Assembly: GCF_003051105.1 (NCBI RefSeq)
Contig: NZ_QAOO01000012.1
Coordinates: 1 to 64,000 of the forward strand
Source of the DNA: Nitrosomonas nitrosa
GTDB lineage: Bacteria > Pseudomonadota > Gammaproteobacteria > Burkholderiales > Nitrosomonadaceae
Reading direction: 5' to 3'
DNA: 64,000 nt
Both the position numbers and the translations under genes were made by a program. Below the pieces are notes generated by a model. The model was not told the DNA's origin. It did not search any database and saw only the letters and a program-made list of their open reading frames with translations. This document shows, piece after piece, positions 1 to 64,000 of this stretch. Positions within the stretch are counted from its first letter, which is position 1. Each line of letters starts with the position of its first letter.

Positions 1-297
1 CATTTCCTCGACACCATTAAAATCATCGCTTACCGCGCTGAATCAGCAATGGTTAACATCGTCCGTGAATTCCTACCCAAACCCGATCAGGCTCGGGCAA
101 TATTGCGTGCCTTATACGCCACCGAAGCCGACCTCTTGCCCGACTACCTCAACAAAACCTTGACCGTCCGGTTGCACCACAGCGCACGCGTACATACTGA
201 TGAAATAATCGCTAAGCTTTGCGAAGAAATCAATGCTACCAAAACCTTCTTTCCCCGATCTGGATTACGTCTGATCTTTAAATTGGGGTCATCTTAA
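1..297 (+). CDS. Transposase, C-terminal part (cut by window edge)
   Basis: The frame is open from the first base of the window and stops at TAA 295-297, so only the last 98 residues are visible. The sequence (HFLDTIKIIAYRAESAM at the edge, then a RALYATEADLLPD segment and a closing LRLIFKLG) resembles the C-terminal end of DDE-type transposases of a poorly named family found in many proteobacteria and planctomycetes. No catalytic residues are in view and no terminal inverted repeat could be identified downstream, so the insertion sequence cannot be assigned. The internal ATG at 49 is inside the protein and is not a start. It lies tail-to-tail with the glycosyltransferase gene, 11 bases away. 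Confidence 0.6.
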   Translation, partial: HFLDTIKIIAYRAESAMVNIVREFLPKPDQARAILRALYATEADLLPDYLNKTLTVRLHHSARVHTDEIIAKLCEEINATKTFFPRSGLRLIFKLGSS

Positions 298-308
298 AAT
301 CGCTGGGA

Positions 309-1985
309 TCAGGTGGTCTGAGTTAAGTGCGATGCAGAGACGCCGTTACCGTGGTAAAAATGAAGCAGGGAAGTCCATCTGTTTTTTAGCTTGAACTTTG
401 TCGCTGAATTAATGGGCAATCTGCGATAACACGTTTTCGCAAATTTCAGAAGATATTTTTTTGTTCCATGGCGAAAGGGATGTTGGTCTATTTTTTGTGC
501 CCATGCGGATAGGCGTAACGCTTCCAAACGTTCCACGGTGTGGGTTGCTTGCAGCGTTTCGATTTGCTTGTCACGTTCCATAACGGTCTGGCTCAGCACT
601 GAAATATGCTTGTCCCGTTCGGCTACCTCTGCTGCCAGGTTTGCTATCTGCCTTTCCTGTTGATTGAATGATTGAGTAAGGTGCTGGACCTGCATTTTCA
701 AATCGGCTACCACTTTTTTCTGTATTTCATTCAGAAACTGATCTTTATGGAAAAGGTAGCTGCCAATTAAATTAGGGTGGCCATATTTAACGCTATGGAC
801 AAGATGGCCGATTTGTTCCATAAAGTCTGTGGACTGCAGAAACGGAACATTTCTGTAAAAAGAATGGGTTGTCAGCGTACGATAGCAATCAGTAAGCAAG
901 GAGGGGTCAGGCGGTTCTAGCGCATCCAGTTTTTCCAGAAAGCATTCCCATAATTTCGTTTCGATATAGTTCTTTCGGACAAGTCCAAATAATTCTTCGA
1001 TATCAGTATTTTTTAACCTGTTAATTTGATTGTGGAAGGTTTTATCGTCGATGTTCTCTAAATGACGGCCGGAGAAATTCGCATATTGAGCCTGGGAAAA
1101 AAAAGCTGGATCAACCAGCCCCTTTACGCCATCATAACCGACCAAGCAAACGGGCCTGCGGCTTGCCAATCCTTCCAGCACCACCCTCCCCATGCCTGCA
1201 ACGCCCCGGCTTGCTTGCATGAGTTGTGGGATATCCGAGCGGTTGCCGCAAAACTCAACAAAGTTCAAGGTATTATCATGTGCAAGCTGATGCAAGAGTG
1301 CCTCTTTGGCTGGACCATCACCGACAACCCGTACACCCGGCAGATCAGCAGTTTGTGCCTTGTTGATGAAGTCGGTGATTCCAACGATTTTCAGTGAATC
1401 AAGACGGCTCACTAGCAGCCACCTTGGATCGATCCCGCCAACGTTTACAGTGGCAGACTCAAAACGATCGATATCTATCCCATTAGGCTGACTGAAGATG
1501 CGTTCTTGTGAAATATAGGGCGAGGCCAGTTCGGAGATTTCTTGGGATACCGTCACGACCAGGCTCGTATGCGGCAGCACTACTGATGTCAGAAGAAAAT
1601 TGTAGATGGGTCCATAATGGTTTCTCAGGGAAGTCGGGCCATGAAGCGTGAGCACGTAGGGTATTTTTTCAAGCTCTGCCGCAATCAAGCTGGGGAGTAG
1701 AGAAATAAAAGGGTGGGCATGGATACACTCGATCGCGTGCTGACGAACAATTTGCCTCAATGTTTCAATAGTATGTAGGAGTTCGGCAAGTGAGCTTTCC
1801 GGCCCGAGGGGGAGATCTTTTGTCAGTGAAGCAGTTTCCGGTGGAAGGAGCAAATCGTTGAAGCGTTTACCCGTTGCGAGATGAACGCGACACCCGGCAC
1901 GGGTAAGCGAAACGATCTCACCTCTGATATGCGTTTCGAGCCCGCCTACTTCGAATGCCTCGCTGACGATCAGAATCGATTTCAT
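309..1985 (-). CDS. GT4-family glycosyltransferase with C-terminal coiled coil
   Basis: A 558-residue protein expected to act at the cytoplasmic face in assembly of an exported polysaccharide. The N-terminal half has the GT-B fold signs of family GT4: a GGLETH loop at residues 14-19, HAHPF near 90 and a donor-site segment GMGRVVLEGLA near 270. The last third is not part of the transferase: residues about 425-485 are a predicted coiled coil (QQERQIANLAAEVAERDK and following heptads) ending in a basic tail. The ATG at 1985 overlaps the stop of wzt (ATGA), so the gene is translationally coupled to the exporter. The sugar and acceptor cannot be read from the sequence. Confidence 0.85.
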   Translation of the reverse strand: MKSILIVSEAFEVGGLETHIRGEIVSLTRAGCRVHLATGKRFNDLLLPPETASLTKDLPLGPESSLAELLHTIETLRQIVRQHAIECIHAHPFISLLPSLIAAELEKIPYVLTLHGPTSLRNHYGPIYNFLLTSVVLPHTSLVVTVSQEISELASPYISQERIFSQPNGIDIDRFESATVNVGGIDPRWLLVSRLDSLKIVGITDFINKAQTADLPGVRVVGDGPAKEALLHQLAHDNTLNFVEFCGNRSDIPQLMQASRGVAGMGRVVLEGLASRRPVCLVGYDGVKGLVDPAFFSQAQYANFSGRHLENIDDKTFHNQINRLKNTDIEELFGLVRKNYIETKLWECFLEKLDALEPPDPSLLTDCYRTLTTHSFYRNVPFLQSTDFMEQIGHLVHSVKYGHPNLIGSYLFHKDQFLNEIQKKVVADLKMQVQHLTQSFNQQERQIANLAAEVAERDKHISVLSQTVMERDKQIETLQATHTVERLEALRLSAWAQKIDQHPFRHGTKKYLLKFAKTCYRRLPINSATKFKLKNRWTSLLHFYHGNGVSASHLTQTT

Positions 1986-3280
1986 AGACTGCTGATTTCT
2001 TTGACGGATACAGTCGACTTGAGCGATGCGATACCGCTACCCAATGGATGCGTTTCAGTGATATTAAGAATGATGACATCCGTTTTTCTGTCAAGATAAG
2101 ACATATCTTGGGGGGAAATGGCTTCTGCGATTGCAAGGGTGACGAAATAAGTGCCCGTGCAAAGCATTAGATTGAGATTGAAGTCAAATTGGAGTGCCAT
2201 GCCGGATTTGGCATCCAGATAATTTTTGTCGTAATAAAGTGTACTGGTGCCAAAAGCGGAAACGCCTTCGATGGTACGAATGAGAATACCGGCTTGAATC
2301 TCTTGAATCGACTCAAGAATATCGACATGGAAACGTATTTTGACTTTATCTCCAGTCCTATACGCTTCACAGTAATCCCCTGCTTGATCTAATGCTTCCC
2401 AGTGGCTGATAATTGCTCGCAGCCCTGGATTTTCCTCTTTTTGGGCAACATTGGACGACGCCTGTGCGCCGACATCGCTTTCGAGTGGTGCTGGGCGAAT
2501 GGGTTGGGAGCGAGCATTGAGGTAGCGTAAATAAGTCTTTTCATCCGAATAAAGCAGGGCGTGATATTGATCGACGATTTCCTTTGCAGGCCCTAAGCCA
2601 TGCAGTTCTCCTTTATGCAGTAAAATAGCACGCTGGCAGAATTTTTCGATAGTGGCGGTCGAATGGGTGACCAATAAAATTGAACTGCCATTGGCGCGCA
2701 GCCGATCGATATAGTCGTAACACTTCCTTTGAAATTTTTCGTCACCCACGGAGAGTGCTTCGTCCACAATCAAGATCTGCGGATGGATGCAAGCTTGCAC
2801 CGCAAATGCGAGTCGAATATACATGCCGCTTGAATAGGTTTTTACCGGTTGATCGAGATATTCGCCAATATCGGCAAAATCAGCAATTTGATCGATGCGT
2901 TCATGAATTTCTTGTTGCGTGAGACCCAGCACGGAGCCATTGAGATAAACATTCTCACGACCGGTAAATTCAGGATTGAATCCAGAGCCTAACTCCAGTA
3001 GCGCCGCCAGCAGTCCATGGGAGTTGACTTCGCCTGTAGTGGGAGACAGTGTTCCAGCAATGATTTGCAGCAAGGTTGATTTTCCGCTGCCATTTCGGCC
3101 GATGATGCCAACGGTTTCTCCTCTGGAAATCGTGAATGTGATATTGCGCAGTGCCCAAAATTCGCGGAAATAATGTTTTTTCCCCCCTGCCAACATTTGT
3201 ATAAGCCGGTCACGCGGCTTATCGTAAATGTGATAGCACTTACTCAGATTGTTAACTGCAAGTGCGGTGTCAGAGAACAT
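1982..3280 (-). CDS. wzt: O-antigen/polysaccharide ABC transporter ATP-binding protein with C-terminal sugar-binding domain
   Basis: ATPase of a Wzm/Wzt-type exporter that moves a finished lipid-linked glycan across the inner membrane. From the chosen start it has 432 residues: Walker A GRNGSGKS at 61-68, signature YSSGM at 149-153, Walker B ILIVDE at 169-174 and the H-loop histidine at about 206. Residues about 290-432 form the extra domain that in Wzt proteins recognises the capped end of the O-antigen. The start is ATG 3280, preceded by AAAGGA; a longer in-frame opening to 3358 would lie inside wzm and is unlikely. The gene overlaps the end of wzm by 11 bases and its stop overlaps the glycosyltransferase start. 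Confidence 0.9.
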   Translation of the reverse strand: MFSDTALAVNNLSKCYHIYDKPRDRLIQMLAGGKKHYFREFWALRNITFTISRGETVGIIGRNGSGKSTLLQIIAGTLSPTTGEVNSHGLLAALLELGSGFNPEFTGRENVYLNGSVLGLTQQEIHERIDQIADFADIGEYLDQPVKTYSSGMYIRLAFAVQACIHPQILIVDEALSVGDEKFQRKCYDYIDRLRANGSSILLVTHSTATIEKFCQRAILLHKGELHGLGPAKEIVDQYHALLYSDEKTYLRYLNARSQPIRPAPLESDVGAQASSNVAQKEENPGLRAIISHWEALDQAGDYCEAYRTGDKVKIRFHVDILESIQEIQAGILIRTIEGVSAFGTSTLYYDKNYLDAKSGMALQFDFNLNLMLCTGTYFVTLAIAEAISPQDMSYLDRKTDVIILNITETHPLGSGIASLKSTVSVKEISSL

Positions 3281-4097
3281 CTGCAAATCCTTTGCGGGTT
3301 TTCTGGAACCAGGCAAAGCCCAGCCAGGCGATAGCCGATGCCAGCAGCAGATAGACACTCCAAGCTTGCCAATCTAGCCCTTTTCCCCAGATCATGACGT
3401 CTCGGGTTTGTTCGACAATGAAGGTCAATGGGCTAAGGTGCATGATGAGTTGATATTCTTCCGGCAGCGCAGTGATCGGATAAAAGATCGGTGACAAGAA
3501 CAACAGTGCAGTTGTCATGACGCCGATGATTTGAGCGACATCACGCAAATAAACTCCCATCGAAGCGAGAAACCAGCTCAATCCCAAGATCATCATAAAA
3601 AAGGGAATCAAGGCAATAGGTAGCCAGAGAATGGTCGGATGGGGGATGCCAAAAAAAATCAGATAAAAAAGTAGCCAGACAATCAAGCTGATCAAGAAAT
3701 GAAAGGCGGCGGAGCCCATCGAAACGACCGGGAGGATTTCCAAAGGAAACACCACTTTCTTGACATAATTGACATTGCCCAGTATCAAGCCAGGCGATCG
3801 ATTTACGCACTCGGCAAATAGGTTATAAACCATCAATCCCGCAAAAAGCACCAGGGCAAATTCGGTTTTAGATTCGGAGCCGCTCGCCCAGCGTGCTTTG
3901 AAGATCACGCTGAATACAAACGTATAAACAGTCAGCATCAGAACCGGGTTGAAAAATGACCACAATAGTCCCATGACGGAACCCCGATACCTCCCGACCA
4001 CTTCTCGTTTAGCCAAATTGTAAATAAGACTTCGATGTGTTTTGAGTGAGTTGAGCAATGCGAAAGGAGAGATCGATCGTGCTGCGTGTGGATTCAA
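3270..4097 (-). CDS. wzm: O-antigen/polysaccharide ABC transporter permease
   Basis: A 275-residue inner-membrane permease of the ABC-2 type with about six hydrophobic segments, including LMLTVYTFVFSVIFKARW and a long central one around MILGLSWFLASMGVYLRDV. The YRGSVMGLLWSFFNPVLML region near residue 40 is typical of Wzm/TagG exporters. It pairs with the downstream wzt ATPase to form the transport channel. It is the first gene of a three-gene minus-strand run (wzm, wzt, glycosyltransferase) joined by short overlaps, so a promoter is expected in the AT-rich 190 bases upstream. Confidence 0.9.
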   Translation of the reverse strand: MNPHAARSISPFALLNSLKTHRSLIYNLAKREVVGRYRGSVMGLLWSFFNPVLMLTVYTFVFSVIFKARWASGSESKTEFALVLFAGLMVYNLFAECVNRSPGLILGNVNYVKKVVFPLEILPVVSMGSAAFHFLISLIVWLLFYLIFFGIPHPTILWLPIALIPFFMMILGLSWFLASMGVYLRDVAQIIGVMTTALLFLSPIFYPITALPEEYQLIMHLSPLTFIVEQTRDVMIWGKGLDWQAWSVYLLLASAIAWLGFAWFQKTRKGFADVL

Positions 4098-4291
4098 TTT
4101 TAAAACTCCAGCTTACCGGTATTATTGTTATGATTTTGCAAGATGTGTAATAAGCTTCCTAAAGAGGGTGGTATAGAAAGCTGGAAGATGATTCCTAAAT
4201 GATCATTAATATTTCATTAATGACATATTAAACAATTGTGACAATAGTATCATGGGCGCTTCTTTCCCAGCAATGACAGCCACGGTGCGGC

Positions 4292-5479
4292 CTATATCCC
4301 GACTCTTACCAGCAGGCCCTTAAGATAGGCCCCTTCTGGGAAGCTCAGCAAGACGGGGTGATCGGGTGCCGCTATCTGTTGAGAAATAATGTGTGCGCTT
4401 ACCCCGGCATCCAAAGCGGCGCCCGCTACAATTTTCTGAAACAGATCGCTGCTGATACCGCTGGAGCAGGAATAGGTTGCCAAGATTCCCCCTGGCCTGA
4501 GCAATTTAAAAGCAAGCAGATTGATATCCTTATATCCCCGTGCAGCTTTGTCTGCAAAGGCCGCAGTGGGTGCAAATTTGGGTGGATCGAGTATGATCAG
4601 ATCAAATTTCCGGTTTTGATCACGTAATTTGCGCAGCATTTGGAACACATCGGCACATTGCCATTGCAAAGAATCCGTACTTAAACCATTTAGCGCAATA
4701 TTGCGCTGGGCGAGTTTCAGTGCATCCTCCGATGAATCAACAGACAGGACCGATTGGGCACCCCCTTGCCGAGCATAGACGGAAAACGCGCCAGTGTAGC
4801 AAAAACAGTTCAACACATCTTTTCCGCTTGCCAGCGTCCGGATTTTAGCGCGATTATCTCGCTGGTCCAGATAAAACCCCGTTTTCTGACCTTGAGCAAT
4901 GTTTATGGCAAAACGCAGACCATTTTCTTCAATCGTCAAATTGTCGGGCAATTCACCCCACAAGAGACCGATGCGCTTTTCTAATCCTTCGAGTGCGCGC
5001 ACATCGGTATCGGAGCGTTCGTAAATACAGACCGGATCACATATATTTTTCAAGATCTCCAAGAACGTTTTTTGCCAGCACTCGGCACCGACGCTCCCAA
5101 TTTGCAAAACGACCACGCGATCGTAGCAATCGACCACCAAACCAGGCAGACCATCCGATTCGCCATGCACGAGGCGGAAGCCAGAATGCTCCTGATACGC
5201 CCCCACATCTTTGCGAAGTGCTAGCGCCTGAACGATCTTATGGTAAAAAAAGGCTTCGTCGATACGTTCATCTTCCTGCCAGGACCATACACGGGCAGCG
5301 ATGGGGGCACTGGCGTGGTAGGCGGCTTGTGCAAGAAACGCCCCTTGGCTTGAATAGAGCTGCACGGTATCACCATCGACTGGATATCCCTCTGTCCGGC
5401 TTATCGCGCCAGAAAAGACCCAAGGATGACGACGCAGCAGGGATTTTTCTTTCCCCGCCTTGAGGATGATTTTTTTCAT
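4292..5479 (-). CDS. rlmI: 23S rRNA (cytosine-C5)-methyltransferase RlmI-type
   Basis: A 395-residue class I SAM-dependent methyltransferase that modifies 23S rRNA (C1962 in E. coli). The N-terminus is a PUA RNA-binding domain (KAGKEKSLLRRHPWVFSGAI). The SAM-binding motif VLNCFCYTGAFSVYARQGG lies near residue 230, followed by LDPPKFAPTAAF and ATYSCSSG; the cysteine in the last motif matches the catalytic position of this family. The length is normal. It lies 53 bases downstream of nadE on the same strand and may be co-transcribed with the NAD genes, although no functional link is known. Confidence 0.88.
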   Translation of the reverse strand: MKKIILKAGKEKSLLRRHPWVFSGAISRTEGYPVDGDTVQLYSSQGAFLAQAAYHASAPIAARVWSWQEDERIDEAFFYHKIVQALALRKDVGAYQEHSGFRLVHGESDGLPGLVVDCYDRVVVLQIGSVGAECWQKTFLEILKNICDPVCIYERSDTDVRALEGLEKRIGLLWGELPDNLTIEENGLRFAINIAQGQKTGFYLDQRDNRAKIRTLASGKDVLNCFCYTGAFSVYARQGGAQSVLSVDSSEDALKLAQRNIALNGLSTDSLQWQCADVFQMLRKLRDQNRKFDLIILDPPKFAPTAAFADKAARGYKDINLLAFKLLRPGGILATYSCSSGISSDLFQKIVAGAALDAGVSAHIISQQIAAPDHPVLLSFPEGAYLKGLLVRVGI

Positions 5480-5532
5480 GAAGATATTGATACGATGAGG
5501 GTTCTCAAGCGCTAAATGGCATTGTTGCGGGG

Positions 5533-7608
5533 TTATTCATCCGGCGCTCGGTCAGGAATGCGTTCGACATTCTCAAGCCATAGCTTCGCTTCACTGTCGC
5601 TCGGCGCGCGATAGTCACCTCGTGGAGAAAGCGAGCCGCCCGAGCCCACCTTGGGGGCATTGGGAATACAACTGCGCTTGAATTGACTGATCTGAAAGAA
5701 CCGGTAAGCGAAGACGTTTAGCCAGTGCTTGATTTCACCGATGGTGTATTGATTTCGCTGGTTCTCTGGGATGCTGGGCCAGCGGCCTTGGCTGCGGTCG
5801 CGCCAGCTGCAGTAGGCGAGAAATGCGATTTTGGTCGGCAGATAGCCAAAACGTATCGTGTAATACAGGTTGAAATCTTGCAATTCATAGGGTCCTATGA
5901 TCGTTTCCGTGCGTTGGGCGGGTTGATTGCTGCCTGTTTTTCCTGGAATGAGCTCCGGGCTGATTTCCGTGTCCAGGATGGCACGCAGTACGGTGCTGGC
6001 ATGCTCGCCAAGCTGATCGGTATCGGCAATCCAGCGGATCAGAAATCGAATCAATGTCTTCGGCACGCTGGCATTGATGGCGTAGTGCGACATGTGATCA
6101 CCCACGCCATAGGTGCACCAGCCGAGTGCCAGTTCACTCAAATCACCGGTACCCAGTACCAATGCATGGTGGTGATTCGCTAGCCGGAAAAGGTGATTGG
6201 TACGCTCTCCCGCCTGCACGTTTTCGAATGTGACGTCATAGACGGGTTCACCATGTATGTAAGGGTGGTCGAGATCGCACAGCATCTGCTCACAACTTGG
6301 GCGGATATCGAGTTCATGCGCGGTGCAACCAATCGCTTGCATCAGTGCCCGGGCATTGTTCAGGGTAAGGCTACTGGTGGCGAATCCAGGCATCGTATAG
6401 GCGAGGATGTGCGTGCGCGGGTAGCGCAGCACGTCCATCGCGCGGGCTGCCACAATGAGCGCATGGGTGGAGTCGAGCCCCCCTGAAACGCCGATGACGA
6501 TTTTTTGAATGCCCGTGTGCTTGAGCCGCTTAACCAAGCCTTGCACTTGGATATGGTAGGCTTCAAAACAATGTGCATCGCGTGCAGCAGGATCTGCGGG
6601 AACATAAGGAAAGCGGTCATAGTGGCGCTGACAAAGAAGCTGGCTAGACTCCGGGAAATCGATCTCGAACAGAATTTCACGGAAGGGTTCGATGGTCTGC
6701 CGATAGTAGCGCGCGCTTTGCGTGAAGCTATTTTGCCGCATGCGTTCTTGAATCAGGCGATCCAGGTCAATATCGGCGAGTATCACTTGTGAGCCCTCTT
6801 GAAACCGGCTCGATTCGGCAAGCAGTGCACCATTTTCATAAACCATGGCGTGACCGTCCCAAGCGAGATCCGTCGTCGATTCGCCTGTGCCGGCAGCCGT
6901 GTAAAGATAGGCTGCCAGACAGCGTGCTGACTGATTGGCTACCAGGCTATGGCGATACGCGTGTTTGCCGATCGTGATATTGGAGGCCGAGAGATTCAGC
7001 AGCAACGTGGCGCCTGCCAGCGCTGCATGACAAGAAGGCGGAACCGGTACCCACAGATCCTCGCAAATCTCTGCAAAAAAACTGAAGTGTGGTTGATTTT
7101 CCGCCCGGAACAATAATTTTTCACCGAACGGAATCGCACGCTGACCACATAGCGTTATAGTGCCACAATTGGCTGCGCTAGCCGGGGCGAACTGCCGAAG
7201 TTCGTAGAATTCCCGATAGTTGGGAAGGAATGTCTTGGGGACGACGCCGAGAATTCGGCCCCGATAGAGGATAGCAGCGCAATTATAGAGGGCGTGATTC
7301 ACTTGCAACGGTAACCCGACCACAGCAACAAGAGGGAGTTGCTTGGAAGCAGCCAATATTCTATCCAGCGCATCGATGGCACCGGCAAGCAAGGTTTGTT
7401 GATGGAACAGATCTTCACACGAGTAGGCCGTCAATCCCAATTCGGGAAAAAGCGCAACGAGGGCATGTTGTTCGGCCGCCTGCTCCATCAACATAATGGT
7501 TTCTGCAGCGTTGAAGGCCACATCGGCGACGCGAACATCGGGGATGCCCACTGCAACTCGCACGAAACCGTGATGATAGAGATTGAAAAAAGCCTTATCT
7601 GATTGCAT
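5533..7608 (-). CDS. nadE: Glutamine-hydrolysing NAD+ synthetase
   Basis: Catalyses the last step of NAD biosynthesis, amidation of nicotinate adenine dinucleotide using ammonia channelled from glutamine. The 691-residue protein has an N-terminal nitrilase-fold glutaminase with the Glu-Lys-Cys triad at E56 (FPELGL), K125 (PKTFLPN) and C182 (EICEDLW), and a C-terminal synthetase domain with the pyrophosphate loop SGGLDS at 375-380. The start is ATG 7608 behind a GGGG-type ribosome site; an upstream TTG at 7641 would overlap nadC. It follows nadC by 29 bases, forming a two-gene NAD unit. Confidence 0.93.
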
Positions 7609-7637
7609 TGATGATCCCCGGTATCTTGGCGCCACTG

Positions 7638-8534
7638 TCAAGTCGCTTGCAGGAAACGCATGGATAAATCCACCGCTTTGAGCTCTTTCGTCAAGCTGCC
7701 GATGGAGATTCTGTCCACCCCGGTTTCTGCAATTGTGCGAGCATTGATCAAGGTGATGTTTCCTGAAGCTTCCAGAATCGCGGGTGGATTCGATAGGTGC
7801 CGATTCAATGCCACGGCGTCCCGTAAAATTTGCAGATCGAAATTATCCAGTAGAATCATGGGAGCACCGGCCGATAATGCTTGTTGCAATTCATCCAGCG
7901 TTTCGACTTCGATTTGGATAAACACGCCAGCAGGCGCGATTTCTTTTGCTTTCTGTAAGGCAGGTGCAATACCTCCCGCGGCAAAGATATGATTTTCCTT
8001 GATGAGGATGCCGTCGTACAGGCCGAAGCGATGATTTTCGCCACCGCCACATTTGACCGCGTATTTCTGAGCAAGCCGTAAACCAGGCAGGGTTTTGCGC
8101 GTATCGACAATCATGGTTCCTGTACCTGAAACAGCTTCGACATAGCGCCGTGTTTGCGTAGCAACCGCGGAAAGGAGCTGTAGGTAATTCAGAGCGGTAC
8201 GCTCGGCTGTCAACAAGGCTCTGGCATTTCCGGTTATTTCACATAACGGCTGATCAGCTAGAACGCTCTCACCCTCTCGCACCAACCAGCTTATTTCAAT
8301 GCCGGGTGATAGCTGCCGAAAGCATTCCTCGAACCAGGCGATACCGCATATGACGGCTTGTTCACGGCAAATAACGCGCGCAGCCAACCTTTTATCGGCA
8401 GGTACCAGCGAGGCAGTCAAATCGCCTGTGCCGATATCTTCCGCTAAGGCCAGACTGACCTGTTTTCTGATGTCATCATGCGTTATCCCTATCATGGGTT
8501 TCTTGGTCTTCCTAAGCAATTGAGTCGCGTTCAT
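7638..8534 (-). CDS. nadC: Nicotinate-nucleotide pyrophosphorylase (quinolinate phosphoribosyltransferase)
   Basis: Converts quinolinate and PRPP to nicotinate mononucleotide, CO2 and pyrophosphate. Family hallmarks are [16 protein letters not shown], the [15 protein letters not shown] segment, [22 protein letters not shown] and ISIGSLT. Two starts are possible: ATG 8534 (298 residues) has no ribosome site, and ATG 8495 (285 residues, starting MIGITHDDI) has only a weak purine run. The longer form is given; the conserved fold is complete in either case. It is the first gene of the nadC-nadE pair. Confidence 0.9.
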
Positions 8535-8773
8535 TGTATAGCAATTTATCGTGCGGGCAGTCAAACGAAAACAAGTAATTGCCTAGCTCTGATGGATATC
8601 AATGCATTTCAACTTTTGCTTGACAAATATTCTGGATCACTTGCTAGCGCGCTATTTCTACGTGTTCATACGTATGTTTTTAATCGGTGCATTCCGCTAA
8701 TCTGCTGGGACAGCGGGCTTAACAAGCTGAGTGGTTATTTCTAGTAGTTTGACTATCAATAGAGGAGTAGCTC

Positions 8774-10627
8774 ATGGCTGATCAAGAGGATAGTAAAGGG
8801 GTTAAGCATTGTCTTGATAGACAATCTCCAGATTTACACACGCAGCAGCGCTTGTTGAAATTTATTAATGAAGCGCGCGTCGTCAACGATCTTACAGTAC
8901 TTCCTCATGACGTACCCGTGGTGGATGAGGAACTAGCTCACCTGGGGGATATTCCGCACCATATCGACCCGAAACGGACGCTCGATTTGGCTGATGCGTG
9001 CAAGTTGTTCGAGGCGCGTATCGATCACAACCTCCTGCATGGCTTTACAAATTTTAAGGATCTGGTGGCAATACTGGATCGTCGCATCCTTGACATTCTG
9101 ATTCGTTTGTTCGGCTCTTACCGGTACGGGCGCTGGGATTACCTATACCCCATGACAGCTGGTGGCATGGCATTGTCGATTGAACATGCCGCTTTGTTGC
9201 GTACTGGCAAGGTGTTGTTCATAGAAAGTGGCACTGACACCATTTTGTGGGATCCGACTGACGAAGTGACGCCTCAATTCAGTGTCATAGATGGCGCAAC
9301 TACCGGTTTGACTGCCAATCTATTTTGCTCTGGCCATGTCTTTCTTTCCAACGGCGAACTGCTCGTGGTGGGTGGTGGGGGCGGTGGACCTGGCGCTGCG
9401 AGTTCGATTCAAGGCTGGCGCTATGATCCTATCAGCCAGCAATGGACGCAGACAGGCGATATGACTACGAAACGCTGGTATCCCACTGCATTGATGCTGG
9501 GAGATGAACAGGGACCGACAGGCTTTAGCAACCGCGTGTTGGTTGCAGGCGGAACCGGTGGGACAGGGGGCATGGAGGTCTACTCCGAATCGACAAATTC
9601 ATTCGTGCCAATAACCGTAAATGGCCCGATTACCAAGCACTTCAACCAGACTTATCCAGGCTTGCACTTGTTGCCGGGCGGCGAAGTTTTTTATGCGCCT
9701 ACGGGATTTGCCAATTGCAGTACTGGGAGTGTGGGCGGCTATACAGATGGCCCATCTGCTTGGTTTACATTTGATGCTCAGCAAGGTTCGAACAGCGGTC
9801 ATTGGACTGAAGTATCCAGCGCGCAGATCGATCGTGCTAAAGGGATGTCGGTGTTGCTATTGCAATCCACCTACCCCTTCGTGCGCGTTACTGCAATAGG
9901 AGGCGGCCCGGCTGGCACCAATAGTACGGCGCAAACGATCAATCTTTCCACTCTTTCCCCAAGTTGGGGACCAACCACCACTATTCCTGATGGTCGCCCC
10001 AGAATTAACGTGAATGCGGTGTTGCTGCCCAACTCCACGATATTGGTTTGCGGAGGCTTGCAGAGCAGCCCCTACCCGACATGGATTTATGATCCGAACG
10101 CTGCGGTGAGCGCATGGCGCGAAATGGATGAGAATCATCGCCCGCGGCACTATCATGCATGTGCCCTGCTGCTGCCTAGTGGAAAGGTAATGATGGCTGG
10201 CGGTGCGTCATCCGGGGGGTGCAGTCTCAGCGTTGAAAATTCCATTGAGGTTTTCAGCCCACCTTATCTATTCAATCCTGATGGTACTTTGGCGACCCGC
10301 CCCATTATTGATTCAGTGAATGGAGAGGTACCGACTTCTAGCCATTTTGTCCAGTTCCATCACGGCGATACGTTCACAGTGGAGTCTCCTCAAGCTACGA
10401 GTATCGCCAAAGTGGTTTTGATCCGCCCAATGGCTGTGACACACCAAACGGATAGTGAGCAGCGTGTCATTCAAATGCCTTTTTATACAAGTGGGGCGGC
10501 TCAGTTAACGGTCAGTGCGCCTGACGGCGGTCCGGCGCATGCAATGGCACCGCGCGGTTACTATATGTTGTTCTTGCTCAATACTAGCGGTGTGCCGTCA
10601 GAAGGGAAATTCGTTCATTTGCATTGA
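8774..10627 (+). CDS. Copper radical oxidase, galactose/glyoxal oxidase-like (kelch + DUF1929)
   Basis: A 617-residue protein with a kelch-type beta-propeller followed by a C-terminal galactose-oxidase-like Ig domain (DUF1929). All copper-radical positions can be matched to galactose oxidase: C185 (NLFCSGHVF, the thioether cysteine), Y236 (KRWYPTAL, the radical tyrosine), Y460-H461 (RPRHYHACAL) and H557 (MAVTHQTD). It should therefore be a real copper radical oxidase that oxidises an alcohol or aldehyde and makes hydrogen peroxide. Residues 1-125 are a helical extension with no counterpart I recognise. There is no signal peptide, which is odd for a family normally secreted. ATG 8774 has a good GAGGAG site. 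A multicopper oxidase gene follows 241 bases downstream. Confidence 0.85.
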   Translation: MADQEDSKGVKHCLDRQSPDLHTQQRLLKFINEARVVNDLTVLPHDVPVVDEELAHLGDIPHHIDPKRTLDLADACKLFEARIDHNLLHGFTNFKDLVAILDRRILDILIRLFGSYRYGRWDYLYPMTAGGMALSIEHAALLRTGKVLFIESGTDTILWDPTDEVTPQFSVIDGATTGLTANLFCSGHVFLSNGELLVVGGGGGGPGAASSIQGWRYDPISQQWTQTGDMTTKRWYPTALMLGDEQGPTGFSNRVLVAGGTGGTGGMEVYSESTNSFVPITVNGPITKHFNQTYPGLHLLPGGEVFYAPTGFANCSTGSVGGYTDGPSAWFTFDAQQGSNSGHWTEVSSAQIDRAKGMSVLLLQSTYPFVRVTAIGGGPAGTNSTAQTINLSTLSPSWGPTTTIPDGRPRINVNAVLLPNSTILVCGGLQSSPYPTWIYDPNAAVSAWREMDENHRPRHYHACALLLPSGKVMMAGGASSGGCSLSVENSIEVFSPPYLFNPDGTLATRPIIDSVNGEVPTSSHFVQFHHGDTFTVESPQATSIAKVVLIRPMAVTHQTDSEQRVIQMPFYTSGAAQLTVSAPDGGPAHAMAPRGYYMLFLLNTSGVPSEGKFVHLH

Positions 10628-10868
10628 AAATGAAAATGTCATGATCTCCATCGAGCTTATTTAAGAAGGGGAAATATTGGCGCTTACGTAACGGCATCCT
10701 CGAATGGATGAACACATGCAAGGAGAAAATAGTGCTGCGGTATGAGCAATGAATGGTCAGCGTTATTGTACATCGAGCAGTTCAGACCAAGAGACATCAC
10801 TCATTGGTTTGATTTTGCAAGGTAAAGTATCGCTGTTATAAGATCAACTGCAATCGGAGAACGCCACT

Positions 10869-13800
10869 ATGACAACAGGAATCGGGCCCTATGTGACCCC
10901 AGATGCTGCTGATATCGATACCGATCCATCACCTAATGTATTAGAAATTACCCTCACGATTTCACAGCAAACTGTCGATATTGGCGGTGGGGTGATGGCG
11001 AACGCGGAAACGATCAATGGCACCATTCCCGGGCCAACGCTGAGGTTGAACGTTGGCGATACCGTGATTGTTCGCGTGGTTAACGATCTTCCCCATCCCA
11101 GCGGCATCCATTGGCATGGTATCGAGTTGCATAATAGTGCCGACGGCACACCTGTCACACAAAATGGAATTCCGGTCGGACCCTTCGTGCAGCCTTCGCC
11201 ATTATCGCCGACCGGTGGTACTTACCTGTATAAATTCAAAGTACCTCGTCCAGGTATCTATTGGTACCACCCCCACCATCATCACTCAACCAATAGAGTA
11301 TTCCGGGGTACTTACGGTATGATCATCGTCACCGACCCGAATGAAGCAATGTTGGTTGGGGCGGGTGTGCTGCCTGGTGCTACGGATACCGTTCAGCTGG
11401 TATTGAGTGATACTACCGTATGCAAGGCACCCGGTACCAACGATACGGTGACTTACGATCCTTCCCTTCCTTGGGTAGGTGGTGGACCATTTCCAGGTCA
11501 GCCGGGGCCGACACCAGCAGATTTATGCGAAATTTCTCCAATGAATGAGGATGGCAGTCCAGCAGCAGGGCCTTTTGCCGCCGGAGATATACCCAATATA
11601 CAACGTATGGGTGGCGGCAGAACCAATGAGGGCCAGACCGTGCTCACGAATGGGATGAATGTCGGTGGACGGACTGGAACACCGACGGCCCCCGGTCTCT
11701 TGAACGCTGATGCCATAACATACGATATCCAATCAGGGCAAGGATTGCGACTGCAGCTCGTCAATGCGGCTACTATCCGTTATTTTCGTCTTATCCTGAC
11801 GACGAATGACGGAGTGCAAGTGCCCTTGGTTCGTGTTGGTGGTGAGGGTGGATTGCTCGATCATGCCGTCGTTGAGGGTGGCGTGATCGGCGGCTTTGAT
11901 ACTAAATACACAACCGGTGAAATATTACTGCCAGCAGCGAGCCGGGCCGATGTGGTCGCAGCCATTCCAGCGGGGACTACCGGCGTATTAACGCTGTGGA
12001 CACAGGATTTTGCGCGAACCGGAGCAGGATTTGCCAATCTGCCGACTGTGCCCGTTATGCACTTGAATGTGACTGGTCCGGTGGCAGGGCCTGCTTATGT
12101 GATTAGTGATGGCACGCCTCTGTTATCCACGATTCCTGGCGCATCCCCCATTCCATTGGGAGCGCCGGACGCTGTGCTGCTCGATCCGTCTGGCTTTGCT
12201 CCACCGAAGCCTGGCTTATCCGATCAGGACATAGTGTTGACCAATGTGGGAGGCATGCTGGGGATCAATGGAATTCCCGGAGACCATGAAGACCCGGAAC
12301 CTTATACCTCAAGACCCCACTTTGCTTCTGCACGTTACGCCAAGCTGGGGGATACACTCGAATTGACTGTGACCAATAATACGGGTGCGCACCATCCCTT
12401 TCATCTGCATGGTTTCTCAATTCAACCGATTTCGTATACGCGTCCGGGTTTTCCAACATTGGCCTGGCCTTATACAGAATTCAGAGACAATGTGGATGTG
12501 CCGAGTAATTACACGCTTACCTTCAGAGTAAGGATGGATGATCGCGAACTGGCCGATGGGATTACATTGGGCGGCGGATTGGGTCGCTGGTTATTCCACT
12601 GCCATATTTTCTTCCACGCGCATCAAGGGATGATCAGTGAGTTAGTAACCACGGACGCCGATGGCACTGGAAGCGAAAAACCCAACGTCGATGTAGGGGG
12701 TTCTTGGGCATTCGCGCCTCTTGGCGGAATCGCCACCCGTAAGGGCAAGCATAGTCATCCCGATGGCGACCCTATAGCCCTTTCTGCGAGTATCGGTACA
12801 GTCACCGATACAGGCGGTGGAAATTGGTCATGGGAGTTGGACACCTCCATTGGTCCTGTACCTGCTTCGACCCAATATGTTTATATTACAGGAACAGATC
12901 CTTCCGGGCGGCAGGATCAAGCTGTTTTTCGTTTGAAAATCGGCGCGCCGGATGATGGCTCAGACAACGGCGATCCTCATATTCATACCGTGGAAGGTAT
13001 TCGCTACGATTTTCAAGCGGTAGGTGAATTCATTCTATTGCGCGATCGTGAAGATGGAATAGAGATCCAAGCTCGCCAGACGCCTGTACTTTCAGCAAAT
13101 CCGATTATCGATCCCTACAGTGGACTGAGAGCATGCGTCAGTGTGAACACAGCCATTGCCGCCCGGGTAGGATTGCATCGGATTGCCTACCAACCCGGAC
13201 AGGAAAGGGGGCAGCTTCAATTTTATATCGATGGAAAACCTGCCCGGCTGACAAGAGAGGGCATCGATCTTGATGGTAACCATGTAAGCGGTTTTGATGC
13301 GGACGGCGCTACCGCTTTACGCGTTGATTATGCGAACAGCACGGTACTCATGGTTACGCCACGCTTTTGGAATAGCCATAATATTTGGTATATGAATGTG
13401 AGTATTTCGCATACACAGGCCGACGAAGGCATTATGGGTCGCATTCCAAAATCCAGTTGGCTGCCGAATCTACCCAGCGGCCAGAGTATGGGACCTAGGC
13501 CGAGAAGCCTGCACGATCGTTACGTTGCGCTTTACCAGACATTTGCCAATGCCTGGCGAGTTAACGACGCGAATAGTTTGTTTGTCTATACGCCGGGTAT
13601 GTCAACCGAAACCTTTACAGATAGGGACTGGCCTGCCGAAGAGCCTCCCTGTCAGTTAAAATCGGGATTCGAAATCCCAGGTGCGCCTGTTCCAGTAGGC
13701 GTTGATATCGAACAAGCTGAACAAATTTGCCAAGCTGTGACCGAGGGTGATCTTCACCAGGACTGTGTTTTCGATGTGGCGACACTTGGCGACGAGGAGT

Positions 13801-14243
13801 TTGCCAAGGGTTATTTGTTTGCCCAGGAACTCAGGCTGCGCAGTACTTCCGTGCAAGTTGCGGTCGGTAAAACATGTACCGGACACGCTGATTCTCCCGG
13901 CATTACCGCAACGGTACTGCCGATGAAAAGTCACGGCCCCACTCCCACAGGAAGCATCACGTTTATGGCCGATGGCAATGCAGTTGGATCACCCCTCAGA
14001 CTGGACGAACGGGGGCGAGCATGCCTGCCTTTTAATACTCTCAGCCCGGGCACCTATAAATTTCAGGCGATATATCAAAGTGATGGAGACCCGCATCGTT
14101 ACCATTCCAGCGCGAGCCCAATTCTCACTCACACTGTGGAGAAAGGAATGGATGACCATGGCAAGCGGCGTTTCAAACTTTGGTGGGTGATCGGGATCAT
14201 TTTATTGCTGCTGCTGTTGGTAGTGGCGGTTATTTCAAGATAA
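10869..14243 (+). CDS. Multicopper oxidase fused to vWD and Ig-like domains, C-terminal membrane anchor
   Basis: An 1124-residue protein. Residues 1-600 are a three-domain multicopper oxidase with all four copper motifs: HWHG at 81-84, YHPHHH at 133-138, HPFHLHG at 509-515 and HCH-xxx-H-xxxx-M at 577-588, which supplies the T1 Cys578, His583 and Met588. Residues about 699-870 match a von Willebrand factor type D domain (GDPHIHTVEGIRYDF). Residues about 990-1090 form a bacterial Ig-like (Big_3 type) domain, and 1105-1122 is one hydrophobic helix ending two residues from the C-terminus. No N-terminal signal peptide is visible, so topology is unclear. ATG 10869 follows GGAG. It probably works with the preceding copper radical oxidase; the substrate is unknown. 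Confidence 0.85.
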   Translation: MTTGIGPYVTPDAADIDTDPSPNVLEITLTISQQTVDIGGGVMANAETINGTIPGPTLRLNVGDTVIVRVVNDLPHPSGIHWHGIELHNSADGTPVTQNGIPVGPFVQPSPLSPTGGTYLYKFKVPRPGIYWYHPHHHHSTNRVFRGTYGMIIVTDPNEAMLVGAGVLPGATDTVQLVLSDTTVCKAPGTNDTVTYDPSLPWVGGGPFPGQPGPTPADLCEISPMNEDGSPAAGPFAAGDIPNIQRMGGGRTNEGQTVLTNGMNVGGRTGTPTAPGLLNADAITYDIQSGQGLRLQLVNAATIRYFRLILTTNDGVQVPLVRVGGEGGLLDHAVVEGGVIGGFDTKYTTGEILLPAASRADVVAAIPAGTTGVLTLWTQDFARTGAGFANLPTVPVMHLNVTGPVAGPAYVISDGTPLLSTIPGASPIPLGAPDAVLLDPSGFAPPKPGLSDQDIVLTNVGGMLGINGIPGDHEDPEPYTSRPHFASARYAKLGDTLELTVTNNTGAHHPFHLHGFSIQPISYTRPGFPTLAWPYTEFRDNVDVPSNYTLTFRVRMDDRELADGITLGGGLGRWLFHCHIFFHAHQGMISELVTTDADGTGSEKPNVDVGGSWAFAPLGGIATRKGKHSHPDGDPIALSASIGTVTDTGGGNWSWELDTSIGPVPASTQYVYITGTDPSGRQDQAVFRLKIGAPDDGSDNGDPHIHTVEGIRYDFQAVGEFILLRDREDGIEIQARQTPVLSANPIIDPYSGLRACVSVNTAIAARVGLHRIAYQPGQERGQLQFYIDGKPARLTREGIDLDGNHVSGFDADGATALRVDYANSTVLMVTPRFWNSHNIWYMNVSISHTQADEGIMGRIPKSSWLPNLPSGQSMGPRPRSLHDRYVALYQTFANAWRVNDANSLFVYTPGMSTETFTDRDWPAEEPPCQLKSGFEIPGAPVPVGVDIEQAEQICQAVTEGDLHQDCVFDVATLGDEEFAKGYLFAQELRLRSTSVQVAVGKTCTGHADSPGITATVLPMKSHGPTPTGSITFMADGNAVGSPLRLDERGRACLPFNTLSPGTYKFQAIYQSDGDPHRYHSSASPILTHTVEKGMDDHGKRRFKLWWVIGIILLLLLLVVAVISR

Positions 14244-14540
14244 GAATGATCGTGACGTCATGTAGTCAATAATGGACCGTTTGCTGATGCAAGGTAAATT
14301 TGTTCTCCTCTTGAGTTAATCAAAACGACATCATCGGTGATTTTTCCGGTACTTTTGTAAAGGGTCTCTCGCACGATCAGGAATACTTGCCCAACATGTG
14401 GGAAATCGAGGTGTTCATTCAGCTTTGTTCACTGGGCGAACGCATAATCGCTCAAGATTGATTTTCATGAGCGCTGTTTACACTGGAAGCGCTCTTTTGT
14501 CCAGATCTTTAAATAACTTTCTGAATTTGATTATGATTGA
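14244..14540. other. Intergenic stretch with a possible coding relic
   Basis: No intact gene. The plus-strand frame 14315-14461 is open for 48 codons, bounded by stops, and reads like protein (GDFSGTFVKGLSHDQEYL, then a tail ending ERIIAQD), but it lacks a plausible start and I cannot name a family. It may be the end of a deleted gene. No clear terminator for the multicopper oxidase gene was found. Confidence 0.3.
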
Positions 14541-15227
14541 TTAGTGAACAAATTTATCCTGGAAAATACCAGCAAGACCTATACAAACTAGCAAAACTGT
14601 GGATGGAGTTGGAACTGGAACAGCTGTTATTGAAGATTCGGCATCTCCGGTGCAAACAGCCCATGCAAAATAACGGCACCCTTTACCATTTGCATTCAGA
14701 AAGCCGGAGTTGGTATCGAGATACCATGCGTGTGTTAAGGTTTCAGTACTTGTCCCGTAACGGCCTAATTTTATATTCGAGAATAATGCAAGCGAAGCAG
14801 GGTCGCCGTCTAAAATTGAGTTGCTATGGTGAACGCCTAATGATACATAAAGTAAATAGGAAAGTTCACTGTCATCACAATAACCAAAGCATGGGGCGCT
14901 GCCATCCGGATTGAGTGCTGATGGCAACCGCCAATCAGTAAACCCGCCAACATTCAGACTTTCTGTCCATGCTGTAGCGTTTGTCCAAGTCATTTGTCCA
15001 TCACTTGTAGGAAGATCATAAGGATCATTGTCGTAAATTGTTCCTCTTCCCGCGTTCGCATCTGCCAGCCAGGTCAAATTGGAATCAGTGTCATAAACAG
15101 CGAGCCCATTAAGGCGTGATAGCAATGTGGCGTTTGCGGATAGCGATATAGAGCTGAACAATATTAAAAAAAGCACGTAATTAAATGCTGAAACAAATGA
15201 CTTGTTCGTTGCCGGTCCTTTTTGCAT
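14541..15227 (-). CDS. Secreted DUF1566 protein with PEP-CTERM-like sorting tail
   Basis: A 228-residue exported protein from ATG 15227. It has a signal peptide (FNYVLFLILFSSISLSANA), then a DUF1566 domain (LTWLADANAGRG, TDWRLPSALNPDG, AWYLDTNSGFL) and a C-terminal VPTPSTVLLVCIGLAGIF segment resembling a PEP-CTERM signal, with Thr instead of Glu in the VPEP motif and few basic residues at the end. Such proteins are normally cut by an exosortase and linked to the surface or exopolysaccharide; the variant motif may be weak. The start codon overlaps the TAA of a degraded PEP-CTERM gene (TAATG), which suggests the two were once translationally coupled. An in-frame extension to 15338 belongs to that relic. 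Confidence 0.7.
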   Translation of the reverse strand: MQKGPATNKSFVSAFNYVLFLILFSSISLSANATLLSRLNGLAVYDTDSNLTWLADANAGRGTIYDNDPYDLPTSDGQMTWTNATAWTESLNVGGFTDWRLPSALNPDGSAPCFGYCDDSELSYLLYVSLGVHHSNSILDGDPASLALFSNIKLGRYGTSTETLTHAWYLDTNSGFLNANGKGCRYFAWAVCTGDAESSITAVPVPTPSTVLLVCIGLAGIFQDKFVH

Positions 15228-15542
15228 TATTGAGCAGTTTTTCGGCGATAGATTCCCATGCCTAATAGGCCGATTGCCAGCAAACCTATGAGGGGTGGTT
15301 CTGGAACCGAGTTGATTGGGTTCGTTATTAGTGGTCATTGCTCGTACTAGAAAGCTTCCTGCATTCGGATTGCCAATATTTTCATCGTTAAAAGTGGCAG
15401 CATGTGTTTAAGCCCTCCCTAGAATGATGGTTGAAGAAGAAATGCTTTGATCGGAAAGATTGATTCTGGCCCCCATATGACTACCGAATGAGTTAACATC
15501 AGAGAAAGACGATACAGCAAGGATGGAAAGATGCGATTGACC
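15227..15542 (-). pseudogene. PEP-CTERM protein gene, 3' remnant
   Basis: Read on the minus strand, the segment 15542 to about 15320 is open apart from one TAA at 15408-15410. It then shifts frame into a textbook PEP-CTERM tail (VPEPPLIGLLAIGLLGMG followed by IYRRKTAQ) that stops at 15227-15229. At least two lesions, an in-frame stop and a frameshift near 15320, plus loss of the 5' part, make this a dead gene. Its stop overlaps the start of the DUF1566 gene. The far boundary is uncertain because the opposite strand carries a MazE remnant from 15497. Confidence 0.6.
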
Positions 15543-15628
15543 AAACTATAGCTTCTCACGGCCGTGAGACTTTAGATAAGGAGTGGCTTGATTTTCCATT
15601 AGAATCAGATAAAGAACTGGACTGGTGA
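15497..15628 (+). pseudogene. MazE-type antitoxin, C-terminal remnant
   Basis: A 43-codon open stretch that begins right after an in-frame TAA and has no start. The peptide (GWKDAIDQTIASHGRETL, then KEWLDFPLESDKELDW) has the Trp-rich acidic end typical of AbrB/MazE antitoxins, the part that wraps around MazF. The AbrB DNA-binding half is missing. It stops at 15626-15628, one base before the GTG of the toxin remnant, the usual antitoxin-toxin spacing. Confidence 0.6.
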
Positions 15629-15629
15629 G

Positions 15630-16007
15630 GTGGAGGTAGAGCGGTTTGAAGTATGGCTGGTGGAACTTAATCCAACTAAAGGGAAAGAGATCAACAAAAC
15701 TCGGCCGTGCATAGTGATATATCTCCCAATGAACTGTCTGCCTTGTCAACAGTTTTAATGGCGCCTTTGGCGACAAAGGGTTTTGAACTTCCATGTCGTG
15801 TAAAGTGTCAGTTCAAGGGCAAAAAAAGGGCTTATAGTGCTCGATCAAATAAGGGTGGTTGATAAATCACGGTTGAGAAAAAATCTCGGGATGATAAGTG
15901 GTAAAACGCAATTTGATCTTTGCGCGTGCCTGCAGGAATTATTTGCGTGCAGGCTCTTACAATGTTGCGCCAAAAAGAAGTCAAATGGCTTCTGCATATT
16001 AATTTAA
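15630..16007 (+). pseudogene. MazF/PemK-type endoribonuclease toxin, frameshifted
   Basis: Starting at GTG 15630 the frame reads VERFEVWLVELNPTKGKEI, then NKTRPCIVI, the N-terminal signature of MazF/PemK toxins. At 15717-15722 an extra AT (ATATAT) shifts the frame; the next frame continues with SPNELSALSTVLMAPLATKG and FELPCRVKCQFKGKK. At 15821-15827 a run of seven A shifts it again to GLIVLDQIRVVDKSRLRKN and LQELFA. With both slips corrected the whole MazF fold is recovered, apart from a short extra tail to TAA 16005-16007. The net change is +3, but the unshifted middle contains a stop, so no full toxin can be made without recoding. The two slips look like recent decay. Confidence 0.75.
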
Positions 16008-16167
16008 CAGCAAGCATAGGACGCAATCCATATTGCGCCGAATTAAAAATACGGGTGCAATGCACTTCGCATATTGGCACCCTACATCTGCAAATCATTA
16101 GCAGCAAATGGATAGCCGGACAAACGCCATTGCTTTGAGTTGATTGCTACTCATTTGGGTTTTGTTA

Positions 16168-18876
16168 TTACAGTGCCGGTTTGTCTATAGCCAATAAGTC
16201 ATAAATATTGACCCACTCTCCCTCCACTTTGAGCGCCAAGCCGGGATTGAAAACATAAGTTCCGCGCATGACGCGATAAAACAATTTGCGGTTATATTTG
16301 TCGTCTTTGTTGATTTCATTCTTTGACAGAATACTGGACAGATAGGTCCGTTGTTTACGCCTTTCCGGTAAGATGCTATAGGGAATATGTTGCACTGCAT
16401 CGATAAAATCCTGGCTGGAGAAACCGGTAGGCCGGTAAAAATATTTTTTCGTCATTACGCGGCAAGAGAGGGCAATCATTAGATTGAGCATGAAAAATTC
16501 CATGATGTGCTGGTCGAGTTTGATCAAATGGCCGTCGACCTGAATGCTCATGCTGGTGGGTTCGAGCTGCTCGTAGATATCAGCCAATTTCTTTTTGGCG
16601 TAGCTTTCGCTGTGAGCCGTTTGCGCTAGAGCGATTTGAAAAGCTGTTAAACCATTGCTGTCGACTTTTTCGGTATTGGCACCCAGTTCAACCAGCGCCT
16701 TGATCACCTCGGTATTGCCCATCCACGCAGCGACCATTAACGGTGTTTGATTGAAAATATTACGAAAATCCGGGCCATATTGATCAACCTGTTTGAGAAC
16801 GGCATCGGGTTTTTTAAAACTATAAGCGCTATAGTGCTTTTGTTGCAGTAGTTGTAAGCCTTTTTCGGGGTGCTGCGCGGCTTTGAACCCTGCTCTCTGC
16901 AGATTAATTATAATGTCCCGATCTTCATAAACCAAGCCATACTCGAGCAACAGCATCCTGGCGTTTTTGTCAGCATTGTCAAAGGCTTTCTGTTTTAGCT
17001 CAGCCAGCACGGGATGGGTGATGACCTGCCAGTTGGGTGTTTTTTGCTTGAGAATTTCATTGCGTATGCGCTCAGCCTGTTCCTGCTTGCCTTGAAGTTC
17101 GAGTTTATGTGCTTCCAGACGCCAGGCATCGAGACTGGATTGCTGGCTGGCAAGCTGCAGGCTTTCCTGAGCGTTGCGCAATCCCAACAAATCCAGCAAA
17201 GGCTGTTTGGGGTTACTTTCAATCCAGTATAGATTTTTGACCGCCCTTGTCAGTGCGACATACAGTGCATTGATATAAAACTTGTAGATTTCCAGCGATT
17301 TGTCGGTTTTGTCCTTGGCACGCGCATATTTAATGTCTTGATCTAGATCGGTTAAACTGACGCCCTTGCTGATTTCACGATAACGGCTTTCCTCCTGAGT
17401 CAGGAAGTTGTAGAGGATGATGTTTTCATATTCCAGTCCCTTGGCTTCTTGGATGGTAAATATCAACGGCGTGCTGAAATACTGTTGTGCAGCCGGTTTT
17501 TGCTCAGCCGTCATGACGATGATGGCGAACAGGGTAGAAGCTTTTGTTTTGCTATCCAGCTCCTTACGGACAGAAGCAGTATCCTGCAAAAACAGCACTT
17601 CACCCTGATTATGGCCATTACTCTCAACCAAGTAGTGACTTTCCTTGTCGATGGAACCAAAGCGCTGGCTCTTTATTTTTAAAATCTTGTTGGCAATATC
17701 CGTGACTTGCGGTGAATTACGGTAGTTGGTGTTCAGAATCCGGATCAGTTGGTCGGATGTCTGAATATCATCCTGCCGGTAAAACAAACTTTTTACTTTC
17801 GACCAGGAAAAGAAATTGGGATGAACGATCTGATTGGAGTCGCCGCACAAGATAAAATCCTGCGACTGTCTGAGCGATTTGATGATCAGATAGAGCTGAA
17901 TATTGGTCAAATCCTGCACTTCATCGACAACGATAAAATCGTAGCGTGGCTGGAGGAGCTGCAGGTATTGGTGGCTGACGATATTGCTGTCGTAAAGATG
18001 TTCTTTCTGGAGAAATGCTAGATATTTCTCAAAAGTGTCATAGACCAGTTCGCGTTCTTCAGCCAGAAAGATCGATTCCTTAACGCCCAGATTCAGATAG
18101 TCTTCACGGCTTAACCAGCTTTTATCGGTGGCAGGTCCCGTGATGACCCCGCGAAACTCCTCGAACAATTTGTGTGCATCCTTCAAAGGGCCTTGGCGAT
18201 AACGACCAAACCACTGCTGAAATGCCTGGAAAGTGACGGGCTTACCCTCCGGCACACGTATACTTTCCAGAAATTCCTGGAATGATAAAAAATCGATCTG
18301 CTGATCAGGATTATCGTAATGATGCGCGTAATACAAATCGCGTGAATTTTTAACCAGATAGGCCGATTGCGTGACATACAAGACATCGCCTACGGCTTGC
18401 TTCATTTTTTCCAGCGTCAGGGCAGTCTTGCCGCTGCCGGCCGAGCCGATCACAATGAGGGGCGGCTGCAAATCATAAATCGACTGTTGGCGGTCATCAA
18501 ATGAGATAATTTTATCCAATAAATTAAACGAGGTATGGCTAGGGTTCAGATAAACCAACCTTTTTTCGCCAGCCTCATCGGGTTTGGAGAGGGTGGGAAT
18601 TTTATCTTCATCAATATGGCTTACCTGGCGTAGAAACCGAGAATCCTGATAAGCGTGGTTTTTGATAAACTCGAGTATGAGTGCGTAATTTTCATCCTGA
18701 TAACGATAAATCGAGAACAGCAATCGATCGCGCTGATTCAACTTTGCGCGATACAAATTATCACCTACCTTTTTAACCTCGGCCGATTTAAAGTTATCAT
18801 CTTCTAGGTATTTATTTAGTTTGGCGAAACCTGGGATGGTGTGAGGGTTAAGTTCATTGTAGACAAGGATTTTCAT
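16168..18876 (-). CDS. RelE-like / superfamily 1 helicase / ankyrin fusion protein
   Basis: A 902-residue protein. Residues 1-85 resemble a RelE/ParE-type fold (YRAKLNQRDRLLFSI, ALILEFIKNHAY). Residues about 110-560 are a UvrD/Rep-like helicase core: Walker A GSAGSGKT 144-151, DEVQD 318-322, CGDSNQIVHP 344-353, NYRNSP 384-389, QEAKGLEYENIILY 476-489 and YVALTRA 539-545. Residues about 707-760 hold ankyrin-like repeats (TPLMVAAWMGNTEVIKALVE), followed by an unassigned C-terminal domain. It should be an ATP-driven nucleic-acid translocase. The accessory setting, next to toxin-antitoxin and restriction relics, suggests a defence or stress role, but that is inference. It stands alone, with an AT-rich upstream region. 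Confidence 0.8.
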   Translation of the reverse strand: MKILVYNELNPHTIPGFAKLNKYLEDDNFKSAEVKKVGDNLYRAKLNQRDRLLFSIYRYQDENYALILEFIKNHAYQDSRFLRQVSHIDEDKIPTLSKPDEAGEKRLVYLNPSHTSFNLLDKIISFDDRQQSIYDLQPPLIVIGSAGSGKTALTLEKMKQAVGDVLYVTQSAYLVKNSRDLYYAHHYDNPDQQIDFLSFQEFLESIRVPEGKPVTFQAFQQWFGRYRQGPLKDAHKLFEEFRGVITGPATDKSWLSREDYLNLGVKESIFLAEERELVYDTFEKYLAFLQKEHLYDSNIVSHQYLQLLQPRYDFIVVDEVQDLTNIQLYLIIKSLRQSQDFILCGDSNQIVHPNFFSWSKVKSLFYRQDDIQTSDQLIRILNTNYRNSPQVTDIANKILKIKSQRFGSIDKESHYLVESNGHNQGEVLFLQDTASVRKELDSKTKASTLFAIIVMTAEQKPAAQQYFSTPLIFTIQEAKGLEYENIILYNFLTQEESRYREISKGVSLTDLDQDIKYARAKDKTDKSLEIYKFYINALYVALTRAVKNLYWIESNPKQPLLDLLGLRNAQESLQLASQQSSLDAWRLEAHKLELQGKQEQAERIRNEILKQKTPNWQVITHPVLAELKQKAFDNADKNARMLLLEYGLVYEDRDIIINLQRAGFKAAQHPEKGLQLLQQKHYSAYSFKKPDAVLKQVDQYGPDFRNIFNQTPLMVAAWMGNTEVIKALVELGANTEKVDSNGLTAFQIALAQTAHSESYAKKKLADIYEQLEPTSMSIQVDGHLIKLDQHIMEFFMLNLMIALSCRVMTKKYFYRPTGFSSQDFIDAVQHIPYSILPERRKQRTYLSSILSKNEINKDDKYNRKLFYRVMRGTYVFNPGLALKVEGEWVNIYDLLAIDKPAL

Positions 18877-19129
18877 AGGATACGCTGGATGGCTGGTTAA
18901 AGCATGCTGATCAAATATGGACTTTGTTTTTACTATGGCAGAGATTCTTTTTGGAACTTGGAAAAAGATGCGAAACTGCCTGGAAGATATATCAATTAAT
19001 TAAGTGATATTTTACAAGAAAAACTCTACTATCCGAAAAATAGGCCATTACCCATAAAATAGCCAATGAGATTTTGTTTTTGGTTAACAAGAAACATTAG
19101 TCGCCCTTTTATTGAGCCAGGTTGATTCA

Positions 19130-20645
19130 TCAGGAGAGTTGTGCGATGCGCCAAACACTCGCGGCGATATTGGCAAGTGCCCGCTGCCTTGACTCGATCC
19201 GTTCCGGTGTCCAGTTCGCATTGTCCTCGGCTATTTTTTTGTCAAGGCAAACATGCTCGCCTGCAGAACGGGTTTTTTTATCCACAAACGACACATTTCC
19301 TATATCCCGATTCTTACCTGCTTCCAGCATAGTCATGTTGCCAAGTCGGTAGATGAATGATACCAGGTCGCTGTCGCGGAACGCTTCCTACCCTTCTACA
19401 GGGTTCTGGGGCAGGACGTGTTCGATCGTGTAGCTTGATGAATCGAAATCAACTTCCAACCCGCTCCATTGACGTTCCAATTTGCACAGGATGTAACGCA
19501 CCACCTTGTTGTTGCGTGTGGCGGTGGTCTTGATGCTCTTGTCGGCAAAGGCTGCTCTGAATCCATCATCGGTTAGATAGATCGGGCGCAAACCCTCCAG
19601 CACCTCAGATGCTCGTGTGATTTCAGCACGGGCAATCCGTAAGGCTACGGCGTGGTAAACCCGCTCCTGCTCTCCGGTGTGCTGCGCACCAATCACGTTG
19701 TAGCGGAACGCGAGTACTACTGTGGCGCTCAACAGGGACTCAAAATCAGCATCCTGATGGTTGCGCCGCGCTGCCATCAACATCGGAAATGGCTGACGAA
19801 CACTGAACATACGGAGCTCCTGCGCGCATTGCCGCCAGCGCGGCGGCCACTGCGATCCCTCAGGTTGTGTCAAGGCAAGATAGATATCGATGTCCTGATC
19901 CATATTCCGCAGTAACGAGAACACCTTTTCGCGAGCATCGATCCGGCTGTGGATCGTCTTGAACAACTCGGACTGTCTGGTAAAGCTCTCACGACTATTC
20001 CAGTGCATGCGCAGGAAATCGGGAAAGCTTTCACTGCCAAGCCGTCCCACCATGGCTTCCCAGTGTCTCTCCATGTCTTCGAGCTCATGGCTACCCTCAT
20101 TGTCACGTGCGAGCACCGAAAACAAATAATTCTTGAGGAGATCGGTTGCTGATAACCGGACGCCACGCGCGTTCAGCGTTTCAAAAACTTTGTAGGCGTT
20201 TAGTTCGTCCGCAACGGCGATGACCGTGAAAAACAGTTTGTCGCTCATCGCTTCAATAAATTGCGCGATGGCCATGCCTGGGTCCTGGGTCAGCGCTGGA
20301 TTTAACATAGTCCCGCAGCCGCCGCTCGAACCACTCGAAAGCCTTGCGCATTGCGTGGACCGAAGCCGGGAATCCCCGCTGCGGCAGATGGCCTTCCAGT
20401 GGCACCAGGTACCGCTGATAGTAGTCATCATTATTCCGGTTGAGCGACAGCTTTGATCGCGGCACTAAAGTCACTGGATCGAGGTAGCCGATGTAGCTCG
20501 CGCGAATCTGATCCATTCGCTGGCGGTTTCGCTCCGCATCCTTACCTTCGGCAACATAGCGCTTGAGCAATCGCAGGCCGCGCAACAGGTCGGCTACAGA
20601 CCAGATGAAGTTGGCGAGTTGTTGAAAGTTGGCTGAGATCATCAA
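19130..20645 (-). pseudogene. Chimeric hsdM-DUF262/DUF1524 gene with frameshift and amber stop
   Basis: From ATG 20645 the first 22 codons (SANFQQLANFIWSVADLLRG) match the N-terminus of type I restriction methylases (HsdM). Directly after, at about 20576, the sequence becomes the middle of a DUF262 (GmrSD-like) protein (LRLLKRYVAEGKDAERN, KLSLNRNNDDYYQRYL). A frameshift near 20310 moves it to the frame running 20431-19388 (AYKVFETLNARGVRLSATDL), which ends at an amber codon at 19388, just past the HNH-type SYTIEHVLPQNP motif. The frame then continues to 19130 with the rest of the DUF1524 domain (YRLGNMTMLEAGKN). The DGQQR part of DUF262 and nearly all of hsdM are deleted. No function is expected. 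Confidence 0.75.
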
Positions 20646-20715
20646 GTAAGATTATTTCTTTGCAAATGCCGACTTGATTCCGTTCGGCAAATGGAATAGC
20701 GAACTATAACGCAAT

Positions 20716-23700
20716 TTAACGCTCGGCCAATACCACATCAACTATTTGAACCTCACTATCCCGTCTAAATTGTAATATCGTTTTCTCCCCCACCTTGAGT
20801 GTCCGCAAAATATTGGCATACGATGCCAAATCAGTGATGGGTTGTCCGGCTAGTTGAATCAGAATATCGCCAGGTTGTAACTGCGCTTGTTGTGCTGGGG
20901 AATCAGGAAGCACGCTATCGACACGCACGCCTTCGCCTTGGTAGGAGAAATCCGGTACCGTGCCGAGACTGACTTTGCGTTTATCTTTTGCTTGTGTTGT
21001 TTCAGGCGACCCGTTTTGGGTATCAAGTGTGACGGTCAGCGGCTCCAGGCGATTGGCGAGATATTCGGCCGCTTCCTTGAGGATGGCGGCTACTTTGACC
21101 AACCCAGCAGGGTCGATTTTATCGGCGGTATCGCCTGGCGCGTGATAGTCTTCGTGCGCGCTGCCAAAAAACTGGACGGCGGGCACGCCTGCTTGAATGA
21201 AGGCGGCCTGGTCGCTGGAGCCGAAATCATCCTGTACGGCGTTGACGGCAACTCCGGTGACAAAGCCTGCGCCACGAAATACATGGACCAGTTCTCGCGC
21301 CGTGCCGGTACCGAATAGCGTAACCGGGTTATTGCCTAGCCGCCCTACCGTATCCAGATTGAGCATGGCGATGATTTTTTCTGCTGGATAGCGAGGGCTG
21401 TTGTCAATGTAGTGCTTAGAGCCGAGTAGATTAGCTTCTTCACCGGTGAAGGCGACAAATATGATGGTGCGCTGTGGTTGCCATTTGGGAGCGATCTGCC
21501 GTGCCAATTCCAGCATGACGGCAACACCGCTGGCGTTGTCATCCGCGCCGTAATGGATTTTTCCCTGATGGGCTGCGCGCACATCTGGCCAGCCCAGGCC
21601 CAGGTGGTCGTAATGCGCACCAATCACCAAACTTTGTCCTGCTAACTCAGGATGGGTGCCTGGCAAAATTCCGATCACATTGCGCAGAGTGATTTTTCCC
21701 TTTGGTGCGCCCACATCCTGTTGCCATACTTGGAAGTAGCTGTCGCCATCGCCACCGGGCATCAGTCCTGCCTGCTGAAAGTGTTGTGCGATGTACTCGG
21801 CCGCCGCATCCAATTCCGGGGTGCCCAATTCGCGTCCTTTAAACGCTTCACTGGCGAGCTGGGCGATGTCTGCAAGCATGCGGTTTTCTGAAAACAAGGG
21901 GGGCAATTCCGCCAGTGCACGCCGGGGCGTTAAGGTGCCAATATGGTTAGAGGTATATGATTCATCGTCTTTTTGCTTGATCGGCTGTGTTAAGGGCGAT
22001 TGGGTGACCGGCCATTGCCCTTTGTTGACATTGGTCAGCTCATCGCCCTCAAAGGCCAGGTAGCTGTATTTACGATAATGCGGCAGTTTTCGGGCGAGCT
22101 CCGCAATGGCTTTAGGGTGATCCGACGCCACCCATAACAGGGTTGCGTCTGGATGGGTCGGCTGCCTGGCTGTCAGCACAATGGCGTGTTTGGTTTGTTG
22201 GTAGTGTTGTTGATCCAATTGCAGCTCACCCGCACGGTGAATCACGCCATGTTCAGACAAAGCGTTGAATAGCGCGTTGCTGAATTTATTCTGCCAGCCC
22301 ATGATCCATACGGTTCGATCTTTGGGCAGCGCTTGTATCTGGTCATCCTGCACGACTTCCAGCAAGCCGGTTTGAGTTTTTTGCCAATTGGCTGCGAGTG
22401 ACTGGTAGGCTTGCAGCACTTCTTTAGTTGCATTGGCTGGCAGCACCAGCAAAGGTTTCTCCGCACCGAAACCTTGTGACAAGGCAGAAGGGATTTCGCG
22501 GCTATCCAGGCGACGGAACACATCGAATTGGGGATCAACGTCGATGCGGACTGGTCGTGCGTGAAAATCCATTTCGATTAGATTGGTTGGCTGATCAATG
22601 GTAATTTTAGTCTGATAAGCCTGTGCTTCACCTTCCAAATGCACAGCCAGTGGCACATTGAGTTGATAGGGTGTGCCCTGTTGATTTTGCTTGATGACTG
22701 CCTTGAGTTTAAATCCTTGCGTCGTGCGTTCCGCCCACGCATCCTGCAGCAAGAGATTCGGTGCGCCAGTGCGGTATACCCATTGCTCAAAGAATGGAGA
22801 AAAATCCATCTCCGTCAGTGTGCTGAAGGTCGCTCGTAAATCCTCGAAAGTGGCTTGCTTAAATTTGAACTGTTTGTAAAAAGTACGTAATACCCGGATA
22901 AACGCCTCATCTCCCAGCTCTTGCCGTAACATATGAAAAAACATCATGGTTTTACCATAACCTACCGCTTCCGAGCTGGAGCTGTGGCGTGAGGTGAAGC
23001 GGGCGATGGGGAAGTCTTTTTCTTTGCTGACGAAATCCGCATATTTTTGCAGCACATCACGGCGGTATTCCTCGCCTTTGCCGTTTTGCTCGCTGACCAG
23101 ATGATCGGCAAGATAAGCGGTCAACCCTTCCGACCAGTTTCCTTTGCTGTAGTCGACAAAAACGCCATTACCCCAGTAATTATGCAAAATTTCATGCGGG
23201 TAAGAAGAATGCAGGATGAAAGGAAAGCGCACCACCTTCGGACCCAGTAAGGTAAATGAAGGCATCCCGTAGCCGGTTTCCCAGAAATTCTCGACCAAGG
23301 CGAATTTCGAGTAGGGGTAAGGTCCGATCAGTTTGTTATACATCGCAATGTATTGTCCGGTGGTATCCAGATATTTCTGAGCCAAGGCATCATCCGCACT
23401 GCGTAAATAGACATAGGCCTCTACCGCGCCCGCTGACTGCTGGTACCGTTGATAGCGCCCGGCTACGAGATAGATATCGTCTTGCGGCTGTTTCTCTTCC
23501 CAGATGACATGCTGGGTTGTTTCTGATTTTTGTTCGTTGACCAAGGTACCCTGGCTGACCACATCCCAACCGGCAGGAATCTGAATATTCAAGTTGAATG
23601 ACACCATGTCGTCCTCGAACTGAGGGTACCAGGCGGTGGAGCTGGCCAGAAAAACCCCTTCGCTCGTGATGAGCCCGGGCGTATAACTGAAGCTACGTGC

Positions 23701-24099
23701 ATATTCCAGACCGGGGCCTTGCACTGCATGGTTGATTTTGCCGCTGAACGCAAGTGAGAACGACTCCTGTTGCGGTGACAAGGTCAAGGTGTACAGTTTC
23801 AATGGAACAGGTCGGGCAGATAACGCAGCGTTATCTTTCTGTGAGGCAATACGCGCGCCTTTGACTGCCGTAATCGTCAAATCCGCATGCAAGCTGAAAT
23901 GCAGCTCGCTGGCTGTCGATTGATTGCGATAGCGTTCTGGAACGCGTATTTGGTCTATAACTTGTATTTCCGAGGTATCCGGTGAGAGCGTGATTTCCAT
24001 CTGATGATGAAAGGTCTGATCGCTGGCTGACGCCAGGCTATAGAGCATACAATAGAGGATGAAGCACGCTATGGTATAAAATTTGATTGATTTTTTCAT
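20716..24099 (-). CDS. Secreted M1-M28-PDZ fusion peptidase
   Basis: An 1127-residue exported protein with a signal peptide at 1-26 ([18 protein letters not shown]). Residues about 30-450 form an M1-type aminopeptidase with HEILH at 302-306 and the third zinc ligand E324 (NWSEGLTAY); the usual GxMEN exopeptidase motif is not evident. Residues about 735-1015 form an M28 aminopeptidase with its zinc set: H829 (GAHYDHLG), D853 (GADDNASG), E887/E888 (TGEEANLLG), D916 (NLDTVG) and H986 (EDYHAPGD). Residues 1045-1120 are a PDZ domain. Two metallopeptidases in one chain suggest sequential trimming of peptides in the periplasm or outside the cell. It is divergent from a TolB-like gene. Confidence 0.85.
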
Positions 24100-24259
24100 G
24101 CTTTTAATTATTGGAAGTTGTTTGATTAACTTATTCTGACCGATCTTCGCGCGATTACAAAACCGATTTACAAAACCACTGCAAATGACAGGTTTGTTTA
24201 CTTTTTTTTAAAAGCTATGTTTAAATGATTTTTATTTAGTAACGAGGCTTAAAAGTCAC

Positions 24260-25366
24260 ATGAAAAATTTTACACAACTACCTTTTATGGGTTTCCCATT
24301 GCTCAGCAAGAAACTATTGGCAGCAGCTTGTTTATTGACCGTCACTCATGCAGGCGCAGCAGAGTTTATTACCGAGGTTACTCAACTTTCAGATAAAGAA
24401 ATCAGGGTCGGTGAAGCCTATTACCGTGCTGATATGCAGTGGATGGTTTATCAAGCGGAAGTGACCGGAGACAATCCTTTTTATCAGATTTTCCTGAAGA
24501 ATCTAAGCAACGGAAAGGTGCAACAAGTATCGCCGGGCATCGGCAAAACGACTTGCTCATGGGTCCATCCTTCCCAAGAGAAAGTGCTGTTTTCCTCGAC
24601 ACACGAAGATCCCGACGCTAAAGCCAAAATGATTGCTGAGATCGAACGGAGGAAATCCGGTGAGCGGAAACCTTACGCTTGGGACTATGATGAGTTCTAT
24701 GAAATCTACGAAGCTGATTTTACAGGCGGAAAGATCAAGAATCTGACTAATACGCTGGGCTATGATGCGGAAGCTTCCTGGTCGCCTGACGGCAAGTTGA
24801 TTGCGTTTGCTTCTAATCGCAGGGCTTATACCGAAACATTGTCCGAGGAGGAAGCCGCCCTTTTCAAAAAAGACCCTTCCTCTATGATCGATATCTATAT
24901 CATGAACGCCGATGGTACCAACGTAAAAAGACTGACCCATACCAATAGCTATGATGGCGGCCCCTTCTTCAGCCCGGATGGAAAGCGTATCGTCTGGCGA
25001 CGTTTCTCGGATAATGGCCGAGAAGCCGAAATATTTACCATGAATATCGATGGCTCGGACCAAAAACAAATTACCCGTCTCAACATGATGTCCTGGGCGC
25101 CTTTTTATCATCCCTCAAATAAATACATCATTTTTTCGACCAACGTTCATGGGCACCGGAATTTCGAACTTTACATCGTCGATGTCGATGGCGAAAAGGA
25201 ACCCGTGCGGGTGACAGATATGGATGGGTTCGATGGACTACCTGTTTTTACCCCTGATGGCAAATATATTACTTGGACCAGTGATCGTACCCCTGAGAAA
25301 AAAGGGCATCTATTCCATGGGAAATGGAATCATAAAAAAGCGTTAGAACGTCTTGCAGTGAAATAA
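24260..25366 (+). CDS. Exported TolB-like (PD40) beta-propeller protein
   Basis: A 368-residue protein with an N-terminal signal region (LLAAACLLTVTHAGAAE). It has repeated PD40/WD40-like blades: ASWSPDGKLIAFASNR, GPFFSPDGKRIVWRRFSD and PVFTPDGKYITWTSDR, as in the propeller of TolB and the N-terminal domain of prolyl oligopeptidases. No catalytic domain follows, so it is a binding protein rather than a peptidase. It shares a 160-base AT-rich divergent promoter region with the M1-M28 peptidase, which hints at joint regulation. The partner or ligand is unknown. Confidence 0.75.
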   Translation: MKNFTQLPFMGFPLLSKKLLAAACLLTVTHAGAAEFITEVTQLSDKEIRVGEAYYRADMQWMVYQAEVTGDNPFYQIFLKNLSNGKVQQVSPGIGKTTCSWVHPSQEKVLFSSTHEDPDAKAKMIAEIERRKSGERKPYAWDYDEFYEIYEADFTGGKIKNLTNTLGYDAEASWSPDGKLIAFASNRRAYTETLSEEEAALFKKDPSSMIDIYIMNADGTNVKRLTHTNSYDGGPFFSPDGKRIVWRRFSDNGREAEIFTMNIDGSDQKQITRLNMMSWAPFYHPSNKYIIFSTNVHGHRNFELYIVDVDGEKEPVRVTDMDGFDGLPVFTPDGKYITWTSDRTPEKKGHLFHGKWNHKKALERLAVK

Positions 25367-25405
25367 GTAAATTAACTCAAGGGTAAGGAAAGGGCAACAG
25401 GGCTA

Positions 25406-25450
25406 AGGAGGCTGTCCGAGAATAGACTGATCTACTGCGGACAGCCTCCT
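25406..25450. repeat. Short palindromic copy of the GAGGCTGTCCG repeat
   Basis: A perfect 13-base inverted repeat, AGGAGGCTGTCCG (25406-25418) and CGGACAGCCTCCT (25438-25450), around a 19-base centre. The arms match the ends of the 155-base element at 38357-38511, and the centre (CTGATCTACTGC) matches its left interior, so this looks like an internal-deletion derivative. It sits 40 bases after the propeller gene and could also stop transcription, though no T run follows. Confidence 0.75.
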
Positions 25451-25490
25451 AGTGCTGGAGTGTATCCTGTTGACACCTTTCCTTTTACGA

Positions 25491-25655
25491 CTAATTACTA
25501 TCAGCATTCTCAGGTTGGCTATGACGACCTTCAGGAACTTCGCCTTCATGGGTTAGACCATATGTCGAAGGATCTGGGCTTTCGGGTGCTGACGGTTTGC
25601 CGCAGGCGGCGAGGCTTAACAGTAAAAAAATTGCAAAAATGGGTAACATTTTCAT
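25491..25655 (-). CDS. Small lipoprotein, 54 residues
   Basis: A minus-strand frame with ATG at 25655 behind AAGGAG and stop TAG at 25491-25493. The peptide begins MKMLPIFAIFLLLSLAACGK, a standard lipoprotein signal with Cys18, followed by a short polar mature part rich in Pro, Ser, Glu and His. Function unknown. Its signal region resembles that of the lipoprotein at 35832-36050 (LAGCGKPS). The opposite strand is also open across this stretch but has no ribosome site or protein-like character. Confidence 0.65.
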   Translation of the reverse strand: MKMLPIFAIFLLLSLAACGKPSAPESPDPSTYGLTHEGEVPEGRHSQPENADSN

Positions 25656-26139
25656 ATGAGGTAAACTCCTTCAATTAAATAAAAATATAGTATTTTGTGT
25701 GTCTTTCACAATTAGTGACATGTTGATAGTTGGAATGATCACATCCGCCAAATTAATGTAGTTTGGGGAATCTAAAAGATATCAAATTATTACAGGAGGG
25801 ATTGATATCTTTTTGGAACCAACGTGTCTGCTGCCCATTGCTTAAGCATACTTATTTCGAGTCGAATTACTCGCCAATCAAATCACTCGAAGGTGCCAAT
25901 AACATCAACTTAAGAAGTTTGCTGAAAGGCTCATGACATCAAGGAAAATCTGTCCGATTGGAAGTGGGCCGTTCAAACTTGAGATAAGCGTCTGCCTATC
26001 CTTCTAGTTTGCCGTACCACTAAACTTACTATACGCTTCAAAATTGGATCCGTATAGGAATAGATTCCCATCTTTTGAAAAGAATGGAACAAATGGGGTT
26101 TGGTAGCTGGATTCAATCAAGCTTCCGATTTTAGCCTAA
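25656..26139. other. Gene-poor stretch with a possible relic
   Basis: No intact gene. It contains the promoter region of the small lipoprotein, then unassigned sequence. On the minus strand 26135-26004 is open for 43 codons and reads like a protein end (ESSYQTPFVPFFSKDGNLFL, then a short tail), with no start and a stop just upstream next to the repeat at 26140. It may be the end of a gene cut off by the repeat. Confidence 0.35.
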
Positions 26140-26281
26140 GAGGTTGTCTGAAAATAGTTTGGATCTACTCCGGACGAACCTGCCAGGCTGGATTTTTCGA
26201 TCCTTTTCGTAAGGTAGAGCCGCTATTCGCCTCAAATGATCAAAAAATCTAGCTCCGCCAACTCACGCTTGCGTATCGAGG
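26140..26281. repeat. Diverged copy of the 155-base palindromic element
   Basis: The left end GAGGTTGTCTGA corresponds to the GAGGCTGTCCGAG end of the element at 38357. The interior matches closely, including CAGGCTGGATTTTTCGAT and GCCTCAAATGATCAAAAAAT, which form an internal inverted repeat. The right terminal repeat is missing or lost. The copy runs into the 3' end of the next gene, whose stop codon (26263-26265) lies inside it. Confidence 0.65.
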
Positions 26282-26979
26282 GTGAGTCGTGTCGGTAACT
26301 CAAGTTCGGCGCGTAACGGCAAATGATCCGAGGCTATCCGCGCGATAGGTGAGTCATGGCGCTGCAGACGCTTCAACACGATGTTGGGACGCACCCACAA
26401 CCGATCCAATGCCAGCAGTGGAAAGCATGCTGGAAAAGTAGCAAAAGAAGGCGTCTTAGCAAATGCTCGATGCAACCAGCGCAGCGGCCGGCCCCACAGG
26501 AACCACTCGTTGAGATCGCCGAGCAGGATCTCGACCGATTCAGCTTGAGGTTCGATCAATTCCAATATTCGTTGCGCCTGAAGACGGCGTTCCCTGATAG
26601 ATAATCCGAAGTGGGTCGCGACGATGCGAAATGTGATACCGCTTGTCTGTATCCTTGCGTCGATCGCGCCACGTGGTTCACGATCCGGGACGGTCAAGTC
26701 ATGTTGAAGGACCTGCTTGATTGGTAGGCGACTAAGTAATGCGTTGCCATACTGTGCGTTATGCCGTAGCAGCGTTGGCCCGGCAATCGGCTGATATTGG
26801 TCGCCGGAGAGGAATTTCAGTAAATCGAATCCACCGTCGTCATAGGTTTCGACTTCTTGTAGGGCGATAATATCGGTGTCGAGTTCTTCAAGAACTTTGC
26901 GAATGCGCTCAGGTGAGAAGCGGCGGTCGATACCATAGCAACGGTGAATGTTGTAAGTGGCTACGGTAATGCCCAGCAA
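26263..26979 (-). CDS. Endonuclease/exonuclease/phosphatase family protein
   Basis: A 238-residue EEP-fold enzyme. Visible motifs are the metal site TYNIHRC at the start, IIALQEVE (catalytic Glu), THFGLSIRERR, LLGDLNEW and the closing SDHLPL. Members hydrolyse phosphodiester or phosphomonoester bonds in DNA, RNA or phospholipid headgroups, and the substrate here cannot be read. It lies 6 bases after the phospholipase D-VTT gene, an arrangement seen elsewhere for this pair, which suggests phospholipid metabolism. The last five codons and the stop appear to come from a repeat element. Confidence 0.82.
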   Translation of the reverse strand: MLGITVATYNIHRCYGIDRRFSPERIRKVLEELDTDIIALQEVETYDDGGFDLLKFLSGDQYQPIAGPTLLRHNAQYGNALLSRLPIKQVLQHDLTVPDREPRGAIDARIQTSGITFRIVATHFGLSIRERRLQAQRILELIEPQAESVEILLGDLNEWFLWGRPLRWLHRAFAKTPSFATFPACFPLLALDRLWVRPNIVLKRLQRHDSPIARIASDHLPLRAELELPTRLTLDTQA

Positions 26980-26985
26980 CGGTTT

Positions 26986-29112
26986 TCAATCCTGGTTAGT
27001 CGATGGGGTATCGTTTGCGCGGCGCTTAAGCCAGGTTATCAACCCATAACCTGCTAGTGCGATGCCGCCAAAAATAAGTGCAAGCAGGATGCCATTTCCC
27101 CAACTGGGCTCTTCCAGCATTGCACGAATACGATCAGTAAAGAGGGTGGTCGCAGCAATACCGGGCCCCATGCCTATCGCCGTACCTAAAACAAAATCCC
27201 TGAACCGAATATGAGAGGCACCCGCAACCAGATTGACGACGGTAAAGGGGGCTACGGGGATGACGCGAATGAGAATGACAGCGAGCAACCCTTGTTTCGC
27301 CAGTCGCTTGCTGATCCGGTTTAGACGGTTACCCGCGATGTGGCGTACCGTGTTGCGGCCAACAAAGGCCCCTAAACCATAACCGCTCAGTGCACAGCCA
27401 AGCGCGCCTAGAAATGCACAGGTAAAGCCGGTAAAAGGCCCGAAAGTCAAAACCGTTACAATAATCAGCACGGTGATTGGAAACATCGCGAGTCCTGCTA
27501 CCAGTATTCCGCCAACCGCAAGCAGTGGTGCAGCAGGAAGTTGATTAAATGTGTCGATAGCGACGAGTAATCGATCGATATCAAGGTATTCCGACAACGG
27601 TGTCCACCGCCACATTGCAGTCAGTGCGGCGAGAACCAATAACATAGCGACCCATAATATCAGCCTCCGCCGCGCAGGTGGACGATCTTCTTGGTGAACG
27701 AGCTGTTCTGCGAGACGATCAGGATCGATCGGCTTTTCTGGATCGAGTAACGTTGCCTCGGATACGAGTTCCTCGAGCTCTTTGGGTATGTCCATGGGTA
27801 AGGGCTTTAAGGTCCGCTCGTTCTGGGATAGATGGTCAATGGCTTTCACCAGAGAACCCGTACTTTCGATTGCTTCGGTAACTTGCCGAGGTTCGGCGCC
27901 AAGATGTTCGGCTAGCAGACGAGCACGAAAGTAGCTAATGGCATTGCAGAGATCCTTGCGGTCTTCGGACTCAAAGGCAAGATCACATTCGCTGTCAAGG
28001 CCCATTGAACGGTTATTCAAATTGGCGGAGCCGACGCGCACGAAAACGTCATCCACGATCATTATTTTGGAATGGACATTGACACATTCTTTGCCGATAC
28101 CCGGAATTTCGGGATAAAGCAGCCGAAATCTTCCCTCACGGTCGCTTTGCTGCAGTTTGTGTCCAAGCCGTGCACGCAGTACGTCCATGGTCATCTGAGA
28201 CAACCATCCGCGCGTGCATTTGCCTGATACGATCACCACATCGGGGCCATCCGGCTCTTCCAAGCGACGGGCAAGCGCATCGCCGATAGCAGGGGAACTG
28301 ATGTATTGATTTTCAATATAGATGGAGCGCCGTGCTGCGGCGATCGCGTCGAGATATAGGCGCTCTACTTCGCGTATCTCGGCACGGCCTTGGTAGGCGG
28401 GATCGGTGCGTGCAATGGCGATGCGCACGTTTTCTGCATCCACCGGTACATCGTTAGGCCATAATTGAGCGAGGGGCCGAGGTTCGTGAACGTGAGGTTG
28501 GTAACCGCTCGCCCGTTTCCAGCGATCGCGTGCCAACTCGCCCAATGAACGGGCGATTGGCCCCCCTACCATTAACTGCACATCATGATGTGGATCCGAA
28601 GGGCCTGCTCCTTCGTCACGTCTTGAGTCTCCGGGTTTGTGCTCGGGCGTGTCCCAGCGTGCACGGGTCAGATCTAAGCCACCACAGAATGCCACGGTAT
28701 CATCAATGACCACTAGTTTTTGGTGATGGCTGGCACCGAGTGGATGACAGTCGTCAAGCCAGAAATGTACGCGGCGATGGGTGCGCCAGTCTAGCTGGTA
28801 GACGGGCAGCCATTCTCTATCCATGCCATACAGCATCGCAAAATCCCAATTGAGTACGTAGCACTGGAGCTTAGATTTTGCTTTAGCAATGTGGTCTAGC
28901 AGCGTTCTCAACTCATTTGGATGAACCTCTTCGCCACTGCGGATGAGGCGGAGGTTGCTATAGGTATCCCAGGCAAGAATCAGTAGTGACAATTCAGCAC
29001 GCATGGCTGTCGTGCGAAACGCCTGAAAATAGTCGGCGCCGTCCACTAGAAAGGTGACGCGTTCGGCAGTATCGATACGCCAGCAGTTGTGGCCTGGATT
29101 CAGAATTTTCAT
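26986..29112 (-). CDS. Phospholipase D / cardiolipin-synthase-like protein fused to a VTT membrane domain
   Basis: A 708-residue protein with two HKD motifs of the phospholipase D superfamily: HQK at 130-132 in SHHQKLVVIDD, and HSK at 347-349 in VHSKIMIVDD followed by GSANLNNRS. Residues about 485-700 add membrane segments and a VTT/DedA-like domain (FGPFTGFTCAFLGALGCALS, GASHIRFRDFVLG). The catalytic part probably transfers or hydrolyses phosphatidyl groups at the inner membrane, and the VTT part may scramble or position lipids. It forms an operon with the EEP gene downstream. The upstream 290 bases are AT-rich and hold no gene. Confidence 0.88.
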   Translation of the reverse strand: MKILNPGHNCWRIDTAERVTFLVDGADYFQAFRTTAMRAELSLLILAWDTYSNLRLIRSGEEVHPNELRTLLDHIAKAKSKLQCYVLNWDFAMLYGMDREWLPVYQLDWRTHRRVHFWLDDCHPLGASHHQKLVVIDDTVAFCGGLDLTRARWDTPEHKPGDSRRDEGAGPSDPHHDVQLMVGGPIARSLGELARDRWKRASGYQPHVHEPRPLAQLWPNDVPVDAENVRIAIARTDPAYQGRAEIREVERLYLDAIAAARRSIYIENQYISSPAIGDALARRLEEPDGPDVVIVSGKCTRGWLSQMTMDVLRARLGHKLQQSDREGRFRLLYPEIPGIGKECVNVHSKIMIVDDVFVRVGSANLNNRSMGLDSECDLAFESEDRKDLCNAISYFRARLLAEHLGAEPRQVTEAIESTGSLVKAIDHLSQNERTLKPLPMDIPKELEELVSEATLLDPEKPIDPDRLAEQLVHQEDRPPARRRLILWVAMLLVLAALTAMWRWTPLSEYLDIDRLLVAIDTFNQLPAAPLLAVGGILVAGLAMFPITVLIIVTVLTFGPFTGFTCAFLGALGCALSGYGLGAFVGRNTVRHIAGNRLNRISKRLAKQGLLAVILIRVIPVAPFTVVNLVAGASHIRFRDFVLGTAIGMGPGIAATTLFTDRIRAMLEEPSWGNGILLALIFGGIALAGYGLITWLKRRANDTPSTNQD

Positions 29113-29400
29113 ACTTGGTGGAATGGCAATCGATCCAATAAGTGCCAGAGTAAGCAGACTTTATCGCGAATATCGCTTTTCTGGGAAATAGGATGTTTTG
29201 TACAAATCATCAGTCAATCATGGTTTTATGCCTATTATTAATAGAAGTATAACGCTTTGTGTCAGGGGTTTTGTCCAATTTGCACAGGAAAGGATGAAAT
29301 TTCTATCCAAATTGCAAGCGGTATGAATGTATGCTGTTTTCAGTAAATTCGCTTACTATGGAGACATTAGCGATTATTTGTGAAGGTAATTGAATTCAAT

Positions 29401-30906
29401 ATGTCCAATGCACTTAATCTGATCATATATAGTATTGGCACGATCCTGGGATTGGTGGTCGTCGGCGCGATCGTTGCGTTGTTTATCCGGGATATCACGC
29501 AAAAGCAGCACACGATATTGCGCAATTTCCCGATCATCGGCCGGCTGCGCTATTTTTTTGAGCTTCAAGGAAAATACTTCCGGCAATATCTATTTTCGGG
29601 TGATCGGGCAGAATTACCATTCAATCGAGCCACCCGGGCATGGGTCTATAAGAATGCCAAGAATAAAGGGGGCATCGTCGGCTTTGGCTCAACTTACGAT
29701 TTACGGGAGCCGGGCGCGATCATCTTCGTCAATGCGGCTTTTCCAATTCTGGAAGAAGACCAGTTGCCTACCCCTTCGCTTTATATTGGAGAAGGTTATT
29801 GCCGCTATCCTTACGAAGCACGGTCGATTATCAATATCAGCGGAATGAGCTATGGCGCGATTTCTGCACCGGCTGTGCGGGCGTTGTCGCTGGGTGCAGC
29901 CAAAGCCGGTTGCTGGCTCAATACCGGTGAAGGCGGGTTGGCGCCCTATCATACGGAAGGTGGTTGCGACATCATCATGCAAATCGGTACAGCAAAATAC
30001 GGGGTTCGCGATGAAAACGGTAATTTCTCTCCTGCACGCGCCAAGGAGATTGCTCCACTTGTCAAAGCATTTGAAATCAAGCTTTCGCAAGGGGCGAAAC
30101 CCGGCAAGGGGGGCGTGTTACCGGGTTCCAAAGTGCACGCTGAGATCGCTGCCATTCGGGGTATTCCAGCTTTCCACGATTCAATCAGCCCGAATCGTCA
30201 CCACGATATCGGCAGTATCGATGAATTGCTGGATAAAGTGGCCTACATCCGCGAATTGACCGGTCGTCCCGTAGGCGTCAAAACGGCCATAGGTGGGTGG
30301 CACTTCATAAATGAGCTTTGCGATATCATCCTGCGGCGAGGGCTCGAGTACGCGCCTGATTTTCTGACCATCGATGGTGGAGAGGGAGGGAGCGGTGCTG
30401 CACCGCAAACGCTGGTCGATCACGCAGGATTGCCGATTGCAGAAGCGTTACCGCGAGTCGTGGATGCGCTGATCGAATCTGGCTTGAAGCCACGCATTCG
30501 CGTCATTGCCGCGGGTAAGCTTGTCACTTCGGCACATGGCGCCTGGGCATTATGTGCCGGAGCGGATTTTGTCAATACAGCGCGCGGCTTCATGTTTTCA
30601 TTGGGTTGTATCCAGGCGATGCGCTGTCATCTGAATACCTGCCCGACAGGCGTGACAACACACAATCCTCGCCTGCAGCATGGTTTGGTTGTGGAGGAAA
30701 AATACCTGCGTGTCGCGAACTATGCTATGAATGTCAATAAGGAAATCGGGATGATCGCTCATTCATGCGGTGTCAGGCACGCTCGTGAACTGAGGCGTGA
30801 GCATGTGCGGATCGTGGAAACCGCGGGAAAAAGTGTCGCTTTGAATATGTTGTATCCCTACCCTGAAGTGCGCAAGGGATTTAATGAGAAAATAAACATT
30901 GATTGA
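29401..30906 (+). CDS. FMN-binding glutamate synthase-like protein, membrane-anchored
   Basis: From ATG 29401 the protein has 501 residues. A single N-terminal membrane segment (IIYSIGTILGLVVVGAIVALFI) is followed by the FMN/2-oxoglutarate barrel of glutamate synthase (GltB central domain): GMSYGAISAPAVRALSLGA, TGEGGLAPYH, KPGKGGVLPG and DGGEGGSGAAP. A Cys-x5-Cys-x4-Cys set in GCIQAMRCHLNTCPTGV matches the 3Fe-4S cluster of GltB. The glutaminase domain is absent, so it belongs to the stand-alone family whose reaction is not established. A GTG seven codons upstream (29380) is an alternative start. Confidence 0.82.
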   Translation: MSNALNLIIYSIGTILGLVVVGAIVALFIRDITQKQHTILRNFPIIGRLRYFFELQGKYFRQYLFSGDRAELPFNRATRAWVYKNAKNKGGIVGFGSTYDLREPGAIIFVNAAFPILEEDQLPTPSLYIGEGYCRYPYEARSIINISGMSYGAISAPAVRALSLGAAKAGCWLNTGEGGLAPYHTEGGCDIIMQIGTAKYGVRDENGNFSPARAKEIAPLVKAFEIKLSQGAKPGKGGVLPGSKVHAEIAAIRGIPAFHDSISPNRHHDIGSIDELLDKVAYIRELTGRPVGVKTAIGGWHFINELCDIILRRGLEYAPDFLTIDGGEGGSGAAPQTLVDHAGLPIAEALPRVVDALIESGLKPRIRVIAAGKLVTSAHGAWALCAGADFVNTARGFMFSLGCIQAMRCHLNTCPTGVTTHNPRLQHGLVVEEKYLRVANYAMNVNKEIGMIAHSCGVRHARELRREHVRIVETAGKSVALNMLYPYPEVRKGFNEKINID

Positions 30907-30973
30907 TCGAAGGTTGAAATTTCTTTGCATCCCCATATAGTAAGGTCAACTTACAATCTCATCAGGAGCTTCT

Positions 30974-33574
30974 ATGCGTCTCGATAAACTTACCACAAAA
31001 TTTCAACAGGCACTCGGTGAAGCACAAAGCATGGCACTAGGTAAAGATCATCCGTATATAGAGCCACAGCATCTACTGCTGGCGTTACTACAGCAAGATG
31101 ACGGTGGCACCGCTTCATTGCTGCAGCGCGCAGGTGTTAACGTTAACCCGTTGCGGGAGGCCTTGGCAAAAAGCTTGGAGCGTATGCCTAAAGTGGAAGG
31201 TGTGGGTGGAGAAATCAATATCTCACGGGAGCTCAACAATTTACTCAATTTGACCGATAAAGAGGCGCAAAAGCATGGTGATCAGTTCATTGCTTCGGAA
31301 ATGTTCCTGCTTGCAGCGCTCGAGGATAAAGGTGAAACGGGGCAGTTGTTGAAACAGTTTGGCGCCAACCGCAATGCTTTGGAACAAGCGATCAAGTCCG
31401 TACGTGGTGGAGAGAATGTATCGAGTGCGGAGGCAGAAGGCAGCCGCGAAGCTTTGAAAAAATATACGCTTGATCTGACCGAGCGCGCACGTCTTGGCAA
31501 GTTGGATCCGGTAATCGGGCGCGATGATGAGATACGGCGAACCATCCAGGTATTGCAGCGCCGTACCAAAAATAATCCGGTCTTGATTGGGGAGCCAGGG
31601 GTCGGTAAAACCGCTATTGTCGAAGGGTTGGCTCAACGTATCGTTAATGGAGAAGTCCCCGAGACGTTGAAGAATAAGCGTGTCTTGTCACTCGATATGG
31701 CGGCATTACTGGCAGGCGCGAAATATCGGGGCGAGTTTGAAGAGCGACTGAAAGCGGTTCTCAAAGAAATTGCTCAAGATGAGGGTAAGACGATCGTGTT
31801 CATTGATGAGCTGCACACCATGGTGGGCGCAGGCAAGGCTGAAGGCGCCATCGATGCGGGGAATATGCTCAAGCCTGCGCTGGCCAGAGGCGAGTTGCAC
31901 TGTGTCGGGGCAACGACCTTGGACGAATATCGTAAGTATATCGAGAAGGATGCGGCATTAGAGCGGCGCTTCCAGAAAGTGCTGGTCGATGAACCGACGG
32001 TTGAGGCGACCATCGCCATCTTGCGAGGACTGCAGGAACGTTATGAACTTCATCATGGCGTAGATATCACTGATCCTGCCATCGTGGCGGCTGCAGAATT
32101 ATCCCATCGTTACATTACCGACCGTTTTCTGCCAGATAAGGCGATCGATTTGATCGATGAGGCGGCTGCGCGAATTCGCATGGAACGGGATTCCAAGCCC
32201 GAAGCGATGGATCGACTCGATCGGCGCTTGATCCAGCTCAAAATCGAACGTGAGGCGATGAAAAAAGAGAAGGATGAGGCTTCGCAAAAACGACTCGCCT
32301 TGCTGGAAGAGGAAATTAAAAAACTGGAGCGGGAGTACGCTGATCTAGAAGAAATTCTCAAGGCAGAAAAATCACGTGCTCAAGGATCGCAACAGATCAA
32401 GGAGGAATTGGAGAAACTTAGAAAGGAAGTAGAAGCCGCAACACGCAAAGGAGATTGGCAAAAGGTTTCGGAATTACAATATGGCCGTATTCCTCAGCTG
32501 GAAACCCAGCTTGCCGAACAAATCCAGCAGGCTGAAGCAGCCGCCCAAGGTAAAGATGCCAACAAGCCCAAGTTGTTCCGGACGCAAGTGGGTGCTGAAG
32601 AAATCGCTGAGGTTGTTTCGCGTGCAACAGGTATTCCGGTCGCCAAAATGATGCAAGGGGAACGGGAAAAATTGCTCTTAATGGAGCAAAAATTGCATGA
32701 GCGTGTGGTGGGACAAGATGAAGCAACGCGACTTATTTCAGATGCGATTCGTCGCTCGCGCTCAGGACTCTCCGATCCTAATCGGCCTTATGGTTCCTTT
32801 TTGTTTTTGGGGCCAACCGGTGTGGGGAAAACCGAACTATGTAAGGCTTTAGCAGAGTTTCTGTTCGATTCCGAAGAACATTTGATTCGTGTCGATATGT
32901 CGGAATTCATGGAGAAGCATTCTGTGGCGCGCTTGATTGGCGCTCCGCCCGGTTATGTTGGTTACGAAGAAGGTGGATATCTCACTGAGTTGGTACGCAG
33001 GAAGCCTTATTCAGTGATACTGCTCGACGAAGTGGAAAAAGCGCATCCCGATGTATTTAATGTTTTACTGCAAGTACTGGATGATGGGCGCATGACCGAT
33101 GGACAGGGACGAACGGTAGATTTTAAAAATACCGTAATCGTTATGACTTCTAACCTGGGCTCACAAATGATTCAGCAAATGAGCGGAGATGATTATCAAG
33201 TCATCAAACTTGCCGTGATGGGAGAGGTCAAAAGCTATTTCCGTCCAGAATTCATCAACCGTATCGATGAAGTTGTCGTTTTTCACGCCTTGGATGAAAA
33301 ACATATTAAATCGATCGCGCAGATTCAGTTGCGGAAGTTGGAGGCTCGGTTGGCGAAAATGGAGATTAAACTCGAAGTAACCGATGCTGCTTTAACAGAA
33401 CTTGCTCGAGCAGGATTTGATCCCGTGTTTGGTGCGCGCCCACTGAAACGCGCAATACAAGCACAAATCGAAAATCCACTTGCTAAAGAGCTCTTGCAAG
33501 GTAATTATGCTGCTAAAGATACAATTAAAGTGGACTGTGCAAACGGTATTTTGACATTCTCAAAAGCGGGATGA
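30974..33574 (+). CDS. clpB: ATP-dependent chaperone ClpB
   Basis: A hexameric AAA+ disaggregase that works with DnaK to rescue aggregated proteins. The 866 residues show the usual order: Clp N-domain, first AAA+ module with Walker [14 protein letters not shown] and sensor region [16 protein letters not shown], the long coiled-coil middle domain (about 400-530), second AAA+ module with [16 protein letters not shown] and [15 protein letters not shown], then the C-terminal D2 domain. ATG 30974 is preceded by AGGAG. I saw no clear heat-shock promoter in the 67 bases upstream. Confidence 0.96.
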
Positions 33575-33655
33575 ATGTATAAAAAGAAAACTTGGCGATA
33601 ATTCATGAGAATAGAGAGTTTCAGGTAGAATAGTATTTTTTTCTGAATAGATCCT

Positions 33656-34534
33656 ATGCTGAGAGGTAGTCTGGTTGCGATTGTAACGCCCATGTTTGAA
33701 GATGGTACGTTGGATCTGGAGAAATTTTGTGCGTTGATTGATTTTCATATTGCACAAAAGACGGATGCAATCGTAGTGGTGGGAACGACGGGTGAATCAC
33801 CCACTGTCGATTTCGATGAGCATCATCTATTGATAAAGACAGCGGTATCGCATGCAGCCGGAAGAATACCCATCATCGCTGGAACAGGTGCAAATTCTAC
33901 GAGAGAAGCGATCGACCTGACAATTTTTGCTAAAAATGCAGGTGCGGATGCATGTTTGTCTGTCGTTCCTTACTATAACCGGCCAACCCAGGAGGGGTTA
34001 TATCAGCATTTTAAGACTGTGGCGGAAGCGGTTGATATTCCTATGATTTTATATAATGTGCCCAGTAGGACAGTGGCTGATATTTCCAATGATACGGTGT
34101 TGAGGCTTGCGCAGATTCCAAATATTATCGGAATAAAAGACGCGACAGGCAATATTGCGCGAGGATGTGATTTATTGCAACGCGTCCCCGTCGATTTTTG
34201 TGTGTATAGCGGGGACGATGCCAGCTCGCTCGCATTGTTGCTACTGGGCTGCCATGGCGTTATATCAGTGACTGCAAATGTTGCACCGAGATTGATGCAT
34301 GAAATGTGTGCGGCAGCATTTGCAGGGGATTTGACTACCGCGCGAAAAATTAACAACAAATTGCTAAAGCTACATGTGGATTTATTCGTAGAGGCGAATC
34401 CCATCCCAGTAAAATGGGCAGTTTCCCAAATGGGATTAATCGGTCCTGGCATACGCTTGCCCCTTACCCCGCTGTCAAATTCATTCCACCAACTGGTAAA
34501 AGAGGCCATGTTGCAGGCTGAGGTTTTAGTTTAA
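33656..34534 (+). CDS. dapA: 4-hydroxy-tetrahydrodipicolinate synthase
   Basis: Condenses pyruvate with aspartate semialdehyde, the first committed step of lysine and diaminopimelate biosynthesis. The 292-residue barrel has the family signatures GTTGESPT at 43-50, YYNRPTQEG near 106 and the Schiff-base lysine K161 in [10 protein letters not shown]. Length and motifs are normal. The bamC gene begins 10 bases downstream; dapA-bamC is a common proteobacterial operon. Confidence 0.95.
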
Positions 34535-34543
34535 AGGTTTGTA

Positions 34544-35686
34544 ATGTTGAATATAAAATACCAAAAAACGATCGTCCTGAATATGGCGTTGGTATTGATG
34601 ATCTCAGGTTGTAATTTGATACCTGAAAGCAAAAAGATCGATTACAAATCAGCCGGCAAAATACCACCACTGGAGGTGCCTCCTGATTTGACAGCACCTT
34701 CAGCCGATAATCGTTACGCTGTTCCCGATATCGCATCAGGAGGCAGCGCTACCTACTCTACTTATAATAGAGAACGCGAAGATCAACCCAGTGCCTATGA
34801 TAGTCCGGTTTTGCCGTCATCCAAAGATGCCGCTTATATTGCAAGATCTGGTACACAGCGATGGTTGGTGGTTCCACAAGCCCCAGAAGATGTTTGGCCA
34901 GCTATCAAAGAATTCTGGCAAGACCTGGGGTTTATAATCAAGGTCGAGTCACCTGAAGTGGGCATCATGGAGACCGATTGGGCTGAGAATCGTGCAAAAA
35001 TCCCCCAAGATATCATTCGTAGTGTTCTCTCGACTTTTCTCGATAGTTTGTACTCTACCTCGGAACGTGACAAATTCCGTACCCGACTAGAGCGGAGTGA
35101 GTCGGGGGCAACCGAAATTTATATTAGTCACCGAGGCATGAGCGAAGTACTTGCAGATAGGAGTACACAGCGTACTATTTGGCAACCCCGGCCTGCAGAC
35201 CCTGAGCTAGAGGCAGAGATGTTAACTCGGTTGATGATGCGTTTTGGCATTCAGGAAGAACGTGCGAGACAGGAGATTGCATCAACTACAGATAGCGCCT
35301 TGCTTCGAGAGCAAGCTTATATGGACAAAGCAAGAGGGGGTGTACTTATCGTAAGTGAGACATTCGATCGTGCCTGGCGTCGAATCGGGTTGGCGCTTGA
35401 TCGTGTGGGGTTTACTGTGGAAGATCGGGATAGGGCGAGTGGTGTTTATTTCGTGCGTTATGCGGATCCAGATGCCGAAAGTAGAAAGGCGGGTGAAGGG
35501 GAAGGGATACTTTCAAAACTTGCGTTCTGGCGTAGCGATGCAGATGCCAAAGCAGAACGATACCGTATACAGGTGAGTGAAGTGGGGGGAAGTAGCGAGG
35601 TTAAGGTGCTCAATGAAGATGGTACCCCAGAAGAGGCAGGAGCTGCGCAACGAATCCTGAACTTGTTGTATGAGCAATTGAAATAA
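34544..35686 (+). CDS. bamC: Outer membrane assembly lipoprotein BamC
   Basis: A lipoprotein component of the BAM complex that folds proteins into the outer membrane. The signal ends in LMISGC with Cys23 as the lipidation site, followed by the unstructured segment (GKIPPLEVPPDLTAP) that binds BamD in E. coli, and then two helix-grip domains (WLVVPQAPEDVWPAIKEFW, LIVSETFDRAWRRIGLALD). The 380 residues are typical. It is co-transcribed with dapA and ends before a strong terminator. Confidence 0.9.
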   Translation: MLNIKYQKTIVLNMALVLMISGCNLIPESKKIDYKSAGKIPPLEVPPDLTAPSADNRYAVPDIASGGSATYSTYNREREDQPSAYDSPVLPSSKDAAYIARSGTQRWLVVPQAPEDVWPAIKEFWQDLGFIIKVESPEVGIMETDWAENRAKIPQDIIRSVLSTFLDSLYSTSERDKFRTRLERSESGATEIYISHRGMSEVLADRSTQRTIWQPRPADPELEAEMLTRLMMRFGIQEERARQEIASTTDSALLREQAYMDKARGGVLIVSETFDRAWRRIGLALDRVGFTVEDRDRASGVYFVRYADPDAESRKAGEGEGILSKLAFWRSDADAKAERYRIQVSEVGGSSEVKVLNEDGTPEEAGAAQRILNLLYEQLK

Positions 35687-35772
35687 TCTCATTTGCTCTA
35701 CATAAACCCGGCGGCTCAAAACAATAGTAGGTGTAGGCGAATTTTTAAGGCCAAGAGCCAGGAAAAAGAATC

Positions 35773-35803
35773 AAAAAAAACCGCCCAGCTGGGCGGTTTT
35801 TTT
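35773..35803. terminator. Bidirectional rho-independent terminator
   Basis: A long perfect palindrome, ACCGCCCAGCTGGGCGGT, flanked by A8 on the left and T7 on the right. It can end transcription of dapA-bamC from the left and of the small lipoprotein gene from the right. Confidence 0.9.
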
Positions 35804-35831
35804 AATAGCAATCTGGTCATTAATTAACCAA

Positions 35832-36050
35832 TTAATGGCCAGGTTTGCTGGTGCCGCCGTATGGACGAGGATCTGCACCCGCTTTAAGGCAGTTGCCGTT
35901 AGCATCTAGTCCATGTTCGCACTCCATTTTTTGGCCAGAGATAATGCGCTCGTAAGCATCTTTCTCGGTTTCAGGTAATGCTTGGCTTGGTTTGCCACAT
36001 CCTGCCAATGTCAGAGTTGCTAAAGCTGCGGCGATTAGAAAAAATCTCAT
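35832..36050 (-). CDS. Small lipoprotein, 72 residues
   Basis: From ATG 36050 (TAAGGA 7 bases upstream) the protein starts MRFFLIAAALATLTLAGCGK, a lipoprotein signal with Cys18. The mature part is short and polar (ETEKDAYERIISGQKMECEH) with two more cysteines and a Gly/Pro-rich end. Function unknown. The signal and first mature residues resemble those of the lipoprotein at 25491-25655. An upstream in-frame start at 36098 is less likely. Confidence 0.7.
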   Translation of the reverse strand: MRFFLIAAALATLTLAGCGKPSQALPETEKDAYERIISGQKMECEHGLDANGNCLKAGADPRPYGGTSKPGH

Positions 36051-36098
36051 TATATGATTCCTTATTAAAATATTTGTAACTAAAAACACTTGTGACAT

Positions 36099-36531
36099 GT
36101 CGAGTATATAACGAAAAGACTAAGTTGCTCAAGCCTCTGTTTACAAAAAATCTTCGCTCTTTTCTTTTTTTGTTGGCTGGATTAAAGTTCGTCTGTTTTT
36201 CAATATAGAAGCCAGGAGTGGCAAGTAAGTTTTACTTTGCCTTATTCTTCCTTGATTTTCAACGTTTCAGTAAATTTTTAAATTTATTTATACATTTCAT
36301 TTCAAAATTTGACGTTGCATCACCCTAAATAATATTCCTGCTTTAGCGAAATATAATTGTTGATGTGTAAGAAAGGTGACTTGGGTATACAATGAGGCCG
36401 TCAATCTCATTATGAATCAGGTGGCAGTTAGTTTTATACGGGGCAATTCTCCCAGACATAATATTGACACTTGTTTAACCCATAATTGCGGTTGGTATTT
36501 CCACCTACTCATATTTTAATGGAGGTTATAT
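36099..36531. other. Long AT-rich intergenic region upstream of the cytochrome c peroxidase gene
   Basis: No gene is visible on either strand. TTGACA occurs at 36464-36469 but has no well-spaced -10 partner. A GGAGG ribosome site lies just before ATG 36532. The region presumably carries the divergent promoters of the lipoprotein and peroxidase genes. Confidence 0.4.
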
Positions 36532-37542
36532 ATGAAACTAATCTTATTGCTGGCGCTGATCCTAAGTTCTCACGCATATGCTCAAGGTGGCCAGGGCCAT
36601 CAAGGTGGAATGCATAAGGGTGATCATCATGGTGGAATGCATGGAGGAGAATTGGATGCAGCAACGCTCAAACAATTTTTTGAGCCGCTACCAGCCTCGA
36701 TTATCGATGAGAAAAAAAATGAAACGCTGATCAAGCTAGGAAGAATGCTCTATATGGATCCCCGGCTTTCTGTGAATGACAAGATTGCCTGTAATTCTTG
36801 TCATCAACTGAATAAGTTCGGTGTCGATAACGAACCGACATCCCCAGGCCACGAAGGTAAGCGTGGTGGAAGAAATTCTCCAACCACACTTAATGCTGCC
36901 CTGCATATTGCGCAGTTTTGGGATGGACGAGCGAGAGACGTTGAAGAGCAAGCCCTCGGCCCAATCTTGAACCCAATTGAGATGGGGATGCCAAGCGAAG
37001 AAGCCGTAGTCAATAAATTGAAGAAAATTGAAGAATATCAGGATCTTTTTCCAAAAGCATTTAAAGATGATAAGGATCCATTCCAATATAAAAATGTCGG
37101 TAAGGCGATTGGTGCTTTTGAGCGCACCCTCTTAACGCCCTCCCGATTCGATGATTACCTCAAAGGTGACAAAGATGCGCTGACAGCAGACGAGAAAAGA
37201 GGTTTGAAAAAATTTGTTCACATGGGATGTGCGACTTGTCACAATGGGATCGTCATTGGTGGAAATTCGTTCAAGAAGCTAGGCCTCGTCGAGCCCTTTG
37301 AGACAGACGATTTGGGAAGATATGAGGTAACCGGGATTGAAAGTGACAAACATGTATTTAAAGTGCCTAGCCTTCGAAATATTACTAAAACAGGCCCCTA
37401 TTTCCATGACGGATCGGTTGAAACGCTCGACGAAGCGATTCGCTTGATGGCTAAACATCAACTTGGACGCCAAGTCGGCGATAGCTTTATCCGTGATGTA
37501 AAAGCATTTCTGGGCTCTTTAACCGAAAAAGGTAAGGAATAA
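36532..37542 (+). CDS. Di-haem cytochrome c peroxidase
   Basis: A periplasmic enzyme reducing hydrogen peroxide with electrons from c-type cytochromes. The 336-residue precursor has a signal peptide (LILLLALILSSHAYAQ) and two haem-binding CxxCH motifs, CNSCH at 87-91 and CATCH at 233-237, with conserved NSPTTLNAA and VPSLRNITKTGPYFHDG segments of the CcpA/MauG family. Just after the signal there is a His/Gly-rich stretch (GHQGGMHKGDHHGGMHGG) not needed for catalysis that may bind metal. It is monocistronic, followed by a hairpin terminator. Confidence 0.9.
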   Translation: MKLILLLALILSSHAYAQGGQGHQGGMHKGDHHGGMHGGELDAATLKQFFEPLPASIIDEKKNETLIKLGRMLYMDPRLSVNDKIACNSCHQLNKFGVDNEPTSPGHEGKRGGRNSPTTLNAALHIAQFWDGRARDVEEQALGPILNPIEMGMPSEEAVVNKLKKIEEYQDLFPKAFKDDKDPFQYKNVGKAIGAFERTLLTPSRFDDYLKGDKDALTADEKRGLKKFVHMGCATCHNGIVIGGNSFKKLGLVEPFETDDLGRYEVTGIESDKHVFKVPSLRNITKTGPYFHDGSVETLDEAIRLMAKHQLGRQVGDSFIRDVKAFLGSLTEKGKE

Positions 37543-37572
37543 ACCGGTAAAATTTGTGCTGTGAGGCCATTT

Positions 37573-37609
37573 GAATGGTATAAAGCCCGGGGTTTTATAC
37601 CATTCTTTT
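37573..37609 (+). terminator. Terminator after the cytochrome c peroxidase gene
   Basis: An inverted repeat, GAATGGTATAAAGCCC paired with GGGGTTTTATACCATTC, followed by TTTT. It begins 30 bases after the stop codon. Confidence 0.75.
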
Positions 37610-37724
37610 CTAATATTGTTTCCGTTAAGGAACCTTGCTGTTACTGATGGATCAATAATGAAGTGAGATCAGCATTTTTATCTCATAACATAGCGTTGAT
37701 CAACCTAATAGGTAGGAGGCTATC

Positions 37725-38234
37725 ATGCGTCGCATTTACTTCCTTGTCCCCGATATAACCGCTACTAAGCGTATTGTCAATGAATTGCTTTTGGCGCGGA
37801 TCGAAGAAAAACATATTCACGTTATTGCCAAGCGCGGCACACCATTAGAAGATTTACCCGAAGCTAGTCTTTTGCAGAAATCCGATTTCGTTCCAGCAGT
37901 CCAGCAAGGGTTGGCGCTAGGTGGGTCGACTGGCGTGCTCGCTGGTCTAGTCGCTGTCGCCCTTCCTCCTGCTTCAACAGTGGTTGCGGGCGGTATTTTG
38001 CTTGCGAGCGCGCTCGCCGGTGCAGGTGTAGGTGCATGGGTAAGTGGGCTGGTTGGAATGAGCATTGGTAACCGGCGAATCAAAGAGTTTGAGGATGCGA
38101 TTGAAGCGGGTCATTTTTTAGTGCTCGCTGATGTTTCCGCAGATAGAGTCGAAGAGATCGAAGAGCGTGTAAAACAGCATTTGCCTGAGGTGGAGATCGA
38201 AAGTACTGAACCTAAAGTTCCTGCATTTCCTTGA
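37725..38234 (+). CDS. DUF1269-like membrane protein
   Basis: A 169-residue protein. The N-terminal 60 residues form a soluble domain (RRIYFLVPDITATKRIVNEL) like those of DUF1269 and general-stress proteins. A glycine- and alanine-rich hydrophobic hairpin follows (ALGGSTGVLAGLVAVALPPA, LLASALAGAGVGAWVSGLVG), then a polar C-terminus with an acidic helix. It is probably an inner-membrane protein of unknown role. It is monocistronic, with a GGAGG ribosome site and a hairpin downstream. Confidence 0.65.
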   Translation: MRRIYFLVPDITATKRIVNELLLARIEEKHIHVIAKRGTPLEDLPEASLLQKSDFVPAVQQGLALGGSTGVLAGLVAVALPPASTVVAGGILLASALAGAGVGAWVSGLVGMSIGNRRIKEFEDAIEAGHFLVLADVSADRVEEIEERVKQHLPEVEIESTEPKVPAFP

Positions 38235-38266
38235 TCGAGTAGCTTGTTTCTGCCTAACTTAATTTT

Positions 38267-38304
38267 GAGGAAGCACTGTAAAAAGGGAAATGCAGCGCTT
38301 CCTC
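38267..38304 (+). terminator. Probable terminator hairpin
   Basis: The arms GAGGAAGCACTG and CAGCGCTTCCTC pair with one mismatch across a 14-base loop, 33 bases after the DUF1269-like gene. The T-rich tail is poor, so strength is uncertain. Confidence 0.5.
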
Positions 38305-38356
38305 TTCCTATTGGCTGATTCAAAATTGTTCAAACGGTCGCTTGCCAAGCGCCTAG

Positions 38357-38511
38357 GAGGCTGTCCGAGGCTGATCTACTGCAGACGAGCTTGGCCTGGC
38401 TGGATTTTCTGATTCTTTTTGTTAAATAGAGCGACTATTTGCCTCAAATGATCGAAAAATCCAACTCAACCAGACAACGCTTGCTACGAATCGCTAATCT
38501 CGGACAGCCTC
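38357..38511. mobile_element. 155-base MITE-like palindromic element, intact copy
   Basis: Terminal inverted repeats GAGGCTGTCCGAG (38357-38369) and CTCGGACAGCCTC (38499-38511) bound a non-coding element. The interior contains a second inverted repeat (TGGATTTTCTGAT and ATCGAAAAATCCA). Related copies lie at 25406-25450 (shortened) and 26140-26281 (diverged). It has no gene, so it would need a transposase in trans. No clear target duplication is visible at its ends. It lies between the DUF1269-like gene and the metal transporter operon. Confidence 0.75.
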
Positions 38512-38519
38512 ATCGATCA

Positions 38520-39356
38520 CTAGAATTTGATAGGGCGCATGTTTTTGCGTAACGCACTGATCAATAGCGATAAGCAAAACAGTATTGTACCGAACAGAAC
38601 GATTGTTGTACCGGAAGCAACGTTGAATATATAGCTTAGATACATCCCTACAATCCCGGTCATTGCACCAATAATCATTGAATATACGATCACTCGACTG
38701 AAGCTATTGGTAAGCATTCTTGCTGTCATGGCGGGTGCTATCAGTGTGGCGGCCACCATTGTGACGCCGACTACATTCAGGGATGCAATCACCGAGAAGG
38801 TGAGCAGGAACGAAAAAATGATCTGCACCAAGCCAGTCTTAATTCCGAACACACGTGCCGCATCGTGATCGAATGTTAGGAAAAGCAATGGTTTGTATAT
38901 GAAGAAAATGGTTACCAAGGTAATGGTCGTGATGCCGCCAATCATGATCAAGTCTTGATCGCTGATTCCCAGAATATTGCCAAACAAAGCAGCTTCAAAA
39001 TTTTGCCTGAAATGACGCAACTTGCTGATAATGGCTACGCCTAGCGCGAACATGGCCGTAGTGACTAATCCGATCGCCGCATCGAGCTTGATTTGATTAT
39101 TTTGAGTCACGCGATTGATGAGCAATGTGGCAAGTAAACCCATTGCGCAAGCACCGACATAAAAATTAAGATTCAAGGTAATGCCTACCACGGCACCACC
39201 GATTGCGGCATGAGATAAGCCGTGGCCGATATAGCTCATACCACGAAGCACAACGAATACACCAATCAAACCGCAGAGTGTCCCTATCATAAGTGCAGCA
39301 AGCAGGCCACGACGGAAAAACTCGTAATCGAGCGGCTCGACAAGAAAAGCTATCAT
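38520..39356 (-). CDS. Metal ABC transporter permease (ABC-3/ZnuB family)
   Basis: A 278-residue inner-membrane permease with about seven or eight hydrophobic segments and the ABC-3 family segments RGMSYIGHGLSHAAIGGAVV and GVTMVAATLIAPAMTARML. It would pair with the adjacent ATPase and binding protein to import a divalent metal (Zn, Mn or, by context, Ni). Its start overlaps the ATPase stop (ATGA), so it is the last gene of a three-gene operon. It ends 8 bases from the palindromic element. Confidence 0.88.
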   Translation of the reverse strand: MIAFLVEPLDYEFFRRGLLAALMIGTLCGLIGVFVVLRGMSYIGHGLSHAAIGGAVVGITLNLNFYVGACAMGLLATLLINRVTQNNQIKLDAAIGLVTTAMFALGVAIISKLRHFRQNFEAALFGNILGISDQDLIMIGGITTITLVTIFFIYKPLLFLTFDHDAARVFGIKTGLVQIIFSFLLTFSVIASLNVVGVTMVAATLIAPAMTARMLTNSFSRVIVYSMIIGAMTGIVGMYLSYIFNVASGTTIVLFGTILFCLSLLISALRKNMRPIKF

Positions 39357-40168
39357 GGATGCCTGTCCCTGAAATGAAGCGGTGTGCTATTGGCAATCAG
39401 GAAATGTCCATCGTATTTAACGATCACGATATCGCCACCGTAGGTTTTAGTAAGAATCTCATTGGTGAAGATGTCATAAGGGCGGCCTTGTGCAACGATG
39501 CCTTTATTGAAACAAATGACCCAGGGTAGATGAGAAGCAACCGCATTGAGATCGTGCGTAGTAAGCAATACCGTGATGCCTTCGCTATTGAGATCACCCA
39601 GCAAGTGCAGTACTTCATGCTGAGTTTTGATATCGACGCCAGAAGTGGGTTCGTCTAAGACGAGTAGTCTGGGATTGTTGATGAGCGCGCGTGCAAGAAA
39701 TGCGCGTTGTCGCTCTCCTCCCGAAATATTGGCGATGTGCTGGCGCAAACAATCATAAACGCCCAGTCTGGATGCGAGTTCGTTAACTCGATTGCGTTCT
39801 GCCCTACTAGGCCACGGCCAAATACGTCCACTATCATGCAGTCCCATGGTAATAACTTCCTCCACCGTTATGGGGAAACTCCAATCCACGCTATCCAACT
39901 GGGGTACATAACCGATTGTCCTTGGTGGAGCTTTTTCTATGGAGCGGGTACTCAAGTGTATTGCACCGGACATGACGGGGTGCGTGCCTAAAATGATTTT
40001 AAGCAAAGTACTTTTACCAGAGGCGGTAGGGCCAACGATCCCCGCGAACTGACCCGAAGTGATTTCGAGTGAAAGGTCGGAGAAGACAATATTCCGTTCG
40101 TAACCGGCTGTTACATTGTGGAGCTTGATAGCCGAATCAGAATCGACGTTAAAAGAGATTGCTTGCAT
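39353..40168 (-). CDS. Metal ABC transporter ATP-binding protein
   Basis: A 271-residue ATPase: Walker A GPTASGKST, signature ISGGERQRAFLARAL, Walker B LLVLDEPTSGVD and the H-loop LTTHDLN. The sequence is of the Mn/Zn-type group (MntB/ZnuC/TroB). The stop overlaps the permease start and the start overlaps the end of the binding-protein gene by 20 bases, so the three genes are translationally coupled. Confidence 0.9.
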   Translation of the reverse strand: MQAISFNVDSDSAIKLHNVTAGYERNIVFSDLSLEITSGQFAGIVGPTASGKSTLLKIILGTHPVMSGAIHLSTRSIEKAPPRTIGYVPQLDSVDWSFPITVEEVITMGLHDSGRIWPWPSRAERNRVNELASRLGVYDCLRQHIANISGGERQRAFLARALINNPRLLVLDEPTSGVDIKTQHEVLHLLGDLNSEGITVLLTTHDLNAVASHLPWVICFNKGIVAQGRPYDIFTNEILTKTYGGDIVIVKYDGHFLIANSTPLHFRDRHP

Positions 40169-41120
40169 CGATGTCGGTTATGCAGGCTGAATTGCCTCCT
40201 AATGCTTCCGTCATGATCGCCAAATTGTTGGCCATCATGCCAATAAATGAATCGTTAGGGGGGGGCGGGAGCTCATCGTCGGACAGTTGGTCGACAAATT
40301 TAACATTGGCTTCGCGCGCGATCTGCGCCATCACTTTACTTGGGAAAACTTCTGAGCCAAATATTGCCGGTACTTTTTCTTTTTTGATTTGTTTGATAAT
40401 GCTAATGATTTCACGTGGTCCCGGTTCGGAGAAGTCTGAAGGTTGTAGTGCAGCGATCACGGTCACACCGTAGCGCGGTGCGAAATAAGCAAAAGAATCG
40501 TGGTACGTGACAAGTTTACGATTTTGCTCCGGAATGGATGCCACACATTGAAAGATCTTGTTATCCAATTTTTCAAGCTTGGCGAGATAAGCAGCTGCAT
40601 TGGCGAAATAACCTGTCGTGTTGATCGGATCGAGCTTACTTAGATTATCCCTGATAATTTCAACGTAGCGCATCACGAGCGCAATATTAAGCCACAAATG
40701 CGGGTTGGGGTACCCTTCGTCACGTGGATAACTGAAGTCATATTGCCATTCTTCTCGTGAGAGTGTTTGGTTGCCGAGTTGCAAGATAGGCGTTTCGGCT
40801 TTTTTCACTTTCTGGGCTAGCTTGACGGTGGGTAGTTCCAAATCGAGACCATTGACGATGATGAGATCGGCCGCTTGCAATATTTTGGCATCCGCTGGAG
40901 TCGGCTCGAATGTGTGCGAATCCGTTCCATCAGGAACAATACCTGCGATGTCGACGTAAGGTATGCCAACATTCCGGACGATATTGGCAAGGGGCGCAAC
41001 TGTGGTCACAACCGCAAGTTTTTTATTCGTCGTTGATGCACAAGCAATATAGGGAAGCAGCAGCGAAAATGTAAATAGCCAGGTCAATAATTTCAACGTT
41101 CTGTTACTCTCAATTTTCAT
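40149..41120 (-). CDS. Metal ABC transporter substrate-binding protein (cluster A-I)
   Basis: A 323-residue periplasmic binding protein with an N-terminal signal (LLTWLFTFSLLLPYIACAS). Metal ligands can be placed as H69 (DSHTFEPT), H141 (NPHLWLN), H207 (TYHDSFAYF) and an Asp at 281/282 (LSDDELP), the three-His one-Asp set seen in TroA/ZnuA-like proteins rather than the His-His-Glu-Asp set of manganese binders. The usual His-rich loop of ZnuA is absent. The gene heads the operon and faces the TonB-receptor gene across a region with a NikR-like site, so nickel is a possible substrate besides zinc. Confidence 0.87.
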   Translation of the reverse strand: MKIESNRTLKLLTWLFTFSLLLPYIACASTTNKKLAVVTTVAPLANIVRNVGIPYVDIAGIVPDGTDSHTFEPTPADAKILQAADLIIVNGLDLELPTVKLAQKVKKAETPILQLGNQTLSREEWQYDFSYPRDEGYPNPHLWLNIALVMRYVEIIRDNLSKLDPINTTGYFANAAAYLAKLEKLDNKIFQCVASIPEQNRKLVTYHDSFAYFAPRYGVTVIAALQPSDFSEPGPREIISIIKQIKKEKVPAIFGSEVFPSKVMAQIAREANVKFVDQLSDDELPPPPNDSFIGMMANNLAIMTEALGGNSACITDIDASNLF

Positions 41121-41443
41121 GTCGTTTTTCCTTTGACTCGGTCAAAACCGATAGCCCGCATCGATCAGCACACCTAAATGGAGAAGGGTTGCTGATTAAG
41201 GGTCAAGTCGATCAAGCCCGATCTAACGTTAAAGCTATTTAACGCGCATAAGGTTTATTTTGTGTTATCTTGTATGAAGAATATAGAATTTATCATACTT
41301 TTTATCTTGTTTAATAAATTAGAGGTCATTTTTATACCACAATCAGGTATCAAGAAATAGAAAATGACCTATTGATAGAAACGAAACGATCAAGTATCCA
41401 TTTCGATTTGCCTTCTGTTTTTGCGTAAAGTGAGGATGAAAGC
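41121..41443. other. Divergent control region between the metal ABC operon and the TonB receptor
   Basis: No gene. AT-rich, with the NikR-like palindrome at 41272-41298 near the middle and further AT-rich sequence toward the receptor. It must hold two divergent promoters; I could not fix their -35/-10 boxes. Confidence 0.6.
41272..41298. promoter_or_regulatory. Candidate NikR operator
   Basis: Half-sites GTATGA (41272-41277) and TCATAC (41293-41298) form a perfect inverted repeat with 15 bases between. The E. coli NikR operator is GTATGA-N16-TCATAC, so only the spacer differs by one base. It lies about 150 bases from each divergent start, and a nikR gene is 2.4 kb away. Nickel-bound NikR would be expected to repress both transport units. 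Confidence 0.7.
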
Positions 41444-43522
41444 TTGAAGAATATGCTTAAATTTTCCAAAAAATGGGTGCAGGATGTTGCTTCATGGCAA
41501 TTGGTGGCATTAACCAGTATCCCCCAGCTTAGTCATGCAGCAGGAATACCTACATTGCAAGAAGTGACTGTCAAAGCTAAAGCCAATGACTTGATGGGGT
41601 TGGCCAATTCAGCAAGTGAAGGCACGGTACTCAAGCGGCAGCTTGATATGCGTGCAGTCTATCGTCCAGGCGAACTGTTGGAAAGTGTGCCGGGCTTGAT
41701 TGTTACTCAGCATAGTGGCGAAGGCAAAGCGAATCAATATTTCTTGCGAGGCTTTAATCTTGATCATGGGACGGATCTTAGAATCACCGTCGATGGCATG
41801 TTGGTGAATCAACGCTCACATGGACATGGGCAAGGCTGGGCAGACACCAATTTTGTCATTCCCGAACTGGTTAGTGGAATGCAATATCTGAAAGGGCCTT
41901 ATTATGCTGATCAGGGTGATTTTTCTTCGGCGGGTGCAGTCAATATGGGTTATGTCAACAAACTTCCCCAGGGGATTGCAAGCTATGGATTGGGTCAGCA
42001 AGGATTTATGCGGGGCTTGCTTGCGAACTCCCATGAAGTGGGAGCGGGTCAAGTTTTATATGCCGCTGAGCTGCTGACAAAAGACGGTCCTTGGGTCAAC
42101 AAAGAGAATTACAAAAAATTCAATGCATTGCTGCGCTATAGCCAGGATACCGGGCCGACCCAATTTAACGTGACAGCGATGGGTTATGGTGGACGCTGGA
42201 ATGCGACTGACCAGATACCCTTGAGAGCGGTAACGGAGGGATTGATTTCCCGGCTGGATACGATTGATCCCAGCGGTGGAGGTGAAGCGCATCGTTTCAG
42301 TTTATCGGGGGCGTTGCAACATACCAGCAATTACGGCGTCACCCGCTTGAATCTCTACACACTCCATACCAATTTAGCGCTTTTCTCAAATTTTACTTAT
42401 TTTCTGGACGACCCTATCAATGGCGATCAATTCTCGCAGATAGACAAACGCTTCCAGTCTGCAATGGATTTGAGCCATTTTTGGATAAACCGTCTGGGTG
42501 GTATCGAACTTGAAAATACCGTTGGCGTTCAATTGCAAAATGATGTGATTGACAATGGTTTGTTAAGTACGAGGCACCGGCAAACGTTATCGACGACACG
42601 TAAAGATCATATCAATCAGAACAGTATAGGACTCTATTTCCAAAATAGTATTCAGTGGCTGGAAAAATTTAGGACTGTTGCTGGAGTACGGTCAGATTAT
42701 TACTGGTTTGACGTAAACAGTCACCAAAAAGCGAATTCTGGTAACCGTTTCGACAGTATTACCAATCCCAAGCTAAGTTTGATTTTTGGCCCTTGGGCCA
42801 AGTCGGAGTTTTATTTTAGCTATGGGAGCGGTTTTCATAGTAATGATGCGCGTGGCACCACAGCTACAGTCGATCCCAAAACGGGCGAACCGGTTAACCG
42901 TGTGACACCGCTTGTTCGTTCTACCGGCTATGAAGTTGGGTTGCGAACGGCAGTTATTCCAAGCCTACAAGCTTCTTTCTCACTTTTTCGGTTGAATATG
43001 GATTCGGAATTACTGTTTGTTGGCGATGCCGGTACCACTGAAGCGAGTCGTCCGAGTAAGCGTGAGGGATTTGAAATCTCGACATTCTATATGCCAACCG
43101 ATTGGATGATCATCGATTTGGATTATGCCCTTACACGCGCCCGTTTTACCGATGCGGATGCAGAGGGAAATCATATTCCCGGTGCGATCAAAGGCGTTGG
43201 GAAGGCGGCTGTTTCCGTGGATAATATCGGGCGCTTTTATGGGAGCATGCAGTTCCGCTATTTCGGTAAGCGCGCGTTGATCGAAGACAATAGTGTTCAA
43301 TCAGATCATACAATGACGCTGAATGGTCAGATTGGCTACAAAATCAATCATAACGTTCGTGCGCTCTTGCAAGGATTCAATTTATTGAATACTCGGGCAC
43401 ATGCTATTGATTACTACTATACTTCAAGACTGCCAGGCGAACCACAGGAAGGAATGGCTGATCTTCATTTTCATCCGATTGAAAGCCGCTCTTTTCGTGT
43501 TAGCCTGATTGTTAACTATTAA
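41444..43522 (+). CDS. TonB-dependent outer-membrane receptor, probable nickel uptake
   Basis: A 692-residue receptor with an N-terminal export region, a plug domain (VYRPGELLESVPGLIVTQHS, QYFLRGFNLDHGTDLRITVD) and a 22-strand barrel ending in an aromatic (VSLIVNY). The start is either TTG 41444 (with GAGG upstream) or ATG 41453. It would pull a scarce metal complex through the outer membrane using TonB energy. The NikR-like operator upstream, nikR downstream and urease nearby point to nickel; a zinc or other metal complex remains possible because the partner ABC proteins are of the Zn/Mn type. Confidence 0.85.
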   Translation: MKNMLKFSKKWVQDVASWQLVALTSIPQLSHAAGIPTLQEVTVKAKANDLMGLANSASEGTVLKRQLDMRAVYRPGELLESVPGLIVTQHSGEGKANQYFLRGFNLDHGTDLRITVDGMLVNQRSHGHGQGWADTNFVIPELVSGMQYLKGPYYADQGDFSSAGAVNMGYVNKLPQGIASYGLGQQGFMRGLLANSHEVGAGQVLYAAELLTKDGPWVNKENYKKFNALLRYSQDTGPTQFNVTAMGYGGRWNATDQIPLRAVTEGLISRLDTIDPSGGGEAHRFSLSGALQHTSNYGVTRLNLYTLHTNLALFSNFTYFLDDPINGDQFSQIDKRFQSAMDLSHFWINRLGGIELENTVGVQLQNDVIDNGLLSTRHRQTLSTTRKDHINQNSIGLYFQNSIQWLEKFRTVAGVRSDYYWFDVNSHQKANSGNRFDSITNPKLSLIFGPWAKSEFYFSYGSGFHSNDARGTTATVDPKTGEPVNRVTPLVRSTGYEVGLRTAVIPSLQASFSLFRLNMDSELLFVGDAGTTEASRPSKREGFEISTFYMPTDWMIIDLDYALTRARFTDADAEGNHIPGAIKGVGKAAVSVDNIGRFYGSMQFRYFGKRALIEDNSVQSDHTMTLNGQIGYKINHNVRALLQGFNLLNTRAHAIDYYYTSRLPGEPQEGMADLHFHPIESRSFRVSLIVNY

Positions 43523-43660
43523 CAGCGCTTTCTTTGTGTGAAAAGGTTGTAAATTGTGCTGTGATAAGTGTGTGCAAGTTTAACTAAGGGATCTTGCGGG
43601 GAGCGTATGTTCAGATCGCAATGATTTTTTATCACAATAAATGCATAGGAAAATAGCATC

Positions 43661-44122
43661 ATGGAGCGACATACCATTTCATTGGATACACAGCTTTCTG
43701 AACAATTTGATAAATTCATGCAGGCGCGAGGCTATGAGAATCGTTCCGAGGCGATACGCGATTTGATCCGCGAGTGTCTGGAAGTTGACCGCCTGAATAA
43801 AAATATAAAAGGCTACTGTGTCGCAACACTTAGCTATATCTATAACCATCATGAAAGAGATTTGGCGAAGCATGTCACATCGGTCCATCATTTTCATCAT
43901 GATTTGACGCTGTCTAGTATGCATGTACATATGGATCATGACAATTGTCTGGAAGTGGTTTTTATTCGAGGGACTGTGCAGGATGTCAGGCGTTTCGCAG
44001 ACAAAGTTATCGCTACGCGCGGCGTGCGGCATGGTAAATTGCATATCGTGCCGATCGAACTTTCGCAAGAACGGCATGCGCATTCATCCGAGCCACATTT
44101 TCACAGTAGCCCCCTTACCTGA
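43661..44122 (+). CDS. nikR: Nickel-responsive regulator NikR
   Basis: A 153-residue ribbon-helix-helix repressor. The N-terminal arm (RHTISLDTQLSEQFDKFM) binds DNA and the C-terminal ACT-like domain binds nickel through H88, H90 and C96 (SSMHVHMDHDNC), with H77 from the other chain, the same spacing as the E. coli protein. The C-terminus carries an extra His-rich tail (HAHSSEPHFHSS). It lies 138 bases after the receptor gene, which together with the metal ABC operon is its likely target. Confidence 0.92.
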   Translation: MERHTISLDTQLSEQFDKFMQARGYENRSEAIRDLIRECLEVDRLNKNIKGYCVATLSYIYNHHERDLAKHVTSVHHFHHDLTLSSMHVHMDHDNCLEVVFIRGTVQDVRRFADKVIATRGVRHGKLHIVPIELSQERHAHSSEPHFHSSPLT

Positions 44123-44157
44123 ATACTGGCCCACGATTGTGATGGGGTGAAACCGGC

Positions 44158-44191
44158 GATAGAAGATCCGCGATTCTGCGGATCTTCTATC
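44158..44191. terminator. Hairpin between convergent nikR and urea transporter genes
   Basis: A perfect 14-base stem, GATAGAAGATCCGC with GCGGATCTTCTATC, and a 6-base loop. It lies between two converging genes and could end transcription from both sides, although there is no T run. Confidence 0.7.
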
Positions 44192-44207
44192 GGGAGGCTA
44201 TGCTTAC

Positions 44208-45158
44208 TTAATTGCTTCCCCAATATTTAGATTTACTGGCAGCAAACAAAAACATCCACATGACCAGTACGAATGGAAAAGTCAGGGTAGGCAATCCAAT
44301 TGGCGTCAGGAAATTGGCTAAACCAGCCTGACATACTACGGTCAGCATCCCTGCCAGGAAGGCCAGAACGATACTTCTCTTAGAAGGTTTGAGAAAAACC
44401 CAGCCTATGGCCATCATGGTAAGGACGGGATTGAACGCGTATAAGCCCATTTCAATCAAGGTTTTGTCCGCACCTAGCAGGACGGGGGTAATGACGCCGA
44501 CGATAGCGCCTGATAGCGCCATGGCTGCACCGCGTAGTGATGTAATCGCAATACCGACTAAAAACATAACGCCGACGGTGACACTGTCCGCAAACATGAC
44601 TTCGCTTACTCCCTTGGAGACAGCGACGTGCCACATTTCGACTGGTATCATGGAAATATTAGCTACTTCGGTAGGGATACTGGCTGCAGGCAAAACGGGC
44701 CCTCGCGAGAAACTGTCGAAAGCAAAAACGGCTGCCATGAACATCCAGCAGGTTAGAACAAAAGGTGAAGTCGAAGCGGGGATATTATAGGGTTGCAAAA
44801 TCCGCATCAGGGCAGCTAGGACAATGGTTGACAAAATCGAAGCAAAGACGACATAGAGCCAAAGCTGTGGAGAATGCTCCAGAAATAAGAAAAGACAGGG
44901 GCCTACCAACGTGCCGTTGAACCCATACAACCCTGCATCGATTTCATCGTCCGGTAACCCCAGTAGATAGGCTGCAACCGTGCTGCTGATGACACCCACA
45001 GTTGCTGCTAATCCTGCGGTTATCCCCCCGACGTACAAGGCAGCCAAAAAAATCAAGCCTGTTACCGCATTGCCACAAAAAAAAACTTGTCCGACTCCCC
45101 TAAAAATGACACGTAAGGGATACGGTATTGCTTTATCAACAGTCCAAGACCATTCCAT
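44208..45158 (-). CDS. Urea transporter, UT family
   Basis: A 316-residue inner-membrane channel for urea. The two-fold repeated UT sequence is visible, with GNAVTGLIFLAALYVGG and GLYGFNGTLVGPCLFLF in the first half and MGLYAFNPVLTMMAIGW and GLPTLTFPFVLVMWMF in the second. It lies downstream of ureG by 130 bases on the same strand, so it may be the last gene of the urease operon or have its own promoter. It would feed urea to the cytoplasmic urease. Confidence 0.9.
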   Translation of the reverse strand: MEWSWTVDKAIPYPLRVIFRGVGQVFFCGNAVTGLIFLAALYVGGITAGLAATVGVISSTVAAYLLGLPDDEIDAGLYGFNGTLVGPCLFLFLEHSPQLWLYVVFASILSTIVLAALMRILQPYNIPASTSPFVLTCWMFMAAVFAFDSFSRGPVLPAASIPTEVANISMIPVEMWHVAVSKGVSEVMFADSVTVGVMFLVGIAITSLRGAAMALSGAIVGVITPVLLGADKTLIEMGLYAFNPVLTMMAIGWVFLKPSKRSIVLAFLAGMLTVVCQAGLANFLTPIGLPTLTFPFVLVMWMFLFAASKSKYWGSN

Positions 45159-45288
45159 GGTAATTAGCTCCCAAAGTTTATGAAAAAAACTATGCTCACA
45201 GCAACTAAACCAAAATCTTCAAGTACCCTACCCCATCGAGTGCGCAATTTGGTTGTTCGACTAAATAAACCATGAAGGATAGTCCATT

Positions 45289-45933
45289 TCATTGCGATTT
45301 TACTTCATCCAATAATCCCTGTTTTATGATGAAATCAACAATCTGATCAACCCCTTCACCGGTATACATGTTGGTAAATACAAATGGACGATCCCCACGC
45401 ATTCTTTTGGCGTCACGTTCCATCACCTCCAGATCTGCACCCACATGCGGAGCAAGATCTATTTTATTGATGACAAGCAGCGCTGAGCGCGTAATCCCAG
45501 GTCCACCTTTACGAGGAATTTTTTCACCTGCTGCGACATCGATGACATAGATGGTCAAATCGGACAGTTCGGGACTGAAGGTCGAGGCAAGATTATCGCC
45601 CCCTGATTCAACGAGAATGAGATCAAGATTAGGAAAATCGGTTGTCATGCGCGCGATAGCTTCCAAATTAATGGAAGCGTCTTCCCGGATGGCAGTATGG
45701 GGACAACCACCTGTTTCCACGCCCATTAGCCGCTCCGGGGGGAGCGCGTTTGCGCGTAACAGGATTTCCATATCTTCTTTTGTATAGATGTCATTGGTAA
45801 TGACCGCCATTTCGTAGCGATCGCGCATTCGTTTGCTTAGTGCTTCACATAAGGCTGTTTTACCGGAGCCAACCGGGCCACCGATACCGACTCGGAGAGG
45901 GTTAGGTAATTTACTCACGTTTTGAACTTCCAT
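45289..45933 (-). CDS. ureG: Urease accessory GTPase UreG
   Basis: A GTPase that drives nickel insertion into urease with UreD, UreF and UreE. The 214 residues contain the P-loop [13 protein letters not shown], the nickel-binding CPH motif in [35 protein letters not shown] and the guanine-specificity NKIDLAP. The length is normal. It lies 5 bases after ureF. Confidence 0.96.
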
Positions 45934-45938
45934 GAAAA

Positions 45939-46625
45939 TTATGAACGATAGATTCTGCTGTACTGAACTTCATGCTGCATCGAGAGTAGCGATAATCCTG
46001 GCGCCCAGTTAGACAGTTCGTCATCTTCGAGTTGCCGCGCGTGCGAAGCAGCTGCCTCGATCGCATCATGTAGGGAAAGCAGCAGTTTCTGGCCAGCCAT
46101 TTGACCGAGCGGAATAGATTTTACACAGACCAATACTTGGTTCTCGACCATCGAAAACAGCATACCAAGGAGTGCTTCTGAATGGGGGATAGCAAGTGCC
46201 TCTGCTGCACATGCAAACGCAGTCGGCAAAGGAATTTCAGTCTGATTGGTCAGAAATGTGCTTAACGATTCGTCGGCGATATTTAGATCAATGACTAACT
46301 TCCCTAAGGAGTAACCCATTTGTATGGTTTCTGCACGAAATTCTGCAGTGTCCCTGGAAGCTATGAAATACTCGGTCCAGTATTCGATCATTTCCAGATC
46401 GCGTTTTGAGAGTGCCTTAAGTAAGCGCCAGAGGATAGGCGCTTCAAAGTCGGCAACAATTCTCAATGACTCTGTGATCCATAATCTCGCCGAATTTTCA
46501 TTAGTTACGGCGCCGTTTTCAATGGCTGATTCCAATCCTTGCGAATAGGTGTAGGCTCCTACCGGCAATGAAGGGCTGGCAAGTTGCAGGAGACGAAGCA
46601 ATGAATTTGTTTGCAGGGCTGTCAT
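45939..46625 (-). CDS. ureF: Urease accessory protein UreF
   Basis: An all-helical protein of 228 residues that binds UreD on apo-urease and activates UreG GTP hydrolysis. It starts [20 protein letters not shown] and contains the conserved GLESAIENG segment. The gene abuts ureE with no gap (ureE ends at 46626, ureF starts at 46625) and precedes ureG by 5 bases, so translation is coupled. Confidence 0.93.
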
Positions 46626-47153
46626 TTATGAGTGCGAATCGGAAGGACGGTGAATTTTCTGGCGGACAGGAATAGGTGCGAGCGGGCCGTGCGCGTGGTA
46701 ATGCCCATCGCCATGATGGTGATGATGCCCTCCTCCGCTGTAAGCGCCTGATTCGGGTTCAAATTGAGCACTTTCTTCCGTCACGGTTGCCCCTAGACCT
46801 TCCAGCATTTGCTTCAATACTTCGTCCTGGTGAATACGCAGAAAAGTATCCCCAACCTGTGTTTGAGTATGGCGATTGCCTAAATGAAATGCGCAGCGCA
46901 CCAGATCATGCAGTGTGCGGCAGGTAACCCGATAAGTGGGTTCATGCGCAGCGATGATTTGAACCACACGGCCGTCGTCGCTTTTGAGCAGGTCATTATG
47001 GCGCAGTACGGTCCCTCGTGTGGTAAAAATAGCAACTTCTTCACCCGATGCCAATGTGGTTCTAAATCGACTGCTCTCACGCATTTCGTAAGGCAGCACA
47101 AGCTGTGCATAAATGGTTTCTGCGTGGTCTACTTTAGTGTTTAACGTAAGCAT
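46626..47153 (-). CDS. ureE: Urease nickel chaperone UreE
   Basis: A nickel metallochaperone of 175 residues. It has a peptide-binding N-domain (LVLPYEMRESSRFRTTL), a metal-binding middle (AYHLGNRHTQTQV-like region with HLGNRH) and a His-rich C-terminal tail (GGGHHHHHGDGHYHAHG) that stores several nickel ions. It is 133 bases downstream of ureC with a hairpin in the gap, and directly joined to ureF. Confidence 0.93.
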   Translation of the reverse strand: MLTLNTKVDHAETIYAQLVLPYEMRESSRFRTTLASGEEVAIFTTRGTVLRHNDLLKSDDGRVVQIIAAHEPTYRVTCRTLHDLVRCAFHLGNRHTQTQVGDTFLRIHQDEVLKQMLEGLGATVTEESAQFEPESGAYSGGGHHHHHGDGHYHAHGPLAPIPVRQKIHRPSDSHS

Positions 47154-47212
47154 TTTTATGACTCATTAAATAGCCTAAACAAAGAATAACCTTGCGATCG
47201 CGACGATAGCAT

Positions 47213-47271
47213 CAGAGTGGCCTTGCCGAAACCAAGATACGGGGTTCAGCATGCTCAAAAGGCGCACTCTG
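47213..47271 (-). promoter_or_regulatory. Hairpin in the ureC-ureE gap
   Basis: The arms CAGAGTGGCCTT (47213-47224) and AAGGCGCACTCTG (47259-47271) pair with one bulged base across a 34-base loop. It lies in the only sizeable gap between urease structural and accessory genes and might tune read-through or mRNA stability. No T run follows. Confidence 0.35.
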
Positions 47272-47286
47272 TCGTTACGTTCTTGA

Positions 47287-48993
47287 CTAGAACAGAAAAT
47301 AACGTTGTGCCATGGGCAATACATCTTCTGCGCCGCAGGTCAGCAATTGTCCATCGGCACGCACTTCGTATGTTTCTGGATCGACTTCCATTTTCGGTGT
47401 CGCGCCGTTATGGATCATGTCTTTCTTGCGTAAATTACGTGTATCTTTGACTTCGATAATATTTTTATCCAGCTTGAGCTGATCGACCAGGCCGGCGCTG
47501 AGTGCTGCCTGGGAAGCGAATGTAAAACAGGATGTTTTGATTCCGCCGCCATAGCCACCAAACATGTAGCGGTAGTGCACAGGCTGCGGTGTTGGGATCG
47601 AGGCGTTCGGATCACCCATCAAGGCAGCGGCTATCATGCCACCTTTTAAGACCATGGAGGGCTTGATACCAAAAAAAGCGGGCCGCCATAGAACGAGATC
47701 GGCATATTTGCCAACTTCAATCGAGCCGACTGCATGCGCAATACCATGAGTAATTGCCGGATTGATCGTATATTTTGCAATATAGCGTTTTACCCGGAAG
47801 TTGTCGTTCCTAGAATTATCTTCTTGCAAGGTGCCGCGTTGTATTTTCATTTTGTGCGCGGTCTGCCAAGTGCGGAGCACGACCTCGCCGACACGGCCCA
47901 TCGCTTGAGAATCCGAAGCCATCATTGAAATAGCGCCTATATCATGCAGAATATCTTCGGCTGCAATGGTTTCCTTCCGGATACGCGATTCCGCAAAAGC
48001 GACATCCTCCGGTATGCTGGCGTTCAGGTGATGGCACACCATCAGCATGTCGAGATGTTCATCCAGCGTATTGACGGTGTAAGGCCGGGTCGGGTTGGTC
48101 GAAGACGGCAAAACGTTTTCCTGACCGACAACAGCGATGATATCCGGAGCATGCCCGCCACCTGCGCCTTCGGTATGGAAAGTATGGATGGTGCGGTCTT
48201 TCAGGGCGGCGATAGTGTTTTCCAAGTAACCACCTTCATTGATGGTATCGGTATGGATCGCTACTTGCACGTCGTATTTATCTGCAATATTCAGGCAGTT
48301 GTCGATAGCGGCGTATGTGGTTCCCCAGTCTTCATGCAGTTTCAGACCGCAAGCGCCAGCCAGCACTTGCTCTTCGAGTGGAGTCGGAAGGCTGGCGTTA
48401 CCTTTGCCGAAGAACCCCGTATTCATGACTAAACCATCCGAAGCACGTAACATGGAATGAATGTGCCAGGGGCCCGGTGTACAGGTAGTGGCAGCGGTTC
48501 CCACTGCCGGTCCCGTGCCTCCGCCGAGCATGGTGGTGGTGCCGTTCATCATGGCTTCTTCTGCTTGTTGGGGGGATATAAAGTGGATATGAACATCCAA
48601 CGCGCCAGCCGTGACTATCTGCCCTTCACCGGCGATAATTTCGGTGGCTGCGCCAATGGCCATGGTCACGTTGGGTTGAATATCCGGGTTGCCAGCCTTG
48701 CCGATCGCGGCGATTTTGCCATTCTTGATGCCGATATCTGCTTTAACGATGCCCCAATGATCAATGATGGTGGCATTAGTAATCACAGTATCCATGACTT
48801 CGCTGTGATTACGCTGTGATTGACCCATACCATCCCGGATTACTTTTCCGCCACCAAATTTGACTTCTTCACCATAGGTGGTGAAATCTTTTTCAATTTC
48901 GATAAAAAGCTCTGTGTCGGCGAGGCGGATTCGATCGCCCGTCGTTGGGCCCATCATTTCCGCATAAGCTTGACGGGAAATTTTTACGCTCAT
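47287..48993 (-). CDS. ureC: Urease alpha subunit
   Basis: The catalytic subunit, which hydrolyses urea to ammonia and carbamate at a di-nickel site in the cytoplasm. All active-site residues are present in its 568 residues: H135 and H137 (VHIHF), the carbamylated lysine K218 ([10 protein letters not shown]), H247 (AIHTDT), H273 ([15 protein letters not shown]), the flap His321 (MVCHHLN) and D361 ([10 protein letters not shown]). The length is standard for the three-subunit bacterial enzyme. It lies between ureB and ureE. Confidence 0.97.
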
Positions 48994-49031
48994 TTTTATG
49001 CTCCTATAAAATTAGTGCGCTATTCGGCCTA

Positions 49032-49352
49032 CTATTTAAGCTTACCCATTACTTTCTGGTTAAATCCATAAACGGTGCGATCCCCGGCCAATTCTACGAG
49101 CTCGACGGTTCTCTCTTGTCCTGGCTCGAAGCGGATCGCAGTGCCAGCCATGATATTCAGCCGCATGCCATAAGCCTCTTCCCTATCGAATTGCATAGCG
49201 GAGTTCACTTCGTAAAAATGAAAGTGTGAGCCAATTTGTATCGGTCTGTCGCCGCCATTGGCAACTTTGATCGTTTTGGTTTTTCTACCGGCGTTAAGCT
49301 CGATTTCACCTGGCTCTGTGAAAATCTCGCCTGGAATCATAGGTAATCTCAT
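49032..49352 (-). CDS. ureB: Urease beta subunit
   Basis: A 106-residue subunit with the family start [20 protein letters not shown] and the segments [17 protein letters not shown] and [17 protein letters not shown]. It packs against the alpha subunit in the (abc)3 trimer. It lies 33 bases after ureA and 38 before ureC. Confidence 0.96.
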
Positions 49353-49385
49353 GGTTTTCTCCTGGATCTAATGGGTATCTTCTAT

Positions 49386-49688
49386 TCATGGAATGGGATT
49401 ATGGACAGTGACCAGCTTTGTCCCATCGGGAAACGTCGCTTCGACTTGGATATCCGGAATCATTTCAGGCACCCCTTCCATGACATCCGCGCGGGTCAGC
49501 ACTTTACGGCCAGCTGTCATCAGTTCGGCAACCGTGCGGCCATCTCTTGCGCCTTCCAATACCGCACAAGTGATCAGTGCAACCGCTTCTGGGTGGTTGA
49601 GACGCAGCCCGCGAGCTTTACGGCGCTCGGCAAGCAATCCGGCAGTGAATATTTGTAATTTGTCTTTTTCTCTCGGTGTGAGGTCCAT
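49386..49688 (-). CDS. ureA: Urease gamma subunit
   Basis: A 100-residue subunit starting [20 protein letters not shown], with the typical [20 protein letters not shown] and a conserved end [11 protein letters not shown]. It is the first of the structural genes, 92 bases downstream of ureD. Confidence 0.96.
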
Positions 49689-49780
49689 AGTGCTTCTCCT
49701 TGGTAAAAATGCATATTTGATTTGCCAATGTTACTGCTAAACACATTATTAAAATTCATCAATAGACATGCTGAATATCA

Positions 49781-50725
49781 TCAGGTGTTCCACATGCGTG
49801 GCACGATTGCGGCACGTCCGAGGATTTCTGGGCGAAACAATGACCAGGCGCATAGCATGACGTGCCGTGCTACTTCGCTGGAATTCCCCAAGTAGCGGAT
49901 AACAACGATGGATTTAAATTGGGATATGCCAATCTGACCAATGCCTTTGCTAATGTTTTCAGTCTCTGCACGTGCTAAATCGATCAATGGTTGAGGAAGC
50001 GTTTTTCCTGTCAGTATCAACGTAGCGCAGACAGTTTTGCCGGAGAGCGCAAGTGAATCTTTCATGGCCGAACTTCCACCTTGAAGTCGAATCTGTTCAA
50101 GCCAAATCATTTTTCCATCTCGAAGAATACGGGTACGTTGTCTGATCTGACCATTGTTGAACGATTCACCATAGGCCGTTCGTCCAAAGCAGAGAATTTC
50201 GCATCCAATATAGACTGCGTCTTTCTCTAGATTGACCCGATGGTCAACTATCACATCCGCATTGTCGTAGAAGATGGTTTCTTGGGGTACCCATTCGAGC
50301 ACCCCACCCGCTTGTACGTCGATGCTGATTTGCTGATGCGAGACATGTCCGTTGGCTTTATACCACTTGCTTGCGCCTGGGGTGGTGATTTGCGCGCTTG
50401 CAGAAGCACCTACGCGTGCCGAGATACTCAACTCGTCACCGCCGGCGACGCCACCGGGCGGGTGCACAATAACGACGTGACATACTTCTTTACCTTCCGG
50501 ATAAAAAGGTTTTTGTACCAATAGTGGGCCATAATGATTTCTTTCTGTCAGCCGAGTGGTGACGCCATCCTTTTCGAATCCCAACGATAAGCTTGCTTGT
50601 AGAGGGGTATGTATGACACTCGCAGCCGAATGCAAGGCATGAAGGAGATGAGGAGCTTCCTTTTTTGAAGTTGTTTGATTCATTCGTTGATTGGCAAGGG
50701 TTGCGCCAAGCACTGCTCGATTCAT
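49781..50725 (-). CDS. ureD: Urease accessory protein UreD (UreH)
   Basis: A scaffold protein of 314 residues that binds apo-urease and recruits UreF and UreG for nickel delivery. Recognisable segments are EVCHVVIVHPPGGVAGGDEL, TTPGASKWYK, GVLEWVPQETIFYDNADV and EILCFGRTAYGESF. It is the first gene of the enzyme set, 45 bases after the porin gene on the same strand. Confidence 0.93.
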   Translation of the reverse strand: MNRAVLGATLANQRMNQTTSKKEAPHLLHALHSAASVIHTPLQASLSLGFEKDGVTTRLTERNHYGPLLVQKPFYPEGKEVCHVVIVHPPGGVAGGDELSISARVGASASAQITTPGASKWYKANGHVSHQQISIDVQAGGVLEWVPQETIFYDNADVIVDHRVNLEKDAVYIGCEILCFGRTAYGESFNNGQIRQRTRILRDGKMIWLEQIRLQGGSSAMKDSLALSGKTVCATLILTGKTLPQPLIDLARAETENISKGIGQIGISQFKSIVVIRYLGNSSEVARHVMLCAWSLFRPEILGRAAIVPRMWNT

Positions 50726-50770
50726 AATTAGTTATGGTTATTTAAGATGAAAATATGAGATGCCATCTCG

Positions 50771-52162
50771 CTAAATCTGGATTTGAAATGATATTTTGAA
50801 GATATCCACGGCGCGCCCAGTTACACCAGGCGCATAATTGAGTCCTTTGGTAAAAAGATCGCCATGTTGGTAATAAGCTGAGATACGTGCGTTGAAGCCA
50901 TCGATAATATAATTGAGGCCTGCTTCGATTTCTTCCCTGTTGCTGCTGCGATTGGGTTGCACGCTGGTAAATCTGCCGTACGGCTGGAATTGCCCGATCC
51001 CTATTTTCGTGGGGATTAAATAAAGGCCCGTGACGGTCCATGATTTACCGTCAAATATACAAAAACAATCACGATCAGCGAATGCCGCTGTCGAATAATC
51101 GGCGTAGAATTGTTTATACTCGGCGTTGGCCGTGACCACGCCTAAATTACGAGGTAAAACTTTTTCCAGGAGCGCATCGCCTACGAAACCCAGAAAATCA
51201 CTGCGATGCGCAAGGGAGCCCGCCCCATTTTTCTGGTAGGACATACCAAAGGCGAGTGCGAGAATATCGCCTGCTTTGCCGTAATAGGTTCCCGCGGTGT
51301 AATAGCCTGGATTTTTTTCCGGATTCCAAAAATTATAAGTAAAACGTGCGGCGGTGAGTACACTGCCTCCTGTATTGGGTCCTGCAAGATTAGAAGATTG
51401 GAGGCCGCGATAAACCCCCATTGCATAGCCTAGCGTACCTGGAACAAAACCTGGTTCCACGCTTCCCCATAAGGTTGCACCATCATCCCGCCCGTACCGG
51501 CCAGCCCCCCCATTGCCGAATTTAACGCTAAAGTCCTGGGAGAAGAAAGGTGTCTTGAATCCATCATGTGTGGCATGGAAGAAAGGCCCATTGAGCTCAC
51601 CCCGTTCGGTAGGTACCAGCATTCGTCCTCCCCAGACATTGAAATAACGGTTGAACTCGAATTTAGCTATCGCATCGAGAATGTTATATGACATCTTGGG
51701 ATTATCATTCGCGCCGGTATTGTTACAGAAGAAACATTCCGTATTGATTTCGAATTTGAGGTACTGATGAAATTGCCCGTTCAGATAAAGCCGCGCGTTA
51801 TCGATACTAAAATCACCATTCAAGTTACCTGACCTTTGGTTCTCCGCCCATAGCCCTGTCCCACGAAACCCTGCACCCAAGCTGATCCACCTGGTTTCGT
51901 CAGCTTGTACTTTTAGTCTGTCGGAAATCGGTTTGACGGATACATCTACGGAATAGGCATAAGATGATGAGAGCAGCAAAAGGATAGATGCAAGTACGGC
52001 AGCCACAGAAAAAATAGTATGCTTTTTACATAGATAGAAAAGCGAGCCAGGTGCTGATGGGCTAGATGAGCTGCGTTTTATATTGCTCATATTGTTTTTC
52101 GCGTTTGTTCCATCGTGCATATTCCATCCATCCCCTTTAACTAACTCTTTATCCATGTTCAT
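50771..52162 (-). CDS. Outer-membrane porin upstream of the urease operon
   Basis: A 463-residue precursor. After a long polar N-terminal stretch of about 45 residues comes a signal helix (IFSVAAVLASILLLLSSSYA), so one of the internal ATGs (for example residue 25) may be the real start. The mature part is a 16-stranded OprP/OprO-like porin (ISLGAGFRGTGLWAENQ, DNARLYLNGQFHQYLKFEIN) ending in the aromatic-type C-terminus KISFQIQI. It contains a CFFCNNT pair of cysteines, unusual for porins. Forty-five bases separate it from ureD, so it is probably co-transcribed and may admit urea or nickel; this is inference. Confidence 0.75.
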   Translation of the reverse strand: MNMDKELVKGDGWNMHDGTNAKNNMSNIKRSSSSPSAPGSLFYLCKKHTIFSVAAVLASILLLLSSSYAYSVDVSVKPISDRLKVQADETRWISLGAGFRGTGLWAENQRSGNLNGDFSIDNARLYLNGQFHQYLKFEINTECFFCNNTGANDNPKMSYNILDAIAKFEFNRYFNVWGGRMLVPTERGELNGPFFHATHDGFKTPFFSQDFSVKFGNGGAGRYGRDDGATLWGSVEPGFVPGTLGYAMGVYRGLQSSNLAGPNTGGSVLTAARFTYNFWNPEKNPGYYTAGTYYGKAGDILALAFGMSYQKNGAGSLAHRSDFLGFVGDALLEKVLPRNLGVVTANAEYKQFYADYSTAAFADRDCFCIFDGKSWTVTGLYLIPTKIGIGQFQPYGRFTSVQPNRSSNREEIEAGLNYIIDGFNARISAYYQHGDLFTKGLNYAPGVTGRAVDIFKISFQIQI

Positions 52163-52309
52163 CTAACAAGCTCAGTCGATGAGCTATATATATTGTCAGA
52201 CATTAAAAAATGTACCTATGCTTTTCTACTTCTACTAACCTTCAATTTAGTATAAATGCAAATTTTCTACTGATGTATTTGTAATACACTTTGGGTTATT
52301 TGTGTGAAT

Positions 52310-52327
52310 GATAATGATTATGAATTG
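52310..52327. promoter_or_regulatory. Candidate Fur box
   Basis: Three adjacent hexamers, GATAAT-GATTAT-GAATTG, match the Fur repeat GATAAT at 6, 5 and 4 of 6 positions. It lies between the divergent porin and small cytochrome genes, about 150-190 bases from each start. Confidence 0.45.
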
Positions 52328-52422
52328 AAACTGACTTTATTATCGTGGTTTCGGTTTCTTATCATAGTTCGTTTGTTTTGTTGTTAGCTAGCCTACACCC
52401 TGCCTGATTCCGTAATGAAGGT

Positions 52423-52452
52423 TTGACAAGCGGAGTCGTATCTGGGTATGGT
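52423..52452 (+). promoter_or_regulatory. Probable sigma-70 promoter of the small cytochrome gene
   Basis: A perfect -35 TTGACA (52423-52428) and -10 TATGGT (52447-52452, 4 of 6) with 18 bases between, about 50 bases before the start codon at 52502. Confidence 0.4.
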
Positions 52453-52501
52453 TGATAGCTCGGTATGGTCTTTTGGCTATACAAAATCTGGAGAGAGTGA
52501 A

Positions 52502-52813
52502 ATGAAAAAAATGAATATTGGATTGATATTGTCGCTGTTGATAATTTTAGTGGGCTGTGGAAAAAGTAATGATTATGCGCCTGGCGCGGACGACAGCGGG
52601 GAGCGGATTTTCAGTACGGCTTGTACCGAGTGTCATAAACCATTAAGCCAGGATGTTGCGATGCTGCTCAGTGAAAAAATGGCTAATAAAGAGGCGATTA
52701 TCAACAAAGTACAGACAGGCAGCATGAGAATGCCAGCTTTCAAGAATATTCAAGGTGAGGCGGCGGATCGATTGGCGGAATATATTTTGACGCATAGCGA
52801 CAAGAATAGATAA
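52502..52813 (+). CDS. Lipoprotein c-type cytochrome
   Basis: From ATG 52502, with GGAGAG 8 bases upstream, the protein has 103 residues. The signal ends in LIILVGC (lipid-modified Cys20), followed by a single-haem domain with CTECH and a possible axial Met in GSMRMPAF. It is probably an electron carrier anchored to a membrane in the periplasm. An upstream in-frame ATG at 52448 would precede the signal peptide and overlaps the promoter. It is monocistronic. Confidence 0.75.
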   Translation: MKKMNIGLILSLLIILVGCGKSNDYAPGADDSGERIFSTACTECHKPLSQDVAMLLSEKMANKEAIINKVQTGSMRMPAFKNIQGEAADRLAEYILTHSDKNR

Positions 52814-53199
52814 TTTTTCAAGCTTCTGTAATAGGGGTGAATAAGCATTTTCCTTTGATAATTAACAATTGTTTGATGCATGTATTGGTTATGTGGCTTT
52901 GAATGAACATCTGTTTGTCATCAAATTGCCGTACAGCATATAAAATTTGTATTTGTCGATATAATGCGGTATGGTTACGACTGACTGGTCAGCTTGATTT
53001 AGCTTGATTTGTAAGTAACGATCATGGGATTTTCTGTGCTGGATAAAGGCGCGAAATTGTGATTATAAACAAGGCAGGTCTGGCTGGTGGGTCTTATTCA
53101 CGAGAGAAAATCTATTCTCAATTCTACGAAAGTGCATCAGAGATGTCTTGAAAATAATTTCAAGAGTCCAATTTTTTATTTTATAAAAGGAGGTGTCTG
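52814..53199. other. Intergenic region before the repetitive lipoprotein gene
   Basis: No gene seen on either strand. It contains TATAAT near 52960 without a clear -35 partner, and an AGGAGG ribosome site just before ATG 53200. Otherwise AT-rich and featureless. Confidence 0.4.
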
Positions 53200-53544
53200 A
53201 TGAACAAACTTACTTTGTCAATATCTTTGCTTCTTCTTTCTTTTCTTGTTGCTGGTTGTTCTGGACAAGAGGGAACTGCGGAGCAAGTGGGCAAGAAAAT
53301 AGATGAATCTGTAGACAGCAGTAAACAAGCTATCGATGAAGCGATTGATAAAGCGGCTAAAAAGATAGAGGAGTTAGGTGACGCAACCGAAGGGCCCGCT
53401 GAACGGACAGGTGAAAAAATAGATGAATCAATGGAAAGTATGAAAGAATCTATGAGCGAAGCCTACGATAATGCCGCAGAGAAAACGGAAGAAGCGGGTG
53501 ATGCTTTAAAAGATAAAGCAGAAGCCGCGAGTGGTGGCTATTAG
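53200..53544 (+). CDS. Repetitive helical lipoprotein
   Basis: A 114-residue lipoprotein with signal SLLLLSFLVAGC (Cys20). The mature part is almost all charged helix, built of two related units (GKKIDESVDSSKQAIDEA and GEKIDESMESMKESMSEA) each followed by an AxKxEELGDA-type segment. This eleven-residue periodicity resembles small periplasmic or stress lipoproteins and apolipoprotein-like amphipathic helices. Function unknown. It has a strong AGGAGG site. Confidence 0.7.
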   Translation: MNKLTLSISLLLLSFLVAGCSGQEGTAEQVGKKIDESVDSSKQAIDEAIDKAAKKIEELGDATEGPAERTGEKIDESMESMKESMSEAYDNAAEKTEEAGDALKDKAEAASGGY

Positions 53545-54445
53545 TATCAATAATTAAGAAACCTATTCTTAAGTAAACCCTAGAAGTCGAGAATAAAACC
53601 GGATAGCGTGTATTGCTTGTAACTCGGAAACCGGCGATTGCCGTGGTAGACAGAAAAGCATGGAATAATAATCGCAGATGCCGCTTAGGTATTCTTTTGC
53701 TTTTTTGGGCGAGAGGCTGTAAAAAAATCGTAACGAGTACCTTCCGGCATAGTACATAGTGATTGGAGGGGTGGTATATTTTTTCATGGCCTCTACTAGA
53801 GTTAGGCATGGCCAGCACTAAGCATGTGATGCTGTGTCAAAAACTATCGTATCACCATTGCAATGGAATCGAAGAATATCCGATTTCCCCTGCGCTTAGC
53901 ATCAAGTCAGAAATTGGTATCAAGCAGGTACAAAGCTATTCTATTTCTCTCGCTTCTAGGAATACGATAAAAAGTCTTTAGGGTTATCTCTACAAATTCA
54001 CAGTCTTAAACAAGATGAGGCGAGAGCAAATAATGCTGTCGTGGCCTATGATCGATAGGTAAGGAAACATTTTCGGTGAGCGACGATGTATTGTGAAGAA
54101 ATAGGGATGTTTAGAGACTATGCTTTTATTTGTTCCAGTGAGTTTTCGTTTGGCAGGTAGCAGAGATATCGCTCGGTGACTTTGACTGCACCTGCCAAAC
54201 TGAAACGGTTATTCCATACACGCGTTTGTCCGGGTGTTATGGTAATTTCCTATTTACATCGAATAAACCGCGGCGTTGATTTCCTTGAGCTGTTATAAGT
54301 TTTTGATAATCGATTCGAGGTGATGATCTAAGTTCCGTCCGGCCTGTAATTCAGCAGCATTGCACTATACCAACGGCGCGAGCAACACATTGTATCGTTG
54401 CACCGCATTTCTGTATGCACTTGCATTTCAGGACACATCATTTTT
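53545..54445. other. Gene-free 900-base stretch, probably decayed
   Basis: No intact gene. On the plus strand 53960-54058 is open for 32 codons after a stop and reads protein-like (SLGLSLQIHSLKQDEARA, ending VVAYDR), with no start and no family I can name. An 11-base inverted repeat (GTTTGGCAGGT 54148-54158, ACCTGCCAAAC 54190-54200) could form a hairpin. The rest shows no recognisable structure. Confidence 0.4.
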
Positions 54446-55348
54446 TTACAAACTGGAAATTTGATCGCTACTTTCGCCTCCCAATGCATCGATCAAATCA
54501 GGCAATAGCTGCTTCAATTCTTCAGTCATCAGAAAAAAATTGCTATCAAATTGCTCTTCGGCGGATTCGGCAGGTTCTTTTTCGATATCGAGTAAGGTAA
54601 GCCGCTTTATTTGTAGGTTTTCATCCAGGATGAAAGCAATTCTGTTTCGCCAAACTAGAGCCAGCTTGGTAACTTCCTTTCCCGCTCTGACGTGTCTAGT
54701 AATTTCATCCGAGTCGAGTGGGTGCCGGTGATAGCTTATCGAAACTTTTTTGTCTTCCCTGCTGCGAAATACGCTATCGCTATCGATGGAAAAGACATGG
54801 GGCAATGCATCTCCCGCTAGCCATCGAGTCATGGCTGAAGCCGGCGTCAGGACCGTATGAGTGCGCTTGAGCACAAGTGTGGGGATCGTTTTCAGGAGCG
54901 TTTCGACAAAATCATCTGCTTTGGCAGTACTTGCGCTATCAATGACAAGCCAACCTTCAGTCGGATCGATCCACGCATGATTCGTTTGCCTGATGGCAAA
55001 GGCGCGTGGCAGAAGCTCATATAAAGCTGCCTCTTTGATTTCTTTCATCTGTTTGCGGCCAGGCGGATAACCTTGTTGCGCTTCCATTTCTAAGGCGCGT
55101 ACCTTGGCGAGCTGATTGACAACGGAAGCCGGCAATAATTTTTTTTCCGTTCCAAGCGCGATGAGCATTTGTTGTCCACGCGCATAAACTAGCCGGGTTT
55201 CCTCGATACCGGGTGGCACCCATCCCTGGCTTTGTATTTCCATATTCAAGCAGTTTTGCAAGGGACGTTTTGAGAGCAATTCATCAAGTTCGGCGGAAGT
55301 AATCTTCCAGTCGTCGATACGATATATCTGTATATTCTTGAACCACAT
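54446..55348 (-). CDS. rdgC: Recombination-associated protein RdgC
   Basis: A 300-residue protein forming a ring-shaped dimer that coats double-stranded DNA and restrains RecA. The sequence matches the family throughout: MWFKNIQIYRI, the CLNMEIQSQGWVPPG region, LPRAFAIRQTNHAWIDP, and a C-terminal IKRLTLLDIEKEPAESAEEQ. The length is normal. It is monocistronic, with long gaps on both sides. Confidence 0.93.
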   Translation of the reverse strand: MWFKNIQIYRIDDWKITSAELDELLSKRPLQNCLNMEIQSQGWVPPGIEETRLVYARGQQMLIALGTEKKLLPASVVNQLAKVRALEMEAQQGYPPGRKQMKEIKEAALYELLPRAFAIRQTNHAWIDPTEGWLVIDSASTAKADDFVETLLKTIPTLVLKRTHTVLTPASAMTRWLAGDALPHVFSIDSDSVFRSREDKKVSISYHRHPLDSDEITRHVRAGKEVTKLALVWRNRIAFILDENLQIKRLTLLDIEKEPAESAEEQFDSNFFLMTEELKQLLPDLIDALGGESSDQISSL

Positions 55349-55657
55349 AGGTGTACCTCAATCAAATCAATCTAGTGGGTAATTTGCGATGAGTGCTAAA
55401 AGTGCGGAGAATTGTACCTGTGATTGATCAGGTTTGTTCAATTTGATCGTGTTTACGAGGTATTCAATTAATTGCGGTATATGGGGAGTACGATCGGCGC
55501 GTTGTAGTGTTGTAAATTATTTCTTAATTATCAGTAAGATGATCAAGTCTGTTTGAATTATTCGAGAAAAAGGTATGGCATGGAGGCCATTATTGAAACC
55601 CTGCGTGCACTAAAAAAGCTACAATACAAGAACTGCATTTGAACCAAGACAGACAGT
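55349..55657. other. Divergent promoter region between rdgC and the Mrp operon
   Basis: No gene seen. AT-rich, presumably containing both promoters. A 20-codon frame starting at 55580 (MEAIIETLRALKKLQYKNCI) ends just before mnhE; it might be an accidental frame or a short leader. Confidence 0.35.
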
Positions 55658-56173
55658 ATGACAATGAGTCTAATCATTCGCATGGCAATTTTTGCATTGT
55701 TGTGGTGGGTTTTTACGGAAGGTGCGCCTAGTTCTTGGTGGATAGGCGGGGTGTTCGTTCCGCTGGTTGCATGGCTGAGCGTTCGCATGGCTTCACCGCA
55801 GAACTTTTCTGTTAAGGGTATCCGCCATTTTTTACCTTTCTTTATGCGGCATTCCTTGCAAGGTGGCATTGACGTTGCCTTGCGTGCTTTGAAGCCCGGC
55901 GTGAATATTGCCCCTGGGCTGGTGACTTACCCTTTGCGGTTGCCTCACGGTGCACCACAGATATTCATGGCCAATGTGATCAGTCTGCTACCCGGCACGC
56001 TTGCCGCTGACCTGGAAGAATCGATACTCGTTGTTCATGTCCTGGATGGCCGCAGGGCGTATCAATCAGAGCTAGCACGATTGGAGGAGAAGATCGCCCA
56101 GATCTATAACATAACGTTACCCATGGTTAGCGGTAACGCAGTGCAAGATAAGCGTTTTATCAACATTTCTTGA
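55658..56173 (+). CDS. mnhE: Mrp cation/proton antiporter subunit E
   Basis: A 171-residue inner-membrane subunit of the multi-subunit Na+(K+)/H+ antiporter. It has two N-terminal hydrophobic segments (LWWVFTEGAPSSWWIGGVFV) and the family motif MANVISLLPGTLAADLEE near residue 105. It is the first gene of the operon; mnhF begins one base after its stop. The MTM start leaves a second ATG at 55664 possible. Confidence 0.88.
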   Translation: MTMSLIIRMAIFALLWWVFTEGAPSSWWIGGVFVPLVAWLSVRMASPQNFSVKGIRHFLPFFMRHSLQGGIDVALRALKPGVNIAPGLVTYPLRLPHGAPQIFMANVISLLPGTLAADLEESILVVHVLDGRRAYQSELARLEEKIAQIYNITLPMVSGNAVQDKRFINIS

Positions 56174-56174
56174 T

Positions 56175-56450
56175 ATGATCTACCAACTTTTGGCATTGTT
56201 CTTGTTGCTGACACTCGCTGCGGGCATGTGGCGACTATTGCGTGGGCCAACTATTGCTGATCGCATGCTGGCGGCTCAATTGTTCGGCACGACGACGGTT
56301 GCGATTTTACTGCTATTGTCACAAGCTTCCGGTAACAGTGCGTTGCAAGATGTGGCGATGGTATTTGCCTTGCTGGCAGTGATTACTGTGGTGGCTTTTG
56401 TGCGCCGTGCCTGGCCAAATAAAATGGAACGAAGTGATGATCCTAGTTGA
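56175..56450 (+). CDS. mnhF: Mrp antiporter subunit F
   Basis: A 91-residue membrane protein with three hydrophobic segments and the family motif RLLRGPTIADRMLAAQLFGT. It is part of the membrane arm of the Mrp complex. The gene overlaps mnhG by 14 bases. Confidence 0.88.
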   Translation: MIYQLLALFLLLTLAAGMWRLLRGPTIADRMLAAQLFGTTTVAILLLLSQASGNSALQDVAMVFALLAVITVVAFVRRAWPNKMERSDDPS

Positions 56451-56736
56451 TATCGTTTCCGGTTTATTGTTGATTGTCGGCACAGTCTTTTTTTTGGCGG
56501 GAACAGTCGGCTTATTGCGTTTTCCTGATGTATATACCCGGTTGCATGCGCTTACCAAAGCGGATAATTTGGGGTTGGGATTTGTCATCGCTGGATTGGC
56601 GGTACAGGCAGAGTCCTGGTCGGCCGTACTCAAATTGATCATTATCTGGCTATTGGTGCTGTTGGCTTCCTCCGCGGCTTGTCATTTGGTTGCGCGCGGC
56701 GCGCTTCGTGGGAAAATTATGCCATGGAAGTCTTGA
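56437..56736 (+). CDS. mnhG: Mrp antiporter subunit G
   Basis: From ATG 56437 the protein has 99 residues, with three membrane segments and the family signature GTVGLLRFPDVYTRLHALTKADN. The chosen start sits inside the end of mnhF; a longer reading from 56398 would overlap it by more than 50 bases. Its stop overlaps the next gene by 13 bases. Confidence 0.88.
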   Translation: MILVDIVSGLLLIVGTVFFLAGTVGLLRFPDVYTRLHALTKADNLGLGFVIAGLAVQAESWSAVLKLIIIWLLVLLASSAACHLVARGALRGKIMPWKS

Positions 56737-57065
56737 TGTTGGTGAATGGTGCTTTCGATCTCTTGCTGGCGCTCATGTTGATAGGAGTGGCTTGGGTGGT
56801 ACTGTCCAGTCCGGATTTGTTCAGAGCGGTGGTGCTATTTGTCGTGTTTGGCTTGTTGATGACGCTTGCCTGGGTCAGGCTAGATGCGCCGGATATTGCA
56901 TTGGCTGAAGTCGCGATCGGCGCGGGGCTGACGGGTGCTTTGTTGCTTTCCGCGTGGGCACGTTTAAGCCGGTATTCTGACAAAGCTGACCAGAACGCAG
57001 GCGATGCGACCGCACAGAGAGCTGTTGAGGGCATCGGACGCGGAGATCACATCAAACGTGAATGA
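56724..57065 (+). CDS. DUF4040 subunit of the Mrp antiporter (MbhD/MnhB-N type)
   Basis: A 113-residue membrane protein from ATG 56724, with three hydrophobic segments and the DUF4040 core LVFRAVVLFV-like region followed by WVRLDAPDIALAEVAIGAGL. In fused Mrp systems this piece is part of the large MnhA subunit; here it is separate. The last eight bases (GTGAATGA) also contain the start codon of acetate kinase, so translation of the two is coupled. Confidence 0.8.
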   Translation: MEVLMLVNGAFDLLLALMLIGVAWVVLSSPDLFRAVVLFVVFGLLMTLAWVRLDAPDIALAEVAIGAGLTGALLLSAWARLSRYSDKADQNAGDATAQRAVEGIGRGDHIKRE

Positions 57066-58278
57066 TGTCATTTTGACGCTCAATGCGGGCTCTTCCAGTA
57101 TCAAATTCGGTTTGTATACTTTTGAGGGGCAATCGGAGACGTTAATTTGGCGTGGCCACTTGGATTTATCCAGGCAACCTTCACGATTTATTGTGACAGA
57201 TTTGGAGCAGCGTGAGATTGATTGGCAAGAAACGTTCAAGGGGAGCAGCTATCAGGATGCCCTGAGCAGACTGCTGCGGTGGTTGGTTGAGCAGATGGCC
57301 TCCTTTCGGTTAGTGGGTGTTGGCCATCGCCTAGTACATGGTGGGGTCGCGTTCAACCATCCCGTTATCATCAATGAACAAGTGATGGTCAGCTTGGAAA
57401 AGTTGGCGCCATTGGCGCCGCTCCATCAGCCTCCCGCACTGGAGGGCATCCGGGCGATCGAGCGGTTTCAACGGGAGTTACCTCAGGTCGCTTGTTTCGA
57501 TACTGCTTTTCATCGAACCATGCCCTTTGAGGAGCAAGTGTATGCGTTGCCTATACGCTGGTCGGAGAAAGGAATCCGTCGGTACGGTTTTCACGGACTT
57601 TCCTATGAATACATAGCAAACATCTTGCCAGACTATTTGGGTGATGACGCGGATGGACGGGTTCTGGTTGCCCACTTAGGCCATGGAGCCAGTTTATGTG
57701 CACTGAAACAACGGAAAAGTGTCGGTACTACCATGGGATTTTCTCCTTTGGAGGGAATGCCAATGAGTAGCCGTTGCGGTAACCTTGATCCTGCCGTATT
57801 GCTTTATCTGATGCGTGAGGAACGGATGGACATCGAATCGATTTCGGATTTGCTCCACCACCATTCTGGATTGCTGGGATTGTCCGGTATCAGCGGAGAT
57901 ATGCGCGAACTGTTGGCGAGTGATGAGCCACGTGCGCAACAGACAGTGCGTTATTTTGTCTGGCAGGTGAGTCGCCAAATTGGCGCATTGACTGCGATAC
58001 TCGGTGGACTCGATGCTTTGGTGTTTACCGCTGGCATAGGAGAGCATGCTCCAGTGGTGCGTTCGCAGATTTGTCGGCAGTCGTCTTGGCTCGGTATGGA
58101 GCTCGATGAAGCAGCAAATTCAGCAAACCTTGCCTGTATCAGTGCTCCAGCCAGTCGTGTCAAGGTCTGGGTTTTGCCCACGGACGAAGAACGCATGATC
58201 GCGCACCATACTTATAAATTACTAGCAGATCAGCGGGTGATTACCAACGAAAAAGAGGGCCTCAATGATGACAAATAA
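57058..58278 (+). CDS. ackA: Acetate kinase
   Basis: Interconverts acetyl phosphate + ADP and acetate + ATP. The protein has 406 residues from GTG 57058. Family motifs are [12 protein letters not shown] at the start, [59 protein letters not shown] and [10 protein letters not shown]. The GTG is chosen because it overlaps the preceding stop by 8 bases and begins directly at the conserved N-terminus; ATG 57004 would add an unrelated extension. It lies directly before phosphoketolase (14-base overlap), its natural metabolic partner, inside the antiporter operon. Confidence 0.92.
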
Positions 58279-60658
58279 TGATTTTACCCTTGCTCAGTTA
58301 CCCCCCCTATCCCCGGAAGAACTCGACAAAATCGACGCCTATTGGCGTGCCGCCAATTATTTGTCGGTCGGCCAGATTTACTTAATGGACAACCCTTTGT
58401 TGAGCGAACCACTGGAGCTGAGCCATATCAAGCCGCGGCTGCTGGGCCATTGGGGAACGACACCCGGTCTCAATTTTATTTATGCGCACCTGAACCGTGT
58501 CATCAAACAGCATGACTTGAACATGATCTATATCGCTGGTCCGGGTCATGGTGGACCGGCACTGGTAGCCAATACTTACTTGGAAGGAACTTACTCGGAG
58601 CATTATCCCGATGTATCGCAAGATAGCGAAGGCATGAAGGAGTTATTTCGTCAGTTTTCCTTTCCAGGCGGCATCGGCAGCCATGCTACACCGGAAATTC
58701 CGGGATCGATCCATGAAGGAGGAGAATTGGGCTATGCGCTGTCGCATGCATTTGGTGCGGTGTTTGACAATCCGGATTTGATTGCCGCATGTGTGATTGG
58801 GGACGGTGAAGCCGAAACTGGCCCACTCGCAACTGCTTGGCACTCGAATAAATTTCTCAACCCCCTTCATGATGGTGCGGTACTGCCAATTTTGCATCTC
58901 AATGGCTATAAGATCGCCAATCCAACCGTGTTGGCGCGAATCAGCCGGGAAGAATTGCTTCAGCTTTTTCAAGGCTATGGTTATCAACCTTATGTGGTCG
59001 AAGGCGATACTGTACCCGATATGCATCAGAAAATGGCAGGTTTGCTCGATCGGGTCGTGGACGAGATTCGCGCGATTCAAGCGGGTGCGCGTCAACAGGG
59101 GCTGGCGCGGCGACCGCGCTGGCCAATGATTGTTTTGTGTTCTCCCAAAGGTTGGACGGGGCCAAAGGAAGTGGATGGAAAGAAAATCGAAGGCACGTGG
59201 CGCTCTCATCAAGTGCCCTTGGCGAATCTTGCTAAGCAACCAGATCATGTGCAACAGCTTGAGCAATGGTTGAAGAGTTATCGTCCCGAGGAGTTGTTCG
59301 ATGAAAATGGCCGCTTAATAGAAGCGTTGCGTGCACTCGCACCCGCCGGTGAGAGGCGTATGGGCGCCAATCCGCATGCCAATGGTGGGTTACTGCTGAA
59401 ACAGTTGCGTTTGCCCGATTTCCGTGACTATGCGATCGATATGACGCAGCCAGGACAGGTAACGGCAGAGGCGACCCGCATCATGGGGCGTTTCTTGCGG
59501 GATGTCATGCGGGCGAATATGCAGACCAAGAATTTTCGTGTTTTCGGACCGGATGAGACCGCCTCCAATCGCCTCGATGATATATTTGATGTGACGCCGC
59601 GCACCTGGCTTGCCGATACGTTACCGGATGACGAACACCTGGCCGCCGATGGGCGTGTCATGGAAATACTGAGCGAGCATACCTGTCAGGGTTGGCTGGA
59701 AGGCTATTTGCTGACAGGCCGACACGGTTTGTTTTCTTGCTATGAAGCGTTTATCCATATCGTGGATTCCATGTTCAATCAGCATGCAAAATGGCTCAAA
59801 GTGAGCAAGGAAGTCCCTTGGCGCAGATCGATTGCGTCACTGAACTACCTGCTGACTTCCCATGTATGGCGCCAAGATCACAATGGGTTTTCGCATCAAG
59901 ACCCTGGATTCATCGATCATGTCGTCAATAAAAAAGCAAGCATCATCCGTATTTATCTGCCGCCCGATGCGAATAGTCTGCTGTATGTCACGGATAAATG
60001 CCTGCGCAGCCGTGATTTCGTCAATGTGATCGTCTCAGGTAAGCAACCTCAGGTGCAGTGGCTGGATATGGATGCTGCCATCAAGCATTGCACGGCAGGG
60101 ATCGGCATATGGGATTGGGCCAGTAATGATCAAAGCATTGAACCGGATGTGGTCATTGCTTGTGCGGGGGATGTGCCTACCATCGAAGCATTGGCTGCGG
60201 TCAGCATTCTGTGGGATCATGTGCCCGATCTCAGAATACGCTTGATCAATGTCGTCGATCTGATGACACTCCAACATGAGGATGAGCACCCACAAGGCTT
60301 ATCCAACCGAGATTTCGATACGCTGTTTACCACCGATAAACCGATTATTTTCGCTTATCACGGCTATCCGTGGCTGATCCATCGGCTAACCTACCGTCGC
60401 ACCAATCATCGCAACCTTCATGTGCGCGGTTATAAGGAGGAAGGCACTACGACGACGCCATTCGATATGGCAGTACGAAACGATTTAGACCGCTTTCATT
60501 TGGTGGATGATGTCATTGACCGGGTGCCTAAACTGGGTTACACCGCAGCCTATTTAAAACAGATCATGCGCGATAAGCTGGTAGAACACCGCGAATATAT
60601 CAATACGCATGGCCAGGATATGCCCGAGATTCGCAACTGGAAATGGACGCATCACTGA
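58265..60658 (+). CDS. xfp: Xylulose-5-phosphate/fructose-6-phosphate phosphoketolase
   Basis: A thiamine-diphosphate enzyme splitting xylulose 5-phosphate (and often fructose 6-phosphate) with phosphate to acetyl phosphate plus glyceraldehyde 3-phosphate (or erythrose 4-phosphate). The 797 residues have the family-wide motifs [59 protein letters not shown] and [19 protein letters not shown]. The acetyl phosphate would go to the upstream acetate kinase to yield ATP. The start overlaps ackA; the next antiporter gene is 60 bases downstream. Confidence 0.95.
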
Positions 60659-60718
60659 ATGTTATTTGCTTAATGGACAAGAATCATCGGCCGTCGTTGT
60701 TGCATAAAAGGAAGCGAT

Positions 60719-61435
60719 ATGCAAATTAAAGTGCTTTCTCAAAAAATGGAAGAAGATACGATCGCATCCTGGCCGATCCGTTTGACGGTGGGCGGGATAG
60801 TTTTGATGATAGCGGTAGGATTGCTTTATGCCATTTGGTCTTTGTCCCCTGACTATGCTGAATTGAAGTGGACGCTGGCGGCATCGATGCATGAAAGCGG
60901 GGTGAGTCACCCTGTCACAGCGGTTCTGATGAATTTCAGAGGTTACGATACGTTGCTGGAAATGGGCGTATTGCTGCTTGCAGTGATGGGAACATGGTCG
61001 CTGACGCCGATCAAGGCAGCACCAGAAACCCATCCTCCCGGTCTTGTGCAGGATGGGTTGCTCCGCCTGCTGATTCCGCTCATCACTTTGGTGGCGGGGT
61101 ATGTGTTGTGGGCAGGGGCATATGCACCTGGTGGTGCTTTTCAGGCAGGGGCATTGTTGACAGCAGCGGGCATTTTGCTGCTGTTGTCCGATTGGCAGTT
61201 GCCAGCTTCATTGTTGCCCTGGCTGCTGCGATTGTTGCTGGTTAGCGGAGTGGCCGTGTTTATCGGTGCTGCGCTCAGTATGCTATGGCTAAATACTTAT
61301 TTACTGGCTTATCCACCGCAATGGGCGGGTAGCATTATCTTGTTGATCGAGCTATGTGCGACCGTGTCTATTAGTGCGATATTGGTTGCGCTATTTCTGG
61401 GTGGTAGGCCTGACGAACCTGGCAGCACTATATGA
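60719..61435 (+). CDS. mnhB: Mrp antiporter subunit B, with MbhE-like N-terminal part
   Basis: A 238-residue membrane protein. The N-terminal 100 residues carry a hydrophobic helix and the FRGYDTLLEMGVLLLAVMG motif found at the end of MnhA or in stand-alone MbhE. The rest is MnhB (AGYVLWAGAYAPGGAFQAGA, then four hydrophobic segments). It continues the operon after xfp and its stop overlaps mnhC by 4 bases. Confidence 0.85.
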   Translation: MQIKVLSQKMEEDTIASWPIRLTVGGIVLMIAVGLLYAIWSLSPDYAELKWTLAASMHESGVSHPVTAVLMNFRGYDTLLEMGVLLLAVMGTWSLTPIKAAPETHPPGLVQDGLLRLLIPLITLVAGYVLWAGAYAPGGAFQAGALLTAAGILLLLSDWQLPASLLPWLLRLLLVSGVAVFIGAALSMLWLNTYLLAYPPQWAGSIILLIELCATVSISAILVALFLGGRPDEPGSTI

Positions 61436-61740
61436 GTTCAACCTTCTTTTTTGCGTTGGCGGGTATTGGCTTGTTTGTTTTGGGGCTATACGGTTTGATC
61501 ATTTATGCGCATTTATTGAGAAAGATCCTGGCGATCAACATTATGGGAAGCGGGGTGTTTCTAGTTCTGGCTGGATTGGCGCACCGGCTTCCCGATGGTA
61601 CGGCTGATCCCATCTCTCATGCCATGATTATCACGGGCATTGTAGTGGCAGTGGCAGCAACAGCCTTGGCATTGGTTTTGATGTTGCAAGTCCAGCATAC
61701 CACCGGCCAGGCAGTATTACCGGAAAAACAAAAATACTAG
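61432..61740 (+). CDS. mnhC: Mrp antiporter subunit C
   Basis: A 102-residue NuoK-like membrane subunit with three helices and family segments LFVLGLYGLIIYAHLLRKIL and DPISHAMIITGIVVAVAATA. It overlaps both neighbours (ATGA at the start; the final base of TAG is shared with the GTG of mnhD). Confidence 0.88.
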   Translation: MSSTFFFALAGIGLFVLGLYGLIIYAHLLRKILAINIMGSGVFLVLAGLAHRLPDGTADPISHAMIITGIVVAVAATALALVLMLQVQHTTGQAVLPEKQKY

Positions 61741-63206
61741 TGCTTTCCTCAACTGCTCTTATCTGGGGTGTCGCCCTCATTCTGCTTCCGCTGTCAGGCG
61801 CCCTGCTGACCTTCTTGTTTCGTGCCGTGGCGACGCCAATTGGCATCTGCGTTGCATTGGCGATTAACTTATGTACAGTCCGCTTGGCTTGGCTAATTTC
61901 TACGCAGGAAGTACCGCGCTATCCGTTAGGGGGCTGGGGCGCGCCATTGGGAATCGACCTTTACGTAGACGGTTTGAGTATGACATTGCTGATCATGAGC
62001 GCGGTCGTTGGGCTCGCGATTAGTTGCTATGCGCCGTCTTACTTTCGTTCCGCCCGGCATAAGCTGATTTATTTCTGGCCATTGTGGCTGTTCTTGTGGA
62101 CGGCACTAAATGCGTTGTTTCTTTCTGCTGATATTTTTAATCTTTATGTAACCTTAGAGCTACTTAGCCTGGCAGCAGTCGCTTTGGCCGCCTTGGCGGG
62201 CAGTGCTGACGCTTTGACCGGTGCCATGCGTTATTTGTTGGTCAGTCTACTGGGTTCTTTGTGCTATTTGCTCGGCGTTGCGCTGCTTTATCATGCTTAT
62301 GCGACAGTCGATATCGCATTGCTGGCCGAGCGCGTCGTGGCTTCCCCGATCACCTCCGCAGCGTTTGGTCTCATGATGGCCGGTTTGCTGCTTAAAACCG
62401 CACTTTTCCCCCTCCACTTCTGGCTACCGCCTGCGCATGCCAGCGCTGCTGCGCCGGTCAGTGCGTTACTCTCCGCATTGGTGGTGAAAGCATCCTATTA
62501 TTTATTGTTACGTCTATGGCTGGAAGTATTCGGCAATGTCAATGTAGGCATCGACGTTATATTGGGTGTGTTTGGCGCTGCGGCGGTGCTGTGGGGTTCG
62601 CTGCAAGCATTGCGTCAGTCCCGATTGAAACTGTTGATTGCGTATTCGACAGTGGCGCAACTGGGTTATTTGTTTGTAGTTTTTCCACTTGCGGCAGTCA
62701 ATGCCAATGCTTGGCAGGGAGCACTCTATTTGGCGCTATCACATGCCTTCGCCAAGGCTGCGATGTTCTTGGCTGCTGGCAATATGCTGTTATTTTGTGG
62801 CCATGATCGCATTATCGATTTGGACCGGGTAGTGCAGCGCTTGCCACTGAGTCTCAGCGCATTTGCGCTTGCGGGTGTCAGCATCATTGGATTGCCACCG
62901 AGCGGTGGATTCATCGGTAAATGGTTGCTGCTGGAGGTGGCGGTGGCGCACGCACTTTGGGGCTGGGCTGTGGTGATCGTGGTCGGCGGAATATTAGCGG
63001 CAGCTTATGTATTCAGAGTAGTAGGTCACGCGTTTACTCCGGCAAAAAATACACACGAGGTGCACGCAGTGCCTGCGGTCATGGAATGGGTCGCTTTGGT
63101 GCTGGCCACGAGCTCGATCTTACTGGGGTTGAGTGCAGCCCAAACGCTTATGCTATTTGAAGTGGGTGATCCATTCAGGATCCTGTCTGGGGAGGCGCCG
63201 TCATGA
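61740..63206 (+). CDS. mnhD: Mrp antiporter subunit D (NuoN/M-like proton channel)
   Basis: A 488-residue membrane protein of about 14 helices, starting at GTG 61740. Proton-channel hallmarks are FLSADIFNLYVTLELLSLAA, the GLLLKTALFPLHFWLPPAHA loop with the conserved Lys, and YSTVAQLGYLF. It is one of the two large ion-translocating subunits. The stop overlaps the next start (ATGA). Confidence 0.9.
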   Translation: MLSSTALIWGVALILLPLSGALLTFLFRAVATPIGICVALAINLCTVRLAWLISTQEVPRYPLGGWGAPLGIDLYVDGLSMTLLIMSAVVGLAISCYAPSYFRSARHKLIYFWPLWLFLWTALNALFLSADIFNLYVTLELLSLAAVALAALAGSADALTGAMRYLLVSLLGSLCYLLGVALLYHAYATVDIALLAERVVASPITSAAFGLMMAGLLLKTALFPLHFWLPPAHASAAAPVSALLSALVVKASYYLLLRLWLEVFGNVNVGIDVILGVFGAAAVLWGSLQALRQSRLKLLIAYSTVAQLGYLFVVFPLAAVNANAWQGALYLALSHAFAKAAMFLAAGNMLLFCGHDRIIDLDRVVQRLPLSLSAFALAGVSIIGLPPSGGFIGKWLLLEVAVAHALWGWAVVIVVGGILAAAYVFRVVGHAFTPAKNTHEVHAVPAVMEWVALVLATSSILLGLSAAQTLMLFEVGDPFRILSGEAPS

Positions 63207-64000
63207 TTTGGCAAAGCTCGCTACCCCTGCTGGTTCTATGCAGTTCGCTACTGCCTGGCCTGATCATTTTTGCATTGCCCGAATCGAGTGTGCGTATTCG
63301 TACAACGCTGAATTTATTTGGCGCTGTGACCAAGCTGGCGCTGGTGGCTTGGATGGTTTGGGATGTTTATCAGGGACATCAATTTGAAACACGGCTGCAA
63401 TTTCTTCCCAACCTTGACTTCACCCTGCAGATGGGACCATTGTCCGTGCTTTTTGTTACGCTGTCCGCGCTGCTATGGCTGGTAACAACGATTTATGCTA
63501 TCGGTTATTTGGAGGGTTCTCCACATCGTAGCCGTTTTTTCGGGTTTTTTAGTCTGTGTGTGACCGCGACCGCTGGGGTGGCAATGGCGGGTAATTTACT
63601 CACATTTCTGCTTTTTTACGAAATGCTGACGCTCGTGACCTATCCCCTTGTGGTTCATCGTGGAACAGAGGCGGCCCGCCAGGCTGGACATACCTATCTC
63701 CGTTACACGCTGCCCGGCGGTGTCCTGTTATTGATCGGCACGGTCTGGCTATACACCGTGACGGGCACCTTGGAGTTTACTTCGCGTGGATTTTTGCAGA
63801 CTGTAGATGAATCGCAGCATCCAGCGCTGATCGCAATCTTTTTTCTTCTTGTCATGGGATTTGGGGTAAAAGCCGCTTTGATTCCCCTGCATGGCTGGCT
63901 TCCGCAAGCGATGGTTGCACCTGCACCCGTAAGTGCGCTATTGCACGCGGTTGCGGTCGTGAAGGCTGGTGCATTTGGAGTAATTCGGATCGTTTACGAC
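63203..64000 (+). CDS. Second NuoL/M-like antiporter subunit, cut by window edge
   Basis: Open from ATG 63203 to the last base of the window (266 codons seen). It is hydrophobic throughout, with proton-channel-family segments FTLQMGPLSVLFVTLSALLW, GNLLTFLLFYEMLTLVTYPL, GVKAALIPLHGWLPQAMVAP and APVSALLHAVAVVKAGAFGV. It is probably the MnhA-like or a second MnhD-like subunit of the complex; without the C-terminus the two cannot be told apart. It is coupled to mnhD by a 4-base overlap. Confidence 0.85.
   Translation, partial: MIWQSSLPLLVLCSSLLPGLIIFALPESSVRIRTTLNLFGAVTKLALVAWMVWDVYQGHQFETRLQFLPNLDFTLQMGPLSVLFVTLSALLWLVTTIYAIGYLEGSPHRSRFFGFFSLCVTATAGVAMAGNLLTFLLFYEMLTLVTYPLVVHRGTEAARQAGHTYLRYTLPGGVLLLIGTVWLYTVTGTLEFTSRGFLQTVDESQHPALIAIFFLLVMGFGVKAALIPLHGWLPQAMVAPAPVSALLHAVAVVKAGAFGVIRIVYD

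Follow-up and report, generated by a model that had tools for sequence, protein, structure and literature searches.

A copper radical oxidase gene beside a multicopper oxidase gene in Nitrosomonas nitrosa, a candidate two-gene form of a bacterial oxidase unit

The DNA analysed here comprises positions 1-64,000 of the forward strand of contig NZ_QAOO01000012.1 from Nitrosomonas nitrosa (GCF_003051105.1), a 64,000-nt stretch hereafter called the window. It carries genes for a copper radical oxidase (CRO) and a multicopper oxidase (MCO), which are two separate open reading frames (ORFs) and not one polypeptide (Table 1); the ORF list and translations agree with the initial annotation on the placement of both. 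The genes are 241 bp apart, no terminator-like site was found between them on the + strand, and two such sites lie just after the MCO gene (14333 and 14433), an arrangement that allows one transcript. Across the region, promoter-like sites were fewer than in shuffled sequences (6 versus a mean of 8.2) and terminator-like sites more numerous (12 versus a mean of 5.7), most of the latter inside genes. The two genes could share a transcript, a point that the scan permits but does not settle.

Table 1 Features of the CRO and MCO genes in the window
Feature	Position	Strand	Basis
CRO (galactose oxidase/GlxA/AA5-like), 617 aa, without signal peptide	8774..10627	+	ORF and Pfam/NCBIfam/GlxA alignment
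CRO N-terminal extension, about residues 1-119	8774..9130	+	aligns with extension of Variovorax relative
CRO copper-radical site: C185 and Y236 cross-link pair; Y460, H461, H557 ligands	9326..10444	+	GlxA alignment, clade invariance
Galactose-oxidase-like early set domain, residues 528-615	10355..10618	+	PF09118, 4.3e-19
MCO, 1124 aa, vWD-like and Ig-like tail, C-terminal hydrophobic helix, without signal peptide	10869..14243	+	
Laccase module, residues 31-596, T1/T2/T3 copper ligands present	10959..12656	+	Pfam, orthologue alignment, Foldseek
Divergent vWD-like region, begins GDPHIHT..YDFQ..GEF, approximate extent	12957..13418	+	weak VWD match
Bacterial Ig-like domain, residues 1008-1090	13890..14138	+	PF16640, 3.2e-11
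C-terminal hydrophobic helix of MCO, residues 1098-1123, possible tail anchor	14160..14237	+	

By sequence, the first protein is assigned to the copper radical oxidases, with oxidation of alcohols or aldehydes and release of H2O2 as its predicted activity. Pfam returned the GO-like_E_set domain together with Kelch and Glyoxal_oxid_N matches, and these and the solved relatives give the Kelch propeller and galactose-oxidase-like early set domain of an AA5/GlxA-like CRO. The nearest solved structure is GlxA (4unm, E=2.8e-31); the NCBIfam GlxA model matched at 9.3e-51, with a score far under the curated cut-off of equivalog NF052501 (172.8 versus 800 bits). The five galactose-oxidase copper-radical residues named in the initial annotation (C185, Y236, Y460, H461, H557) are all present within GlxA-aligned segments and are invariant across the six-row clade alignment A4. 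Since the single-sequence AlphaFold2 model reached a pLDDT of only 31.9, the convergence of these ligands is predicted from the GlxA alignment. The N-terminal extension gave zero Pfam matches in the window copy, and HHH_3 matches under the cut-off in the Variovorax relative (E=0.059) and a Mangrovivirga fusion (E=0.011).

The second protein matched Cu-oxidase_3 (1.9e-27) and Cu-oxidase_2 (6.4e-18) and contains, as had been claimed, all four MCO motifs; the residues of HxHG, HPH, HxxHxH and HCHxxxHxxxxM were found in 12/12 aligned orthologues, the gap of one row moving the second His of HPH by one column. The four copper motifs, T1 Cys and T2/T3 His of a three-domain laccase-type enzyme are thus in place. 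Consistent with this, the AlphaFold2 model (mean pLDDT 64.3; mainly 65-90 in the MCO part, with dips) has a predicted three-domain laccase fold and matched Thermus laccase and CotA with Foldseek E values down to 1.9e-33. Regarding the tail, the Ig-like part of the initial annotation was borne out (Big_3_5), and the vWD label proved weak: the window protein missed the Pfam VWD cut-off (12.2 versus 22.9 bits, E=0.23), with VWD matches at E<=0.01 in 4/12 orthologues (best 6.1e-5). The vWD-like region was found again on other proteins, and when plasmids were searched with the MCO (E<=1e-30) the single record returned, from a Thiothrix plasmid, matched the tail.

Two features were absent from the initial annotation, namely the lack of an N-terminal signal in both proteins and the C-terminal hydrophobic helix of the MCO, which is common to the Teredinibacter and Mangrovivirga orthologues. 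No N-terminal signal was detected in the CRO or the MCO when the N-terminus was scored on the Kyte-Doolittle scale rather than with SignalP; the cut was 1.9, and the Mangrovivirga fusion fell near it with a score of 1.82. Because both proteins lack a signal peptide, the proposed extracytoplasmic or envelope location is unsupported by sequence, and only the helix of the MCO favours membrane attachment.

Subsequently, we consider the conservation of the pair. Adjacency of the two families, put forward earlier as a check, did not recur: a CRO lay in the examined flank of 0/11 MCO-orthologue loci, the two relatives with the closest nadC sequences were without the pair, and the exact two-gene arrangement was seen only at the locus of this strain. 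The nearest full-length CRO relative, on a Variovorax plasmid, has a tyrosinase and a copper-amine-oxidase-like gene as neighbours and no MCO within the 9 kb examined on each side. The nearest CRO fragments by local identity, L139 (53%, residues 459-616) and L179 (47%, residues 357-616), lie at contig ends and were too short for the CRO tree. A scan of viral contigs for CRO relatives gave eight pattern matches, of which none was confirmed. Both families are patchy, with CRO matches in 18/61 genomes and the MCO tail in 3/61 (this genome counted in each), and the nadC locus is variable, other genes adjoining nadC in relatives. The missing flanking CROs and Variovorax MCO, the patchy families and the variable locus all favour an explanation that we regard as doubtful though not far-fetched, in which the genes are accidental neighbours, two accessory copper oxidases with separate roles that entered a variable region beside nadC in this strain.

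Against accidental proximity stands the fusion of the same two enzyme classes elsewhere. A complete MCO is joined to a CRO on one polypeptide in ten genomes from four phyla, one of them on another contig (C22) of this same genome. The copper His and Cys residues of the MCO are all invariant among nine aligned fusions (L056 was cropped to its MCO part in alignment A3), while the cross-link Cys of the CRO is not conserved in the C22 and Mangrovivirga fusions, so that the usual radical is out of reach for some CRO halves. In both CRO trees the window protein falls among fused CROs. It groups with the five of its own family in the first tree, restricted to loci with a match covering at least 350 residues (support 99/99), and again with a wider sequence set from which twelve first-tree rows were dropped by hand (L184, L187, L191, L206, L207, L209, L210 and L214-L218; bootstrap 98/96). 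The MCO of this family's fusions belongs to another type, sharing 28-31% local identity with that of the window, and the window pair is therefore not simply a split fusion. Furthermore, an MCO-CRO fusion occurs elsewhere in 2/11 MCO-orthologue genomes versus 2/1264 other survey genomes (p=0.0004), a rough comparison of non-independent samples made with differing queries and cut-offs, in which the 1264 also include at least one of the 11 (a Chromatiales MAG, apparently G274). The joining of MCO and CRO in one protein in related and distant bacteria suggests that they work as a unit, which supports the functional part of the original interpretation; the extracytoplasmic setting found no support in the form proposed, and the conserved-adjacency check failed.

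We also surveyed partner genes around CROs. Of 69 loci submitted, 64 were scored and five (L224, L299, L301, L315, L320) lacked a single ORF; twelve of the 64, on cut-off contigs or in high-GC frames whose starts were uncertain, were set aside by hand as ambiguous, and 0/12 had a neighbour of interest. Signal-less CROs were fused to an MCO, or lay within 8 kb of MCO, tyrosinase or amine-oxidase genes, at 12/13 loci; the signal-less CRO of a Nostoc plasmid (L147) had no partner gene in the 5 kb examined per side. Signal-bearing CROs had such a partner at 0/39 loci, the absence being weaker at some because of contig ends (L193, L312, L313) or short flanks (for example L220, L314, L322). The idea that all CROs are MCO-linked was rejected on this 0/39 count.

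The neighbourhoods recall operons containing LodA-like oxidases. In an Acidobacteriaceae MAG (L049), a LodA gene, recognised by Pfam, comes after the MCO orthologue, together with one that reads as LodB-like. LodA-tyrosinase-MCO operons are described by Campillo-Brocal et al. 2015 (PMC4417212), where group ID consists of LodA, a small protein, LodB, tyrosinase and MCO, and operons of this kind were recognised by eye in the genus to which the window belongs (L232-L235). Around the window CRO, no LodA, tyrosinase or amine-oxidase match was found within 8 kb, nor any tyrosinase on the contig, and the group ID combination of lodA-like, lodB-like, tyrosinase and MCO genes was not found at this locus (lodB judged by reading ORFs). 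Among 37 genomes of the genus, a tyrosinase was present in 4/4 with the Cys-containing fusion versus 16/33 others; for the kind of about 500 residues alone, sorted by eye, the counts were 4/4 versus 7/33 (p=0.005).

A second alternative, which we judge improbable, is that the CRO makes H2O2 as a weapon or biofilm signal in the manner of LodA/marinocine, with the MCO and tyrosinase as secondary partners. Reading of the window ORFs revealed no immunity or export gene next to the pair, and MCOs, which reduce O2 to water, have no need of peroxide; in its favour, LodA-like oxidases occupy similar gene neighbourhoods, and LodA group IA includes antimicrobial, H2O2-making enzymes (PMC4417212). Least credible is metal handling, with the MCO oxidising Cu(I)/Mn(II) as a metallo-oxidase like CueO or the Mn oxidases and the CRO using the resulting Cu(II) or Mn(III). 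In its favour, the MCO matched copper-resistance MCOs best among the NCBIfam models (TIGR01480, 6.2e-31) and a Terriglobia orthologue adjoins a gene read by eye as CopC/CopD-like; against it, the CopA and CueO models scored far under their cut-offs (107.5 versus 478.95 bits and 69.4 versus 525 bits) and the vWD/Ig tail and C-terminal helix fall outside them.

Our best reading is that MCO and CRO form a mobile, signal-less unit belonging to one guild with the LodA-tyrosinase-MCO operons already published. With the balance about level, we propose that the window carries, as two genes, a bacterial MCO-CRO oxidase unit found elsewhere as a single polypeptide, joint action included. The CRO would oxidise an aldehyde or primary alcohol with O2, giving off H2O2, and the MCO would draw single electrons from phenols, a metal ion or the CRO itself, passing them to O2 to form water. 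Their most likely common target would be a polymer with phenol, amine or aldehyde groups, either on the cell surface or set free by lysis, which they would cross-link or modify. The MCO may also provide the one-electron oxidant that keeps the CRO in its Cu(II)-radical state; CROs lapse into an inactive state and regain activity with one-electron oxidants, Mn(III) and HRP/ABTS among them (PMC10928124). In its strongest form, which we advance tentatively and consider rather unlikely, the MCO is a dedicated redox partner restoring the Cu(II)-radical of the neighbouring or fused CRO, so that O2 alone, and no peroxidase, would drive both, an extra plastocyanin-like copper domain carrying the electron in fusions.

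These proposals bear on how CROs stay radical-active in nature and on what bacterial CROs do, and the natural fusions provide a ready test, being one protein with two active sites and measurable electron transfer. The survey places CROs alongside the tyrosinase, MCO and LodA oxidases whose genes repeatedly share bacterial operons, and the subset without signal peptides raises the question of where and how copper is acquired.

The individual parts are known, and we found no literature description of the MCO and CRO combination. The window MCO shares the three-domain MCO fold of Thermus laccase and of the CotA spore-coat laccase, which likewise works without a signal peptide, but differs from both in its tail of about 500 residues with vWD-like and Ig-like regions and in its C-terminal hydrophobic helix. 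The window CRO has in common with GlxA of Streptomyces and the galactose/glyoxal oxidases (AA5) its fold family, by sequence, and the five copper-radical residues. GlxA carries a signal peptide and has a link to cslA (PMC3543389); unlike it, the window CRO lacks such a peptide, is extended at its N-terminus and lies next to an MCO. The LodA group ID operons of PMC4417212 are likewise clusters of copper or quinone oxidases including an MCO; the term 'galactose oxidase' is absent from the main text of that paper. In the fungal glyoxal oxidase-peroxidase system, the CRO depends on a partner one-electron oxidant to remain active (PMC10928124); unlike that coupling, the partner here would be an O2-using MCO and not a peroxidase.

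Translated open reading frames placed both the copper radical oxidase (CRO) and the multicopper oxidase (MCO) where the initial annotation had put them, with a gap of 241 bp between the two genes. The CRO matched PF09118 (4.3e-19), Kelch and Glyoxal_oxid_N, and its closest solved relative was GlxA (4unm, 2.8e-31). All five residues named as its copper-radical site fell within GlxA-aligned segments and were invariant across the six rows of a clade alignment of CROs, and we infer from the sequence that these residues converge in three dimensions. The second protein was confirmed as a three-domain laccase-type MCO, its copper ligands being kept in 12 of 12 aligned orthologues, and it carries an Ig-like domain and ends in a C-terminal hydrophobic helix; the proposed vWD region lay under the Pfam cut-off in the window protein and was supported, in divergent form, in orthologues. 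The vWD-like tail recurs in a Thiothrix plasmid protein that has CxxCH motifs (L148:4434-5873), in a long protein reading as a subtilase (L134:5235-10787) and, in Actinoplanes and Georgenia, on the gene immediately preceding that for the MCO (L055:6669-9239 and L047:6435-9302).

Coordinates of the two adjacent oxidase genes in the window
Feature	Position	Strand	Length
CRO	8774-10627	+	617 aa
MCO	10869-14243	+	1124 aa

Relatives of the MCO were sought with six exact peptide patterns in the genome_contigs collection, in which 84,980 species are represented by a single genome each. Among the best 80 of 247 confirmed relatives, 11 were close (L047-L057; 48-65% identity over the MCO part), from Georgenia (2), Actinoplanes, Acidobacteriaceae, Mangrovivirga, Teredinibacter, Nitrospira (3), Terriglobia and Chromatiales; further close relatives may exist, because the scan requires an exact pattern. 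Conserved adjacency of the two families was not borne out, as 0 of these 11 loci had a CRO in the flank (at most 8 kb a side, several shorter). Among 61 related genomes, counting this one, the MCO tail was matched in 3 and the CRO in 18, the best CRO elsewhere being 41% identical. Of the full-length CRO relatives recovered, the closest was encoded on a plasmid of Variovorax sp. WDL1 (39% identity over 98% of the query). The plasmid stretch examined around it contains a copper-amine-oxidase-like gene (Pfam 1.2e-13) as well as a tyrosinase-FG-GAP gene (3.2e-22), and no MCO; the amine-oxidase-like gene (L146:6974-8563) has no signal peptide and lies between the tyrosinase and the CRO. Fragments at contig ends were locally closer (L139, 53% over 158 residues; L179, 47% over 260). 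In another genome of the genus, a decayed CRO gene with an in-frame stop was observed (L132:750-2308).

In G011 and G018, the two relatives whose nadC is closest in identity, other genes occupy the nadC flank. Window positions 8564-29380 look inserted or rearranged, since in several relatives nadC directly adjoins the counterpart of the gene at 29380-30906. The CRO-MCO pair is an accessory feature and was probably acquired. Gene content as a whole would fit an ammonia oxidiser such as Nitrosomonas.

Both enzymes also occur on one polypeptide. Ten genomes encode a protein of approximately 980-1160 residues in which a complete MCO is followed by a CRO: five in the genus (this genome, on contig C22, and G005, G011, G013 and G026), one in another genus of the family (G780), one in another family of the class (G224), and three distant ones in Actinoplanes (G803), Mangrovivirga (G798) and the phylum of the Acidobacteriaceae MAG (G1490). 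Pfam recognised both halves in 4 of 4 fusions tested, and also matched the plastocyanin family (Copper-bind) within the MCO part. Across nine aligned fusions, the MCO copper His/Cys and the plastocyanin-like C, H and M were all invariant and the axial T1 position was Met or Leu; the CRO cross-link Cys was lost in two, those of C22 and Mangrovivirga. Fusions were present in at least 5 of 61 relatives, 2 of 369 genomes of the class and 3 of 399 of the order, and in at least 1 of 246 and 1 of 326 in the phyla of Actinoplanes and Mangrovivirga (each the survey's centre itself) and 1 of 327 in the phylum of the Acidobacteriaceae MAG, these counts being lower bounds from overlapping surveys, the large ones of which scored just the leading few candidates per genome. 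MCO-CRO fusions are rare but widespread, spanning Pseudomonadota, Actinomycetota, Bacteroidota and Acidobacteriota. The Chromatiales MAG, apparently G274, belongs to the class of this genome.

By phylogeny, the window CRO falls among the fused CROs. A maximum-likelihood tree built from 58 CRO domains paired it with the Variovorax CRO (support 100/99), and the pair joined the five fusions of the window genome's own family in a seven-row group (99/99) that held at 98/96 in a 60-row tree taking in acidobacterial CROs. On either tree the fusion label required three changes, below all 500 shuffles, a difference to which near-identical family members contribute. The window CRO may have been split off from a fusion or may never have been part of one. 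The window MCO is not of the type found in the family fusions (28-31% local identity).

The initial annotation had inferred an extracytoplasmic or envelope location for the pair. This placement is not secured, because no hydrophobic segment was seen at the N-terminus of either protein (Kyte-Doolittle maximum 0.88 and 0.91, compared with 2.2-3.35 in seven signal-bearing MCOs and CROs) and the C-terminal helix of the MCO would, by standard rules, count as a tail anchor. Such an anchor would keep the MCO on the cytoplasmic side unless its export is unconventional or occurs after lysis. Five long MCO-vWD orthologues likewise scored without a signal (1.06-1.73), and a signal is present in those of Nitrospira, Chromatiales and Terriglobia; the C-terminal helix recurs in the Teredinibacter and Mangrovivirga orthologues.

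Absence of a signal coincided with oxidase company. We scored 64 CRO loci as signal-less (13), signal-bearing (39) or ambiguous (12); several of the CRO surveys used the fusion profile, for which the CRO half by itself is enough for a match. An oxidase partner was found in 12 of the 13 signal-less loci, by fusion to an MCO (10), adjacency to one (the window) or proximity to an amine oxidase and a tyrosinase (Variovorax), the lone exception being a Nostoc plasmid CRO examined over 5 kb each side. No MCO, tyrosinase, LodA or amine-oxidase match lay within 8 kb of any of the 39 signal-bearing CROs, and none of the 12 ambiguous loci had such neighbours. With the family fusions collapsed to one, the split was 8/9 versus 0/39, among loci of which some have short flanks and some are related and non-independent, and with the signal called by a hydrophobicity score.

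A tyrosinase match lay 1.7-3.5 kb from five fusions (L127, L128, L129, L130 and L195), and the flanks examined around the other five had none. At L127, the C22 locus of this genome, positions 4650-12513 encode a tyrosinase-vWA protein of 1036 aa together with the fusion of approximately 1121 aa, and a few kb away, at 2630-3876, are genes that by eye read as serine recombinases. At L128:11308-11763, a small protein bearing a signal and a Kazal-type domain (PF00050, 1e-8) adjoins the fusion, and similar-looking small genes adjoin those of L129 and L130. Contig C16 of this genome (L231:5399-8698) carries a tyrosinase and two accessory genes resembling those of the L128 cluster, without a fusion.

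According to PMC10928124, CROs drift into a reduced form that is inactive, and Mn(III), HRP with ABTS, or lignin peroxidase with veratryl alcohol restores their activity. Since MCOs naturally act as one-electron oxidants driven by O2, an MCO that is fused to a CRO or lies beside it could maintain the activity of that CRO, either directly or via a phenol or Mn mediator, and both enzymes would act on the same material. Alternatively, the two could act in parallel on phenols and aldehydes and cross-link a polymer, an explanation that fits the tyrosinase neighbours as well as CRO activation does.

In the open-licence literature, including passages of PMC10928124, PMC4417212, PMC2855505, PMC11267884 and PMC3543389, we found neither an MCO-CRO fusion nor such a pair described, which falls short of proving its absence; the term "galactose oxidase" does not occur in the main text of PMC4417212. 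That paper describes LodA group ID operons that also contain genes for a tyrosinase and an MCO, and suggests a functional relationship (Campillo-Brocal et al. 2015). At L049, a LodA gene (Pfam LodA_N 5.3e-74) and a gene read as LodB-like come after an MCO-vWD orthologue. Furthermore, four genomes of the genus (L232-L235) carry operons read by eye as MCO-tyrosinase-LodA-small gene-LodB, the tyrosinases being identified by Pfam, in the same arrangement as the group ID operons of PMC4417212. The window pair is best regarded as a further combination drawn from this MCO/tyrosinase/LodA oxidase set.
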